A stretch of DNA of 64,000 nucleotides from Henricia sp. BOLD:AAB3569 (lineage: Eukaryota > Echinodermata > Asteroidea > Spinulosida > Echinasteridae), in assembly GCA_037783545.1 (NCBI GenBank), contig JBBELK010000462.1:396370-460369 (forward strand), written 5' to 3'. Each line of letters opens with the position of its first letter. The stretch's first letter is position 1. Shown one piece after another: positions 1-64,000 of this stretch. The notes under the pieces were generated by a model that was not told where the DNA came from, ran no database searches, and saw only the letters and a program-made list of their open reading frames with translations. Made by a program: the position numbers and the translations under genes.

Positions 1-519
1 TCACCAAATTGCCTACCCTCATTTAAGGATGTATTTAACGCAATGCACTTCTCCAATAAGCAGCTCACAGTTCAAATTCACAGACGACTTTACAGAACGA
101 ACAGAAACTCAAAAGTGAACCAAAGTTATACACGCAACCACAGGCCAAGGTCGCGATCATTTCCATGTATGCTCCGAGTTTCCTATCTTAAAATCTACTT
201 ATTCATCCGAATTGTTTACTTTACCAACATGCAAGTTTGATTGACAATACAAATTTCGTTGAATCGAATACTACACTGACAATGTACGAAACACATCAAA
301 TATGCTGGTACTAGCTCTGTGTGACAGCATCATAATTTATGACTAGGTTGCACTTGTGTAGGGTCAAAGTTCTACCACAACCATATAATGATGTGCAAGT
401 GCATACATGTACATAGGGTGGATGTGCTATATGCACTGGTGTTGCTGTTTAGACATGTACATGTACCAATTAAGACTACCTTTTAAAATAAATCAAAGTA
501 CTACAGGTTATCAAGTGAA
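1..519. other. No gene seen; TACATGTA-rich sequence
   Basis: No coding signal or repeat boundary is recognisable. The stretch contains several copies of the palindrome TACATGTA, which recurs through the left 24 kb. The short reading frames have no recognisable domain. Confidence 0.6.
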
Positions 520-805
520 TTAAAGGTACACACTGGCCTACTGTTTACATAATTTAGTGATACAGCATCCTTGACAATAATTTGTTGATGGTCCTTTTGA
601 AAAAAGATCGTAAAAATGTCCCGTAATTAACCACAATAGCTTAAAATTAATAAAAACAGTCAAAAGTTGAGTTATACGCTTTACCAGCAGTTCACTATCG
701 TGCGAGACTCACGACTTTGTCGGAAACGATTCGCTCAGATTCACTTGGCAGCATTTTGCGCTATGAGCATCTTTTTTGATGGATACCGGCGCATTATAAA
801 TTTTC

Positions 806-829
806 ATTATTATTATTATTATTATTATT
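806..829. repeat. (ATT)8 microsatellite
   Basis: Eight uninterrupted ATT triplets inside copy 1 of the TTAA-flanked element. The other copy (53353-54171) lacks this expansion, so it arose after insertion. Confidence 0.9.
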
Positions 830-1204
830 TTCTGCTGAAGATTTCACTGGACAGCCTGGACGACTGAATGGGTTTTTCCGTTTTCCGTAGAGGAGCTGAC
901 ATTCATGGTTTGTCTTCACGAACGTACAATTGTAATTTCATGGTACCGCGGTACCGTTTTTGGGCGGGCAACGTGTGTGTGCCGTGGGGCTAAATGTCAC
1001 ATTGTCTGGTAGACTGTTCACGGTGGAACTCGTTTCGTTTCCTCGGACTTTGTGTCAACATTTTATGTTTGATTTTTTAGAGTTACATGTACATGTTTAA
1101 CTTTGTTTCATAACCTGAATAAATAGTCTCTTTTGTCAAATACTCAAATATTTTGAAAAAAATCGGAGCTGAACTTCATGCAGTACTGCAGTAATAAACT
1201 TCAG

Positions 1205-1975
1205 GGGCCGATTTCACTAACACAATATTTTGCGATCATCGTTAGAATGATCGCAAAATCCAAATTCATCGTTATTGCGATGGCGATGGATTTTGCATTT
1301 CACTAAAGCCGTCGCAATAGCGATGAGTATTAATTATAAATACATTTATTGGACTAGGACGATCGCTTAGTAACGCGTAAACGACCAGAAATTCGGTGAC
1401 TTGATGCACGATTCTGCAGCGCAGACACTATAGCGACAGATATGCCATGATGCTCGGATGTTGTGAAATAGAAGCATTCTGAGAGCTTAATACTTGAACG
1501 GTTGCATCTATTGCATGGCTCCTAAGAGTTGAAGGGCGGAGATGTGGCTCTAAAATGTCAATAATTCTCATGACACCATTTCGCGTAAACCGATCATATT
1601 TGTGCATCTTTTTGTCATTGTATGAATCCAAAGAATTTGTCATGTCCCTGAAAACCCTCTCTCTCGGTAATGCTCTGGCGTTGTTTTGTACAACAACTGA
1701 AACGCCATTTCGAGACACACTAAAAATCACCAAACCTTCAAAATACTAAACAAATGGCGCAATATTGTATTTTAGCGATGAATGTTTCCATTTACGATGA
1801 CAAATTAGTCGTCGCTAAATATTCATCGCTAAATAACAACTAGCGATGGCCAACGCCATCGCTAAGTTTTTGTGAAATCGCTCTTCGAAGTTGATCGCAA
1901 AGTTGCGATGGATTTCGAGTTTAGCGATTGATTTGGGCATTAGCGATCATCGCAAAGCGTTAGTGAAATCGGCCC
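1205..1975 (-). mobile_element. PIF/Harbinger-derived element with CAG target duplication
   Basis: Inverted termini GGGCCGATTTCACTAAC and its complement bound 771 bp, flanked on both sides by CAG (1202-1204 and 1976-1978). A minus-strand frame inside resembles the start of Harbinger nucleases. Harbinger elements are known to make 3-bp duplications. Subterminal GCGATGG/TTGCGATC-like repeats fill both ends. The element sits within the TTAA-flanked element 524-2199 and is therefore younger. It is too short to encode a full transposase, so it was mobilised in trans if at all. Confidence 0.85.
1428..1733 (-). pseudogene. Fragment of a HARBI1-like transposase N-terminus
   Basis: The 101-codon frame contains RVFRDMTNSLDSYNDKKMH followed by a segment with RNGVMRIIDILEPHL and RSHAIDATVQVL. 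This order matches the N-terminal part of Harbinger/HARBI1 nucleases, where an R-x-F-R-x-R-T-x-P-L-D-x-Y motif is followed by a helical segment and a conserved RxHAL..xxQVLxAL. The frame ends soon after that point and the catalytic DDE domain is absent, so it cannot encode a working enzyme. It was probably left when a non-autonomous derivative formed by internal deletion. The family call is by eye from motif order, not from an alignment. Confidence 0.7.
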
Positions 1976-2203
1976 CAGGAATGAACTGTGTATCACACGG
2001 CCATACGGCTGGAAATAAAACTAACTTATCAAAACTTCCGATAAATCACGTGACCTTGAGTTTTTAAAAACATTCTCAAAAACGGCCAAATTGGGGTTTT
2101 TTTTTTCAGGTAATTCTCTTCAGTCTATTTTGGAAAGACTCTCAGGAAGTATGGGTCTATTTCGAGCCCAAAATAGCCCAACAAAGCCGGTGTGTCCCTT
2201 TAA

Positions 2204-3327
2204 GACATATGTACATAAAACATGTAGCGTTGAACAGTGTACACATTTTTAATAATAATTACAAACGTGCAACGCTGCTTCTACCATAAAACCTGGATAC
2301 GTGTACATGTACAGTAATTATACACTTACCTTTAAAATGTTTATCCAAAACAAACAGTCTATTCGCTGAATCAAATTGCGACAAACATCACCAAAAGTTA
2401 TATCCAAATACACTCCATAATTTCCTCAAACAAGCATGCATGCATGCAGGTATTCACTCCTTTGTGATAAAGAAGAAATCTTATTCAATCTTACACAATT
2501 CACGCATACTGGTGCAAGAACACAGTAACAGTTCCTGCCATGCATACACCAGTAACAACAATAATGTCCTGGTCTACAGGTAGATGGAAACATATCCTGG
2601 TTATATGCTCTTTTGTTGTGTGTTTAACAGCCGAATAGGTTCTTTTGTACGCTGTGACAGTGATTGTCATTCAAATTCCTACATGTACATGTAGCTCTGT
2701 AGTCAGTCATACAGTAACAACTTGGATCACCTGGCAGCTACAGTAATTTGTAAGTGCCACCCACTGGCTGAATTTGGGAAGGCTGGGCAATTTGGAAGAA
2801 CAACATTGATTTCCTCTTCATTGTGCTTTTTAGTAGAGAGCGTGATCCAATTCCGACCGTCACATGAGGGACGGAAATCAAGAGACAAATGCCTTTCCTT
2901 AGTCAATACAACAAATGAAAACTAAAGTGAACCTGCATGTTTACCTGCTACTGATGTTAATACACACACCTAGTTTATCACATGTTGAAATTGACTTTAC
3001 AGTTTTATACAGAGGTTGTTTTATGCATAAGGGACGGGCAATCAATAAAATTGACAAAAACTAAAAAATGTTACAATGTACTGTACATATGCATTTTCAA
3101 CTATTTCTTGAAAATGTGATGGCACAGCAGTGTGTCCAGCCAAATTTATTTTGTTAATTTTTGTAATATGATTGTAAAATATGGACATTTCTTTACTGTT
3201 CGAGGTATTATTTTGAATAATTTAAGAAATTTTGAAGTTTTCATCCTGTGTTTACCCGTTTGGGATCATGCTCCACATACATGTACGTGTACAATAAGTT
3301 ATGGTTTGCAACCGTGTACTGTACATG
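2204..3327. other. No gene seen; unassigned
   Basis: AT-rich sequence with scattered TACATGTA and a GCATGCATGCATGC run near 2437. No recognisable domain, long inverted repeat or tandem array was seen. Confidence 0.5.
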
Positions 3328-4366
3328 TAGGTTTGGGCGACTCCAGCATTTTCGGAGTCGATTTCGATTCCAAAAAAGAATTGCGATTCCATTCGGAATC
3401 TATTTCATTTTTTACGGGAAACATTAACTATATTTAGCATGTTTAAAACCTAGTTTCCATATAATCGTAACACACACTGGACAGAACACTGACGGAGATA
3501 ACCGGCAAAGTTAAACTTGATTCAACTTTGCCGACTGTTTGCGTTGCAGTTTACATGTACGTCTAGTTTGCAGTACTGTCTGCGTTTGTTGCGATGATAT
3601 GAAAACCAGGCTTACGTCGACGATACTGCATATTGTGCAGATGACGACCTACTTTTTGGCACCGAGCGGCACTTAAACGTCTATAAAATGATGTCGGCCT
3701 GTGCCACACACACGTTCCTATGTGGAAATTATCAGAGGCTGAATAAGTTGCAGAAGTCAAGTGTTTTGGCTACGAAATTGCTAGGTAATTTCTGGAATCG
3801 GCAAGTTACATCACTATAGGAATCGAAAGTTGCTAAAAGGGAATCAGTTCCTACATGTACTTGGGTCTGTCCACAGTAATGGGGCACATTTGAAAAATAA
3901 GTCAATAATTCCTTTCAGATGTCTTTAGTTTATCTCAGAATTAAAGAAATGTCCTTGTTTTGTTCTCGGGAGATAACTTTTGCCCCAAAAGGTAAGAAAT
4001 TGCTGCCACAACATACATTTTTAAAAAGCAAGTGCACACATTTTCCTATTACGCATGTAACGTGGACAGACAACTTTGTGACATCTTTTTCCGTCTTTGT
4101 TAAATGCGTAATAGGAAAATTTGTGCACGAGGTTTTCACAAATGTATGTTGTAGGACTATTTTTCTTACTCCTTGGTGAAAAAGTTATTTCCTCAGTTTA
4201 GCTTGATAATTTAAAGATAAAATTAAGACATTTGAAGTGAACCTAAGATCTTGAATGTTACAGAATTGTACCCCATTACCGTGGACAGACCCACATGTAT
4301 ACTGGGAATCGATTCCTCAGAAATCTGAAATTCCGATTCCTAAGGTGAAATCCGCGCCCAAGCCTA
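3328..4366. repeat. GGAATCG dispersed repeat, copy 1 (interrupted)
   Basis: The ends are inverted: TAGGTTTGGGCG on the left and CGCCCAAGCCTA on the right. Next to them, both sides are dominated by GATTCC/GGAATC words. The inner part (about 3460-3840) matches 12420-12800 in reverse orientation and 46790-46960 in part, sharing TTCCAGAAATTACC and GTGTGTGGCAC-like blocks. It is a low-copy DNA-element family with no coding capacity. A foldback element (3863-4292) is inserted in its right half. Confidence 0.65.
3863..4292. mobile_element. Foldback MITE with GGGTCTGTCCAC termini
   Basis: GGGTCTGTCCACAGTAATGG at the left end is matched by its near-perfect complement at the right end. The two halves remain complementary far inward, for example TTTTCCTATTACGCAT (about 4039-4054) against ATGCGTAATAGGAAAA (about 4105-4120). 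The 430-bp element is therefore almost entirely one hairpin. It interrupts the GGAATCG repeat, so it is younger than that copy. Both flanks carry ACATGTA, which may be its duplicated target. A related element lies at 18297-18746. Confidence 0.8.
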
Positions 4367-4659
4367 CTGTACGGTACACTGTGGATTGTACCATGTACCG
4401 GTACATGTTTTTTAATATATTTGGAAAGAAGTTTAACTTTTTTTTTTCTCATTCTCTGCTGAGGAACATTGATAAGAAATGTTGGTCTTTCTATAAAAAC
4501 AAGAACCAAAGTGGCACATTTGATGCATTTGTGAAAATGGCTTAAATTCCATGTTGCCAAAATCTTTTAAAGAAATTATTGTGCAATTTCTAAATACATG
4601 TTGTGTAGAATATTTAAAATTAATTTAGGAACAGACACATCTTGGTATCGTGATTAATA

Positions 4660-4815
4660 TTTATATAATATTGGATGGCTTTGAGGGTGATATGAGAATA
4701 TACCGCACGAGTCATGAAAATACCGAACGAGCCGAAGGCGAGTTCGGTATTTTCATGACGAGTGCGGTATATTCTCATATCACCCGAAAAGACATCCAAT
4801 ATTATTATTGTTATA
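4660..4815. mobile_element. Short palindromic element
   Basis: AATATTGGATG (4667-4677) pairs with CATCCAATATT (4793-4803). The interior continues as a hairpin through GATATGAGAATATACCGCAC and its complement, ending in a CGAGCCGAAGGCGAG-like loop. The complementary blocks ATATAAAATGAAGCT (from 4814) and AGCTTCATTTTATAT (about 5370-5385) suggest it may be one end of a larger 4650-5400 element. Confidence 0.6.
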
Positions 4816-5430
4816 TAAAATGAAGCTGACACACTTGTAACATTTTTCAGACAGTATAATTTAAAATTCGAAATTGTTGAAAGTTTCACAAGCAACAGTA
4901 AACATTTCACCCTGGCACCATGGAGCTCCTTTTGTAGCTCCATGCTGGCACATATGGAACTGTTTTCAAATACTTTCGTAATACCACGTAGGCCTAAAAC
5001 TTACGGAGAATCGCATTCAGTTCAATTTTGCTTAAGTCTTCAAAGTCCTCTGACAATTCCTTTTCCCTCAAGTACAGCTTCAAAATGTTCACTGCTTTCG
5101 TGGTGCTTCTCCGTGTCGCTCCGCTTTCTCTATTTTGGAGGATGTCATCGTATTCATCGTCTTCTATCGTATCAAATCTGGGCTCGCCATTTGCTTTTCA
5201 TTTCGTGGAATTGAAGTGCGCGCGCGAGCTCGGTTGGTTCCGGTTGTGCATACATATATGCAGAATCGATACTGTTGTACAGTATTTTTTGTTACTGTAC
5301 AGTGTGTGACATTTTCCACCAACAGAGGGCGCTATAACGTACAGTAACAGAAATGCACGGTATCGCTCACAGCTTCATTTTATATAATAATATAAATTAC
5401 CGGGTACATTAGGCCGAGTAAAAAATCAAA

Positions 5431-5760
5431 CATGTTTCTCGTCCGGGTTTTTTAAAAAAAGGAGGAAGAGGGGCTTTTTATTTTTTAATTTTTATTTTTC
5501 AAGATGACTGCTATTAGAGATTTCTACGCCGTTGCAGGTAAATAGACTCGTGCGAAGACATATTTAGCGATGATACAGTAGCTACACGATGTAGAAAGTC
5601 ACCGAGAGAGTCTACATAGAAGACTTCGAACTCGCAAGTATTTATTTTCCGACAGATTTGTTGTAGTTTTTAATATTTTTGTCTCATTTTTTGGAAATAA
5701 AAAATAAAAAATAAATCCAGGCGGCCTCAAAAAAGGAAGCGGGTAGGGACGAGAAACATG
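5431..5760. mobile_element. MITE with CATGTTTCTCGTCC termini
   Basis: CATGTTTCTCGTCC at 5431-5444 is exactly complementary to GGACGAGAAACATG at 5747-5760. The interior is AT-rich and carries A/T homopolymer blocks on both sides. No coding potential is visible. The flanks do not show a clear target duplication beyond an A/T ambiguity. Confidence 0.7.
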
Positions 5761-6481
5761 TATTTTTTTTTATTTTGCCTTATGAGCAAAAGTTTTTTAA
5801 ATGTCACACTTACCGGTACAAGTACTTTGAGAAGAGTACACTATGGTTTATTGAATCATTCTTGTCACGTTTAATAGTACATGTACATGTACATACCGGT
5901 ACATGTATGAACAGGTAAAGATGTTATATTCAGAAGGCCATACAAAAACATGCCGTTTATATGAGAGTAAAACTGCATCCTGTTTTCATGGAATAGCCCT
6001 ACCGGTACATGTACATGTATACTACTTTATGTACCGGTATGTATATTATTATGAGCTCATTTCAATGGTTGTTTCATTTCATGGGTGATTAGGCACCATA
6101 CCACATATTGTAATTGTGTGCTCAGACACAATAGGCCTTTTCCCACTAGAACATCAAACCCCAGGGCCACCCCCGGGCGACTCAACCTCACCCCTCATGT
6201 ATTACGATCACATGACACAGTAGACTTAACATAGTATGTACATGTAACACATGTGCTCAGATTTTAACCATAAAGTTAAACAAAAATATGTTTTGTTGTT
6301 CCGTGACTTTTGTCAGCATATCTGTTAGTTAAAAATCGATAAAACAAGCACCACCACTCGGCATAGGTCTTTCAGTTTCGGAAACACACTTTTAATACAC
6401 AACAGGAATTTTGGTTCACCTTGACCGCTCTTTCTCACGGTGTCCAGGAACACTACAATTACCAACAACTGACAAATTTTG
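5761..6481. other. No gene seen; a solo MITE end at 6131-6200
   Basis: AGGCCTTTTCCCACTAGAAC near 6133 matches the terminus of the MITE at 17363-17773, and CCCCGGG-type palindromes follow, as in that family. I could not find the opposite end, so this is probably a truncated copy. The rest is rich in TACATGTA and ACCGGT. Confidence 0.5.
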
Positions 6482-6484
6482 CAG

Positions 6485-7490
6485 TGAGACCGTGTTTACA
6501 CTGGTCCCGAGCTCGGGATCAAGATTGACCCCCTGATAAGAATGTGTTGAGGTTAACCGCAATGGCCTCGAGTGCCGCGTTTATATCTGTTGTTGATCCC
6601 GAGCGCGGGGCCAGAAGTTGCAGTCAAAGGTCAAGCTAATGCAGCAGAATTCCGAGATGTTCCGTCCAGTTTAGCCATTATTTCTGCGCTGGCCCAAATG
6701 TCCAAAAACTTCGCCAGTTCGTCGTTGCTCCACGAGCGCCCGCGAACTTCGTTTGCCATCTTTTCACACGAAGACAACTCGACTCGGCTACTTCGTCTTC
6801 GTCAACTTCTCTTCACGACGAAATATATAATGTCAACTTATGCTATATCGGAAATCGTTGAATGACACTCCGAAATCCTTGATATAACAACTAAAAACTA
6901 AGCTGTATGATAATGACAAAGTGTCGCTAGATAGTTGCAGAAAGTAGAGAAAATGCAGAAAGTAGAGGAAATACAGAAACACTTTTTCTCAACGTGTGAA
7001 GTTTGTATCGGACACGCAAATAAGATTGCTGAATGCAGGATACCAATTACGTTTGTAGTACGTTGTGTTTTCGTAACGGACGCCAGCGAGATTCTCAGTG
7101 TTGCATCACATGTCGATCGCGTCGGGGTATCATGCATTTTGTCATGGCATATATGCCTGCATACAGTGCATGGAACCAGTGGTACCTGTGTGCGTGTATA
7201 CATGTACTACGTGTACACGTGTACATAATAAGAGCGCGGGCTCTCCTGGAATTTTCGCGCGCTTTAGCCCGCAACAGGATGTGGGGCTGTGTGATGAAGA
7301 TTTATTGCCCAGCTAACCGCAAACTGATCCCGAGCTCGGGATCGAACCCTCCGCCATCGCGAGACCAAAATCTCGGGGTCTGATCCGGGGCCAGTTTGGT
7401 TCCGAGAGCGTTTACACCTATTTGTGATCCGGGGCTGATCCCGAGCTCGGTGTTCGATCCCGAGCTCGGGATCAAGTGTAAACACGGTCT
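6485..7490 (-). mobile_element. Harbinger-derived 1-kb element, copy 1
   Basis: The termini are inverted (AGACCGTGTTTACAC core) and flanked by CAG (6482-6484 and 7491-7493). Subterminal sequence is made of the palindrome CCCGAGCTCGGG, present at both ends and once internally near 7328. The second copy (12971-13960) is inverted relative to this one and nearly identical over most of its length. A minus-strand 42-codon frame encodes a Myb/SANT-like start. In Harbinger elements a Myb-like DNA-binding protein is the second gene beside the nuclease. The nuclease is missing here, so the element is non-autonomous. Confidence 0.85.
6631..6759 (-). pseudogene. Truncated Harbinger Myb/SANT-like exon
   Basis: The frame starts MANEVRGRSWSNDELAKFLD and continues with IWASAEIMAKLDGTSRNSAA. 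The pattern R-G-x-x-W-S-x-x-E-x-x-x-L-L-x-I-W with a following L-D-G-T-x-R-N is the first helix region of the Myb/SANT-like protein found in Harbinger transposons. It stops after 42 codons, before the remaining helices. In an intact element this would probably be a first exon continuing through splicing. The second copy (13688-13816) has the same start, stop and length and reads NDK where this copy reads NDE. Confidence 0.7.
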
Positions 7491-7679
7491 CAGTTGGTGG
7501 TCTGAACTCGCAAGTTCTTCATTACTCTATTCTTTTTCCCTTTTTATTTAGTTTTTTTTTCAAAATTTGTTAAAGGGGCTGTGTCCTGGTTTGCACATGT
7601 ACATGTACATGTATGCACAGCAAAAATTGAAAAAGTTGGGCTAACCATCGTTTGCCCTTAACTTTTTTTCCCAACTGGC

Positions 7680-8165
7680 CACCAGGACCAGTTGGCTCAA
7701 GTTTTGACTGGCCCGTTGGCGTTTCAATAGAGTACAGAAGCGATGACGTCACAAAAAACTTTTTTTACATTTCAGCGTTTTGGATACCATGTATCGGTGG
7801 AGCATGATGAAAAACATCCACAGCCCAAATTTGGTGGGAATCGGTTCAGTGGGGCCCGAGATATGGCCGCATGAATACATAATTAGCCCCATTGAAATCA
7901 GTGTAAATTGGCCTGGTTCCAAAAGTTACGATCCAGGCCAATTTACACTGATTTGAATGGGGATAATTAGGTATTCATGCGGCCATATCTCGGGCCACCA
8001 TGAACCAATTCATGTCAATTTTGATGTGTGAGGGTTTTTCATCATGTTCTACCGAAATATGGTAATGAAAATGCTGAAATGCAAAAAAGAAAATTTGATG
8101 ATGTCACACTTCGGCTGTCTATTGGCCCGGTTCAAATTTCAATCCTGGTTGTTCATTTTTACACA
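7680..8165. mobile_element. Foldback element around a 25-bp centre
   Basis: Arms of about 230 bp face each other. GGCCAATTTACACTGATTT occurs on the right of the centre and its complement on the left. GTATTCATGCGGCCATATCT and its complement lie further out. The centre is about 7916-7938. Complementarity decays outward, so the outer limits are approximate and the copy is older than the palindrome at 10861-11632. Confidence 0.75.
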
Positions 8166-8284
8166 TGATGGTGATTTTTTATTACATTTTCACCTTCTGG
8201 GAATCAATAAGCTGCAATCGTAACCCAAATCCACTGTGACCATGGTGACAGTCTGGTCAAACATTTTTTCATAGACCACGCCGC

Positions 8285-8890
8285 TCCCAGTCATGAGGCC
8301 GAGGCCCAAGCTCTTCCCGGCCCGAAATTTGGAACAACTTATAGTGTACACCTTAGAACTACATGTAGTACTGTATGTCTTCTCTGAGCTTATTCAAATC
8401 GGCACTTTGTCAAACGTACGTACATGATGGAACTTTGTTTAACGCTAATTCACAGAGTCGCGTGATTTGGTTGCCATACAGTTTGATCCAGGAGCCGGGA
8501 TGGAATTTTCTCATTTTTTTTCCCAAAAGGTTTTTTTGGGCGGGTTTTTCGCCCTTCCCGTAATTAGCGTAAATTTTAGCGTCACATACATGTACATACA
8601 CATATTATGTCTTGTTGCTGCATTGTTTCTTTTGTCTTGTTTTCTTTTGTTTTGTTGTGTGTGTGTTGATGTTTAGTGAATGTTTATTTTGTACGTACAT
8701 GTACCTGTACCGGTAGTACATGTACGTATCTTGTTACAGTTTGTGCTTTGTATACTATTACGATTGTGAAGTTATTTAATTTAAATATTATTTTATTGTT
8801 TTTATTAGTTTTCGCAGGGCCCAATGAAAACCTGTTCTTGTAAACTGTTTGGGCACACCCTGGGAATAAATAAATGGAATAAATAAATAA
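8285..8890 (+). mobile_element. 5'-truncated CR1/Jockey-like LINE, 3' tail
   Basis: AATTTGGAACAAC and the stretch TTCAAATCGGCACTTTG match the last RT codons of the LINE at 56456-59790. There the protein ends in AIWNSL...SSFKSALRQTYT. The 3' UTR words GGGTTTTTCGCCCTTCCCGT and CTGTTTGGGCACACCCTGG are shared, as is the ATAAATGGAATAAATAAA tail. Only about 600 bp of the 3' end is present, which is the usual outcome of incomplete target-primed reverse transcription. It encodes nothing functional. Confidence 0.85.
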
Positions 8891-10138
8891 ATATAGTATT
8901 AAATATGTATGTAGAGTTTGACATTCTTTACATGTATGATGTATTTGACCTGACACAGGGTTTCTCCAGATAAATTGAATATTCTTTTGAAAGCCATCAT
9001 CATCCTGTGAGAGAGTTATAAATTAGTAAATAAATGATGCAATTACTGCATAGTACACTCAACAGTACAGGCTATACATGTACAGGTCTCCAGGCATTGA
9101 AAAATTGAATAGAAATAAACAAATGAATATAAATAAACTGAGGCCAATGCCACAATACACTTACCAGTACCGGTACATGTACTGTACCACGGTACCAGCA
9201 TTCTTAAACTAACGAACAATGGAGACTCAAAAATGCCATATGTTTGCAATGCCAGAACGAAAAACATACAATGTGTGTACATTGCATGCTACAGTCTTTC
9301 GTTTAAAATAAGGAATGCATTGTATGCCTTTGAATGAATACAGACCTACATGTACATGTACTGTACGGTACATGTAAATATCATCATGGAAAAGCAGAGT
9401 CATGTTTGTCAGCCTGGGGCAGTTTTTACAAGAATTAGGAAAGTAAACTTTTAAAAAGATGCCCCCTATTGACTCATTGACAGACTGGAATGATAGAAAG
9501 GTTTTTTTGAGACTTTTTTGATTAAACATACATTTCTGTCAAATTTGAAGCCTGCATACCTGTACACAGGATCATCCTGAGACCTCAGGGAATTTCCACT
9601 CTGCTAAATGCCCTGAGGAAATCCACGCAAATCTGTGAAGTAAGGCGGCTGTTGCGTTCAGCAAACACACGCCCGAGTCATTTTGATGTAATTTAATCCA
9701 TTTGGTCGTGTTATGCCGAAAAGAAACGATTTGTATACTTTCTAAAAATTGTAGTGGGTTCTGTTCCATGACTGTCCCATTCCTACCAACATTTCCGGCG
9801 ATGATCTTATTTACTCCGCAGTTTTTCGAATTACATGTACCTGCAATAACAGTGATGCATGCTGACCAACGTGAAGGGAACAGATTCCCTGTACATGTAC
9901 ATGTATGTAAAAATAGCAGCCAATCGCCGACGCAGACACGGCCAGCATTACCGAGTATGTATCACTATCACACTGCATGCAAAATGTTTACAATCTGCGC
10001 GCGTTACATTTGAATGCCTGCAATGCACTGCCAAGCATCCTGATTGGTCCAGAGAGGCGACAAGATTTTTATCGCTTGTTCCCCAGTGAAATGGGGCTGG
10101 TTTCAACAGGGCCTCGGTACGCAGAGTAGAGGAGTGCG
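8891..10138. other. No gene seen; unassigned
   Basis: AT-rich, TACATGTA- and GGTACC-rich sequence. Short frames only and no domain recognised. The part from about 9540 to 10090 is less AT-rich but shows no coding pattern. Confidence 0.5.
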
Positions 10139-10156
10139 TTAAACAGTCCGGTACAA

Positions 10157-10378
10157 TTCCAAATCAGGAAACAAATTTCCCATTCAGGTAACACATTTCC
10201 TAATCAGGGAACATGTGGAATTCAGCAGAAATATTTCCAAATCAGGAAACATACCAATTGTTTCCTGAATAGGAAACATAGTCACATGATAGACTGCCTC
10301 CAAATCAGGAAACACCATAAGTGTTCCCTAATTAGGGCACTTCAAATCACCTCATTCACTGCTTCCAAAACAGGGAAC
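10157..10378. repeat. Left subterminal motif cluster
   Basis: About eight copies of TTCCAAATCAGGAAACA-like words lie 20-40 bp apart, in both orientations because the motif is nearly palindromic (GTTTCCTGAATAGGAAAC at about 10260). Such arrays in transposons are often transposase-binding sites. That role is inferred here. Confidence 0.75.
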
Positions 10379-10719
10379 ACAGTTTGCTATACCCGTTATG
10401 TCAACTTGTGATCTTTTGTGTACATTAAATTCAAATTCAAAGCTATACTTTCGAGCGCTAATCTGAAAATTTCTGTACAGTACATGCACCAAAACGTTTT
10501 TTAAAGAAAAATTGTACTTTTTAAATTCCTTTAACTCAAATTTACGTACATGTACATGTTGGGACATACGTGTTGGGACATACATGTACGTGTGTACATG
10601 ATTAACTTGACTGGTCCACCCGGACTTTTTAAAAAGTGTTTTGACTGGTACGCGAGAGTTTTTACATGCATTTGGCCACCAGAACAGTAATGTTCGAGCC
10701 CTGAATTCAAATGCAGCAA

Positions 10720-10790
10720 CCCAAATGGTCAGTCTGGAGCAGGCTTGGGTTCATCTCCAAGGAAATGGGACAAACAAAAAATGAACATGT
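10720..10790 (+). repeat. 70-bp direct repeat, partner at 14079-14147
   Basis: ACCCAAATGGTCAGTCTGGA and the following GGTTCATCTCC...GACAAACAAAAAATGA recur at 14079-14147. Both copies lie inside the 6.75-kb element and flank the nested palindrome and Harbinger copy. Confidence 0.75.
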
Positions 10791-10860
10791 AAATCAATGT
10801 ACATGTAAATCAATTTAGATAAAATGTCTTTTTCGTAAATTTATGTGAAAGGCCTACACA

Positions 10861-11632
10861 TGTACATGTAGCCTAGCTAAGATAATCTCAGCTCTTTTTT
10901 TATCATTTTTCATTGGGATGTGGTCTTTTCACGTGTAGAGCTGAGAAAAGTTATGAACATGAACCCGCCATCGCAAAAACAGGACAAAACAAATGTGTCA
11001 TTTTCTCACCGTGACACACTAATTCCCCCTAAAACTCACCCAAACCTTGTCAGGCATAACCACTATTTACGCAGGTCCTTGAGGGAAATAACCAGCCACG
11101 ATGATTATTTTGCCAACAATTCCAGCAAAACAAACCGGTATGCTCACAGCCTAGCCGTTTTTGTCTTGTTCAAAAACAACCAAGTGTCTAGTCTGTGTAC
11201 AAAGGAATACCAATGCGCATTGGTTACCAGACTTGACCTTAACGTCCAGACATTAAGGTCAAGTCTGGTAACCAATGCGCATTGGTATTCCTTTGTACAC
11301 AGACTAGACACTTGGTTGTTTTTGAACAAGACAAAAACGGCTAGGCTGTGAGCATACTGGTTTGTTTTGCTGGAATTGTTGGCAAAATAATCATCGTGGC
11401 TGGTTATTTCCCTCAAGGACCTGCGTAGTGGTTATGCCTGGCAAGGTTTGGGTGAGTTTTAGGGGGAATTAGTGTGTCACGGTGAGAAAATGACACATTT
11501 GTTTTGTCCTGTTTTTGCGATGGCGGGTTCATGTTCATAACTTTTCTCAGCTCTACACGTGAAAAGACCACATCCCAATGAAAAATGATAAAAAAAGAGC
11601 TGAGATTATCTTAGCTACATGTAGCCCATAAT
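10861..11632. mobile_element. Near-perfect 0.77-kb palindrome
   Basis: Two arms of about 375 bp meet at about 11250 with a loop of roughly ten bases. Reading inward from each end I find only about three substitutions and small indels (for instance a 4-bp difference near 11070/11430). The arms run out to ACATGTAGC on both sides. The long frames on both strands here (about 90-140 codons) mirror each other and are a by-product of the palindrome. A diverged single-arm relative lies at about 23158-23500. It is best read as a foldback element, recently formed or kept identical by gene conversion. Confidence 0.85.
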
Positions 11633-12419
11633 TCAAGTGCAGCGTTTCAGTTCTTTTTTTACATTATAATTTGAAGACGTTTCCAACTAGGCCTACATAT
11701 GTTTTCCTATACCTCCATGATTACCTTAAATGTAAAAACACGGTCGTTTATTGACACAAAAGTTTAAGTAGACCCACACAGTACATTTAGAGAGAAAAAT
11801 AAGTTTGGATTTTAATACTTGTACATTTATGTACATGTACATATATGTAATTCTTCCCCCCCAAAAAATGTCTTGATGAAACAGCTTTGCCAGTTGAATT
11901 TCTGAACAGTAGGCCTAATTATGCTAGAACAACTGACCTACAAGTTCCCCCTTGGGTATAACCTCTATAAAGCAGGGTAAAATGCTCCATTCATAAACAC
12001 TGGAAAGTGGTTTTGTGTGGTCAGGTGGTTGGCTACTTGATTTATTGCTGTCTTGAGTCCAAGGCCTAATAATACAGCCAGTTGTACATAGTGCATGTAC
12101 AGGTTGTGGGTATCTACATGTAGCCTGGTAGGCCTACCACGTGGACTTACTCCACTGGCCATCACACACCTCCACCCCTTGCCATTTTTTGAAAAGCAGT
12201 TCATCAGTGAGTGGCAAATTTGCCATTTCGTGAAAATGCGACTTTCCATACCAATGACAGTTTCACGGTTTTTGACAACTGAAATTCTGTAACTTACGGT
12301 ACATGTAAAAAATACAAATTTTGAAACTTTGCGGAATTGTTGAAAAAATTGTTTTGTAAAAGTTGTTTTGGCGGTGATCTGCTAAGTACATGTACTACAT
12401 ACGTGTAGGCTTTAGTAAA
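11633..12419. other. No gene seen; interior of the 6.75-kb element
   Basis: AT-rich with some TACATGTA. The frame on the minus strand at 11965-12249 has no recognisable domain. Confidence 0.5.
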
Positions 12420-12800
12420 ATTTGATTCCTATAGTAATAACTCGCCGATTCCAGAAATTACCAAGCAATTTCAAACGCTCGACTTAATTCAGCCTGTGAT
12501 GTTTTCCACAAAAGAGGATTGTGTGTGTGGCACCGGCCGACATCATTTTATATGTTGAAGGGCTGCTCGATGCCAAAAAATAGGTCGACCTTCACAATAA
12601 TTATGTCGATCGTCAACGCAAGCCTGATTTCCATATCATCGCAACGAACGCAGACACAATTGCGCAAACTAGACGTAAACTGCAACGCAAGCAATAACAC
12701 AGACAGTCAGCAAATTTGTTTTAACTTTCTCGATTGTTTCCGTCAGTGTTTTCGTTGCACAGTTGCTTGAGTTGAGTCTGCGTGTGTGTGTTACGATTTT
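12420..12800 (-). repeat. GGAATCG-family repeat, inner part, copy 2
   Basis: The sequence around GCCGATTCCAGAAATTACCA and the blocks GACATCATTTTATA and GAACGCAGACACAATTG match the reverse complement of about 3460-3840. The copies are clearly diverged, so the family is old. No coding capacity is seen. Confidence 0.7.
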
Positions 12801-12970
12801 ATGGAAACTAGTTTTTATGCGTGTTAATTATGTAGTTCATGTTTCCAAAGCCTACCAGTAATGCAAAGTGGCTCACCATACAATTGTGTGTTTCTGGCAT
12901 TATACTAGCCTTGTGGAATGCATAAAAAAGCCTGTGGGAAATGCAATTTCAACCATACTTTGTGTCTCTG

Positions 12971-13960
12971 ACCGTGTTTACACTTGATCCCGAGCTCGGG
13001 ATCGAACACCGAGCTCGGGATCAGCACCGGATCACAAATAGGTGTAAACGCTCTCGGAACCAAACTGGCCCCGGATCAGACCCCGAGATTTTGGTCTCGC
13101 GATGGCGGAGGGTTCGATCCCGAGCTCGGGATCAGTTTGCGGTTAGCTGGGCAATAAATCTTCTCCACATCCTGTTGCGGGCTAAAGCGCGCGAAAATTC
13201 CAGGGGAGCCCGCGCTCGTATTATGTACACGTGTACACGTAGTATATGTATACACGCACACAGGTACCACTGGTTCCATGCATTGTGTGCAGGCAAGAAT
13301 GCCATGACAAAATGCATGATACCCCGACGCGACTCATGTGATGCAACGCTGAGAATCTCGATCGCTGGTGTCCGTTACGAAAACACAACGTACTACAAAC
13401 GTAATTGGTATCCTGCATTCAGCAATCTCTTTTGCGTGTCCGATACAAACTTCACACGTTGAGAAAAAGTGTTTCTGTATTTCCTCTACTTTCTGCAACT
13501 TCTCTACTTTCTGCAACTATCTAGCGACACTTTGTCATTATCATACAGCTTAGTTTTTAGTTGTTATATCAAGGATTTCGGAGTGTCATTCAACGATTTC
13601 CGACATAGCATAAGTTGACATTATTTCGTCGTGAAGAGAAGTTGACGAAGACGAAGTAGCCGAGTCGAGTTGTCTTCGTGTGAAAAGATGGCAAACGAAG
13701 TTCGCGGGCGCTCGTGGAGCAACGACAAACTGGCGAAGTTTTTGGACATTTGGGCCAGCGCAGAAATAATGGCTAAACTAGACGGAACATCTCGGAATTC
13801 TGCTGCGTTAGCTTGACCTTTGACTGCAACTTCTGGCTCCGCGCTCGGGATCAACAACAGATATAAACGCGGCACTCGAGACCATTGCGGTTAACATCAA
13901 CACATTCTTATCAGGGGGTCAATCTTGATCCCGAGCTCGGGACCAGTGTAAACACGGTGT
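12971..13960 (+). mobile_element. Harbinger-derived 1-kb element, copy 2
   Basis: It begins ACCGTGTTTACACTTG and ends in the complementary CACGGTGT, flanked by CTG (12968-12970 and 13961-13963). It is the reverse-orientation partner of 6485-7490 and shares the CCCGAGCTCGGG subterminal palindromes, the ACACGTGTAC block and the Myb-like exon. It lies inside the 6.75-kb element. Ends differ from copy 1 by a few bases. Confidence 0.85.
13688..13816 (+). pseudogene. Truncated Harbinger Myb/SANT-like exon, second copy
   Basis: It encodes MANEVRGRSWSNDKLAKFLD followed by IWASAEIMAKLDGTSRNSAA and stops after 42 codons, as in copy 1 at 6631-6759. Only one residue appears to differ between the two. 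The identical start and stop show that both descend from the same truncated master and do not by themselves prove selection. Confidence 0.7.
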
Positions 13961-14179
13961 CTGCTCCAGGGTCATTGTACCATGAGTGAATGACACCCTT
14001 GGGGCCATGGGGTAAGCAGTTAAATAGGTTTTGTTTCAGCAGTAATTGTTTCGGCCCTTTTCTAAGAAAATACTGGAGCCACCCAAATGGTCAGTCTGGA
14101 GCAGGCTTGGGTTCATCTCCCAAAAGATGGGATAAACAAAAAATGAAAATTCCAAAAGATGTACAATACTGTATGTAAA

Positions 14180-15540
14180 TCAAGCATGCTGTACAAACCA
14201 ACCAGATGTGTTCATAAACTAACTTGTACACGTAGTAACTGTAGTCAGAAGTTTACATACAAACAACTCTGTTAAAACTTGCGTTGTCACCATTTTTGTA
14301 CCGGTAACAGTCTTTACTAAAGTCGTGATTTTGTGGAATTCCTCACATGCATGCAGTACTTAAAGAGAAGAATCCCCCTTGACGAAAATCCAGCATTTAG
14401 GCTTTTTTCGATAGTCCAAACATCCCTCTTGCCGACGTGGATTTTTATTATTTTTTAATTGTCGGTTTTAAGTAGATAAATTGCAAGCAAAAGTGCACTT
14501 TTCGAAATTGAGATTTTCCCGATTTCTGAAACGCTCATTAGGTATTCATGATATGCGCTTGACCCCGTGAAGCAATTATCAGAAAGAGAAGTCAACACGA
14601 TTGTTAGCTCCATACGTTTGCACGCAAACAACTTGAAAAACCATCTCTGTTAGATGGTGTTTTTTTAAGAATTTTGTTGGTCCAAAAAGCCAGAGATATG
14701 CCATGTAGCTGCGTGATAAACAGGCATGATAAATATTAACTTCGTGTATTTTCCATTCAATGCACAGGCCGTTTTGTATGTTTCTCAGGATGATGTCAAA
14801 ACCCTGTTGATAAACAAGCCAAGTGACCTCGAGCGTTTCAGAATTCGGGTGAAGAGGGTCGGAACTGCTTTACATTTTAAGCAAAAGCCTGTAATTTTTT
14901 TGTGAAAAACAAGTTGTCATAGTATATAGTGTTGTAGACTCATACACCTCCATGATAAACAGAAAAACTAAAAAACGTGGACGGGGGGGATTCTAGCTGT
15001 TCAAAACATAGCTTGCACACCTTGCAATGGTTTGGGTAGTCATGTTTACCATTTTGGGTGATGATGGTAGTGGTGTACATGTATGTAAACTTCTGACTTC
15101 TACTGTGTACCATACATTTTACGAAAGGCCCGAGTACATGTATGCCATACCCACATGCAACGTACATATAGGGGAAGCATGCAAAAGAGTTGACATATTT
15201 TGTGTTAATAAGTGTACATAAACAGACATAATAGGAGGTCCCCGACAAACATGACCCTATTTTGGAAACATGCTCCCAAAACTAAACCTACATGTACCTG
15301 TACATTTGTACAGTACACATGTACATGTACAAGTATAGTCATTAAATGACTAACATAAAACAACAAAACCTGTGTACATGTATGGTATATTCATAAAGTA
15401 CGTACTTGTATGCACAGGAGGGAGGGAGGGAGGTGGTTTTAGAGCCAACGCATGGCAACACCCAACGTAGTATACCGGTGTGGGTGATATCACAAATATT
15501 GCGTACGGGGGAGGAGGTGGTCCCTTCAGCGGTTGAATTG
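14180..15540. other. No gene seen; interior of the 6.75-kb element
   Basis: AT-rich sequence with many TACATGTA copies in 15050-15330 and a G-rich run GGAGGGAGGGAGGGAGG at about 15417-15433 that could form a two-tier G-quadruplex. No coding signal is recognised. Confidence 0.5.
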
Positions 15541-15559
15541 ACTTGTTTCACATTCTCAA

Positions 15560-16503
15560 AATTATTTCACTGTCTCCAAAACAGGAAACTGAATAACCTT
15601 TTAAAAGTTCCCATTTCTGGAAACATGTCTCCAAAGACGGGTCATGTTTCCTAAAATCATTTGGGCCCCAAAATAAATTTGGAATTGGCGCTATTTCAAA
15701 GTCTAGTGCTGGTAATAGTGTACTTTGTGTGAAATATTGTATTCATTTTTTAACTGGACTCTGATGGACTCGGCCCTTTGAGTTCTTTATTGCCCGAGTC
15801 CTAACTGGCTGAGTCAGAGTCTGAGTCCTTAAAAATTCGGACCCGAGTCATGACTCGAGTCGTACAGCATGCCACCGAGTTGAAGCAAAATTTCCTGATG
15901 GCAGCAGTATAGTAATAAATGGCAACAGTGCCAGGTGTCCAGTAGATGTACGCGCTGCATGTATACCAAGAATACATGTACATGTACATGTACCGTACAA
16001 CAGTCTACCATCATTATGTAACTTTCAATTAATATCACTACATGTACGTACATGTACATTATTTTTCACTCATTGACTGCCTGGAACATGTACATACATG
16101 TACAAGTATTAAAAATGCATAAAATGCATTTTTGTGTGTTGTCCACACCCATAATGCTGTGAACTTGTATAGTAGGATACGATATTCATGTGATTTTTAT
16201 CCTTTACATGTGGGCCTACATGTACAATAATTTAGTATAAAATGTTTTGTTTTTTTTGTTTTATTTCGCACCTTGGCAAACATAGGGACATCTCCAAAAT
16301 AGGAAGCCTGTTTCCAAAACTGGAAAGGCATTCACTGTCTCCAAAACAGGAAACTGAATAACCTTTTAAAAGTTCCCATTTCTGGAAACACTTTAATGTC
16401 TCCAAATTTGGAGACGGGTCATAATGTTTCCTAAAAAGGGGTCATTTCCACCACCTGAAAAATGTGTCTCCATTTCAGGAAACAGATCCTTCTATCTGTC
16501 GGG
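15560..16503. repeat. Right subterminal motif cluster with internal duplication
   Basis: TCTCCAAAACAGGAAACTGA followed by GTTCCCATTTCTGGAAACA occurs at about 15572-15625 and again at about 16335-16390. Further variants such as TTTCCAAAACTGGAAAGG and TCTCCATTTCAGGAAACAG run to 16490. They match the left cluster (10157-10378). The AT-rich and TACATGTA-rich segment between the two blocks seems unrelated. Confidence 0.75.
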
Positions 16504-17095
16504 GAACTTTTACCTGTGATATTTGGCGCCATATATCTTTTGGTAACGATTGGTAACGATAACGCCACAAGATGGAACACATTCCTTATGAATGGGATAA
16601 TATTTGCTGAAAGTGGCTTGGCGGTGAAGCCTGGCAGTCTCAAGATATTGCTTTTTGAATTTTTCTTTGATTAAAATGAAGTATGATAACAGTTCAAAAT
16701 ATAACAAAGTTGGGTTTTATATTTGAGAATTCTTACATAGAATCCCTTTAAATCATAAAATTTGATGTTTTATTCTAAGTTTCTAAGAGAATTAGTTTTT
16801 AAGGTTTTTGTGATTTATCTTCTATTCTGGAAACATGTCGCCAAATCTGGAAACAAAATAAATGTTTCCTGATTTGGAATTGTACCGGACTGTTAAAGGG
16901 ATGACACAGGACTTGCAATGTCCCCAGAACTGGAACTTTAAACTTGGGATGAGAGAAAAATCTTAAGGGCCTCATCTCCGATTCACCTGTCCGAAGATGC
17001 TCTGTATAATCCCTCAGGTTTTCATACTGTGCCTTATAGCAGGGTTGTAGTTGAATCCGTCACAAATCTATCACAAGACCAGAGCCGATAAAATC

Positions 17096-17201
17096 ACAAG
17101 TCCGTGACAAGTCTGTCACAAGTCTGTCACAAGTCTGTCACAAGTCTGTCACAAGTCTGTCACAAGTCTGTCACAAGTCTGTCACAAGTCTGTCACAAGT
17201 C
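17096..17201 (+). repeat. 11-bp tandem repeat CAAGTCTGTCA, about 9 copies
   Basis: The unit repeats nearly perfectly from 17108. The flanking words CAAGTCCGTGA and CAAGTCCAGTA are decayed units. Confidence 0.95.
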
Positions 17202-17287
17202 CAGTAATATAACAAGAAGCAAAGATGAACACGCACAAAGATTGTCCTAGTTCATCTGAATAGCTTGTGACTTGAATAAAGACCCAG

Positions 17288-17350
17288 GGACTTGTGGGGG
17301 ACTTGTGGGGGACTTGTGGTGGACTTGTGAAGGCTTGTGGGGACTTGTGA
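17288..17350 (+). repeat. GGGACTTGTGG tandem repeat, about 5 copies
   Basis: Units of 10-13 bp contain GGACTTGTG, the reverse complement of the CACAAGTCC word that ends the preceding array. The two arrays face each other across about 85 bp and could pair as a hairpin. Confidence 0.85.
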
Positions 17351-17362
17351 TGGACTCGACTA

Positions 17363-17773
17363 CAGGCCTTTTCCCACTAGAGCTTTCAACCTGGGTTAAA
17401 CTCAACCCGGGGCGAACCCCGCGACTGCCATGGGTTGAGACGCAAATTTTCAACCCCGCGTTCAACCCTTCGTCGTTTCACACTTGTTTCGCTCAACCCG
17501 CTTTTATCTCGCCCCGGGGCGAGTTCAACGCCGAGATGAACAGTGAAGATCCACACTTGTGCAAGTGTGAACAGGCCTACTACCGTTTTCAACCCGGGGC
17601 GAGCGTTTCAACCCGGGGCGAAAAATTTCAACCCTGGTCCCGAGCAGGGTTGAGTCCAACCCGGGTTGAAAGCAATTTCGGGGTTGATGCGGGGTTGAAA
17701 TTTCTCAAGTGTGAATCGTCGCTTTTTTCAACCCCGCGTCAACCCCGAGATTTTGCAAGTGTGAAAAGGCCTT
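17363..17773. mobile_element. MITE with AGGCCTTTTC termini and CCCGGGGCGA repeats
   Basis: AGGCCTTTTCCCACTAGAGC on the left faces CAAGTGTGAAAAGGCCTT on the right. The interior is a dense set of AACCCGGG/CCCCGGGGCGA palindromes. The plus-strand frame of 177 codons across it only translates these repeats. Related ends occur at 6133 and, more loosely, at 19785. Confidence 0.75.
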
Positions 17774-17794
17774 ACAACCCTGCCTGTAGAACAT

Positions 17795-17850
17795 CTGCCC
17801 GGTGAGTCAGAGGTTTCGAGTTCGAATCCCGATAAGGCCCTTACAATTTT
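17795..17850 (+). repeat. Possible tRNA-derived SINE fragment
   Basis: GAGTTCGAATCCC is a good match to the RNA polymerase III B box, and the phrase GGTGAGTCAGAGGTTTCGAG precedes it as in a tRNA T-arm. No A box or cloverleaf could be built, so this is a relic at best. A similar B box lies at 25370-25400 on the other strand. Confidence 0.4.
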
Positions 17851-18296
17851 TCTCTCATCCCAAGTAGAAGTAGTTTTAACTGTCAAATGCAATAATTCCG
17901 CATGAGATGAATTTTTTTTAGAGGATACTTAAAGATGAATTTATAATATGGCCTTAATAGCACGTTAGCAGGATGTGTCCTATCATTGGGCTGAATAAAT
18001 CAGGTGGCAAATTCAGCTTGTTTTTTCAGGTGCTGTGCTTACACAAGTCTAAGTTCAAACTGCAATGGGAGATTGGGACCAGTGAAAAGGAAGTGCAATA
18101 AATGGCTGCTTCCCTGGCCATGTACCCTGCAGAAATGTCATGTGTTCAAACCGGACTAGTGGGAACTGCTGCTGCACGTACTTGTACATGTACACAGGTC
18201 TGTCAAAGCAAAATGTTGGCTTTGTACCGTCTGTGTTCAATGTACATTGTAGGGTCTGTCTATGTCCTGTACCGGTACAAGTACGGTACCACATGT

Positions 18297-18746
18297 GAGT
18301 CTTTCCACGGTAAAAGGGATATTTTGGCAACACAGACCATATTTCCCACAAAATGTACCTTTGTCTGGTCTCAAAATAAAAGAAATAAGTTTCAGTTGTG
18401 CTGAAGAGATAACTTGGGCCCAAAAGGGTTACAAATAGTGTAACAACATGCCTTTCTACATGTAGAAACCCTGTGTACAAATTTCCGATACAGTTGTACG
18501 CTCGTAATTAACCGGGACGGCCTGAAATGTCCGTCCCAGTTACGAACGTACAGTATATTGGAAATTTGTACACAGGGCTTCTAGAAAGGCATGTTGTCAC
18601 ACTATTTGTAACCCTTTTTAGGCCTACATGTAAGTCAAGTTATCTCTTCAGAACAAATTAAACTTTTATTTTGAGACCAGACAAAGGTATTTCCTCGCAA
18701 ATATTGTCTGTGTTGCCAAAATGCCCCCTTTACTGTGGAAAGACCC
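18297..18746. mobile_element. Foldback MITE with GAGTCTTTCCAC/GTGGAAAGACCC termini
   Basis: The left half (TTTTGGCAACACAGAC, GAGATAACTTG, ACAACATGCCTTTCT) is complementary to the right half along the full 450 bp. The centre lies near 18510. The termini resemble those of the 3863-4292 element, so the two are probably one family. Both insert next to ACATG words. Confidence 0.8.
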
Positions 18747-18752
18747 ATGTAC

Positions 18753-19784
18753 ACAGTACTGGTATACTGTGTATACCGGTAGTCGAACCTAGATTAATAC
18801 AGGCGGGCCATTCTGTCAAATCACTCCATACCGGTACATGTACCGGTAGGTTCAGGACAGATTAAAACTTTTAAAAACAGGAACAGCGACATTACATACA
18901 GTTCTAAAGAATAATGTTGCTAAACTGCCTTAAATTCCAGCCATGTACATGTAGATGCAGTAACGTAAACACTACTTCAGATAACCTAAAAAATGGTTTT
19001 AAAAAATGTGCAAATGATTTTGTTAAAAAAGCACCTTCAGTTGTCAATTTCTCCCACAAAGGTACTATTTTACACGGGTAAAAAAATAATATGTGGTATT
19101 TGTTACCATTACTATCAATATTTTTAGTCAGATTTTTATTGTCAACTTGTGAAGTAAAATGTTGGGTTCCTCAGCTCTCACTTGCATCGTGTATGTTCAC
19201 AAACGGATTGCATCCTTCAATATGCCTACACTCCAACTGAAGGAGCATTTACCGCAGGTACGTGTACTGTAGCCAGTACTGTATCTGATAAACGTTCCTC
19301 AAAGCAAGGAATAAAGATAATACCGGTATAAACTTACTGCCTTGGGAAAAGAACAAAATATGCACGCCGTATGGATTCTTCAGCACACACAGTGCCCGCA
19401 GCTTTCAAACATGAACTACAGTTGTACCTGTATGGACCATATTTGCATTTTGGCCTGCATGATCTGCTGGTTGAAACTGAAATCTGACCCGACACACAAT
19501 TCTGTCAGAGGAAAAATTAATTGTTTTTCCACATGGCCTTGATGTTGCCGAAGGGACGCCATTAACGGGTCAATACTGTGTATTTTTGTTCGCTGAAATT
19601 CTTTGAGGAGTTTTTTTTTATCAATATGCTTTTCTTGATTTTTCTCAAAAGATAAAATGTGACTGATTTTGGCAAAGTGAGTCGGATGTCGCAGGCCGTG
19701 TTCTCACGAACATAACCAGAAATGAGCGCTGAATCTACGGTAGGCCTATTAAATCAGGAACAAAATGATGGACATTACCAGTAG
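18753..19784. other. No gene seen; unassigned
   Basis: AT-rich sequence with several ACCGGTA words. No domain, long inverted repeat or tandem array recognised. Confidence 0.5.
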
Positions 19785-20350
19785 GCTTTTTCCCACGACA
19801 CTTTAACCCCGAGATAACCTGGGTAACAGAAAAATTAACCTCGCAATTACCCGGGTTAAGGGCTCGTTTTCCATGGCAACTTCTACATGTAATGTAGCCC
19901 TGGTCGAGAGGTTGGTTAACCCACCAATCTCGGAGTTAACGGCGGCCTTGTGACGATTCTCCGGGTTAGTGTCTGCTGTGAGAAACTACATTGGCCGACC
20001 CGGATTAGCGAGCAAAGCGCATTAAAAACTTCTGCGCAGGCTTGGCGTGCACGTTGGAAATGACTTGTGTAAGGGGACAGCATTGCGTTGTTGCAAGAAC
20101 ACTGATTGCGATGAAAGGTGTTCCAACTGCACGAAAGCTCAAGACAAAATTACAAGAAGCATTATCGCCAGCGATGTCTTCATGTTGACTGCCATCTTGT
20201 GTATACATAGGGCATGATTAGTAGATTGATTATTCACACGTTACTTCAATTACGCGAATGAATCAGTTATCTAATTCATAAGTTTCTTGTTACGATTGCA
20301 AACCAAGCCTCTGGTTGGTGTACTCCGGTCAGTACTGCAGTGGGAAAATG
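19785..20350. mobile_element. Probable MITE, TTTTCCCAC family
   Basis: The left end carries TTTTTCCCACGACAC and the right end GTGGGAAAA, and ACCCGGGTTA and related palindromes lie inside both ends. This resembles the architecture of 17363-17773. Boundaries are approximate and no target duplication was identified. Confidence 0.45.
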
Positions 20351-20392
20351 GTCACCGGTGACCCGTGTAAGAGACGACCCGGGTATCAAACG

Positions 20393-20830
20393 AAAGTCCA
20401 GCAGCCGATTTCACGAAATTGTACGCAAATGCGCAAGTCCACTTTCGCCATAAATGATTGCGCGACTTGTGCAATAAGTTGCGACGTGTTTCACGAAAGT
20501 TACTGGTCAAATGAGCAGCATGCAAAATAACCAAAATAACTGTACGTTCGCGAATAAAAAAAACCCATGTTGAGCTCCATTCCACGCTAGCTTGGGCTAC
20601 TCCACACTGGAATCGATTAGAATGGGTTGTCCTTGACACAATAAGAAATCGCAATGTACCGAAGGCCTACATGTACACATATGTTTTCACCAAAAAAATG
20701 GAATTGATCTCGAAACGAAAGTCCAGCAGCTGATTTCACGAAATTTTACGCAAATGCGCAAGTCCACTTTCGCCATAAATGATTGCGCGACTTGTGCAAT
20801 AAGTTACGACGTGTTTCACGAAAGTTGCGC
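20393..20830. repeat. Direct repeats flanking a GGAATCG-family block
   Basis: The segment starting GATTTCACGAAATT and running through GCAAATGCGCAAGTCCACTT occurs at about 20405-20503 and again at about 20732-20830. Between them, about 20556-20712 (GTTGAGCTCCATTCCACGCT onward) is nearly identical to 22622-22757. The second direct repeat begins exactly where the 22.7-kb copy continues with more GGAATCG sequence, so the repeat is an insertion into that family. Confidence 0.75.
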
Positions 20831-22605
20831 CACACTTGAAAAAAATTCTAGACCCCCAGCGCACCTCTGCGAACCCTTACAAACTGTTAACGAATACAAG
20901 TTATGCCAAATGTGTCACGAACGTACATGTACATGTACATGTACACGAACGTACATCGGGCACACGTCAGCTCTATGTACATGTACCTTTAGGACCAAAA
21001 GTACATGTAGGACTTTTTTGACACTGTACATGTACATGTATCTTACCTCACTAGTAGTTCTTGGTTCGATAACTGCAGCCATATTGCTCCGTTGTTATCC
21101 AGTAACTTATTTTAGTAATCCGTAGACAATATAATGTTCACATGTAGTTCAATGAAACAGTTCCTAGAATTGAAAAGACATAAATGGAAAAACCATCAGT
21201 AATTGCAGATTCGATAGAAAAACCAAAATTTAGAAGTGGGAAAAATAAAATAAAAATTTATAGAAAACATTTTTTTAGAAAATTGTTAAGCCAGTCTCAT
21301 GTGAAGCCACGGTCAACTACAATTGCAGAATATTGCCCTGCAACTTAACTCTCAATCTGATTAGTTTTGGGAGATTGTTTTAAAAAAGGAAGTACCGGTA
21401 CAGCCCGAAAACCACTTGATGAACAACGAAGCATGCGCTCTTAGGTCATTTTCGAGTTACAGGGTATTCTCCAATACATGTAGCTAAAATTTTGCCCATT
21501 TTGGTGATATTGTGGGGCGAAAAACCACGGAAATTCTCACCACAGCACAGGTGGATTTGCATGATATTTGGCACAAATATAAAGAAAACCATCCCCAATG
21601 GACCTCCATAAAAAATAAATCAGCCTGACAGATTAAATCTGTTTACAGATTTGACCAATAAATAAGTGTCACGACTGCGCGGCTGATGACGTCACAGATT
21701 TCCAAGTCCCTACAAAAAATACACACGGAAAGTCTAAATTTTGCCCCACGATTTCACCGAAACTAGACATCGGATCGATGCGTACATACATGTAGGCCTA
21801 CTCTTCGGATTATAGCCTATAGGCCTATACCGAGGTAGGCCTAACGTTTGGGTGAGTGCACCTAATGAGCAAATATCAGACCCAAGGGACAAATTTCATT
21901 TTCATAAGTTTGCCACAGATTTTGGGTGGGAAATGGCAACAGGGCAGAATTTTGGAAGCCCTGTTCACGGGTCTAACTAGAAAGGATGATTCTGTCCCTA
22001 CGGGATAATCAAAAATTAAAATCACAAAAATTAAAATCACAGCCACAAATTTCCAGCTGGTTGTGTCCTGAAGGGTAAAAGTGGGGGTATTCGACCGGAT
22101 AAGATTCATTTGAATAAAAAAGTTGGTCCGAGGAGCCAGGCAAAACGTTTCAACAATCGCATGCCAAGGTAATTGCCTTTCATTCAAGCCGCAAACTTGA
22201 GCACCGATGGATGAAGTGCAGGTTGGCCCACCAAGATGAGTTCTTAATGATGTGGAAATCGACCATACCGTACATGTACATGTAGTGTTGCATTATTCGT
22301 CCAATGCAGTTTTATTGCAGGAAATTGTAAATTTTGGAGCCGAGTGACAAAATATATTGTTTATAAATGTTTAAACAAATTTGTACATTCACATCGTAAA
22401 AACTGTATTAGATAAGTTTACTGGGACGAAAGACAGTTACAACACATTCGATAATACAAAAAACACACACGTTTCAGCAAAGCATTTATACAGGTGATCG
22501 AATATATGAAATAGTGATGTGTTTTTCGACTACCGGTACCCATTGTTTAAACACAAGCATGACAAGACAGCTTTTTGGACTGGCAATTTCTTACTGGTCG
22601 CGAAT
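20831..22605. other. No gene seen; unassigned
   Basis: AT-rich DNA with TACATGTA clusters near 20925-21040. The minus-strand frame at 21876-22187 shows no recognised domain. Confidence 0.5.
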
Positions 22606-22830
22606 AAAAAAAAAAACACGTTGAGCTCCATTCCACGCTAGCTTGGGCTACTCCACACTGGAATCGATTAGAATGGGTTGTCCTTGACACAATAAGAAAT
22701 CGCAATGTACCGAAGGCCTACATGTACACGTATGTTTCCACAAAAAAAATGGAATCGATCTCGAATGGAATTGGGATTTTTTTTTTGAATCGGAGTCGAG
22801 TCCGAAATTGCTGGAGCACGCCCAAGGCAA
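22606..22830 (-). repeat. GGAATCG-family repeat, end fragment
   Basis: It holds the 20556-20712 match, then GGAATCGATCTCG, GAATCGGAGTCGAGTCCGAA and finally GCCCAAGGC, which corresponds to the TTGGGCG terminus seen at 3328-4366. Confidence 0.7.
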
Positions 22831-23157
22831 CTTCATACATGTACCGGTACCAGCTGGTCGCGTCGCAATGAGAGTTCTCTTCCTCAAAGACTGTCGGAAA
22901 TAGACGTTTTTGATCGAAAAATGGCAATGTACACATGTATGTTTCTTTTTTGTTTGTTTTCCAATCAAGGATCTAAAACCACTACAGCAGGACACAAACA
23001 GTCTGGAAATTTTGGGTGTGATTTTAATTTCGAGGCAAAATGACAACCAACCACTAGGCCTACCGGTACATGAAAGGGGTGTTCACTAGACTATGGTCTA
23101 AGTACCATGGAGCTACATACGTACATTGTTAATACTAGCTCCATGCCATGGTCTAAC

Positions 23158-23500
23158 TTAGATGAGGTTACCCCAGCTCTAACTTTATCATTTTATTAGG
23201 ATGTGGTTTTTCCGATGTAAAGCCGAGGTTACTTAAATCAACATGAACACGATATCACAAAACAAATGTGTCATTTTCTCCCCATGACAAACTAATTCTC
23301 CCTGGGACTCACCCAAACCTTGTCAGGCATAACCACTACGCAGGTCCTTCAGGGCAATAACAAGCCACGATGAAGATTCAGCCTACAATTGAATTGCAGT
23401 AAAAAAGGAGGTCTGGAATGACAGCCGAATTTTTTAAAGTCTTGTGTACGATATGTCTATCCGTGTACAAAGGAATGGCAATGCGGGGTCGATTACCAGA
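23158..23500 (+). repeat. Diverged single-arm relative of the 10861-11632 palindrome
   Basis: TCACCCAAACCTTGTCAGGC, AAATGTGTCATTTTCTC and CAAGCCACGATGA occur in the same order as in the arm at 10900-11110, with many differences between. The match breaks off at the start of the foldback at 23506. Confidence 0.75.
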
Positions 23501-23505
23501 CTACA

Positions 23506-24380
23506 ATTATGCGCCGAGGCCATGGCCTAGTTCAGTTGCGATGCGCGCACGGCCGGCTGGTACGTGGGACTACGCGCGCGGTGAGAACAAAATAAGCTGA
23601 ACGTAACTTGGCTGTCTGTATAAATAGTAGGGATTTTTTGTGCACAAATATATAGCAAATTAGCGTGACTTTTTGCCGTTTTTCCTCCGGAATATGCAGT
23701 TCGATGATGTGTAGTGGATTTCTAAACCCAGCAATCCCAAAGATTAGGATACATGGAACTTTGTTAGCACATTACCGGCTTCCAGCACAAGGTAGAAATA
23801 TTACATTTTTTTGTTACAAAAATTTCCCCCCTGTTTTTGGAACTTCATACCCTGGACTCTGTATCCACATGTACATGTATTATGCGATTGCGGTACGGAG
23901 TCCAACCTGGGCTATCCCCCATTCTAGTTCTAGGGGTAGGCCCTAAGCATACAGAAAGCATGGAAAGGCCTTAGCCCAGGTTGGACTCCGTACCGCATAC
24001 TACATGGGGATACGGAGTCCAGGGTATGAAGTTCCAAAAACAGGGGGAAAATATTTGTAAAGAAAAATATCAATATTTCTACCTTGTGCTGGAAGCAGGT
24101 AATGTGCTAACAAAGTTCCATGTGTCCTAATCTTTGGGATTGCCGGGTTTAGAAATCCACTACACATCACCTAACTGCATATTCCAGAGGAAAACGGCAA
24201 AAAGTCACGCTAATTTGCTATATATTTGTGCACAAATAATCCACTATTACAGCCAGCCAAGTTACGTTCAGCTTATTTTGTTCTAACCGCGCGCGTAGTC
24301 TAGTCCCGCGTACGCGTGCCGGCCGGCCGTGCGCGCGTCGCAACTAAACTAGGCCATGGCCTCGGCGCATTGCGTGCCTG
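23506..24380. mobile_element. 0.87-kb foldback element
   Basis: Arms of about 400 bp (23506-23905 and 23965-24380) are inverted copies. GCCGAGGCCATGGCCTAGTT faces AACTAGGCCATGGCCTCGGC-like sequence at the far end, and GGACTCCGTACCGCATA faces its complement at the centre. Identity looks near 90 percent with several small indels. A GC-rich, CpG-rich end (GCGCGCACGGCCGGCTGGTA) contrasts with the AT-rich interior. No ORF shows homology. A stray 25-bp piece (GTCCAACCTGGGCTA) recurs near 24690. Confidence 0.85.
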
Positions 24381-25369
24381 AAATCGTTGCGCCGCACGCG
24401 CAAGCCTATCCAAACTTCACGAAGCGTGACGCGACGGCAGCTGTTATTTATTTCTCTGAACTTTTAACGTTAGGTTGTGCCTTAGATTTTACTATTTTGT
24501 TCATCAAATTTGGTATATGACATTTAAACCTCCCGTTCCTGTAAATGAAGATGTCAAGCATTATATGGACATAAATTCGACGTCCATTAAAAGGTAATAT
24601 ATAGCTTAAAAATTATGTGGAACTTTCAGTCCCCCTGTTTAGAGACATCGTGACCTGGACGTCATACACTCGTAATGCAATGAAGACGACGTCCAACCTG
24701 GGCTAGGAAAGGCCTCAGCACACTCACTGTCTCAGACGACGCGTCAGAAAGACAGCAAAGATATCCGTAATCCTACCATTTTCTTGCCTCCTCGCATCCC
24801 AAAGAATTTAACAAACACCTCCTTGGTTAACGCACAGGATGTTTTGCTCCAAATGTTTTCCAAAATTCTATCGTATCTTCCATTGCATTTTTTTCTCAAC
24901 AAACAGACGCCATCTTCAGACAGAAGGGGGTTAATCAGACTGGTTACCTGTACAAACACATATTCCACATACAAACACGAATGTGTGTGTTCGCATTGTG
25001 GAATACGTATCCAGAAACCAGTCTAGGAAAGGGTCACATAGAAAACATAGAGGGCGGACTTTAATTTGATGGTGGAGAACTTAAAAAGAATGCACGTAAA
25101 TTTCATGAAATTTGTCTGTCGCTTGACCTGACCAAATTGTAGTTGCTATGTGGTGCACGCGGCAGGTGTGAAGTACTTAATCAATACCGTGTTCACCGTA
25201 GCTAAAATGGCATAAAGCATCTAGACTGGGATAAAGTTTCCAAGTTTCGGAAAAGACAGATTCTACGTTCCAAATATAAGATGAGATCAGATTAGGAAAC
25301 AAACTGTCTAAAATTATCTATTTTTTTCTATTTATATTAATTATTAGAGAAAAAAAACCAAACGGTTTC
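24381..25369. other. No gene seen; unassigned
   Basis: Mixed-composition sequence with no recognised domain, array or inverted repeat. Confidence 0.5.
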
Positions 25370-25400
25370 CATCGGGATTCGAACTTGAGACCTTTGACAT
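25370..25400 (-). repeat. tRNA-like B-box fragment
   Basis: On the minus strand the words CAAGTTCGAATCCCGATGG match a polymerase III B box. No complete tRNA or SINE was found. The MITE at 25404 begins immediately beside it. Confidence 0.4.
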
Positions 25401-25403
25401 CAG

Positions 25404-25587
25404 GGGCCAATTTCATGGCGATGTTTAGCCAAAATCGTATGTGATGTTTAGCCTATTTACTGATATTTTGCTCCCGTTCCTAAAAATACAATTTGACGTA
25501 CAATTTTGGCTGGTAACCCATTTTACAGAGCAAAGAAATTCTGTGCTAAACAAATGTTTGTGCTAAACAGCGCCATGAAATTGGCCC
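25404..25587. mobile_element. 184-bp MITE with CAG target duplication
   Basis: GGGCCAATTTCATGGCG and its complement form the ends, and the pairing continues through TGTTTAGC with one mismatch. CAG flanks both sides (25401-25403 and 25588-25590). The terminus GGGCCAATTTCA resembles GGGCCGATTTCA of the Harbinger-derived element at 1205-1975, so both were probably moved by the same kind of transposase. Confidence 0.85.
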
Positions 25588-25718
25588 CAGGTTGATGATT
25601 AACGATAGTATACATGATTGGTAAACTGTTACAAATATGTTTATCCCCCTGAGAAGATATGCATGATTAAAACCAACCTGAGCAAAAACCAGCTCCGTAC
25701 TAACTTTTGAGAAAGTCA

Positions 25719-25912
25719 TTTCGCCCCAAAAACACTTCGCCCTGAACCATTTCGCTCTAAACCACGGCCTGTGCACAAAGTGGTTTTGGATCGAAGTGGC
25801 ATTTGGGCGATGTAGTGTTTGGACGAAGTAATTTGGGGTGAAATGGCATTCGAGCGAAGTGGTTTGGGGCGAAATGGCACTTGGGCGAAATGGTTTTGGG
25901 GCGAATTGAATT
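25719..25912. repeat. Inverted arrays of TTTGGGGCGAAATGG-like units
   Basis: On the left the units read CATTTCGCCCCAAAA and on the right TTTTGGGGCGAA, each repeated several times at about 17-20 bp. They face each other across GGCCTGTGCACAAAG. It translates as a low-complexity repeat on both strands and is not a gene. Confidence 0.8.
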
Positions 25913-26188
25913 TTCGTCTCATGAGACGAAAACTAATTGTTTTACTCATTTCTCAAAGACTATATCACTTCAGACAAAACCATTTTATGGGAAGTTTTCT
26001 ACGGTCATCATGTTTATATTGTGTAAGTTAGGCGTAAATCTGTGAACATTTCAGATTTTTTGGATTACAAACGATGTATACCGGTACTGCCTTTAACCAG
26101 CCGAGTTATGGTGTACAATGGTATGTTTCCTTGGGTTTTCCCTAAGAACGTAACTTTTCTCTCGGCGTTGCATGAATACAAATTGCTG

Positions 26189-26640
26189 CAATTTTCTCCC
26201 CCAGTTTTGTCATGGCTTACTACAACAGGCAATTTAACATGGAAAACAAACTCAAACCGCCATGGATTACAAAAGTTCTAGGAAGTTTGAGAAAAAAAAG
26301 TGGAATCTTTTGAGCACAGTTGAATGTGATTTTCCTGTGTTTGCCTCTTGTGACATCATGACCTTGGTCATGAATATGCATATTTGCATTAGTATAAAAA
26401 CTAAAAAACCTTTGTTTTAACCCCCAAACAATCTCCAAATAGGATTTTTATGACCGTAACTGAGTAGAGAGATTTTATACCATATATTTTATTAATAAAA
26501 ATCCCAAATCATTGGCCCTTTTAAAGGACGCATGAAATAGGATTTTTATTACATAAAACTAAAGTAGAGGATGTGTTTTACACATTGCAATCAATTTCAA
26601 AAAATATTTATAGTTGCGTTTTGGTGGGCAATTCCATGAA
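26189..26640 (+). repeat. Segmental duplicate B (first copy)
   Basis: From TTTGTCATGGCTTAC through AATGTGATTTTCCTGTGTTT to GTTGCGTTTTGGT it matches 29268-29718 at roughly 95 percent. The match ends abruptly at 26640, where this copy reads GGGCAATTCC and the other continues into block A. Confidence 0.85.
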
Positions 26641-26988
26641 AAGGTGGAATTTTCTCCAAAAAATGAAATTGCTCCCAGAATTGAATTTTTATCTTTATAT
26701 CATTCCAAACACGTGCAAGTGTCAGGGGAAAAAAAATTATTCTGTTTGGGTATTGTTTACAGTGAAAAAAAGCTAATTTTCCGATAGTGCACTTTGATGG
26801 GAAAAAAATCATGTTTTTTTCTGATTTTACCAATTGGCCCTATTTTTAGAGTCAAGATCAATCTTCTTAAAAAATATATATGTATTGTATAAGTATGGAG
26901 AATAGTCTTTCAGAAACAATAAGTAAAATTTCAATACAACTCAATGTACACCTGTGTCAATACTTGGTTTGAGGTACTCTTGGAGAGC

Positions 26989-28605
26989 GTAACCCGTGTT
27001 ACTGAAATACACTTTTTTTAATATATTTAATAAATAACCTGGTTTTAGTTGCTGCAACTTATAATTTTCCTCCAACTAGTAAGGGCGTATGTAAAAATAG
27101 TAACCATTCAGATAAATTCTTAACCACCATTTCACAATGAGCCTGCAAAAATTGTAACACGTGTTACTAGTAATGTGTGTTACCATTGAAACGCGTGTTA
27201 CCATGCCCAGTACACTACATACTGTACAATGGTAATTGTAGACTGTGAACACAGCCTTTTCTTTTTCAAGTAAAAAGAGGGCAGTATAACACTATTTATA
27301 CCCACAATGCCTCAAGGTTCATTATCAGCACATGTATTGTTTTAAGGTGTAATCCAGCTTCAGTGAAGGGTGAAAGTGAATCAATCTAATCTATTTCAAT
27401 CCAACCTAAAAGAAGACGGGTAAGATTCTCATTTTTACATATTACTTCCGTGTTTCAGTGATGCACCCAGCTGGAAAGAATGCATAGTTCCGAGTTTGCC
27501 TAGATAGCCCCGCCCCCGTGGATATTGTTGCTATGGCTCACACGCTATCGTCAAAAATGGCGACACACTACGCACAAAGCAATGGGACTTTCAACGGAAA
27601 GCACAGATTCATTGGAGAAAACTCAAAGGCATTCATGTTTCAGGGTCGACAGTTATCTTGGAACACACAGAGTAAAGGGCCAGTAATACAGGGATGTCAT
27701 ATCATGACATACGTGCTTTCGTACCTTTGAACAACGAAACGACCGGCCTTGAAACCAAAAATTCACCCGGATCATCGCATACAACACTGTACAAATTGTA
27801 TGGGGCCGGCAGAACATATCGCGTGCACGCCTAATCATGTTGTTGTGAGACAGTGCACTTTGACCTATGTCAGTGATATCTGCTAGCTCTGTTGTGATTG
27901 GTCGGCGGGTTCGGTTGATTGACAGGTCGGAACTATGCATTGGAAGTGGCCAAGTCCTACAGACGACAAGACATTTTATTTCAGGAATCAGATTATCAGG
28001 AAACTTGGAGAACCATGGTGATAGTAAACAATCGCATACACTACAAATTTTGTGGTCTGTAGAGCAACTAACAAAATAAATAAATAAAAAGGTCTACATG
28101 TACTTACTGTTTTGATCTTCAGATATGATGTGTAACTGATATTAGTTGATAATTTTGAGAATTTATAACTTTACAATTGAAATAACGTATCAACAATATA
28201 GCCGGACAAAGTGAAACGCGTGTTACCGTAACGTGTGTTACTGACAATTTTGCAGTTTACTGAAAAAGTATATCTTTAATTATTGTTATTATTCCAGTAT
28301 AATAAAGCTTAGCCGAGTACTTGAATACAGTAGAAACCAATTTGTTGTAGACTGGTTAGTTTTAGGACAAAGTTGAGATAAAGTTTGGTATTTTTTTGCC
28401 CTGTCCATCCAGTGAAACGCGTGTTACTAATTTTCGCAGAGCTCTCTCCGCTACACAAGTTGATCTTTCATTTTTGTGTGAACATGGGGATCTAGCTTTG
28501 AGTTTTTGGTATTAAAATACAAAAGATGAACACTAAATTCAAATTAGTCTTGCAGCCAGAGAATGGAGAATAATGAAGGTCGTGCTAAAACGTAACGCGT
28601 GTTAC
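26989..28605. promoter_or_regulatory. Cluster of eight GNAACRCGTGTTAC motifs
   Basis: Fourteen-base sites lie at 26989 (GTAACCCGTGTTAC), 27154 (GTAACACGTGTTAC, a perfect palindrome), 27170, 27188, 28213, 28228, 28414 and 28592 (GTAACGCGTGTTAC). Three are packed at 16-18 bp and two at 15 bp. All have the strong GTGTTAC half on the right of the plus strand, with CACGTG or ACGCGT-like cores. I see no such cluster elsewhere in the window. A transcription-factor site array is the simplest reading. Decayed subterminal repeats of an unrecognised element are the alternative. Confidence 0.6.
27490..28080 (+). promoter_or_regulatory. Possible host promoter or first exon
   Basis: A GC box (CCCCGCCCCCG at about 27508) is followed by a Met-rich 70-codon frame beginning at 27518, and ATG in the context AAAAATGGCG resembles a YY1/initiator element. 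The frame has no recognised domain. It lies among the GTGTTAC motif cluster. This is weak evidence. Confidence 0.25.
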
Positions 28606-28613
28606 CGCGGAAT

Positions 28614-29122
28614 TGCCCTGGTTTAATTGCAATTTCTCTATTTTTATGCTAGAATAACAGAGTAATTCTCCATAGACTTGTGTACAAAAGTTTGTGTCAT
28701 TTTCATTGGCTTATTATTGATATCACGAAGTGTATCAGTTTACTGAGTTTGTTTAGTACTGTAGCGGAAATTAGTTTACAAGTCATGTAAATTATTTAAA
28801 TGTTTACAAGTTTTACAAGTTTTACTTACGATCACTGTCTTGTCATGTTCTCTTTATTTATGCGCGCTAGAGCATGCATGCAGCTTCACTGTATGTAGCG
28901 CTCGTGTAGCCCTAGCAATGCATTGGGCGCGCGATCGCGCGCGCGCGCTTGTGACGTCACTATTGCGGAAAACCACACAACACACAACAAATTTGAACTT
29001 TGACCCAGCTCTAAAACGTTCTGCGCGTCGCGATAGGTCGCGCACAAGCGAACAACTTTGTGCCTATAATATTTGCTTCATATGACGGATTACCTGTTCA
29101 GCAAGACATATTGTTCGTTTGG
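28614..29122 (+). repeat. Segmental duplicate A (first copy) with CRE-like box
   Basis: About 500 bp starting at GGTTTAATTGCAATTTCTC match 29719-30221 at about 97 percent. It carries a Z-DNA-prone run GCGCGCGATCGCGCGCGCGC and, just after it, TGACGTCA (28952-28959), the consensus cAMP-response/ATF site, inside otherwise AT-rich DNA. That combination is promoter-like. No TSS or ORF can be assigned. Confidence 0.8.
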
Positions 29123-29267
29123 ATGTAAAATCAATAAAAAATAGCCTTTTTCAATTTTTAAGATTTCATTGCAATAGATCACAGACAGAGGGCGCTGTTT
29201 GGAGTGCATCACGTAAGGAAGACAAAAGGGAAAAGTTAAGAAAAAACAAGACTTCAAGTTGGACTTG

Positions 29268-29718
29268 TGGCAAATTACTGCAATTAGTTCTCTCCCATTT
29301 GTCATGGCTTACAACAGGCAACATGGAAAACAAACTCAAACCGCCATGGATTACAAAAGTTCCAGGAAGTTCGAGGAAAAAATAGGTGGAATCTTTTGTG
29401 CACAGCTATAGTTGAATGTGATTTTCCTGTGTTTGCTTTTGTGACATCATGACCTTGGTCATGAATATGCATATTTGAATAAGTATAAAAACTAAAAACC
29501 TTTGTTTTAACCCCCAAACAAGCTCCAAATAGGATTTTTATGACTGTAACTAAGTAGAGAGATTTTATACCATATATTTTATTAATAAAAATCCCAAATC
29601 ATTGGCCCTTTTAAAGGACGCATGAAATAGGATTTTTATTACATAAAACTAAAGTAGAGGATGTGTTTTACACATTGCAATCAATTTCAAAAAATATTTA
29701 TATAATAGTTGCGTTTTG
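29268..29718 (+). repeat. Segmental duplicate B (second copy)
   Basis: Matches 26189-26640 and runs directly into the second copy of block A without intervening sequence. In the first A copy, about 145 bp of other sequence separates A from the following B. Confidence 0.85.
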
Positions 29719-30221
29719 GTTTAATTGCAATTTCTCTATTTTTATGCTAGAATAACAGAGTAATTCTCCATAGACTTGTGTACAAAAGTTTGTATCATTT
29801 TCATTGGCTTATTATTGATATCACGAAGTGTATCAGTTTACTGAGTTTGTTTAGTACTGTAGCGGAAATTAGTTTACAAGTCATGTAAATTATTTCAATG
29901 TTTACAAGTTTTACAAGTTTTACTTACGATCACTGTCTTGTCATGTTCTCTTTATTTATGCGCGCTAGAGCATGCATGCAGCTTCACTGTAGCGCTTGTG
30001 TAGCCCTAGCAATGCATTGGGCGCGCGATCGCGCGCGCGCTTGTGACGTCACTATTGCGGAAAACCACACAACACACAACAAATTTGAACTTTGACCCAG
30101 CTCTAAAACGTTCTGCGCGTCGCGATAGGTCGCGCGCAAGCGAACAACAAGAACTTTTGTGCCTATAATCTTTGCTTCGTATGACGGATTACATGTTCAG
30201 CAAAACATACTATTGTTCGTT
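29719..30221 (+). repeat. Segmental duplicate A (second copy) with CRE-like box
   Basis: It repeats 28614-29122 including the GCGCGCGATCGCGCGCGCG run and TGACGTCA (30044-30051). The copy ends at TTGTTCGTTTGG, exactly where the Tx1-like LINE 3' end begins. Confidence 0.8.
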
Positions 30222-30437
30222 TGGTGGAACTCTAAAATTTCTCGGCCATTTCCCGGCGAAAGTCTGTCAATTTTTCAGGACAAGTGCGGATTATAGACTG
30301 TTTGGAGCATGCAAAATTTGAAGTTCGTCGGAAAATTTCTTGACTTCCAAATTTGCCGACGTTTGGACCACACTTTGACCAAATTCCCGTCTGTTTTTGA
30401 TTGAGACTAGACAAGCAAGAATTGCTCGACTAGCCCC

Positions 30438-30492
30438 GGGCAGGCCGGCCTCGCCGGACCCAAACAGCGTGGGAGTACGACTCCCCCTGCCC
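30438..30492 (-). ncRNA. Predicted three-way junction in the LINE 3' UTR
   Basis: GGGCAGG (30438-30444) pairs with CCTGCCC (30486-30492) as the closing stem. Inside it CCGGC-CTC-GCCGG (30445-30457) and GGGAGT-ACG-ACTCCC (30471-30485) each form a perfect hairpin with a three-base loop. The two hairpins are separated by 13 unpaired bases, and the second abuts the closing stem directly. The same pairing holds on the minus-strand transcript. LINE reverse transcriptases of several clades recognise 3' UTR structures, so a role in template choice is plausible but inferred. Confidence 0.65.
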
Positions 30493-30592
30493 GAAAAAAA
30501 GACAGAAATACAGAACAAGAACAAAGAAGACTTAAGTCAGGTCACGAATGGATATACCTAAGAAAAACAGAGTGAAAGACGAAGAGTGCAGT

Positions 30593-33254
30593 TTAGAATT
30601 TCAAGGAAACGTGGTCATTATGGACATCGACTACACGAGGAAGGAAGATCCAAAATGATTGAAACTTATTATAGTCCATACGAACGAAGTCCGCATGGAT
30701 ACGTTCCGTTAAAGAACGTTTACAGTGGAGGATAACTTCGTCAGTATCACGGAAAACGTTGTCATAAAGTGCCTCGCATCTTGAGGACCATATCTTCCAT
30801 TTCATTAGAGAAATAGTGTACCAGACGAACAGATGTTTCTTGTTGGAAGGTGTGAGACCGTTACCAAAAAATACACAGCTTAATGTCAGTTGAAAGTGGG
30901 GTCCCAGTAGCTTGGACGCGAGGTGGTCCACCCAGCTCCAGAGGGGGGACACAAACTCACACTCCCAGAAAAGATGGGATAGTGTCTCACGTCTGGGACA
31001 TAGTAATCGGGGACACTTTCCATTGCCAATTCCCCAAGAAAACAGGCGCTTGGCAGTTTTAAAGGCTCTCCAGACGAGTCTCCAGTTTACGTCTCGTAAA
31101 GTGTGATCTAGATGCACGTGTGTAAAAAGCTGCCAGTGAGGTACATTAATCGTAGTGATAAGAGGTGGTTGTACTGTAGGAAACTGGTCGACTAGCATCC
31201 TGTACAGCTGTTTTACAGTAACCGAAGTCCAGTTGATGTTAAGATTATGTCTTGTGAGAGAAGAAATCAAACTTGAAAACAAAACGTAGAAACAAGGACA
31301 TGAAAGGGAACGAGGCCTGCTATTTGAATTAAGGTAAGGTGGAAGTAATGCACTTAGTGACAATGAAGTCCAGAATAAGGCAAGAAACTTCCAAGGGGGT
31401 CCTTGTGGATCAAGGATACGGGAGAAGCCTTTGATAAAAAGAGCTTGTGACTTAAAACGGATGTTGGTAACTCCCAGCCCACCTATATCCACATCCTGCA
31501 TGATGACTTTTCTGCTGACAAGTTCCGACTTGTTGGACCAAAAGAAACGAAAGATGAAGCGGTTGACAGTTTTCTCGATTCTTGTTGGGAGGTGGTAGAC
31601 TGGGGCTACATAAAGCAGATGAGACAGAAACACTGAGTTAATCACCAAAACTTTGCCGATGAGGGAGAGCGAACGGGATTTCCAATGGTCTATCGTACTA
31701 ACAAGTTTTGGTAGGCGATCTTCCCAATTTGTTTTGGCCATGTCGCCGCGTCCTATCCAGAAGCCATTGATTTTTATGGGGTCTTCTGTCCACGATATGG
31801 GGTACAAATTGGAAAGGCTGTTTCCCCAATCACCAACAACCATGCCTTTGGACTTTTGGATATTGAGGCGGGAACCCGAAGCTCCCTGGAACAGCGAGAT
31901 AATGTTGAATAGACGCTTAAGAGACGGAACGTTGCGGACAATGCACGTGGTGTCATCTGCGTATTGTATTATTTTACACTGTGTATTCCCACTGCCAGGG
32001 AGAAAAATACCGGATATCTTATCGTCCTTCAAAACTACGGAAGCAAAAGGCTCAATAAACAACACATATAGAAGGGGAGATACGGGGCAGCCCTGCTTAA
32101 CACCCTTTTCAAGTGGAAATTTGTCGGAAAGGAACCCGTTGACAAGAACTTGGGCTGAAATATCAGTGTACAAGATATCGATCCATTTGATGAAGTTAGA
32201 ACCGAAACCATATTTAGACATAATTTTGAATAGAAAGGACCAGCTCACACGATCAAAAGCTTTTTGCTGATCTAATGAAATAAACAGGCATTTAGGAAGA
32301 CGCTCTTCCGCATACTGAAAAAGGTCCCGCAAAAGTCTACCATTGTCATGAATCGATCGGCCTTTAACACCACAGGTCTGAAACGGATTAATGATATAAG
32401 GCAAGGCTCGACTCATGCGACCACAGAGCGTCTTAGCAAGCAATTTATAGTCCGAATTCAATAAGGAAATTGGTCGCTTATTCTGAGGAAGGAGAGGGTC
32501 GCCTGATTTTTCCAAAAGAGTGATGATACTCTGTCGCTGTTATATGGTTAAACTGCTGTTGTCGAATGAATAGTTAAAAACTTTGAGCAGATCAGGGCCT
32601 AACAAGTTCCAGAAAGTGACATAAAATTCTCTCGGTAAGCCGTCGCTTCCGGGGGATTTATTGTTTTGCATTTCCGAAAGGGCTTCGGAGAGTTCGTCAA
32701 GGCAAATGGGACCATCTATGTCTTCTTGTAAATCTTGAGGCAAGGAAAGAACTATATTATCCAAGAAGAAAGCTTAATTGTTGTTCTTCAGAAACACTGT
32801 CAAAAGAAAATAGATCTGCGAAAAAATCTTTATATACATCAGTAACATCCCTGGGTAAATCAACAATAATACCATCAGGTCTTTTGGCCGCTGTGATAGT
32901 GCATTTCTTCTTGTGTTTGGATTCAGATGTGAAAAATGATTTTGAGGGATTTTCACCTTCCTGAAGGAGGGTAATTCGAGACCGGATCCTGGCACCATGT
33001 GCTTCGTAATCTTCTAACTTAGACAGTTGTGTTTTGATGTCTGAAACAGATTGCAGTAATGTCGGGTCTTTGGCTCCTTTATTTAGGCGAGAAGTTAACA
33101 AGTTTAATTTATGTACCAATGTATCTCTTTTCTGTCTCCTGACACGGGCAAGACGGCAGGAATGACGGATAATTATATCTTTCGAACGGCCCTTGATATC
33201 CTCCCACCAGTCCTGAAGATTTTCATAACCATCCTGGAGGGTACGCCAATCGAG
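30593..33254 (-). pseudogene. LINE ORF2, linker, reverse transcriptase and C-terminal zinc-binding part
   Basis: The first segment (33254-32757) is the linker with LYQEG-like text (LLQEGENPSKSFF). KSPGSDGLPREFY then opens the RT. The long 640-codon run (32515-30593) carries RPISLLNSDYKLLAK, FISLDQQKAFDRVSW, EKGVKQGCPVSPLLY and QYADDTTCIV, the palm motifs with both aspartate sites intact. It is followed by the thumb and a C-terminal CPRLLC...HLFWEC motif typical of L1-group ORF2. A frameshift near 32760 and a stop codon at 32540-32542 interrupt it. Upstream, the BEL/Pao insertion separates it from the endonuclease part. Confidence 0.85.
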
Positions 33255-33259
33255 GTAAG

Positions 33260-34039
33260 TATAGCGGCAGCACTCCGGATTGTACGCAAATAATACTGCC
33301 GTTAGGGGGTTTCGCACTGACAAATAGTTTCGCATGAGTTGCAGGTTTCTTTGTTATAAGTTCGCAGATTGCCAGATTAAAGAAGCATAACAAGGGTCTC
33401 TACTGAAGCCAAAATGAAGTTTCCTTGAAGTCTCATTTACTCGAAACAAGTTCTGATTTAATGATTCTGACTTCTTGCTCTGAATAACTCCGAATAACTC
33501 TGAATAATTCCGTATGACTCCATAAGAATCCACATCACTCCATACAGCTACGTGTGGCTACGTGTGGTGGCTACTTGAGGCTACGTGAGGCTACGTGAGG
33601 CTACGTGAGGCTACGTGAAAACTGGATAAGCGAAACAAAGAAATCCAGTGTTTACAAACAAAGAATTAACATCGTACATATCCATGTGTCCAGTAATATC
33701 CTTATCATAATAATACACACTGTATATCACCAGTCGCATGTTCGAGCATGTGAATTTCCAATACAAATCTCATGATGATAATTCGATCAAAGAAAAGCTA
33801 AATCAATCAAAAGTTCTCACGAAGAAAGGGAAGAACAATTACCTCCTTGCTTCTCCTTAAGGGGGTTTGGCAATCAAAAGAAAATACTTCTAACAATCGT
33901 TTAGAAAACCATCGCAAAATGTTTGCTCTTCTGTTGTTCGAGTTGCAATCACAAACGTTTCCTAGACTGGTTTCTGATCCACATATTTCACTAAATTACT
34001 ACATCTATAGAGGGCGCTATTCACTCGACCGCAGTAACA
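33260..34039 (-). repeat. BEL/Pao 3' LTR
   Basis: 780 bp, matching 40830-41618 almost throughout. In element orientation it begins TGTTACTGCGG and ends CCGCTATA. It contains a short GGCTACGTGA tandem array, whose copy number and spacing vary between the LTRs. Confidence 0.9.
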
Positions 34040-34268
34040 TGGCTCCCCAAAATTAGTCATCTGAACTAATTTTTAAATACCTAATTACCTTTAAATCACT
34101 CAGAAAAATGTAGTCCTTAAATTAACCTCTGGGCTTAAAGTTCTGCAAAATAGGTGACGAATACTGAACCTAACGACTTCAGCCACTTGGCTTAACTAGT
34201 TTCAAGAACAATTAACACACCAAAATATATGTACTTGAACAACATGTTCTGCCTAGCACAATACAATT

Positions 34269-37200
34269 TCAAGGCTCCTCGTCGGGGACGCCCTGGCTCT
34301 CCTGATCTTCTACCAGTAGGACCAACTTCTGGATGGGACGTTCGAGGAATCTCTCAGGGCGCACTCTTTTACCCTTGTCATCCAGGTGTGGGTCACCGAT
34401 GGAGAGTTTAACCTTTCGCACATGGTTGTCCTGACTTGGATAAACTTCAACGATCCTTGCAAGGAGCCACTGGTTGCGTGGGAGGTTCTCATCCTTTACA
34501 AGGACAATATCTCCTACTCGGAGATTAGCTCGAGGACGGACCCATTTCTGACGCTGTTGGAGCTTCTGGAGGAATTCCTTCTTCCATCTCGTCCAGAATT
34601 CATTTGCCAAGTACTGAACTCGACGCCAGCGTTTGCGACAGTACACATCAGTACGCTGAAAGTTTCCAGGCGGTGGCAAGATGATCTTGGACTTCATGGT
34701 CAACAAGTTGCTTGGACTAAGTGGGTCCAGGGACATCGGGTCATTCAGGTTGTCTACTGTCAATGGCCTGCTATTGATAATAGCAGCTGCTTCACACATC
34801 AGCGTTCTTAGTGACTCATCGTCGAGCTGTGAGCCAGCTTGCTGTAGCAGAGGTTCCAATACTCTACGCACGGAGCGTATTTGGCGTTCCCAAATGCCTC
34901 CCGCGTGGCTTGCTGAAGGGGGATTTGTCTTGAAGTCGATGTAATCGCATCCTTCTTTCTGAAGAAATTGCTTTATGCTGCTATCATCCATTTCCTTGAG
35001 GCATTCCCTGAGTTCCGTTTCGGTACCCGTGAAATTCGTGCCTCTGTCAGATCTCAAGGTACGGATGGGTCCACGAATGGAGACAAATCGTCGAAGTGCA
35101 TTAATGAATGAGTCTGTGCTGATATCCACTGTGGTCTCAATGTGAATAGCACGTGTCGTCAAGCAGGTGAACAGGACACCGTATCTTTTCAGCTGTTTCC
35201 TTCCATCCCGGATATACCAGGGTCCAAAAAGATCCACGCCGCAGTAAGTGAACGGTGGCTCCGGATGTAATCTATCCTCTGGTAAGTCTGCCATCTTCTG
35301 GATCTCTGGTCGAGCAAATAGTTTCCGACACCTCACGCACTTCGATAGGTAGTGTGACACGGCGGAGCTACATCCAGTAACCCAAAATCCACTTGATCGG
35401 ATTTGATTGATCGTCATGCCTCGACCCTGATGTTGAACTTGCTCATGGCAATGCCGGATTACTAACTGAGTGATGTGATGCTTCCTGGGCAATATGGCAG
35501 GGTGCTTCATGTTGGGAGAAAGACTTGACCTTCGTATGCGCCCTCCAACTCGCATAATGTTGTCCGCATCAAGGAATGGATCTAACTTGTAGAGGCAGCT
35601 TGTGGTCTTCATGGTGCTCTTGCGCTCTCGAACAATGGGTATGCTTAGGTTGTCACTGTCAACCTTTAAGGACTGAAGAATCTTAATCTCTTCTCCAAAG
35701 GCTTCCCTTTGCACCAGTCTTAGGATTTCCAATTCCGCTTGACGAAGATCTTCCACCAAAACTGATTGGTAGAAAGGGATACCATCTTTCCGCAGGGACT
35801 GGATGGAACCATGCTTACGGGATTTCTTGACGGAGCGCTCCATCAGGAGTGACTTGAACTTTAGACAGGTAGCAACAGCTCTTTTAGCCTGATGCCAATC
35901 CGAAAAACGCTCAAGACGTTCAAGCTCAAACTGTGCCTTTACAGTTTGCGTGGCGAGGCTCTTGACTTTCTTAACCTCCAGGTCATCTTCAGAGACAGTT
36001 GGGCGAGTAGCCTCGATTACGACTGGGACCTCACTCTCCCAGAGAAAATCTGGACCATGCAGCCATCTTGGATTATCTGCAAGCTGCTTTGTAGAGAGTC
36101 CTCTAGATCCATCATCGGCGGGATTTTTCTCAGTTTCGACATGCCTCCACTGGGATGGTTCAGTCAGGTTCCTTATCTGCTGTACTCGGTTGGCCACGAA
36201 TACATGAAATCTGCGGGAGTCGTTTGCGATATAACCAAGAACGACTCGACTGTCTGTCCAGAAAATTTCATCGAAATCCTTGTAGCCTAGTTCCTTGCGC
36301 AAGAGAGCACTGACTCTAACGGAGACAACCGCAGCATTGAGTTCAAGACGTGGGACGGTAACTGTCTTAAGTGGGGCGACTCGGCACTTGCCCATAATCA
36401 AGGCGCAATGGACTTGTCCGGAGACATTCTTCAGTCGGAGGTACGAACATTGGGCATAACCAGTGTTGCTTGCGTCTGAGAAGTGGTGAACTTCAACAGT
36501 CTTCACTTCTCCAAAATTGTTTGGTCGGAAGCATCGCTGAATCTTGAGGTTCTCAAGAAGGCGAAGATTGTTTCTCCATCGCTCCCAACGAGCCTTCATC
36601 ATGTCAGAAAGAGGATCATCCCATCCGACGTCTTCCTTGCATAGACTCTGGAGAATCTGCTTTCCAATAAGCAGGCATGGGGCTGTGGATAAGATACCAC
36701 GCCTTGTGAAGGGCTTGTCCTTCAAGGTGATACGGAAGTGAAACGTATCCGACTCAATACACCATTCAACCCCAAGAGCTCTTTCTACTGGGAGTATGTC
36801 ATTTCGCAGATCAAGATCTCTGACACCCTGTGCGCGATCCTCTGAGGGAACGGCATCGATCACTGCTCTTGAATTAGATACGAACTTGTGGAGTCGCAAA
36901 CCACCTTGATTCAGGAGTTCTTTCGTTTTCAAGATCAGGTCTATGGCTTCTTCAGTAGTGGGACATGATGTCAAGCCATCATCCACATAGAAGTCCTGTC
37001 GGACGAAATTGGCAGCAGCCGATCCAATCTGTGCTTCGTAGTCATTCGCGATCTGCTTCATACCAAAGTTGGCACAACCTGGAGATGACGTTGCACCAAA
37101 CAGATGAACATTCATGCGGAGAACAATGGGATCCGAGTTGTAATCACCACTTTCCCACCAGAGAAATCTCAGGAAGTCTTGATGCTCTCCACAAACTCGG

Positions 37201-38223
37201 AACTGGAAGAACATTTGTTCCACGTCGCACATGAAGGCAATTAATTCTCGGCGAAATCGACAAAGCACACCAACCAATGCATTCGTAAGATCCGGTCCTT
37301 GCAAGAGATAGTCATTCAGAGATTCCGCATTGTACCTGGCGCTACAATCAAAGACAACCCGAATTTTGTCAGGCTTCTTCGCATGGTAGACTCCATGATG
37401 AGGTATGTACCAAACATGGTTGTCATTTTTGTCAAGCTCTTGCTTCGGGACACTCTCGGCATAACCATTGTCGATGATCTTGGTCATGAATGCAGTGTAG
37501 TCTGCATAGTATTTTTCGTTTTTCTTGAAGCGAGTCTTAAGTTGTTGAAGACGGCGCATGGCCTGTATCTTGTTGTTTGCAAGTTTTGGAAGGTTTGCCT
37601 TTCTGAAGGGGAGAGGCATCACATAATGCCCGTCAGGCTGTTGCTTCACACCTTCCTGTATCTGTCGCATAAAACTCATGTCATCTTGTGACAGGGGGAC
37701 GTCGTCTGTTGTCCGTTCAGAAAAATCTAATTCCATCATCTCAGCGATCCTGCAAGGGTTAATGACTTCTCTGACTTTCGTTCTGAAGGAGAACAGTACT
37801 CGATTCTGCTTCGGTGTCATACCCTGACCCTTGCCGTCCACAACGGGTGGGGTCACTTCGCAGGCCAGTATTTTGTGGCTTACACCGATTGGGTCGCATA
37901 ATTCCCCATCCCAGGTCAGTACGCTGACCGTAAGGTTCATCATCGACTGGAGCTATAACTTCCCGAGGGGCCAAGGCTCTCGGACAGTTGTATCCGATCA
38001 GCAAGCCGAATTCGCAATCAGCAACTGGCATCAGCTGGTCCGCAATTCTTGTCAAGTGCGGCCATCTCCTGGCCATTTCTGCAGTGGGGATGTGGGATCG
38101 ATTTGATGGCATGATTTCTTTTGAATACGCTGCAGGCAATGGAATTTTCAACTGACTGTCATAGCCACGAACCACAAGCCCACTAATCTTGTTACTCGTC
38201 ACCATTGTGTCCTTCGCGAACAT
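34269..38223 (-). other. BEL/Pao pol region (approximate limits)
   Basis: A long reading region with reverse transcriptase, RNase H (HHFSDASNTGYAQC), a zinc-binding H2C2 segment before the integrase core, and a basic C-terminal tail. These are the usual parts of a BEL/Pao pol. Treated as a fossil and described only as a region. Confidence 0.85.
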
Positions 38224-38245
38224 CGTGGACAGTAGAAGATGGACC

Positions 38246-40115
38246 TCAACCCCGTGTTATCTGTAGGGCATCGCAAGTGTCTTGGAGTATGAATGTTGTG
38301 TCAGATTGTGTGTCCAGCAACGCGTAAACCATTCTCTCTACTTCAGGCTTATCTCGGTGAGAGATCCAGACTGGCACAACCATCGAGCTTTTATTTCCAT
38401 CACCAGCTCCATCAAACAAGCTGACTTGGGTGTTGGTGCTCACTGACTTGATCTGTGGCGGAGGTGGTGCACTAACTTCTGTCGCATTTGTAGTTGGCTT
38501 GGCGTTGACCCTTACATCACCATGCAAAGATGTCGGATGATTCCTGGAGCAAGTCTTGCACGTAAGCCGCCTCCTACAATTTTTGGATATATGTCCTGGA
38601 GTGAGACAGCCAAAACATAGGCCTTTCTTCTTCACAAAGTCCTTTCGGTCATCCATCTCTTTGGTCACGAACATCTTGCAAAAGTCTAGGTGGTGATCTT
38701 GGCTGCACAGGGGGCATTCTCTTGACCTTTGTGTTCGGTTTTCAGAGAAAGACTGCTTCATGGGTGATTCGTTAGATGTAGTGGCGAAGATACTTGTTCC
38801 AGGTCTTGGCTCCTTTCTGGTGACCTTTGAAGTGTATGCATCATAGGTGACCTTGTCAGTCTTGATTGACTGCAGAGAAGTTACGGGATCGCATGCCAAG
38901 TCCGCCTCCCTGGAGAGAAATTTTACAAACTCTGCAAAGGGGGGAAAAGTCTTCTTGTCTTCCTTCCACCCATGTGCCTTGCGTCCCCATCTTGGAACCA
39001 GCCATTCTGGAAGTTTTGCCAGGATTCGCCTGTTCTCTCTCTCGTCATTGAGCACGTTGAGACTCCCAATGGACTCCATGGCCGTTTCGCACTGTCGCAG
39101 AAAGTCGGAGAGATGTCGCAATCCTTTACCATCTCTTGAGGATATTTTCGGCCACGCATCCAATTTGTCTCGAAAGGCACTCGCAACAACAAATGGATCA
39201 CCATATCGTTTGTCCAGTAGGGCCTTGGCTTGAGTGAAGGCGTCGTCACTATTTAAAAAGAAGTAACCTTCAATGGCCTCCTTGGCTGGGCCGCTCAAGT
39301 ATCGCTTCAAATAGTGAAGTCGTTCTGAGGCAGGTATACCCCTTCGTTCAATGAGAGTTTCGAAGCTACTCTTCCATGTCGGATACTTTAGTGGATCACC
39401 AGAAAAGATGCCGGGCTCTGGAGGGGGTAAACGACTGAGATTAAGCTGGTCAGCAAATAACTTTGCAAGGCCAAGTAAATGTTCTTGAGCTTGGGCCTCG
39501 GGTTTCTCAACTTTGGACGGTGTCTGCACTTCGGGTTTTATAGGGTCTCCTCGCAGTGGCGTAGATGAGGCCAGCATTCCCGCAGGTACTGGAATATTTA
39601 CCATTTCGTAAATTTTCTCTTCTGACATTGGCCTACAGAGTGACTGCAAATATTCTTCAACAAACAAATTCTTGTTCTCTGGCTGCACGTTAGCATCGAT
39701 GAGAGAGCACGCATTTTCTTCTCTCTGCACATTGTCAATAGCTTCCAATTTTGACTCGGCAGTCTGTAGATCACGCAATTTCTAAAGCTTCAGCAACTCA
39801 AATTGTTTTTTTCTGAAGTTCTGCTTTCTTCATCGCCTCTAGGTCTGCAAATTTCAATTCAGTTTTCAAGGCCGCAGCTTCTGCAGCGAGCGCTGCCCTT
39901 GCAGACAAGTGAGATGAAGCTCTGCTTTTGTGCGATGCCTTTGATGACCTCGATTTGACCTCTGCCTTGTCATTGTTGCTCATTCGCTCCCATATCTTGG
40001 CGATTATATCATCCACATTAGCTGGGGATAAATATGTAGCCTGTGAAGCTTGAGCTCCTTCACTGGGCGGGGAAACTGGGAACAAATGGGGTGGACTTAA
40101 TTCTCGCTGATCCAT
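38246..40115 (-). other. BEL/Pao gag and protease region (approximate limits)
   Basis: Contains a DUF1759-type gag segment (IFSGDPLKYPTWKSSFETL), CCHC-like knuckles (CFGCLTPGHISKNC) and a retropepsin-like segment (ALLDTQSDTTFI). This order is typical of BEL/Pao elements. Confidence 0.8.
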
Positions 40116-40829
40116 TTCTGCTTATGAAAGGAAGGGGGAATATTCAACAAAATTGCCAAAAATGTGGACAGGCAATAAATGCACCTTATCTCTGAAAATT
40201 ACACTATCAGTTCTACATCTACGTAGGAATAAGTACTGTGTACCTATGACCACTAAATACTTGTATTAATGTACCGGTGTGGGCAAATTAGCAAATTGCG
40301 CACATGAAGGTAAGTATAATCACATGTGCATAAACAAGTGACAGTTACAGATAATGCAAACCACGTACCGTACACATACACCCAATTTAAGTACACATGT
40401 ACATGTAGACTGTTGTCTGTCTGTATCCAAGAAAAATAAGACTAATCAAGTCGCATAGTAATTTGTCAACACTAAAGTACACTGTATGATTATAACTTTC
40501 ATACAGCGTATACGCACTGTTTGCAAATTTGATGACTGGCTAACAATTCACAAACAATAAAGTTGACTTGGAACCGCAAGCGTTCAGAACACAGTTAACC
40601 GAAAGCAGGGCTCTTGTTACAAGTCAATTTTGATGACACGGGAGCATTCCAGCGTAGTTCCATGTGTACTCAGGCTGTGATCAGGTCAGGGGCAATGTTG
40701 ACTTGTCATCCGTGTACAGTCCACGTCATTCGATAGTTGCACTTGCTCGGTATATTGTTGCAGTTGTCTTCAAACTGGTCGTAGATCGAACTCACTCCCT
40801 TTTGTATGTTACAGTCAAGGAGTTTTCAC
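40116..40829. other. BEL/Pao leader between 5' LTR and gag
   Basis: About 0.7 kb of noncoding sequence of the LTR element. It contains TACATGTA and ACCGGT words. I could not assign the primer-binding tRNA with confidence. Confidence 0.6.
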
Positions 40830-41618
40830 TATAGCGGCAGCACTCCGGATTGTACGCAAATAATACTGCCGTTAGGGGGTTTCGCACTGACAAATAGTTT
40901 CGCATGAGTTGCAGGTTTCTTTGTTAAAAGTTCGCAGATTGCCAGATTAAAGAAGCATAACAAGGGTCTCTACTGAAGCCAAAATGAAGTCTCCTTGAAG
41001 TCTCATTTACTCGAAACAAGTTCTGATTTAATGATTCTGACTTCTTGCTCTGAATAACTCCGAATAACTCTGAATAATTCCGTATGACTCCATAAGAATC
41101 CACATCACTCCATACAGCTACGTGTGGCTACGTGTCATGCGTGTGGTGGCTACTTGAGGCTACGTGAGGCTACGTGAGGCTACGTAAGGCTACGTGAAAA
41201 CTGGATAAGCGAAACAAAGAAATCCAGTGTTTACAAACAAAGAATTAACATCGTACATATCCATGTGTCCAGTAATATCCTTATCATAATAATACACACT
41301 GTATATCACCAGTCGCATGTTCGAGCATGTGAATTTCCAATACAAATCTCATGATGAAAATTCGATCAAAGAAAAGCTAAATCAATCAAAAGTTCTCACG
41401 AAGAAAGGGAAGAACAATTACCTCCTTGCTTCTCCTTAAGGGGGTTTGGCAATCAAAAGAAAATACTTCTAACAATCGTTTAGAAAACCATCGCAAAATG
41501 TTTGCTCTTCTGTTGTTCGAGTTGCAATCACAAACGTTTCCTAGACTGGTTTCTGATCCACATATTTCACTAAATTACTACATCTATAGAGGGCGCTATT
41601 CACTCGACCGCAGTAACA
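40830..41618 (-). repeat. BEL/Pao 5' LTR
   Basis: 789 bp, partner of 33260-34039. The nine-base length difference is mainly a short insertion in the GGCTACGTG tandem array. TATAGCGGCAGCACTCC marks the inner edge. Confidence 0.9.
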
Positions 41619-41623
41619 GTAAG

Positions 41624-42453
41624 CTTTCCGGAACTCCGACTGAAGAAGAGGATCCTCGAGCACCGTTGTATTACACTTCCAGTACCCTTTGCCGCGCGTA
41701 CTATTATTTGGAAAATTGAGAGTTAAAACAACCCCATCATGATCAGAAAAGTAACAGGGAATATGCGTACAAGACAGTATGTCTAAACAATTAGAAGCAT
41801 AAAAACGATCAAGTCTACTACAGAAAGCATTTGAGGCGTTCCGCCATGTGTAAGAACGATCAATCGGGTGGAGGAGGCGAAAAGAGTCTTGTAAAGAAAA
41901 GGAGGACACAATTTCCGCGAGAGATTGCGCACCCAAGTCTGAAGAGCTAGTAAGCGAACCAATGCGGTCTAGGTGCTTGTCGATAACACAATTGAAGTCT
42001 CCTGTTAAGACCGTGGGACAGTTGCTCGACAAAAAAGGGGGAAAGACTGTCAAAGAATTTCAATTTACCATTTGGAGAATTAGGGGCATAGACGGTACAC
42101 ATTATAATACTACCATATGGGGATTCAAGAAAACCACTGACTATCCTTCCGTAGTGGTCAAAGGAAGGATCAACTAAATCAATATCTGACTTCGGGGAAA
42201 TCAGGATGACTGTTCCGCACGAGGAAGGTGATCCTAGGCTGGCGAAAAACTTGCCTTCCCATTCTGATCTCCACCGAGCCACGTCTAACAAAGAAGAAAT
42301 ATGGCATTCCTGTAGACAAGAAATATCATAATCTTTACAAAACCCAAAAACCTTTCTGCGTTTATTATGGTCGCGCATGCCGTTAACATTCAACGACAGA
42401 ATAGACACCATAAGGAGGAGAAGGAAAAAACCAACTTTCAGAAAAGGATCCAT
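41624..42453 (-). pseudogene. LINE ORF2, endonuclease part
   Basis: ORF2 starts at 42453 in the context CACACCATGG, a strong Kozak match, with an in-frame stop just upstream. The endonuclease motifs are visible: ILSLNVNGMRD, LQECH, CTVYAPNSP, LTGDFNCVID, SYTWRN, SRLDRFY and YFSDHD. These are the apurinic-type endonuclease residues used for target nicking by L1-group LINEs. A frameshift near 42040 splits the frame between the VYAP and GDFN motifs. At 41623 the frame enters the BEL/Pao element. Confidence 0.85.
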
Positions 42454-42478
42454 GGTGTGGCTTCATAAAAACAAAAGA

Positions 42479-42718
42479 CTAAAACTTTGAGAAAAAGACT
42501 TGCTCTTTTCCCAGGACCTCTTTTGGATGTTTAGAGCCAAGGTGGACCACAAATTCATTGGGATTGTCCAATTTCAAGGAACACCAAGAGCATCTAAAGC
42601 AAAATCTTGTGTCGTGTTTGTCCGATGCATGTTTCGCAACAACTTTCCATGACCGATGGTTGAAGGAACAATCCTTCACCTGACAAACTGCAACTTTGTT
42701 GAAGCCGTTGATTTTCAT
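42479..42718 (-). CDS. Small LINE ORF with two C2H2 zinc fingers
   Basis: Seventy-nine codons start at the ATGA overlap with the ORF1 stop (42715-42718), a layout that suits termination-reinitiation. The protein has C12-x4-C17-x12-H30-x4-H35 and C43-x2-C46-x12-H59-x4-H64, both with canonical C2H2 spacing. It ends 25 bp before the ORF2 start and in a different frame. It has no long linker or catalytic part and probably binds nucleic acid. C2H2 fingers are well known at the N-terminus of R2-type proteins, but I do not recall a free-standing C2H2 ORF in Tx1-like elements. Whether it is translated alone or as a readthrough product is unknown. Confidence 0.65.
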   Translation of the reverse strand: MKINGFNKVAVCQVKDCSFNHRSWKVVAKHASDKHDTRFCFRCSWCSLKLDNPNEFVVHLGSKHPKEVLGKEQVFFSKF

Positions 42719-43950
42719 TTTTTTGAGATGCGTCCGAGCTTCAGCAATGACTGAGGTCGGGTGAGACCAGGATCATCGGATGAGGATTCTACTTCCATCG
42801 AGGCCTCCTTACCGTTTGATTCGGCCGATGAAACAGAATCTAAATTTGAGTCAAAAACCGAGCGGTAGGCACGTCTGAGGGACTCGTCGCTCTCGGGCGA
42901 TTGTTGACGCCGCTTTCTATTCTTCTTCTTCTTCTTGTCATCGTGTGCAGTCTGAAAACCCTGGCGGCAATCTTGCTTATCGCAGACTAGATGTGCGGGG
43001 CCGTTAGTGCCTCGACAGTCACAACACCGCAGAAGGGAAAATTTGTCCTCAACCAGAGGATCTTTGCACCCAAGGCAAACAGTTTCAACAGGAAACGGAC
43101 CTGCCATTTTATGGCACTCGGGACATACCTGAGCTGGCAAGACCTTTGAAGGGGAGTCTGAGACGGACGGAGTATCCGGAAGGGACGACGGATCAACTGC
43201 AGGTGCAGAGGACGATGATGAAGACGTGCCTTCTTCAGGGACAATTGGCACGGCATTAGTAGCTAGTGGAGCTTTTGCCCAACTCCGAGAAGGTTCTGAG
43301 ACCCGGTTGGCGAAGGACCGGGGGCATGCGCGGAAACTATGGCCTTCTTCTCTGCAAAGGGTACACCGAAGGTCATTGGTGCACGCTGAACTAGCGTGCC
43401 CTAGCTCAAAGCACTTAAAACATTTTACTACGTTGCAGTCTTTGGCGAAATGCCCAGACTCGCCACACTTGGCACACGTGCGAGTCTGCCCAATGTACGA
43501 AATCCATACGTTTCGGGCACCAATACGGAGGACAGAAGGTATATTTTTGTTAAGTTTCATTTTGTATTGTCTTGTCCCGTTGAACACAGTAGGCTCGCCA
43601 CAGTAGGTGCAAAACCTACCGGCTACAACTTCACCATAAGAGCTCAGGATTTTTCTGACGGCACTGTCGTTGGTATCTAATTCAACATACAACAAGGTTA
43701 CAATGATTAGGCCGTCAGCAAGATTGACGGAACAGCCTTCCATTTCTCCGAAGACGTGGGAAAATTGCTTGAGTAAGTGGGAACTCTTGAACACCACATC
43801 GAACTTATTGCCAGGCAGAGGTTGTACGGCTGTGAGGTGGTCCTTTGCCGTCACTCCCTTCGCCTTCAGCTCATCAAAGACCTTCTTAGGGCTAGTCATG
43901 TTCTCATATTGCATGACAACAGAACAGTCGAACTTCTTAAACACAGGCAT
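42715..43950 (-). CDS. LINE ORF1 protein, CCHC knuckles
   Basis: 411 codons, uninterrupted. The N-terminal 150 residues look like a compact fold, possibly RRM-like. Three CCHC knuckles follow at residues 159-172 (CAKCGESGHFAKDC), 177-190 and 196-209. A Ser/Pro-rich linker leads to a second Cys-rich segment (about 275-335, pairs CPEC, CLGC, CCDC, CDKQDC) resembling a PHD or zinc-ribbon type. A lysine-rich run (KKKKKNRKRR) and an acidic tail end the protein. ORF1 proteins of L1-group LINEs coat the RNA. The start has A at -3. The intact frame beside a broken ORF2 suggests a recent copy. Confidence 0.8.
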   Translation of the reverse strand: MPVFKKFDCSVVMQYENMTSPKKVFDELKAKGVTAKDHLTAVQPLPGNKFDVVFKSSHLLKQFSHVFGEMEGCSVNLADGLIIVTLLYVELDTNDSAVRKILSSYGEVVAGRFCTYCGEPTVFNGTRQYKMKLNKNIPSVLRIGARNVWISYIGQTRTCAKCGESGHFAKDCNVVKCFKCFELGHASSACTNDLRCTLCREEGHSFRACPRSFANRVSEPSRSWAKAPLATNAVPIVPEEGTSSSSSSAPAVDPSSLPDTPSVSDSPSKVLPAQVCPECHKMAGPFPVETVCLGCKDPLVEDKFSLLRCCDCRGTNGPAHLVCDKQDCRQGFQTAHDDKKKKKNRKRRQQSPESDESLRRAYRSVFDSNLDSVSSAESNGKEASMEVESSSDDPGLTRPQSLLKLGRISKK

Positions 43951-44197
43951 GGTTGGCCTAAACTAAAATAAGTGGCTACTTGCCCTGAAAGAAAAGAGAA
44001 AACAAAACAAAACAAACAAAACAAAAAACAAAAAAAGTCGTCGGGGAGGCGGCTTGCCTCAGTAATGAAAACAGTAGATGGCGAAAACACGATAAATTAC
44101 TACAAACTCACAGCGACTGCCTGTGGGTGAAAGTAAACGGGGGGGGGGGGGGGGGAAACTTGACTATATGGATTTATTTACAATGTTTACAATGGTT
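43951..44197 (-). other. LINE 5' UTR and G tract
   Basis: A-rich leader (AAACAAAACAAAC words) ahead of ORF1, then a run of 17 G on the plus strand at 44139-44155, read as a C tract at the LINE 5' end. The tract marks the probable 5' limit of the element. Confidence 0.55.
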
Positions 44198-44724
44198 ATA
44201 GTCAGGGAATATTTTCCGATATTTGGCAAATCTGGGAACTAAATCCTTACCAAATAATTTCTTCACCAATTTGTTACTGAAGGTGTCTACTAACACCCCT
44301 TAAAAAGTTGAAATTCAATTCCCCTAGGAAAGCCCGGGGCAGCTTCTTAAAAATGCTGTACAGATTTTAAAATGTAAAAACCTTAAAATGCAGTACATCA
44401 GACAACAGCCGTTGGCAAACGCAAAGTGCCCATTTGTTTTGAATAGCGTATACGCTGGGTCAGACGGCTGTTTTGTGTTTCATCTGGCGCAAATGCCGAC
44501 AGCGTTGTGTGTAGTTCTCTGGCCATGGGATTGCAAAAATAGTGTCACATAATTTGAATGGGAGAACCCTGGCTGCGTTCCATTTAACCAGAGACCTAGA
44601 GAGAAATCTGATTTTCGCGTATCTGGAACAGCAGCGTAGCCAGGATTGTTTTCACTGGGGGAGGGGCGGTGGGGGTGGAATATGCACATGGGTGCATTGC
44701 TTTTTAGCGAGGGGAAAGGGCGAC

Positions 44725-44763
44725 GGGGGGGGGGGGGGGGGGGGGGTGGGGGTGGGGGGGGGG
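44725..44763 (+). repeat. Long G tract with G-quadruplex potential
   Basis: Twenty-two consecutive G (44725-44746) followed by G5-T-G10-type runs. The glycine-rich or proline-rich frames here are translations of the tract. Confidence 0.9.
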
Positions 44764-45129
44764 TGCATGTACAATCAGGGCATACAGCACTATCAGCAGA
44801 CATCCAGTCAGTTACAGGTAGGTATAGGCCCTATCGTTATAAAAAAAAACCTTTATTTTCCATATTTCCTTTCCTTTTTTCAGGGCAATACAGGATTTTC
44901 CGTGGGGGGAGGGGAATCTGACCCCCGTATTTACGCTGCTGATGTGGAACGCAGCTCCGGACCCTCACATGCATGGCTGTCGGTTGAAAGGCTCTATTAT
45001 TTATTTATCCACCACATCCAACAGCGGAAGAACCGCCAATTACAGGAATGGGATCAATTAACATAGATATCAATTAACATAGATATTCGAATAACTATCA
45101 ACTTCTAAGTTGAATTAGAAACGGCCAGA

Positions 45130-45375
45130 GACACCGGGGAATCCCTCCCCTTGCTCTTCACGAAAGAATACTCTGGGATCTTTAAAGTACGTTACATGTA
45201 ACACACTGGACCAACGGCTTTACATCCCTTCCGAAGGACGAAACAATTGTGATTAAGTGCCTTGCTCAAGAGCACAAGTGCCACAACCCGTCACGGCCTG
45301 GAATCGAACCATAGTACTGGCACAGGAACTTGAGTTCGACGTGCTTGACCGCTCGGACATAACAGTAACACCCAC
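45130..45375. repeat. SINE-like repeat with GTGCCTTGCTCAAG core
   Basis: AGTGCCTTGCTCAAGAGCAC is followed by a GGCCTGGAATCGAACC segment resembling a reversed tRNA B-box region. This combination is common in tRNA-derived SINEs of marine animals. No full tRNA head was identified. Confidence 0.45.
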
Positions 45376-45388
45376 GTCATTATAATAC

Positions 45389-46970
45389 TGGGCTTGGGCG
45401 ATTCGGCGCCGGAATCGGGTAGAATCTATCCACAGAGCTATATATAGGAACTAGAGTGAGCACTTATCACGTGACCCCGTGCCCTCAAGGGTGCGTGGAC
45501 GCCATTTTGTTAGTGGGCAAAAAGTACGTGCTAATGTATTGACGACATGCGTATTTTCAGCTTTCATTTTATTTTAAGATTATGCTTTCAGCGATAGGGG
45601 TGCAGAAAGATGTGGTTGCTAACTACAATCATCCTGACTGTCGGATCATTGTCCCATGTTTATATTTTACTTTAAAAGATTGAAACTTTAGTTAGGCCAA
45701 ACACTTTTCTTTCCCCATGGGCCAAACAACATTCAAAATCGTCGCCCGGGTACTGTACAAGATTTGGGGAGTTGATCATAATTTTTTTTAATGACTTATC
45801 TAGCATTAGAATGTGCAGATTTGATGGAAAAACTCGAAATTTGGAGTGGGAAAGTTTAAGATTTTGTGAGGAAACACTGGATTTTTTTTCAGCCTGCCTC
45901 ATCTATTTTGCACACAAGGTCTGAAGCCACGATCAACTTCCTAGTTCTTTCCTGCTACGTCCCCCACTGCTTTTTGCGTGTGTAGGTAGAGCATTCGGGT
46001 ATACTAGTACCTCAGCCATTAACTTGGGGGAAAGTAACACCCGTTTCATACAGGCGCACGATCGTTCCGATTAAAATTTTGTTTCAGACAGGCGTCGGTA
46101 TGCGAGCCGCGCGCACACTTAAGATCGACGTCTGAAACCAAGTCGCTGTTCAGTCGTTCGATCTTTCGACTTCTGGCGAACCAAGTCGCTCCAAATTGTT
46201 TCATACGTCGAACTTAATTCAAATTTCTGGGATAATTTAGTTCAGCGCGACTGTAAGGTGCAGGATTTCCCGGTGAAACCGACTGCCTAAGGGAAAAACT
46301 ACCGTTCTACCGTTCACCATGCATTAAGTACATAGCATAACCTAGCGTTTTCAAGAGAAAAACTGTATTTTTGTCATTTCTAAAATCACGTTTCTAACAA
46401 AATTTGCACTTTTTGTGACATTATTATGTCATAATTAGTGGCAGAGGTGTACGTTACTTATACCTGCCTAGGTACAATAGAAAAAGCTCACTCATGACTG
46501 GCGTTAAACAGCCAATAAATCATTTAAAAGCCCATTTATAGCTGCCGCGCCGTTGACTGCAGTGGATACATCCGGGTATTTATCAATCATTTTGACCACT
46601 AACAAAATGGCGGACGCGGTCCCAGGGCGGCACGCCCGGGTACCGCGCACAGGCACGGGGTCACGTGATAAGTGCGCACTCTAGTTCTTATATATAGCTC
46701 CATGAATCTATCCCACTTTAAGAATCGTAATCGCGATTCCAGATGTTTGAGGAATCGATTGCTAGTAGAAATCGATTCATTTCATTTATATTCGATTATA
46801 TGAGGTAGCTTGCCGATTCCAGAAATTACCAAGCAATTCCGAAGGCAAAACTTCAACTTTTGTAAGAATATTTAGCCTCTGTTCACACAAGCGCACATTG
46901 TTAAGAAAGTGTGTGTGGTACATTTCGGGGACGTTTAGTGCCACTCGGTGCCAATGATAGACCAGTTGCG
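45389..46970. repeat. GGAATCG dispersed repeat, copy 3 (interrupted)
   Basis: GGGCTTGGGCGATTCGG opens it, and GGAATCGATTGC and GCCGATTCCAGAAATTACCA follow beyond the nested element. This reproduces the terminus and inner block of 3328-4366. The Mutator-like element at 45432-46703 splits it. Confidence 0.75.
45432..46703. mobile_element. Mutator-like element with 10-bp target duplication
   Basis: The termini are long inverted repeats (at least 50 bp) containing GAGCTATATATA, GCACTTATCACGTGACCCCG and a match of CGCCATTTTGTTAGTGG further in. GAATCTATCC flanks both sides (45422-45431 and 46704-46713). A duplication of 9-11 bp with long TIRs is characteristic of Mutator-like elements. The 1.27-kb interior has TTTCATAC/ACGTCTGAAAC-type repeats and no transposase. 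CACGTG and CCATTTTGTTAGTGG inside the TIR could be promoter sites. Confidence 0.75.
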
Positions 46971-47029
46971 TGTAGATTTGCACTAAATTATTATATTTGC
47001 ATAAATGCTACTACAGTCCCGCCTTCGCG

Positions 47030-47191
47030 CTATAGACCGTATCGAATAGCCGCGATTCTGTGGGGCAGTTTCTTTGTTCTTTGAGGACATGCATGATTGC
47101 AAATATTGTGCTTCCATTGTTGAACGGTTTAAGTAACAAAAGGTGCCCCAAGAAAACGAAATGGCGGCTATTCGATACGTGACGGTCTATA
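47030..47191. mobile_element. MITE with TATAGACCGTATCGAA termini, copy 1
   Basis: CTATAGACCGTATCGAATAG faces a complementary end (TTCGATACGTGACGGTCTATA), and GTTGAACGGTTTAAGTAAC lies between. The second copy is at 62762-62917. TATA at both edges would fit a TA target duplication. Confidence 0.8.
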
Positions 47192-47214
47192 TAATAGGCC
47201 TATACCTGGCAAAT

Positions 47215-47575
47215 CGAGCTGTTTTTAGGCAGTGCACGCTGGGTAAAAAGGCAAGTTCCTGGAAATGACCCTGATCCTCAGCCTAATCACGTGACTCTGA
47301 ACTTTCATCGTTATAAAAACCTCGGAATTGGATTCAGCACCATGGAAAAACCATAGTATCAACACCAGGATTTTTAAAATCGGCCGACTCTAAGTATACC
47401 TACACCTAGCTGACACGGCCTACGCCTGGCACCTGTAAATTTCAATGGCGGCCATCTTGGAAATGGCCCCGATTCTCAGCTTAGTCACGTGACCCTGACC
47501 TTTCATCATTTTAAAAACCTCAGAATTCGATTCAGAATCACAGAAAACCACAGGAGCAGCACCAGAATCCAATCC
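47215..47575 (+). repeat. Two diverged ~170-bp direct repeats
   Basis: GGAAATGACCCTGATCCTCA and the following CTAATCACGTGACTCTGAAC recur about 195 bp later as GGAAATGGCCCCGATTCTCA and CTTAGTCACGTGACCCTGAC, with GGATTCAG/CGATTCAG further on. Each copy holds one TCACGTGAC box. Confidence 0.75.
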
Positions 47576-47852
47576 AATCACAGCACTGCCCGCATTTGCG
47601 CCAGTATGAAACACAAAACAGTCGTCTGCTTAGGTGCACACCATTCGAAACAAATGGGCGCTTTGTCAACGGCTGTTGTCTGTACTGTATTTTTAAGGTA
47701 AAACTTTTAGAAGCTGTCACGTGGTTTCCTAGGGGAATTGAATTTCAACTTTTTAAGAGGTGTTAGTAGACACCTTCACTAACACATTGGCGAAGAAATT
47801 ATTTGGTAAGGATTTAGTTCCCATGTTTCAGCAAAATTCCCTGACTATTATA

Positions 47853-48514
47853 CAAATTTACAAGCAGAACTGCGCTGCGCCTGCATATGAGCAGAACACA
47901 AAGGAAACAGAAAGGAGAGTGACCTACACGCAGCAACTGGCTGCGTGTAGGTATAGACACAAGCGAGAGAAACAGAATCGAGTATCAGAATTGATACAGA
48001 ATTGGAAAGTTGGGTGTCGACCTTTTAACCTCAAATAGTGTCTAGTTCTGAATGGGCTTCTTGTCTGTATGATAAACAGGTGGGAAATGGTTAACATGTA
48101 CAGGGACCGGCGTTTTCAATTGGCCAACGGTCGTTACACCAAAAATCACCAAATATCCAAATCACATAACGATCGCGAAATTTCATCAAAAGAGACAACA
48201 TCCGCAGCAACATCGCCTACTATTTACGCCCGCGATGAACGCCGCTGCGGAACACTTTACATCCGGTATAGAGCCGAAAAGCTAAAAAGCAACCGAGAAC
48301 CCTCGGCCAATCAAGGGAAAGGACGGACGACGCTCGGCCGGGGGTTTCTGGGGGACGCCAGCCAATCGGGCGATACGACTGTCGGGGGTTTCGGGGACGT
48401 GGTAAAAGGAAAATGTGTTGGACGGCAACAACAGAGTTACGTGGGATTGCGAGAGAGATTATCCCAGGCAGAGGAACAAGTCGCACGACAAATTTGAATT
48501 GTAAGGGATATGAG
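47853..48514. other. Unassigned, GC-richer stretch with a small hairpin
   Basis: CCTACACGCAG (47923-47933) and CTGCGTGTAGG (47941-47951) form an 11-bp stem with a 7-base loop. 48220-48480 is GC-richer with paired CCAATC and GGGGGTTTC words. A 142-codon plus-strand frame here (48069-48497) shows no domain. It could be a promoter region, but nothing confirms it. Confidence 0.4.
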
Positions 48515-48624
48515 TGGGGAAAAATGTATGGGGCGCCCTTCGTCAACTAATTATTTAGGCGAATTATAGCATGTTTTTTCCATGGTTTATCTTAATTCTG
48601 TGTAAATAATGCATTTGTGTCAAA

Positions 48625-49345
48625 GGCCGTTTATGGTTTACAAACCTTTAAAACTTCGTTTTGTACCGACACGATTCTTTACAAAACAGGAAATATACTT
48701 GTAGCTGTGCAAATTCATTATTTACAAATAATGAAAATGACCTCGGCGTTCCATACTTTATTAATGAAACCGACGAGTGTACATTTCAATGGTTTACAAA
48801 CAAGAGAATTGTATCGTTCAAGACAATTCCATGGTTTATAAATAATGAATACTGCACGTACATTGCTGCACGTTTTTCTGGTTTACAAATAATACAAAAC
48901 TATTACTGGTGCGCAATTACATGGTTTATAAACCAAGAAACTTGCACCGGGGTCTGATTTTCTATGGTTTATAAATAATGAAAATTGGTTAGTGGACGTA
49001 CAATTTCATGGTTTATAAACAATCAAAACTGCGCCGTTCTAATCAATTTTGTGGATTCTGTGGTTTGTAAACAATTAAAAATAGTCAATAGGCGTGCATT
49101 TCGATGGTTTGTAAATAATTGAAAGTGATCGTTGGCTCACAATTTCATGGTTTATAAATAATGAAAATGAACTAGTTAGTGTGTCGCAAAATTTCATGGT
49201 TTACAAACAGAGAAAATTAAAGCTTTATACACTTGTCTGTCGTTTGTAAAGGTTGACTATCGATAAAAAGAGAAGTATTATGCACTCGGTACGTCTCAAA
49301 ATACGATCATTGACGAAAAATTGAAGGGTTTGTAAACCATGAAAA
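48625..49345 (+). repeat. Array of TGGTTTATAAATAATGAAAA-like motifs
   Basis: Copies occur at about 48633, 48787, 48829, 48878, 48921, 48964, 49007, 49061, 49103, 49148, 49197 and, reversed, 49328. Spacers of 20-45 bp are unrelated to each other. The mirror array lies at about 51470-52140. The core resembles forkhead-type sites (GTTTACAAAC), or they may be transposase sites. Confidence 0.7.
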
Positions 49346-50650
49346 ACACGCTTCATAAACGTTTATTATAATCCAGTTACGTTGCGAGAGCAATCATATG
49401 GGTGCGTTCAATTAGCTATCATCGAGTCATAGGGGTGCTCGTCAAAGTGTGAACAGTCCGGCAGACCATGGCAACAAAGGTATTTATGTGTACAGCTCAT
49501 CGAACGCCACGGCACAGCCTTCAGCGGGCGCGCGGGAAATTCCAGGTTCATTACCTGACTAAACCTAGCCGCGTATTGGGCCCAAAATCCAGCCGCGGTT
49601 TCAGCCGCGGTCTCTGCCGCGGTCTTAAAATCTCAAACGGATGTAGTAAAAGGTGATAAAATCTTATTTTTTATTACACGAGTTCTGAGACTCTGGCAAT
49701 GAAATTGTTAAAATTCTCATAGAAATGTATTTCTTTTCACGGTGTTACCTAACTCAGTCATCTACCGGGCTGATTAAATTTTAAATGGTAATTTTAATAA
49801 ATACATTTTAAATTAATTTTAATTAATGAGGAGTCTCCATTTTTCACCCCAAAAGTGCCGAAAACTTAATACTGCCGACAGAATGGTCCCTTTAAAAGAA
49901 AATGTACACCACATAGTTTGAAAAATTTGCATTTTTATTACATAATCCATTTAATCCGTCCATGGGGCAGATCAAATTTTGGAGGAAGCCAAATCGGTCT
50001 ACTAATTAGTGCTTAATTAAAGGGATAACAAAGAGTCTGGTTTCCACTAAAAAAGTGTCGAAAACTTAATACTGCTGACAAAATGGTCCCTTAAAAAGAA
50101 AATTTACACCACATAGTTTGAAAAATTTGCATTTTTATTACATAATCCGTTTGAAACTATGCGGTGACATTTTCTTTTAAAGGGACCAATTTGTCAGCAG
50201 TATTCAGTTTTCGGCACTTTTGGGGTGGAAAATGGAGACTCCTTATTATCCCTTTAATTAAGCAGTAATTAGTGGACAGATTTGGCTTCCTCCAAAATTT
50301 AATCTGCCCCCATGGACGGATCAAATGTATTATGTAATAAAAATGCAAATTGTTCAAACTATGTGGTGTACATTTTCTTTTAAAGGGACCATTCTGTCGG
50401 CAGTATTAAGTTTTCGGCACTTTTGGGGTGGAAAATGGAGACTCCTCATTAATTAAAATTAATTAAAAATGTATTTATTAAAATTACCATTTAACATTTA
50501 ATCAGCCCGGTAGATGACTGAGTTAGGTAACACCGTGAAAAGAAATACATTTCTATGAGAATTTTAACAATTTCATTGCCAGAGTTTCAGAACTCGTGTA
50601 ATAAAAAATAAGATTTTATCACCTTTTACTACATCCGTTTGAGATTTTAA

Positions 50651-51186
50651 AGGCCCAGTGGATCATTTGCAATGACCCCAAAAAGTAATCGACGAGTTTA
50701 CAGGGGAAAAGTTCTGAAAGTAAAGATTGAATTAATAGCAACTACCCAATGAAAGGTTTTCGCTCAAAATGATATAATTTTACCAGAAAATAATCCGTAA
50801 AGATGAAATTATTTAGATCGTTTGCAAACGATTTACTTATTTTTGGTTCGCATCTACGCGGTCCAAAATGCATGGGCGCTGTGTACTCCGCGTGCGTACG
50901 TGTTCCAACGCGATGCATTTTTATGGAGAGCGCGCAGACGCGCGCAGTATATGATGTGCGCCACAGAGTGCATGACGCAAGGCACATAGTACACGATCAA
51001 CTGAGAACGAATATTTGAAACACCCCGCCAAGACCAGGAAAACGCATGTGGATTTTCATGGTTTTTTTAAACGTGGTACATTTGACAAAGCTGAAATTTC
51101 TTCGGATGAGTTTGTTGATGTCTTTCTTTTGATTTATAATGGTTTTATCCGCAGAATCGCTCAAAAACAGATCATCTACAGGGCCT
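50651..51186. mobile_element. 536-bp TTAA-flanked MITE in the palindrome arm
   Basis: The left end is AGGCCCAGTGGATCATTTG and the right end, reverse-complemented, AGGCCCTGTAGATGATCTG. TTAA lies at 50647-50650 and 51187-51190. The mirror position in the other arm (49621-49632) has a single TTAA and no insert. The insertion is therefore younger than the palindrome and its duplication is exactly TTAA. Coding potential is absent. Confidence 0.9.
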
Positions 51187-52262
51187 TTAAGACCGCGGCA
51201 GAGACCGCGGCTGAAACCGCGGCTGGATTTTGGGCCCAATACGCGGCTAGGTTTAGTCAGGTAATGAACCTAGAATTTCCCGCGCGCGCGCTGAAGGCTG
51301 TGCCGTGGCGTTCGATGAGCTGTACACATAAATACCTTTGTTGCCATGGTCTGCCGGACTGTTCACACTTTGACGAGCACCCCTATGACTCGATGATAGC
51401 TAATTGAACGCACCCATTGCTCTCGCAACGTAACTGGATTATAATAAACGTTTATGAAGCGTGTTTTTCATGGTTTACAAACCCTTCAATTTTTCGTCAA
51501 TAATCGTATTTTGAGACGTACCGAGTGCATAATACTTCTCTTTTTATCGATAGTCAACCTTTACAAACGACAGACAAGTGTATAAAGCTTTAATTTTCTC
51601 TGTTTGTAAACCATGAAATTTTGCGACACACTAATTAGAATTGTGAGCCAACGATCACTTTCAATTATTTACAAACCATCGAAATGCACGCCTATTGACT
51701 ATTTTTAATTGTTTACAAACCACAGAATCCACAAAATTGATTAGAACGGCGCAGTTTTGATTGTTTATAAACCATGGAATTGTACGTCCACTAACCAATT
51801 TTCATTATTTATAAACCATAGAAAATCAGACCCCGGTGCAAGTTTCTTGGTTTATAAACCATGTAATTGCGCACCAGTAATAGTTTTGTATTATTTGTAA
51901 ACCAGAAAAACGTGCAGCAATGTGCAGTATTCATTATTTATAAACCATGGAATTGTCTTGAACGATACAATTCTCTTGTTTGTAAACCATTGAAATGTAC
52001 ACTCGTCGGTTTCATTAATAAAGTATGGAACGCCGAGGTCATTTTCATTATTTGTAAATAATGAATTTGCACAGCTACAAGTATATTTCCTGTTTTGTAA
52101 AGAATCGTGTTGGTACAAAACGAAGTTTTAAAGGTTTGTAAACCATAAACGGCCTTTGACACAAATGCATTATTTACACAGAATAAAGATAAACCATGGA
52201 AAAAACATGCTATAATTCGCCTAAATAATTTGTTGACGAACGGCGCCCCATAAAAATGGGCT

Positions 52263-53348
52263 GGAAAAAAAAGGCCGTTCATCAGGAAAAAAGCATCTTG
52301 ACGAACTATTGGCTGAGGCATTTCTGGTTTTGCCAAAGTCTCATGAGGAAAACCGAATGGACACTTTATCATCGACGGTGGTAAAAAGGCGCTCTTTGTC
52401 ATCAACACAGTGGTTCAGAAGAAAGGACACAACATGAACGTCCCCAAATAAACAAAATATGATTTGAATATACATGTATATTGAATTTGAATAAACACTC
52501 CAGAGAACACTTCAAACGAACCGCCAGAATTCGGCATCAGCGGCATCAGCTCAACGGGTGTTTGAAATGGGCATAATTTCAATCGATGTCAAAGTGATCG
52601 TCAATAGAAAGCGCTTCAGCTTTGATTTTCGTGAACCGCGTATGTTTTTAAGCCTCTTAGAGGTTTTGCGGCTGGGTAATGAGCTGTTTTGGATTGCAAA
52701 TATGTTTAATGGGTGTGCAAAGTGATTACATCGAAGGTATATTGAAGTAAGTTTGTGGTATTTTAGCATGTCTGGGTGGTACTGGCTTTTAAACCACTAT
52801 GTGAGCTACGAGCAGTTATCGAGGTTCAAGTTGAGGTACGTACACCGACTTACTTAAATTTGCACAAAAAGTGAAATTTTCCGCCTGTTTTGGGACAATT
52901 TTTTGTTCATTATTCGGCTTGCGAGTGTTTGCCGAAAATTATCGCAACATGTAGTTGATGCCAATGCGTTGTGTATTTCGGATCAACTACACGTCGTGAT
53001 ACGGGAAACACGCACTACAGTATGCATGCATTTTACTCCAGTCATCGTGTCAAAAAAAGTCTTAAAATCGGACGAAAATATTGCACTTTTGCAAAGAATG
53101 TAAGTAAATCACTTTACTAAACTGAAAACTTGATATCTGCTTGTAGCTGAGATTGTGTGGCCAGTATATTCGTGGTCATTTAGAGCGTGAACAGTGTTGT
53201 TGTTGTTGGGCATTTTGTTGGGTAGAAATGAACGAAAAGACGTGGCCGACCGAGCCGGATATATGTTGGCCGATGTGCCACGGCGAGGCGGTACGCGGTG
53301 TACGGTCAAACCCAGAGGTTACGAGGTGATCGCATTTTTTTGTCAAGC
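52263..53348. other. No gene seen; unassigned
   Basis: Mixed sequence. A 66-codon frame at 52903-53103 ends beside GTAAGT, a splice-donor-like word, but has no recognised domain. Confidence 0.4.
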
Positions 53349-53352
53349 TTAA

Positions 53353-54171
53353 AGGAACACACCGGCTTTGTTGGGCTATTTTGGGCTCTAAATTTACTGT
53401 CACGTGATTATGAAGACCCTTCTCAAGTAGTCTGAAAATATCATGAAAAGACGCCATCAAATTTGGCCGTTTTTGAGCATTTTTAGAAAAACTGAGGTCA
53501 CGTGACTTTTCTGAACCAGAATCTGGTTCAGAAAAGTCACGTGTCATTGGAGTTAGTTTTGTTTCCAGCCGTGTGGTAGTTGACTTCGGGAGCTTATTAC
53601 GGTAGTACTGCATCAAATTCAGCTCTGATTTTTTAAAAATATTTATGAGTATTTAACAAAAGACGTTATTTATTCAGATCATAAAACAAATTTGAACATA
53701 ACTCTGAGAAATCGAGCATAAAATGTTGACACAAGAAGTCCGAGAAATGTAAGCGTGTTTTGCCGCTAAAGCCCACGGGAAAAACGCAACATTAGCCCCG
53801 CGGCCGCACCGCCACGTTCACTGTGCTACGTACGCTGCACGCACGTATTTTTTTTCGCGAAGACAAACTGAAACGTCAATTCCACAGAAAAATGGAATCG
53901 TCCTGACTGTCAAGTGACATCTTCAGAAGAAAATAAAGCAACATCTGCCAACTGAAGAGTGAATATCGCTTGCAACAAAGTCTTGAGTTTCGGCACGATA
54001 GTGAACGGCTGGTAAAGCGTATACTCGACTATTTACCGTTTTCATTAATTTTAAGCTTTTGTTGGTATTCACGGGGCATTTTGATGATCTGTTTTCACAA
54101 GGGCCATCAAACAATCATTGTCAACGATACTACATGCCTAAACTATGTAAACATTAGGCCGGTGTGTACCT
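53353..54171. mobile_element. TTAA-flanked non-autonomous DNA element, copy 2
   Basis: It begins AGGAACACACCGGC and ends in the complement of AGGTACACACCGGCC, flanked by TTAA (53349-53352 and 54172-54175). The full length corresponds to 524-2199 in reverse, without the Harbinger insertion and the ATT expansion. AGCCCAAAATAGCCCAACAA near the left end is almost identical in the two copies. Confidence 0.85.
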
Positions 54172-54379
54172 TTAATCGGCTTCAAAAACGACACTAGGCA
54201 AGACAATCCCTGCATATGAGGCTTGTCGGAACATTATTAGTCCCACAACAGCAATGTTCAGTGGAATTCAATATATATTTCCTTTAAGAAAACAACTACA
54301 AAACCGACAACAAATTGTACTCCCGCGTATTCAAACACACCCGATTGTCATATTCAAACAAAAATAGGTCATTCACGCG

Positions 54380-54395
54380 CGCACACACACACACA
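54380..54395 (+). repeat. (CA)8 microsatellite
   Basis: Short uninterrupted dinucleotide run. Confidence 0.9.
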
Positions 54396-54626
54396 CTGTG
54401 ACACAGTTAGTCTTTCGGAAAGACTGCCTTTTTGCGCGCAATACACGATGTACATAGACTATTCACCATTGGCCGCCAGAGGGCGCACCTGAAATACAGT
54501 CGAAAAGACAGTCTTTCGTATTCCGTATAAATCGCTCGCAAAATACCGAGCGAATTCCTGGCATACCTTTGTGTGACACGTTGAAATGCGTGACGTCATC
54601 TAATTTCCATAATTCACAACAGCTCT

Positions 54627-55175
54627 GTGTCGGTCCGGTACCCAGAGTACACACTGGACAGGACAGTGCATACAAATGTCGCTGCTTTTCCAGTCGCTGA
54701 TCGATCGATCGATCAGCAGTCAGCAGGCAAACATGATATGAGGCAAACACATTGTCCACGGACAAAGCTATCTTGCGCGTTGCACTCAGTGGCTCGCCTG
54801 TACCGTCCGGGCCTTGCCGCTTGCCGGCCTGCGTTGCTCGTATGGTCGGGTTCTAAGACCCCCGTAAACAGTTCTACGGTCGGGTGTGATGATTGGGCGG
54901 CCAGTGAAGACGAAGCATTTCGTTCCAAGTTGGGAATCGAAAAGTTCAAAGGCTATCATTATATATACAAAGACTGGCATTTATATATTTTCTTAGGGCA
55001 TTTTCTGCTTGGTCACAATTTTTTTTCATCGCTTTACGCATGGAGGAAGAAAACGACTGGGATTGTTTTCTTCTCCTCTATACTATGGCATGCTTGTCAT
55101 ATTATTGGCTTCGGTAAAAAAAAAGTGTTAAACGATTTCAGAGAAGTTATCCACTACTATTTTTCCCTAAAATGA
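54627..55175 (+). CDS. Uncharacterised 182-codon frame
   Basis: The frame is longer than expected by chance in DNA of this composition and lies in a region where I found no transposon. The second half has a hydrophobic stretch (LYIFLGHFLLGHNFFSSLYA) and basic residues after it. I recognise no domain, splice context or start signal. It may be a chance frame or an exon fragment. Confidence 0.15.
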   Translation: MSVRYPEYTLDRTVHTNVAAFPVADRSIDQQSAGKHDMRQTHCPRTKLSCALHSVARLYRPGLAACRPALLVWSGSKTPVNSSTVGCDDWAASEDEAFRSKLGIEKFKGYHYIYKDWHLYIFLGHFLLGHNFFSSLYAWRKKTTGIVFFSSILWHACHIIGFGKKKVLNDFREVIHYYFSLK

Positions 55176-55242
55176 CTTGCAAGCATCGGTTAGTTCAGAT
55201 ATTACGGAAGCGTATTTAGGACCTGGTGAAAAATATTTTTAT

Positions 55243-55820
55243 TTCGTACGTACGAATTACTATTTCGTACGTACGAATTACTATTTCGTACGTACGAATT
55301 ACTATTCCGTACGTACGAATTACTATTCGGTACGTACGAATTACTATTCCGTACGTACGAATTACTATTCCGTACGTACGAATTACTATTCCGTACGTAC
55401 GAATTACTATTCCGTACGTACGAATTACTATTTCGTACGTACGAATTACTATTCCGTACGTACGAATTACTATTCGGTACGTACGAATTACTATTTCGTA
55501 CGTACGAATTACTATTTCGTACGTACGAATTACTATTTCGTACTTACGAATTACTATTTCGTACATACGAATTACTATTTCGTACGTACGAATTACTATT
55601 CCGTACGTACGAATTACTATTCGGTACGTACGAATTACTATTCCGTACGTACGAATTATTATTCCGTACGTACGAATTACTATTCCGTACGTACGAATTA
55701 CTATTCCGTACGTACGAATTACTATTTCGTACGTACGAATTACTATTTCGTACGTACGAATTATTATTCCGTACGTACGAATTATTATTCCGTACGTACG
55801 AATTATTATTCCGTACGTAC
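55243..55820. repeat. 21-bp palindromic satellite, about 27.5 units
   Basis: The unit is TACGTACGAATTACTATTCCG with CCG, TCG or CGG variants. Each unit centre CGTACGTACG is a perfect palindrome, extending to ATTCGTACGTACGAAT where the flanks allow. Twenty-one is a multiple of three and the unit has stops in only one of six frames, so the long frames across it are artefacts. The array ends exactly where the minus-strand LINE RT sequence begins. Confidence 0.95.
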
Positions 55821-55825
55821 GGAAG

Positions 55826-56455
55826 GTCATTGTCCTCTAGGTATCCAAGGAGCTGTTGATTAACAAAGCATTCAAAGATCTTACTTATTATGGGAAGCAA
55901 ACTAATAGGACGATAATTGGTAGATTCAGAACGCTCCCCAGCACCCTTAAAGACAGGGACAACAGACGCCACTTTCCAGGATGAAGGAAACACAGAGACT
56001 GCCAAGCACATATTGAATAGCTTGGCAAGAATAGGTGAAAGTTCTGGGGAACACATTTTCAAAACAATTGCAGGGACTCCATCAGGGCCGGTAGCCTTGG
56101 AGGCATCAAAGGAATTAATAATCCGGGCAATCTTCTTTGGGGTGATAAGAGGATCAGAATATACTACAGTGGCTGTTCGAGATGGAAAGGCAGGAAGGGA
56201 ATGCCCCTCATCACTGAGTATGGAGTTAGATGCAAATATATCAGCCAAAAGGTTTGCCTTATCTTGAGGAGAAGTAAGAACTTCAGGTCCATGAAAGAGA
56301 GGAGGAATGGAGGACTTGTTGCGGTTCAGTACACTATTGGCAATCCGCCAAAAGTCCCTAGAACCAAGCCGCTGTGTTGAAATAGAACTAGCAACAGAGT
56401 CTGCATACTGCTTCTTGGCATCCTCTAAAACTCTCTTACATCGATTTCGAGCTTC
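55826..56455 (-). pseudogene. LINE B reverse transcriptase, N-terminal part
   Basis: It carries NRCKRVLEDAKKQYADS, SRDFWRIANSVLNR, DASKATGPDGVPAIVLK, FPSSWKVASVVPVFKG and NYRPISLLPIISKIFE. These are RT fingers and early palm of a CR1/Jockey-type LINE. The catalytic YADD part is missing because the satellite array replaces it. Confidence 0.85.
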
Positions 56456-57183
56456 ATCGATTTCAACCCACCCGGAACCACCCATACATCCCACATCACG
56501 GGATGAGAGTCCCTCACCCCCGCACTCCGAACCAGGAATGGATACAGTATCTCCAGGAGGTCAGACAACTTCTAAATCCACAAAGCAGGGGTCAAATGTA
56601 AGCCTAAAAGATGGTATCATACATAGTCATAGCGACGGGGACTTTTCTTATGCTCACCTTAACGTAAGAAGTATCATCAACAAATTTGACCAATTTAAGA
56701 TACTGTTCTCAAGAAAACCATTTGATGTTATGTGTCTAAATGAAACTTTCTGTGACGGCACGATTTCTGACGGTGAGATCGCACTGCCTGGGTATTCTAT
56801 TGTTAGAAAAGACAGAAATCGCCACGGTGGCGGGGTAGCCATGTATATTAGAGACACGCTAAATTTTACTCGCCGATGTGATCTTGAACATGATGATGTC
56901 GAATGTATTTGGGTCGAAATTAGGTGTAAGCAAAGACAGCCAGTACTTATGAGTTCTGTTTATAGACCACCATCGAGTACTGTCGAGTTTTTAGATAACC
57001 TAACCGATATTACTGAAAAGGCGTCCTGTTAATTTAAAGAAATGATTGTACTCGGTGACTTTAACAGTGATGCAGCGGATGTTAATGCACCCAATCCTAT
57101 ACTCTCTTGCATGAATCTCTTCCAAATGGAGCAGTTAATACAAGAACCAACTCGAGTCACGCAGTTCACCCAAACAAGTTAGC
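56456..57183 (+). pseudogene. LINE A endonuclease region
   Basis: AHLNVRSIINKFDQFK, DVMCLNETFC, RHGGGVAMYIRD, SSVYRPPSS and IVLGDFNSD are the apurinic-type endonuclease motifs in order. In-frame stops occur at 57030-57032 and about 57181. Confidence 0.85.
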
Positions 57184-57192
57184 GCATGCGGA

Positions 57193-59395
57193 GTGTTGCA
57201 AACCCTCATAAGTGATCATTTTCTTATTTACGGCATACATAATTGGAAAACGCCTCGCAAAGGGTGTCGTTTAATTAATTTTCGACGCCTGAAGGATATT
57301 GATACCGAAACGTTTCACAATGACCTCCGCAATGCTCCATGGGAGTATGTTATAAACTGTCAACATGTTGACGAAGCGTGGTTTATCTGGCACTCGATTT
57401 TTATGGCTGTTATTAACCACCATGCTCCAATCAAGTCCAAGCGTGCTCGAAGCGGCACCATACCATGGCTTGATGGAGAATTGCTCCAACTAATGCGCCA
57501 ACGAGATCGTGCACATAGTGTAGCTAAAAAGTCGCGCTCATCGAAAAATTGGGATATGTACAAAAAGTTAAGAAATTATGTTACTAACAAAGTTAGACAA
57601 AAGAAAAGCGAATATTTCACTTCGGCAATTGAGGAAAATAAGGATAACTCATCACTCTTGTGGAAGAAACTTAAAGAAGTCCTTCCCAATAAACAAAAAT
57701 GTGTCCCGAGTTCAATCATCAACGGAGAATATGTTGATGACCCTACCGACATCGCAAATAATTTCAATGAATATTTTTCAACAATTGGTGTACGTATGTC
57801 CGCTGAGAATCACACAAGTTCAAATGAGGCCGATGATTCTCACGGCCATTCTCTTGTTTCTTCACCAGATTACGAACATTGTTCTCTCCTAGTATCCCAG
57901 AAGAGTTTGTCAAAAAGAAAATTGCATCTTTGTCGGTTGGGAAAGCAACAGGCCCAGATGGTATTAGCGTTAATATGATTAAAATGGCTGCACCTTTTAT
58001 TACTAAGTCTTTAACGCATATATTTAACCTCTCCATAATAAATGAACAGTATCCCAAGGCATGGAAACATGCTTCAGTTACACCTATTCATAAAGGAGGC
58101 GATAAGTGCAACGCATGTAATTACCGACCTATATCAATCTTGCCGATTATCTCTAAAATCCTAGAAAGATGGATACACTCGAACATGTACTCGTACCTTG
58201 ATGAAAATAATTTCATTCCTGTCTGTCAATCTGGATTTCGGCCTTTGCACTCGACAGAAAGTACACTAAACGATTTAACAAACGAGTGTCTTCAAGCTAT
58301 GGATCACGGGAGAATGACCGGAACAGTTTTCCTAGATTTCAGTAAGGCATTTGACTGCGTTGACCATAACATTCTTTTAGAAAAATTAGAAAAGCTGAAC
58401 ATGTCGATTTCGGTAATAAACTGGTTTAAGTCCTATCTCAGTGATAGCAGTCAAACCGTTAATATTAGTAAACATATATCAAAATCCTTGCCTATAAGTG
58501 TCGGTGTACCACAAGGATCAATTCTGGGCCCATTATTGTTTCTTGTATATACATATGACCTGCCTCTTTATGTATCCGATAAGCTATATATGTATGCCGA
58601 TGACTCCACACTAACTTGCAGTTCCGAAAGCATTGTCGAAATTGAAACTAGCCTTAACAAGTCATTAGACATGATTCATCTGTGGTCCGTTAAAAATAAA
58701 ATCTAAAAATCTGTATGCTAATTGGCTCAAAGAAAAAGATAAGCGCGCATGAGCTCAGAGTACACATTAATAATGATCAAGTGCATAACGTTAAATCGTT
58801 TAAATGCTTGGGTTTTATTATTGACGAAACCTTAAGTTGGAACCAACATGTCGAATATGTAAAGAAGACAGTTTTCTCGAAATTAGCTATGTTAAAAAGA
58901 ATTCGCGACTGTGTAACTCAACAGCACATGAACACCCTTATGTTAAGCTTAGTCATGCCTAGTCTAGATTATTGTTGCACAGTATGGGGTGACCGTTACG
59001 CATCTCATAACAATGTCTTGAACAAATGCCTCAAACGTGCAGCCAGAATAATACTGAAATGCGATTTCCTAACGCCATCATCTGACATGTTTAAAAAGCT
59101 CGACTGGCTTGCCTATCCAGAGAGAGTTAAATACAAGAAAGCTATATTCGTCTTTAAAAGCATCAATTCACTGGCCCCGCAGTATATGGCAAGTCTATTT
59201 ACACCTTACGTACAAACTCGAGAAACTCGTCAATCTGCCGAAAAGACACTGAAAATTCCCTTTGCACGAAAGGGGTCTTACGCCTCGAGTTTTGCTGTAA
59301 CTGGCGCCGCAATTTGGAACAGCCTTAGTGCTCACCTTAGAACTATGTCTTCTTTGAGCTCATTCAAATCGGCACTTCGCCAAACATACACATAA
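57193..59395 (+). pseudogene. LINE A reverse transcriptase region
   Basis: It contains SVGKATGPDGISVNMIK, NYRPISILPIISKILE, TVFLDFSKAFDCVDHN, GVPQGSILGPLLF and MYADDSTLTC, so the YADD catalytic box is intact. The C-terminus has SLDYCCTVWGD, RAARIILKCDF and AAIWNSLSAHLRTMSSL, typical of CR1/Jockey LINEs. Frameshifts near 57890 and near 58705 separate three frames. Confidence 0.9.
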
Positions 59396-59790
59396 TATTC
59401 ACATGATCAACTTCAAGTGAGAAATGCTAATTTACGGAGTCGTATGACTTGGTTGCCGGAGAGGAATTTTCCCATTTTTTAAATTTTGTTTTCTCTTAAA
59501 AAGAGTTTTTGCGGGTTTTTCGCCCTTCCCGTAATTAGCGTAAATTTTAGTGTCACATGCATGTATAATAATTACTTGTGATGTTGTTCTTCTGTAACCA
59601 TTCGTTTTTTTATGTTGTAGTTGTTGTACAAATGTATCTTATTCCAGTTTGTTAGTAATTATGAAGTTGTTCAATTTAGTATATTTGTTCTATGTGTGTT
59701 TGCAGGGCCCCAATGGAAACCAGTTTTTGTAAACTGTTTGGGCACACCCTGGGTAAATAAATGGAATAAATAAAAATAAATAAATGAAAA

Positions 59791-60875
59791 AGACGCTTAC
59801 TTTCCAAAGTTCCTGAGAGATGATACTTCTTTAAAAAATGGTTACGATGGGCAATTGCTGCAGCACAGGCTGGAGTGTACCAAGGTTGAGAATGGGCCCT
59901 GATCTGGTAGGTACGTGAGGGGATGTAAATCTCCATACCAAGGTTAATCCATTGGGATAACTCGTCTGCCGCCAAATCAGGACCAATACTTAGAACCGAA
60001 GACCACGGCACATCAGCGAGAAAACATCGAAAACCATCCCAGTCAGCCTTTCCAAACTGAAAAACAGTATACGGTGAAAAGGCTGGAATGTAATTGTGGG
60101 AGAAGAATATGATACGGAAACAGAGACAATTGAGTGATCTGAGTTACCTATTGGAGGCAAGACTTTGGCAACACAGTCATCAGGGTTAGAACACAAGAAG
60201 AGATCCAGCAAGTACCTACCATCGGAAGCATGATCCGGAATGTGAGTCGGTGATTAAACGATCTGAATAAGATCCTGGGAAATGGAAAAAATATATGTTG
60301 CAATACCGGGAGAGTCAATATTACGAGAATGGGTCAGCCATTCCTTGTGATGAACATTGAAGTCACCAAATACCATGACTTGAGCAGAAGGATGCTGAGA
60401 AATAGCAGAGTCAATGCTATCAGAGATAGCATCAAGCACTGCGCAAGATGATGATGAAGGTGAACGATACAGCAAAAACAAGTAGGTTGTGGAATGGAGA
60501 AGCGAAAGGCGAAAGCACATGTACTCATGATTGTCACATTCCAAAGTGCTTTCACGGGCAAAGGAGAGGGTTTCCTTCACATAGACACCCAGACCATGTG
60601 ATGGAGGGTGGTCAAGGCGATGAAAGATATATCCTGGTAGCTTGAAAGAATCTGAAGAAATGTGAATCTGAAGAAATGTCACAATTCAGTCTGCTCTCAG
60701 ATAGAGCCAGCAAATCAGGAGAATTATTAAGAACAAAAGACTGAACAGAGGTGAAGTTGGAACGAAAGCCCCTGATATTAGAAAAAGCAATACCAAGAGG
60801 CTTTGAACGCTGCGCATGGGCAGGTGGATTTGCGCGAGCAGGTAAAGTTTCTTTATTCTTTGTTTGTGTAGTCAT
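59791..60875 (-). pseudogene. LINE B endonuclease region
   Basis: It starts MTTQTKNKETLPARANPPAH and continues with IAFSNIRGFRSNFTSV, LLALSESRL, GLGVYVKETL, VMVFGDFNVHHKEWL, LLDLFLCSN and GNSDHSIVSVSV. These are in the order expected for a CR1/Jockey-type endonuclease. At least three frame breaks are present. The region ends at the LINE A tail. Confidence 0.85.
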
Positions 60876-61330
60876 GTTATAATTTATTGGAGAAAAAGAG
60901 TCTCAGTTAGTCTTAAGTCTAAAACACGCTTAAAACAATCAGAGGAAACAAGTGAACCCATGCGGACACATTGTCATAACAATGACACCCCGATGGCCTC
61001 AGGAATGCAACCGAAAGTGGATGCACGGACCACTAATCCATGCATGTCCATGGCAGTACAACCACCTCGACATTTTACACCTGTTGATAGATCAGCCTCT
61101 CAGAGCATTACCACTGAGTTCGGGATCCTGTACTACCAGGCGGCCATGACCTGCAACATGTTTATTTCCGGTACCCTTCGGAGAGGCAGAGTTCAGATGA
61201 TCCAGGGAGGGTCCCAGGCGAGTATCAAATATTGGTAAGGTCTAGACCAACTGAGAGGAGATAGAGGAAAAAGGGGGGTGGGGGGGGAAAAGATGGGGTA
61301 ACGACGCCAGACGGAAAAAAAGAGTTTTCC
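60876..61330 (-). other. LINE B leader, approximate
   Basis: Sequence upstream of the LINE B endonuclease ORF without a recognised ORF1. A G-rich run near 61266-61288 may mark its 5' edge. Confidence 0.4.
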
Positions 61331-62761
61331 TACCCCCAATATGGACACACACAACGCGCACGCACCTTGCTTCCACAATGACGCGGCATTATTTGATCCC
61401 CAAAATTACGTAATTGGAAAGGGGTCAATACGGGGTTTGATTGCTTTTACTGCAAAACAATTTCCACAAAGAAATTGTGTAAGTCTCACTTTTCAGGAAT
61501 TTTGTTTTACTGTGCATAAATTACCATATTTTGTCATAAAATCAATCGCATAATTACTTCAGGTGACGCTATGTAATGGGCTTGTCCCATTTAGGCGATT
61601 TTTATGCGACTGCCGCCGACTGACATATATGGTCATATAGCAAGTCGCTGAAAACTGAAGACAAATCACTCCCTCTCGCTACTTAGGTTCTCTTGACGCT
61701 GGTACCTGTCGCCGGTTGTTGGCTGTTTTAAGCCGGCCACTTTCACACATTTAAGGAAAGGACATCCCAGCATCTCGGAAACAGGCACATAGACTGGTTA
61801 TCAGATGGGAGGTTCTCTTGCCAAAAAGTGGACCAAATTTTCCTTTGAAGGGACCAATGACGTCACGAAAAGAAGATAGGATGTCATTCGCCACTTGCTC
61901 GGTTCCGCCATATTGGCAAAACGGAGAGGCTTTCCTTGCATGAACAATGACTCCCTCGCGTCGTTACCATGTCAGTTGCTGTGACGTTGACTTTTGTCTA
62001 TTGTAAAATTCGACGCATGCCAGGAAAGCCTCATTTTGAGCGCAACCGTACAAGTGGCGAATGGAGGGTGGCAAAGGCATCATAAATATACCCATACAAT
62101 GATGATGAGCGGACCTCAGGCTCCAGATGGGGGTTCGTTCGAACTCTCCCCCAGCTTACAGGCCTGGAAAGGCTAATTCCGCGAGCATACGGGGATGCCC
62201 GGGAAGCCACCGTTGGACTCTCCGGCAACATCCCTTGACTCTCGGCAACCGTCTTTTAACAAATTTGCATGGTTTATTTTGTTTAACACAATGGTCAGGT
62301 CAAGTGTGGGAGCATGTGCCGCAGTGGCACTTCGCCATCCGTACAGCGTCCGTGAAAGTATCCGTCGTAGCCGTATACAGCCAATGTGTGGCTTCCGGTG
62401 ACATCCGGGAAGGAGACGGCCGCTATACGGCTGCTACGAGTCACGAAGGGTGCTGTACGCATGACGCCAGTAGCTGTATGCGTTTGGCGCCGCTCTCCAC
62501 ACGGTTTCTTAACAATCATTGTGGAGCTCCCGGTAGACGGCGGGCTGGTGGCAGAGGATAAAAAAGGCATACGGTGGGGATTTGTGTGGCTTCCAGCGAA
62601 AACCCTATACAGACTATGCAACCGCCGTCGACATTCGTGTAGCTTGTGTTAATATATGTTGTCTTCCAAAACCATCCGTTAGCCCTCTTGCGTCTACCAG
62701 GCGTCGACCGGGACACATCTGGGGTCTACCGCACACTACTGTACAGCAACCATCATTTCAC
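61331..62761. other. No gene seen; unassigned
   Basis: 62120-62700 is GC-richer and frames on both strands are long for the window, but none contains a recognised domain. GCCGTATACAG and GCTGTATGCG-like words recur weakly between 62330 and 62600. Confidence 0.4.
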
Positions 62762-62917
62762 CTATAGACCGTATCGAAAAGCCACCATTTCGTGGGGCAA
62801 TTTCTTTGTTCCTTGAGGACATGCACAGTTGCACATATTGTGCTTCTATTATATTGTTGAACGGTTTGAGTAACAAAAGGAGCCCCACGAAATGGCGGCT
62901 ATTCCATACGGTCTATA
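62762..62917. mobile_element. MITE with CTATAGACCGTATCGAA termini, copy 2
   Basis: CTATAGACCGTATCGAAAAG faces GGCTATTCCATACGGTCTAT. The central TTGTTGAACGGTTTGAGTAA and AAAAGGAGCCCCACGAAATG match copy 1 at 47030-47191. Confidence 0.85.
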
Positions 62918-64000
62918 GAGACCGTCGTGGTCGATGACGACACAGCATCAAATTTAGACCACGAATGTCCCCGGAGAAAGACACCAGATGGGGCAAAGCT
63001 TTCACGTGGCTAGCACACCACTGAACAATGGACCTAATTCATTTCATTCACCTCATACCTTAAAGCATTAGTGAAAAATCACACTTTTGTTCCCTTGTCA
63101 TCTGAACAATGGGTTTGAAAGGGACGTAGTTTAAGTCAGAGAAACGACTCAAAAGATGGACATTCCTTGATTTGAATGGGCGACCATTCGAAAAAAAATA
63201 ATGTCTCCTTAGCGAAAAGCGTGTTTAAAGGACTATTTACACATTCCTTTGAATAAAAATGATTTACTAAACAAATAGATATGAGTATATATTATGCGTA
63301 AACGGGCTATGACGTCTTTCCATGGTGAATAATCTAAACGTTGGTTGGTCATATGCAGCCAAACTACCAACTGCAACAAAGATAAATGGTCAGGGTTCGC
63401 CATTGACTCATCACATCAACTGCTTGCATGTATTATAATGAATAATGTAGCAGTTGCCAGTTTGGAAAAGGCCTTATGTAAGGAGTAATGAAGATATCAT
63501 AGGTAAACAAATCAGATAGTCTAGCCATAAGTATAACGTGGTGATTATGGTTTGTATGCTCAAACGCGGAAAAATTATCAGAAACGCATGCAGCCAATCA
63601 AATAGCTGGATTTCTGCGCATGCTCTCTTACCATTATTTTTAACATGACCGACATCCCATAATTTTATTAAGATCAAACAATGGGATTAGAATACTAAGC
63701 GTCATGCATTATGATCATGCGCAGTTTATCAAGTTTAACACCATGCAAAATCTACACCACTTTTTCTGCTGTTAATCTATTACACCGGTGTTCGTTTGAC
63801 ACAAATGTAACACCCAAAGAATTAAAAAAAACCTTGGTGTTAGAAATTTAACACCGCGTTTTTTGCAGTGCACAAGTACAATAAATGCAACATGTTAAGC
63901 TGCACTGACAAGTACATTTCTGGCTACTAGTTTGGAACGGATCAGTGAAGGTAGTAGGCCTACATGTACTAATAAATTCAAATTTGTTTTTAGTCGCAGC
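62918..64000. other. No gene seen; unassigned
   Basis: AT-rich sequence. ACACCGGTGTT at about 63783 and GGTGTTAGAAATTTAACACC at about 63836 look like the end of a further short element whose other end was not found. Confidence 0.45.

Follow-up and report, generated by a model that had tools for sequence, protein, structure and literature searches.

A near-palindromic locus in Henricia sp. as a probable IS3EU-type foldback element with conserved, regularly spaced TTTRYAAA sites

What is a near-complete palindrome of more than three kilobases, and why does each of its arms carry a regular array of one short motif? The question is raised by a locus in the window, a stretch of 64,000 nucleotides (contig JBBELK010000462.1, positions 396,370 to 460,369) from the 740.7-Mb genome of the sea star Henricia sp. 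A first-pass annotation, made from the letters alone, placed a 3.2-kb palindrome at 48515–52262 and suggested a foldback family with a motif-binding transposase, a hairpin-RNA locus producing siRNAs, or an array bound by a forkhead-type factor. The locus is a transposable element, because copies of its family have matched ends and target-site duplications (TSDs). It probably belongs to a young, non-autonomous family of IS3EU-type foldback elements, whose arrayed sites would be bound by a transposase supplied from elsewhere and whose arms would be kept alike by inter-arm repair, with the interval C122:788445-841344 as a candidate for the helper lineage.

The element occupies 48527–52252 (3,726 bp) and ends in TATGGGGCGCC and GGCGCCCCATA, which match the ends of other copies. 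The same six bases, AAAATG, flank it on both sides (48521–48526 and 52253–52258), and the interval of the first-pass annotation therefore included some flank. Inverted-repeat searches identify a left arm at 48527–49629 (+) and its inverted copy, the right arm, at 51186–52252 (−), each about 1.1 kb long, together with an inner palindromic core module at 49625–50650 that has arms of 343 nt and further inverted repeats centrally; the palindrome is thus real. Its one-sided gap arises because a 536-bp element (50651–51186), foreign to the foldback family, has inserted at TTAA on the right side. This nested element has short inverted ends, AGGCCC..GGGCCT, lies between TTAA duplications at 50647–50650 and 51187–51190, and has its empty site at the mirror position in the left arm. 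The TTAA duplications presumably mark a short element of piggyBac or Kolobok type. When the insert is removed, the foldback element measures 3,186 bp, to which the size of 3.2 kb applies, and 95.0% of its alignment columns equal its own reverse complement, compared with 53% for one shuffled sequence used as a control. Among frames of at least 90 aa, the longest stop-to-stop frame fully within the element has 143 aa (50976–51404), about half of it inside the nested element, in keeping with the claim, judged here by frame length, that the locus has no coding region.

Other repeats share the window. On the minus strand at 34272–39781, two long frames with Peptidase_A17, DUF5641, DUF1759 and a weak match to an integrase core mark a Pao/BEL-type retrotransposon. 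The intervals 30596–32539 (−) and 56295–58703 (+) hold LINE-type frames for reverse transcriptase (RVT_1) and a frame that resembles an endonuclease. A 21-bp minisatellite of 27.7 copies (55240–55821, 96%) leaves several frames open and runs into a reverse-transcriptase-like frame at 55547–56560 (−), and an 11-bp tandem repeat of 9.8 copies lies at 17094–17201.

The first-pass annotation had proposed a search for other loci sharing the TATGGGGCGCC end, and such loci are numerous. A 34-bp terminus has 379 genome matches with at most three mismatches (185 forward and 194 reverse), and the reversed pattern, used as a control, has none. Exact 22-bp ends number 322, and pairing neighboring ends within 25 kb among 313 of them yields at least 125 copies, which span 1.6–20.9 kb with a median of 3,924 bp and leave 63 of the 313 matches listed unpaired. 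The interiors of the compared copies are mosaic, and the middle domain varies in size and content, part of the spread being due to nested insertions. The arms of L013, L020, L021 and L027 show zero differences over the compared columns, and therefore some copies must be very young. A more diverged 6.4-kb copy, L010, has arms 2.5% apart and an interior that the other compared copies hardly match. The core module was considered as an independent element and rejected: of the 47 long matches obtained when 40 of 214 candidates were scored, 41 fall within paired copies, and the remaining six lie, as compared by eye, within about 2 kb of family ends or between them.

Target-site duplications accompany these ends. 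With a pattern that excludes T at position −9, 287 ends were matched together with nine flanking bases, and the first 100 of them form 35 neighboring pairs. An exact 6-bp TSD is present in 28 of these 35 pairs, a 7-bp one in a single pair and neither in six, compared with 0.81 exact 6-bp TSDs expected when ends are re-paired at random. The matches include the C122 pair, whose ends are 52.9 kb apart, and the misses include two inner pairs, one on C154 and one on C162, outside which further ends sit; the outer C154 pair (copy L031, AAAGCC on both sides) would match. Several ends have unusual flanks. Two unpaired opposite ends 769 kb apart, C10:101199(+) and C10:870332(−), share nine identical outward flanking bases, which could reflect an inverted duplication or else an inversion between two copies. 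Three ends on C92 and the end at C161:328416 likewise have nine identical flanking bases, and because of this identity they were probably copied along with their surroundings. Three additional ends on C161 share one 10-base flank, and at ends on C108 and C162 the flank is itself arm sequence.

A motif scan locates 15 TTTRYAAA cores in a single orientation in the left arm (48637–49336, +), with 43 bp as the commonest spacing, and 14 cores in the right arm that point inward from its end (51474–52142, −). The array is thus present in both arms as first described, with slightly more copies than the approximately 13 per arm then counted. Mononucleotide shuffling of the first 1000 bp, repeated 1000 times, gives a mean of 0.26 cores and never more than 3. 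Core spacings in the window element are 41–52 bp, most often 43 bp, with further values of 65, 72 and 86 bp. Of 523 steps from core to core over 34 arms of 17 elements, 227 measure 43 bp and 321 fall within 41–45 bp. The wider site around the core reads roughly TTTCATGGTTTATAAATAATGAAAA, a near-palindrome.

The cores vary little among these 34 arms. At a cut-off of 3%, none of 120 core columns varies, compared with 75 of 700 other columns (Fisher p 7e-6, a value that is indicative only since alignment columns share descent). The same holds for A/T positions alone (0 of 110 versus 43 of 445) and for columns with any difference (1 of 120 versus 111 of 700), and the number of varying columns rises, up to 23, when the windows are shifted off the core sites. 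Such constancy suggests a protein-binding site under selection. The conserved, regularly spaced sites probably let a helper enzyme find the elements, and we infer by analogy that the bound protein is a transposase, because the long arms of Galileo, an element of the P superfamily in Drosophila, contain several sites that its transposase binds through a THAP domain (PMC3688188). Of the first proposal, a foldback family with a transposase that recognizes the motif, the dispersed copies, defined ends, 6-bp TSDs and near-invariant cores are observed, and the transposase as binder is the inferred part.

Instead of serving the transposase, the array may be maintained for a host factor, for example of forkhead type, or for chromatin or silencing; we regard this as somewhat unlikely, yet it deserves the most weight among the alternatives. 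Conservation by itself does not identify the binder, and the TTTRYAAA core resembles a forkhead site. However, the sites belong to the arms of mobile copies and keep to one orientation and a fixed 43-bp step, and Galileo shows that foldback-like arms can hold arrays of sites for a transposase. The ends of Galileo differ from those of the present family, and its transposase is of P type with a THAP domain, whereas binding in the present family is deduced from conservation. General Pfam scans of stretches of L010, L049 and L050 detected no THAP family.

The family belongs to the foldback structural class, having long, internally repetitive terminal inverted repeats and a variable middle. Termini and TSD length, taken alone and set against the published description, point to a non-autonomous foldback element of the IS3EU type. 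IS3EU elements are described as ending in TAYGG..CCRTA, with inverted repeats of more than 30 bp and TSDs of 6 bp (PMC12730594), and the termini of IS3EU/GingerRoot as TA..TA (PMC10045372). Consistently, the ends read TATGGGG..CCCCATA in the window and in the complete copies examined, the TSDs are 6 bp in the 28 pairs mentioned above, and the inverted repeats of the window element reach about 1.1 kb. Compared by description, the family differs from IS3EU as described in its arms of more than 1 kb, its phased array and its near-complete palindrome. Among the top-ranked matches in the open-licence literature, no account of foldback IS3EU elements was found; in PMC8268682, IS3EU and foldback occur together, the latter only in the title of a reference.

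Convergence could have given IS3EU-like ends to an element with 6-bp TSDs from a different, perhaps undescribed, superfamily. The assignment is based solely on the termini and the length of the TSD, 6-bp TSDs have also been reported for hAT families, and the copies examined hold no transposase tied to the family. Nevertheless, termini, TSD length and inverted-repeat length jointly agree with the published IS3EU signature, and the one integrase-like frame detected between ends of the family belongs to the DDE integrases, so that we consider convergence unlikely.

Most foldback elements described so far have been placed in the Mutator (MULE) superfamily, but membership of the present family in it is highly improbable. 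The architecture is shared with Tetris, a Mutator-type foldback element that also has long arms with repeated domains and a variable non-coding middle, and for which no autonomous copy was found. However, the TSDs of Tetris are 8–10 bp (PMC4079207), in contrast to the 6 bp of 28 of 35 pairs among the first 100 of 287 ends, and the ends of the present family fit TAYGG..CCRTA. Foldback arms whose outer domain consists of short repeats are also a feature of the TU elements of sea urchins, which differ from the present family in their 15-bp repeat unit and 8-bp TSD.

That the locus is mainly a source of hairpin-derived siRNAs is a reading to which we give very little credence. A read-through transcript would form a long hairpin, but transposition accounts for dispersed copies with TSDs, and constraint limited to short periodic cores is unexpected if the whole length of the hairpin matters. 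Because the matched ends and duplications identify a transposon, siRNA or forkhead roles could be side effects at most and not the identity of the locus. A false palindrome produced by assembly or reads can practically be dismissed, since foldback artefacts, which are possible in long reads (PMC12870357), are at odds with the many copies in which unlike flanks carry one shared 6-bp TSD and with a nested element present in one arm only. The center of an individual copy may still be incorrect.

Under the preferred reading, that of an IS3EU-type foldback family mobilized in trans, a transposase made elsewhere would occupy the array in each of the two arms. A dimer is suggested by the near-palindrome of the site, and 43 bp corresponds to about four helical turns. 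The bound transposase would then join the two ends and move the element by cut and paste. The arms would stay nearly identical when a break in one arm is repaired by copying the other.

Arms within one copy differ by a median of 0.57%, compared with 2.5% between copies (17 elements). None of 20000 re-pairings of these 34 arms gave a mean arm difference as low, in a test that excluded L029 and L030, which have interrupted arms, and included C122; in an earlier set with L029 and L030 but without C122, 15 of 10000 re-pairings did. The mate is the nearest or joint nearest arm for only 20 of the 34 arms, and therefore descent within subfamilies accounts for part of the likeness. In copy L031, the left host flank (125–481) recurs inverted at 6439–6795, immediately behind a complete right end; it is followed by the last 131 bp of a right arm and then by AAAGCC, which is also present before the left end. 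The junction has about two shared bases, as judged by eye. This inverted flank is probably a relic of arm-to-arm break repair. The simplest reading would be that the right arm broke, that the left arm was copied outward into host DNA and that end joining closed the gap.

A source of transposase was sought within the family. Fifteen of the 19 paired copies longer than 5 kb were examined, whole or in part, and no transposase was recognized in them; the copies of 5,094, 5,111, 10,911 and 20,863 bp and the rest of the 16.7-kb copy lay outside this reading. By eye, the longer frames of L026–L028 resemble LTR-element polyproteins, that of L040 a LINE protein and the frames of L029, L031, L039 and L046 LINE fragments, and all were rejected as transposases. 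A six-frame Pfam scan of L010 (1980–5862) gave no domain. Genome-wide searches with the IS481 and IS3 models (67 of 2044 and 72 of 1316 candidates scored) failed to discriminate, and their matches are mostly long open reading frames that are LTR-like by length.

The interval C122:788445-841344 is the best candidate for a helper of the foldback family. It spans 52.9 kb between paired family ends that carry the array and share the 6-bp TSD ATCCAG. Its arms show 98.6% identity across 1,513 bp, which extends some 275 bp past the part common to other copies, and therefore both ends belong to one unit. Near the inner end of each arm, within the arm, an inward frame begins with MADRADLASTISRAVTEAVL, and the two frames then diverge between the sides. 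An open, integrase-like frame of 370 aa, 10.5 kb from the right end and on the strand reading inward from that end, matches rva_4 (PF24764) with an E-value of 3.9e-69. Residues picked by eye give a D-56-D-36-E spacing, and Pfam detects no zinc domain. The transposase expected of IS3EU is of DDD/E type without the HHCC zinc motif, and rva_4 proteins would be no more than putative members of that group. The frame also matches IS481 (2.4e-17) and IS3 (1e-5), below the cut-offs of these models, which match many longer open reading frames of the genome as well, several of them, among the candidates scored, above the C122 frame. A comparison with solved structures gave none close (best E 0.54), and Pfam found no further domain at an E-value of 1 in three minus-strand frames each upstream of the frame and inside the right end.

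The rva_4 model has 53 matches in this genome and none in 14 control genomes, and C122 holds the sole one of the 53 that lies between paired family ends. Merging the matches leaves 45 rva_4 loci, for which the chance expectation is 0.003 for the C122 interval and 0.04 across 126 paired spans. In stretches of 3.2–3.3 kb, two other rva_4 loci, L051 and L052, show no TAYGG..CCRTA pair by the criteria used. C122 is nevertheless a candidate and not a shown helper, because about 43 of its 52.9 kb were left unread. A bolder version, to which we hold only tentatively, is that C122 may be a giant autonomous IS3EU element with 43-bp-phased ends of 1.5 kb, on which the rva_4 integrase would assemble as an ordered row of dimers over about 16 sites per arm. 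The foldback copies would then consist of its ends plus the palindromic core, kept palindromic by arm copying after breaks.

If the IS3EU assignment is right, IS3EU would join the superfamilies that yield foldback elements. The many young copies allow the binding-site array of a transposon to be read from constraint alone, and L031 hints at how palindromes persist, namely by inter-arm break repair that is able to capture host flank. If C122 is the helper, the little-known integrase family rva_4 would be tied to particular DNA ends in a testable system. If C122 is indeed a giant element, it would represent a new route to foldback elements as well as a very large cut-and-paste unit.
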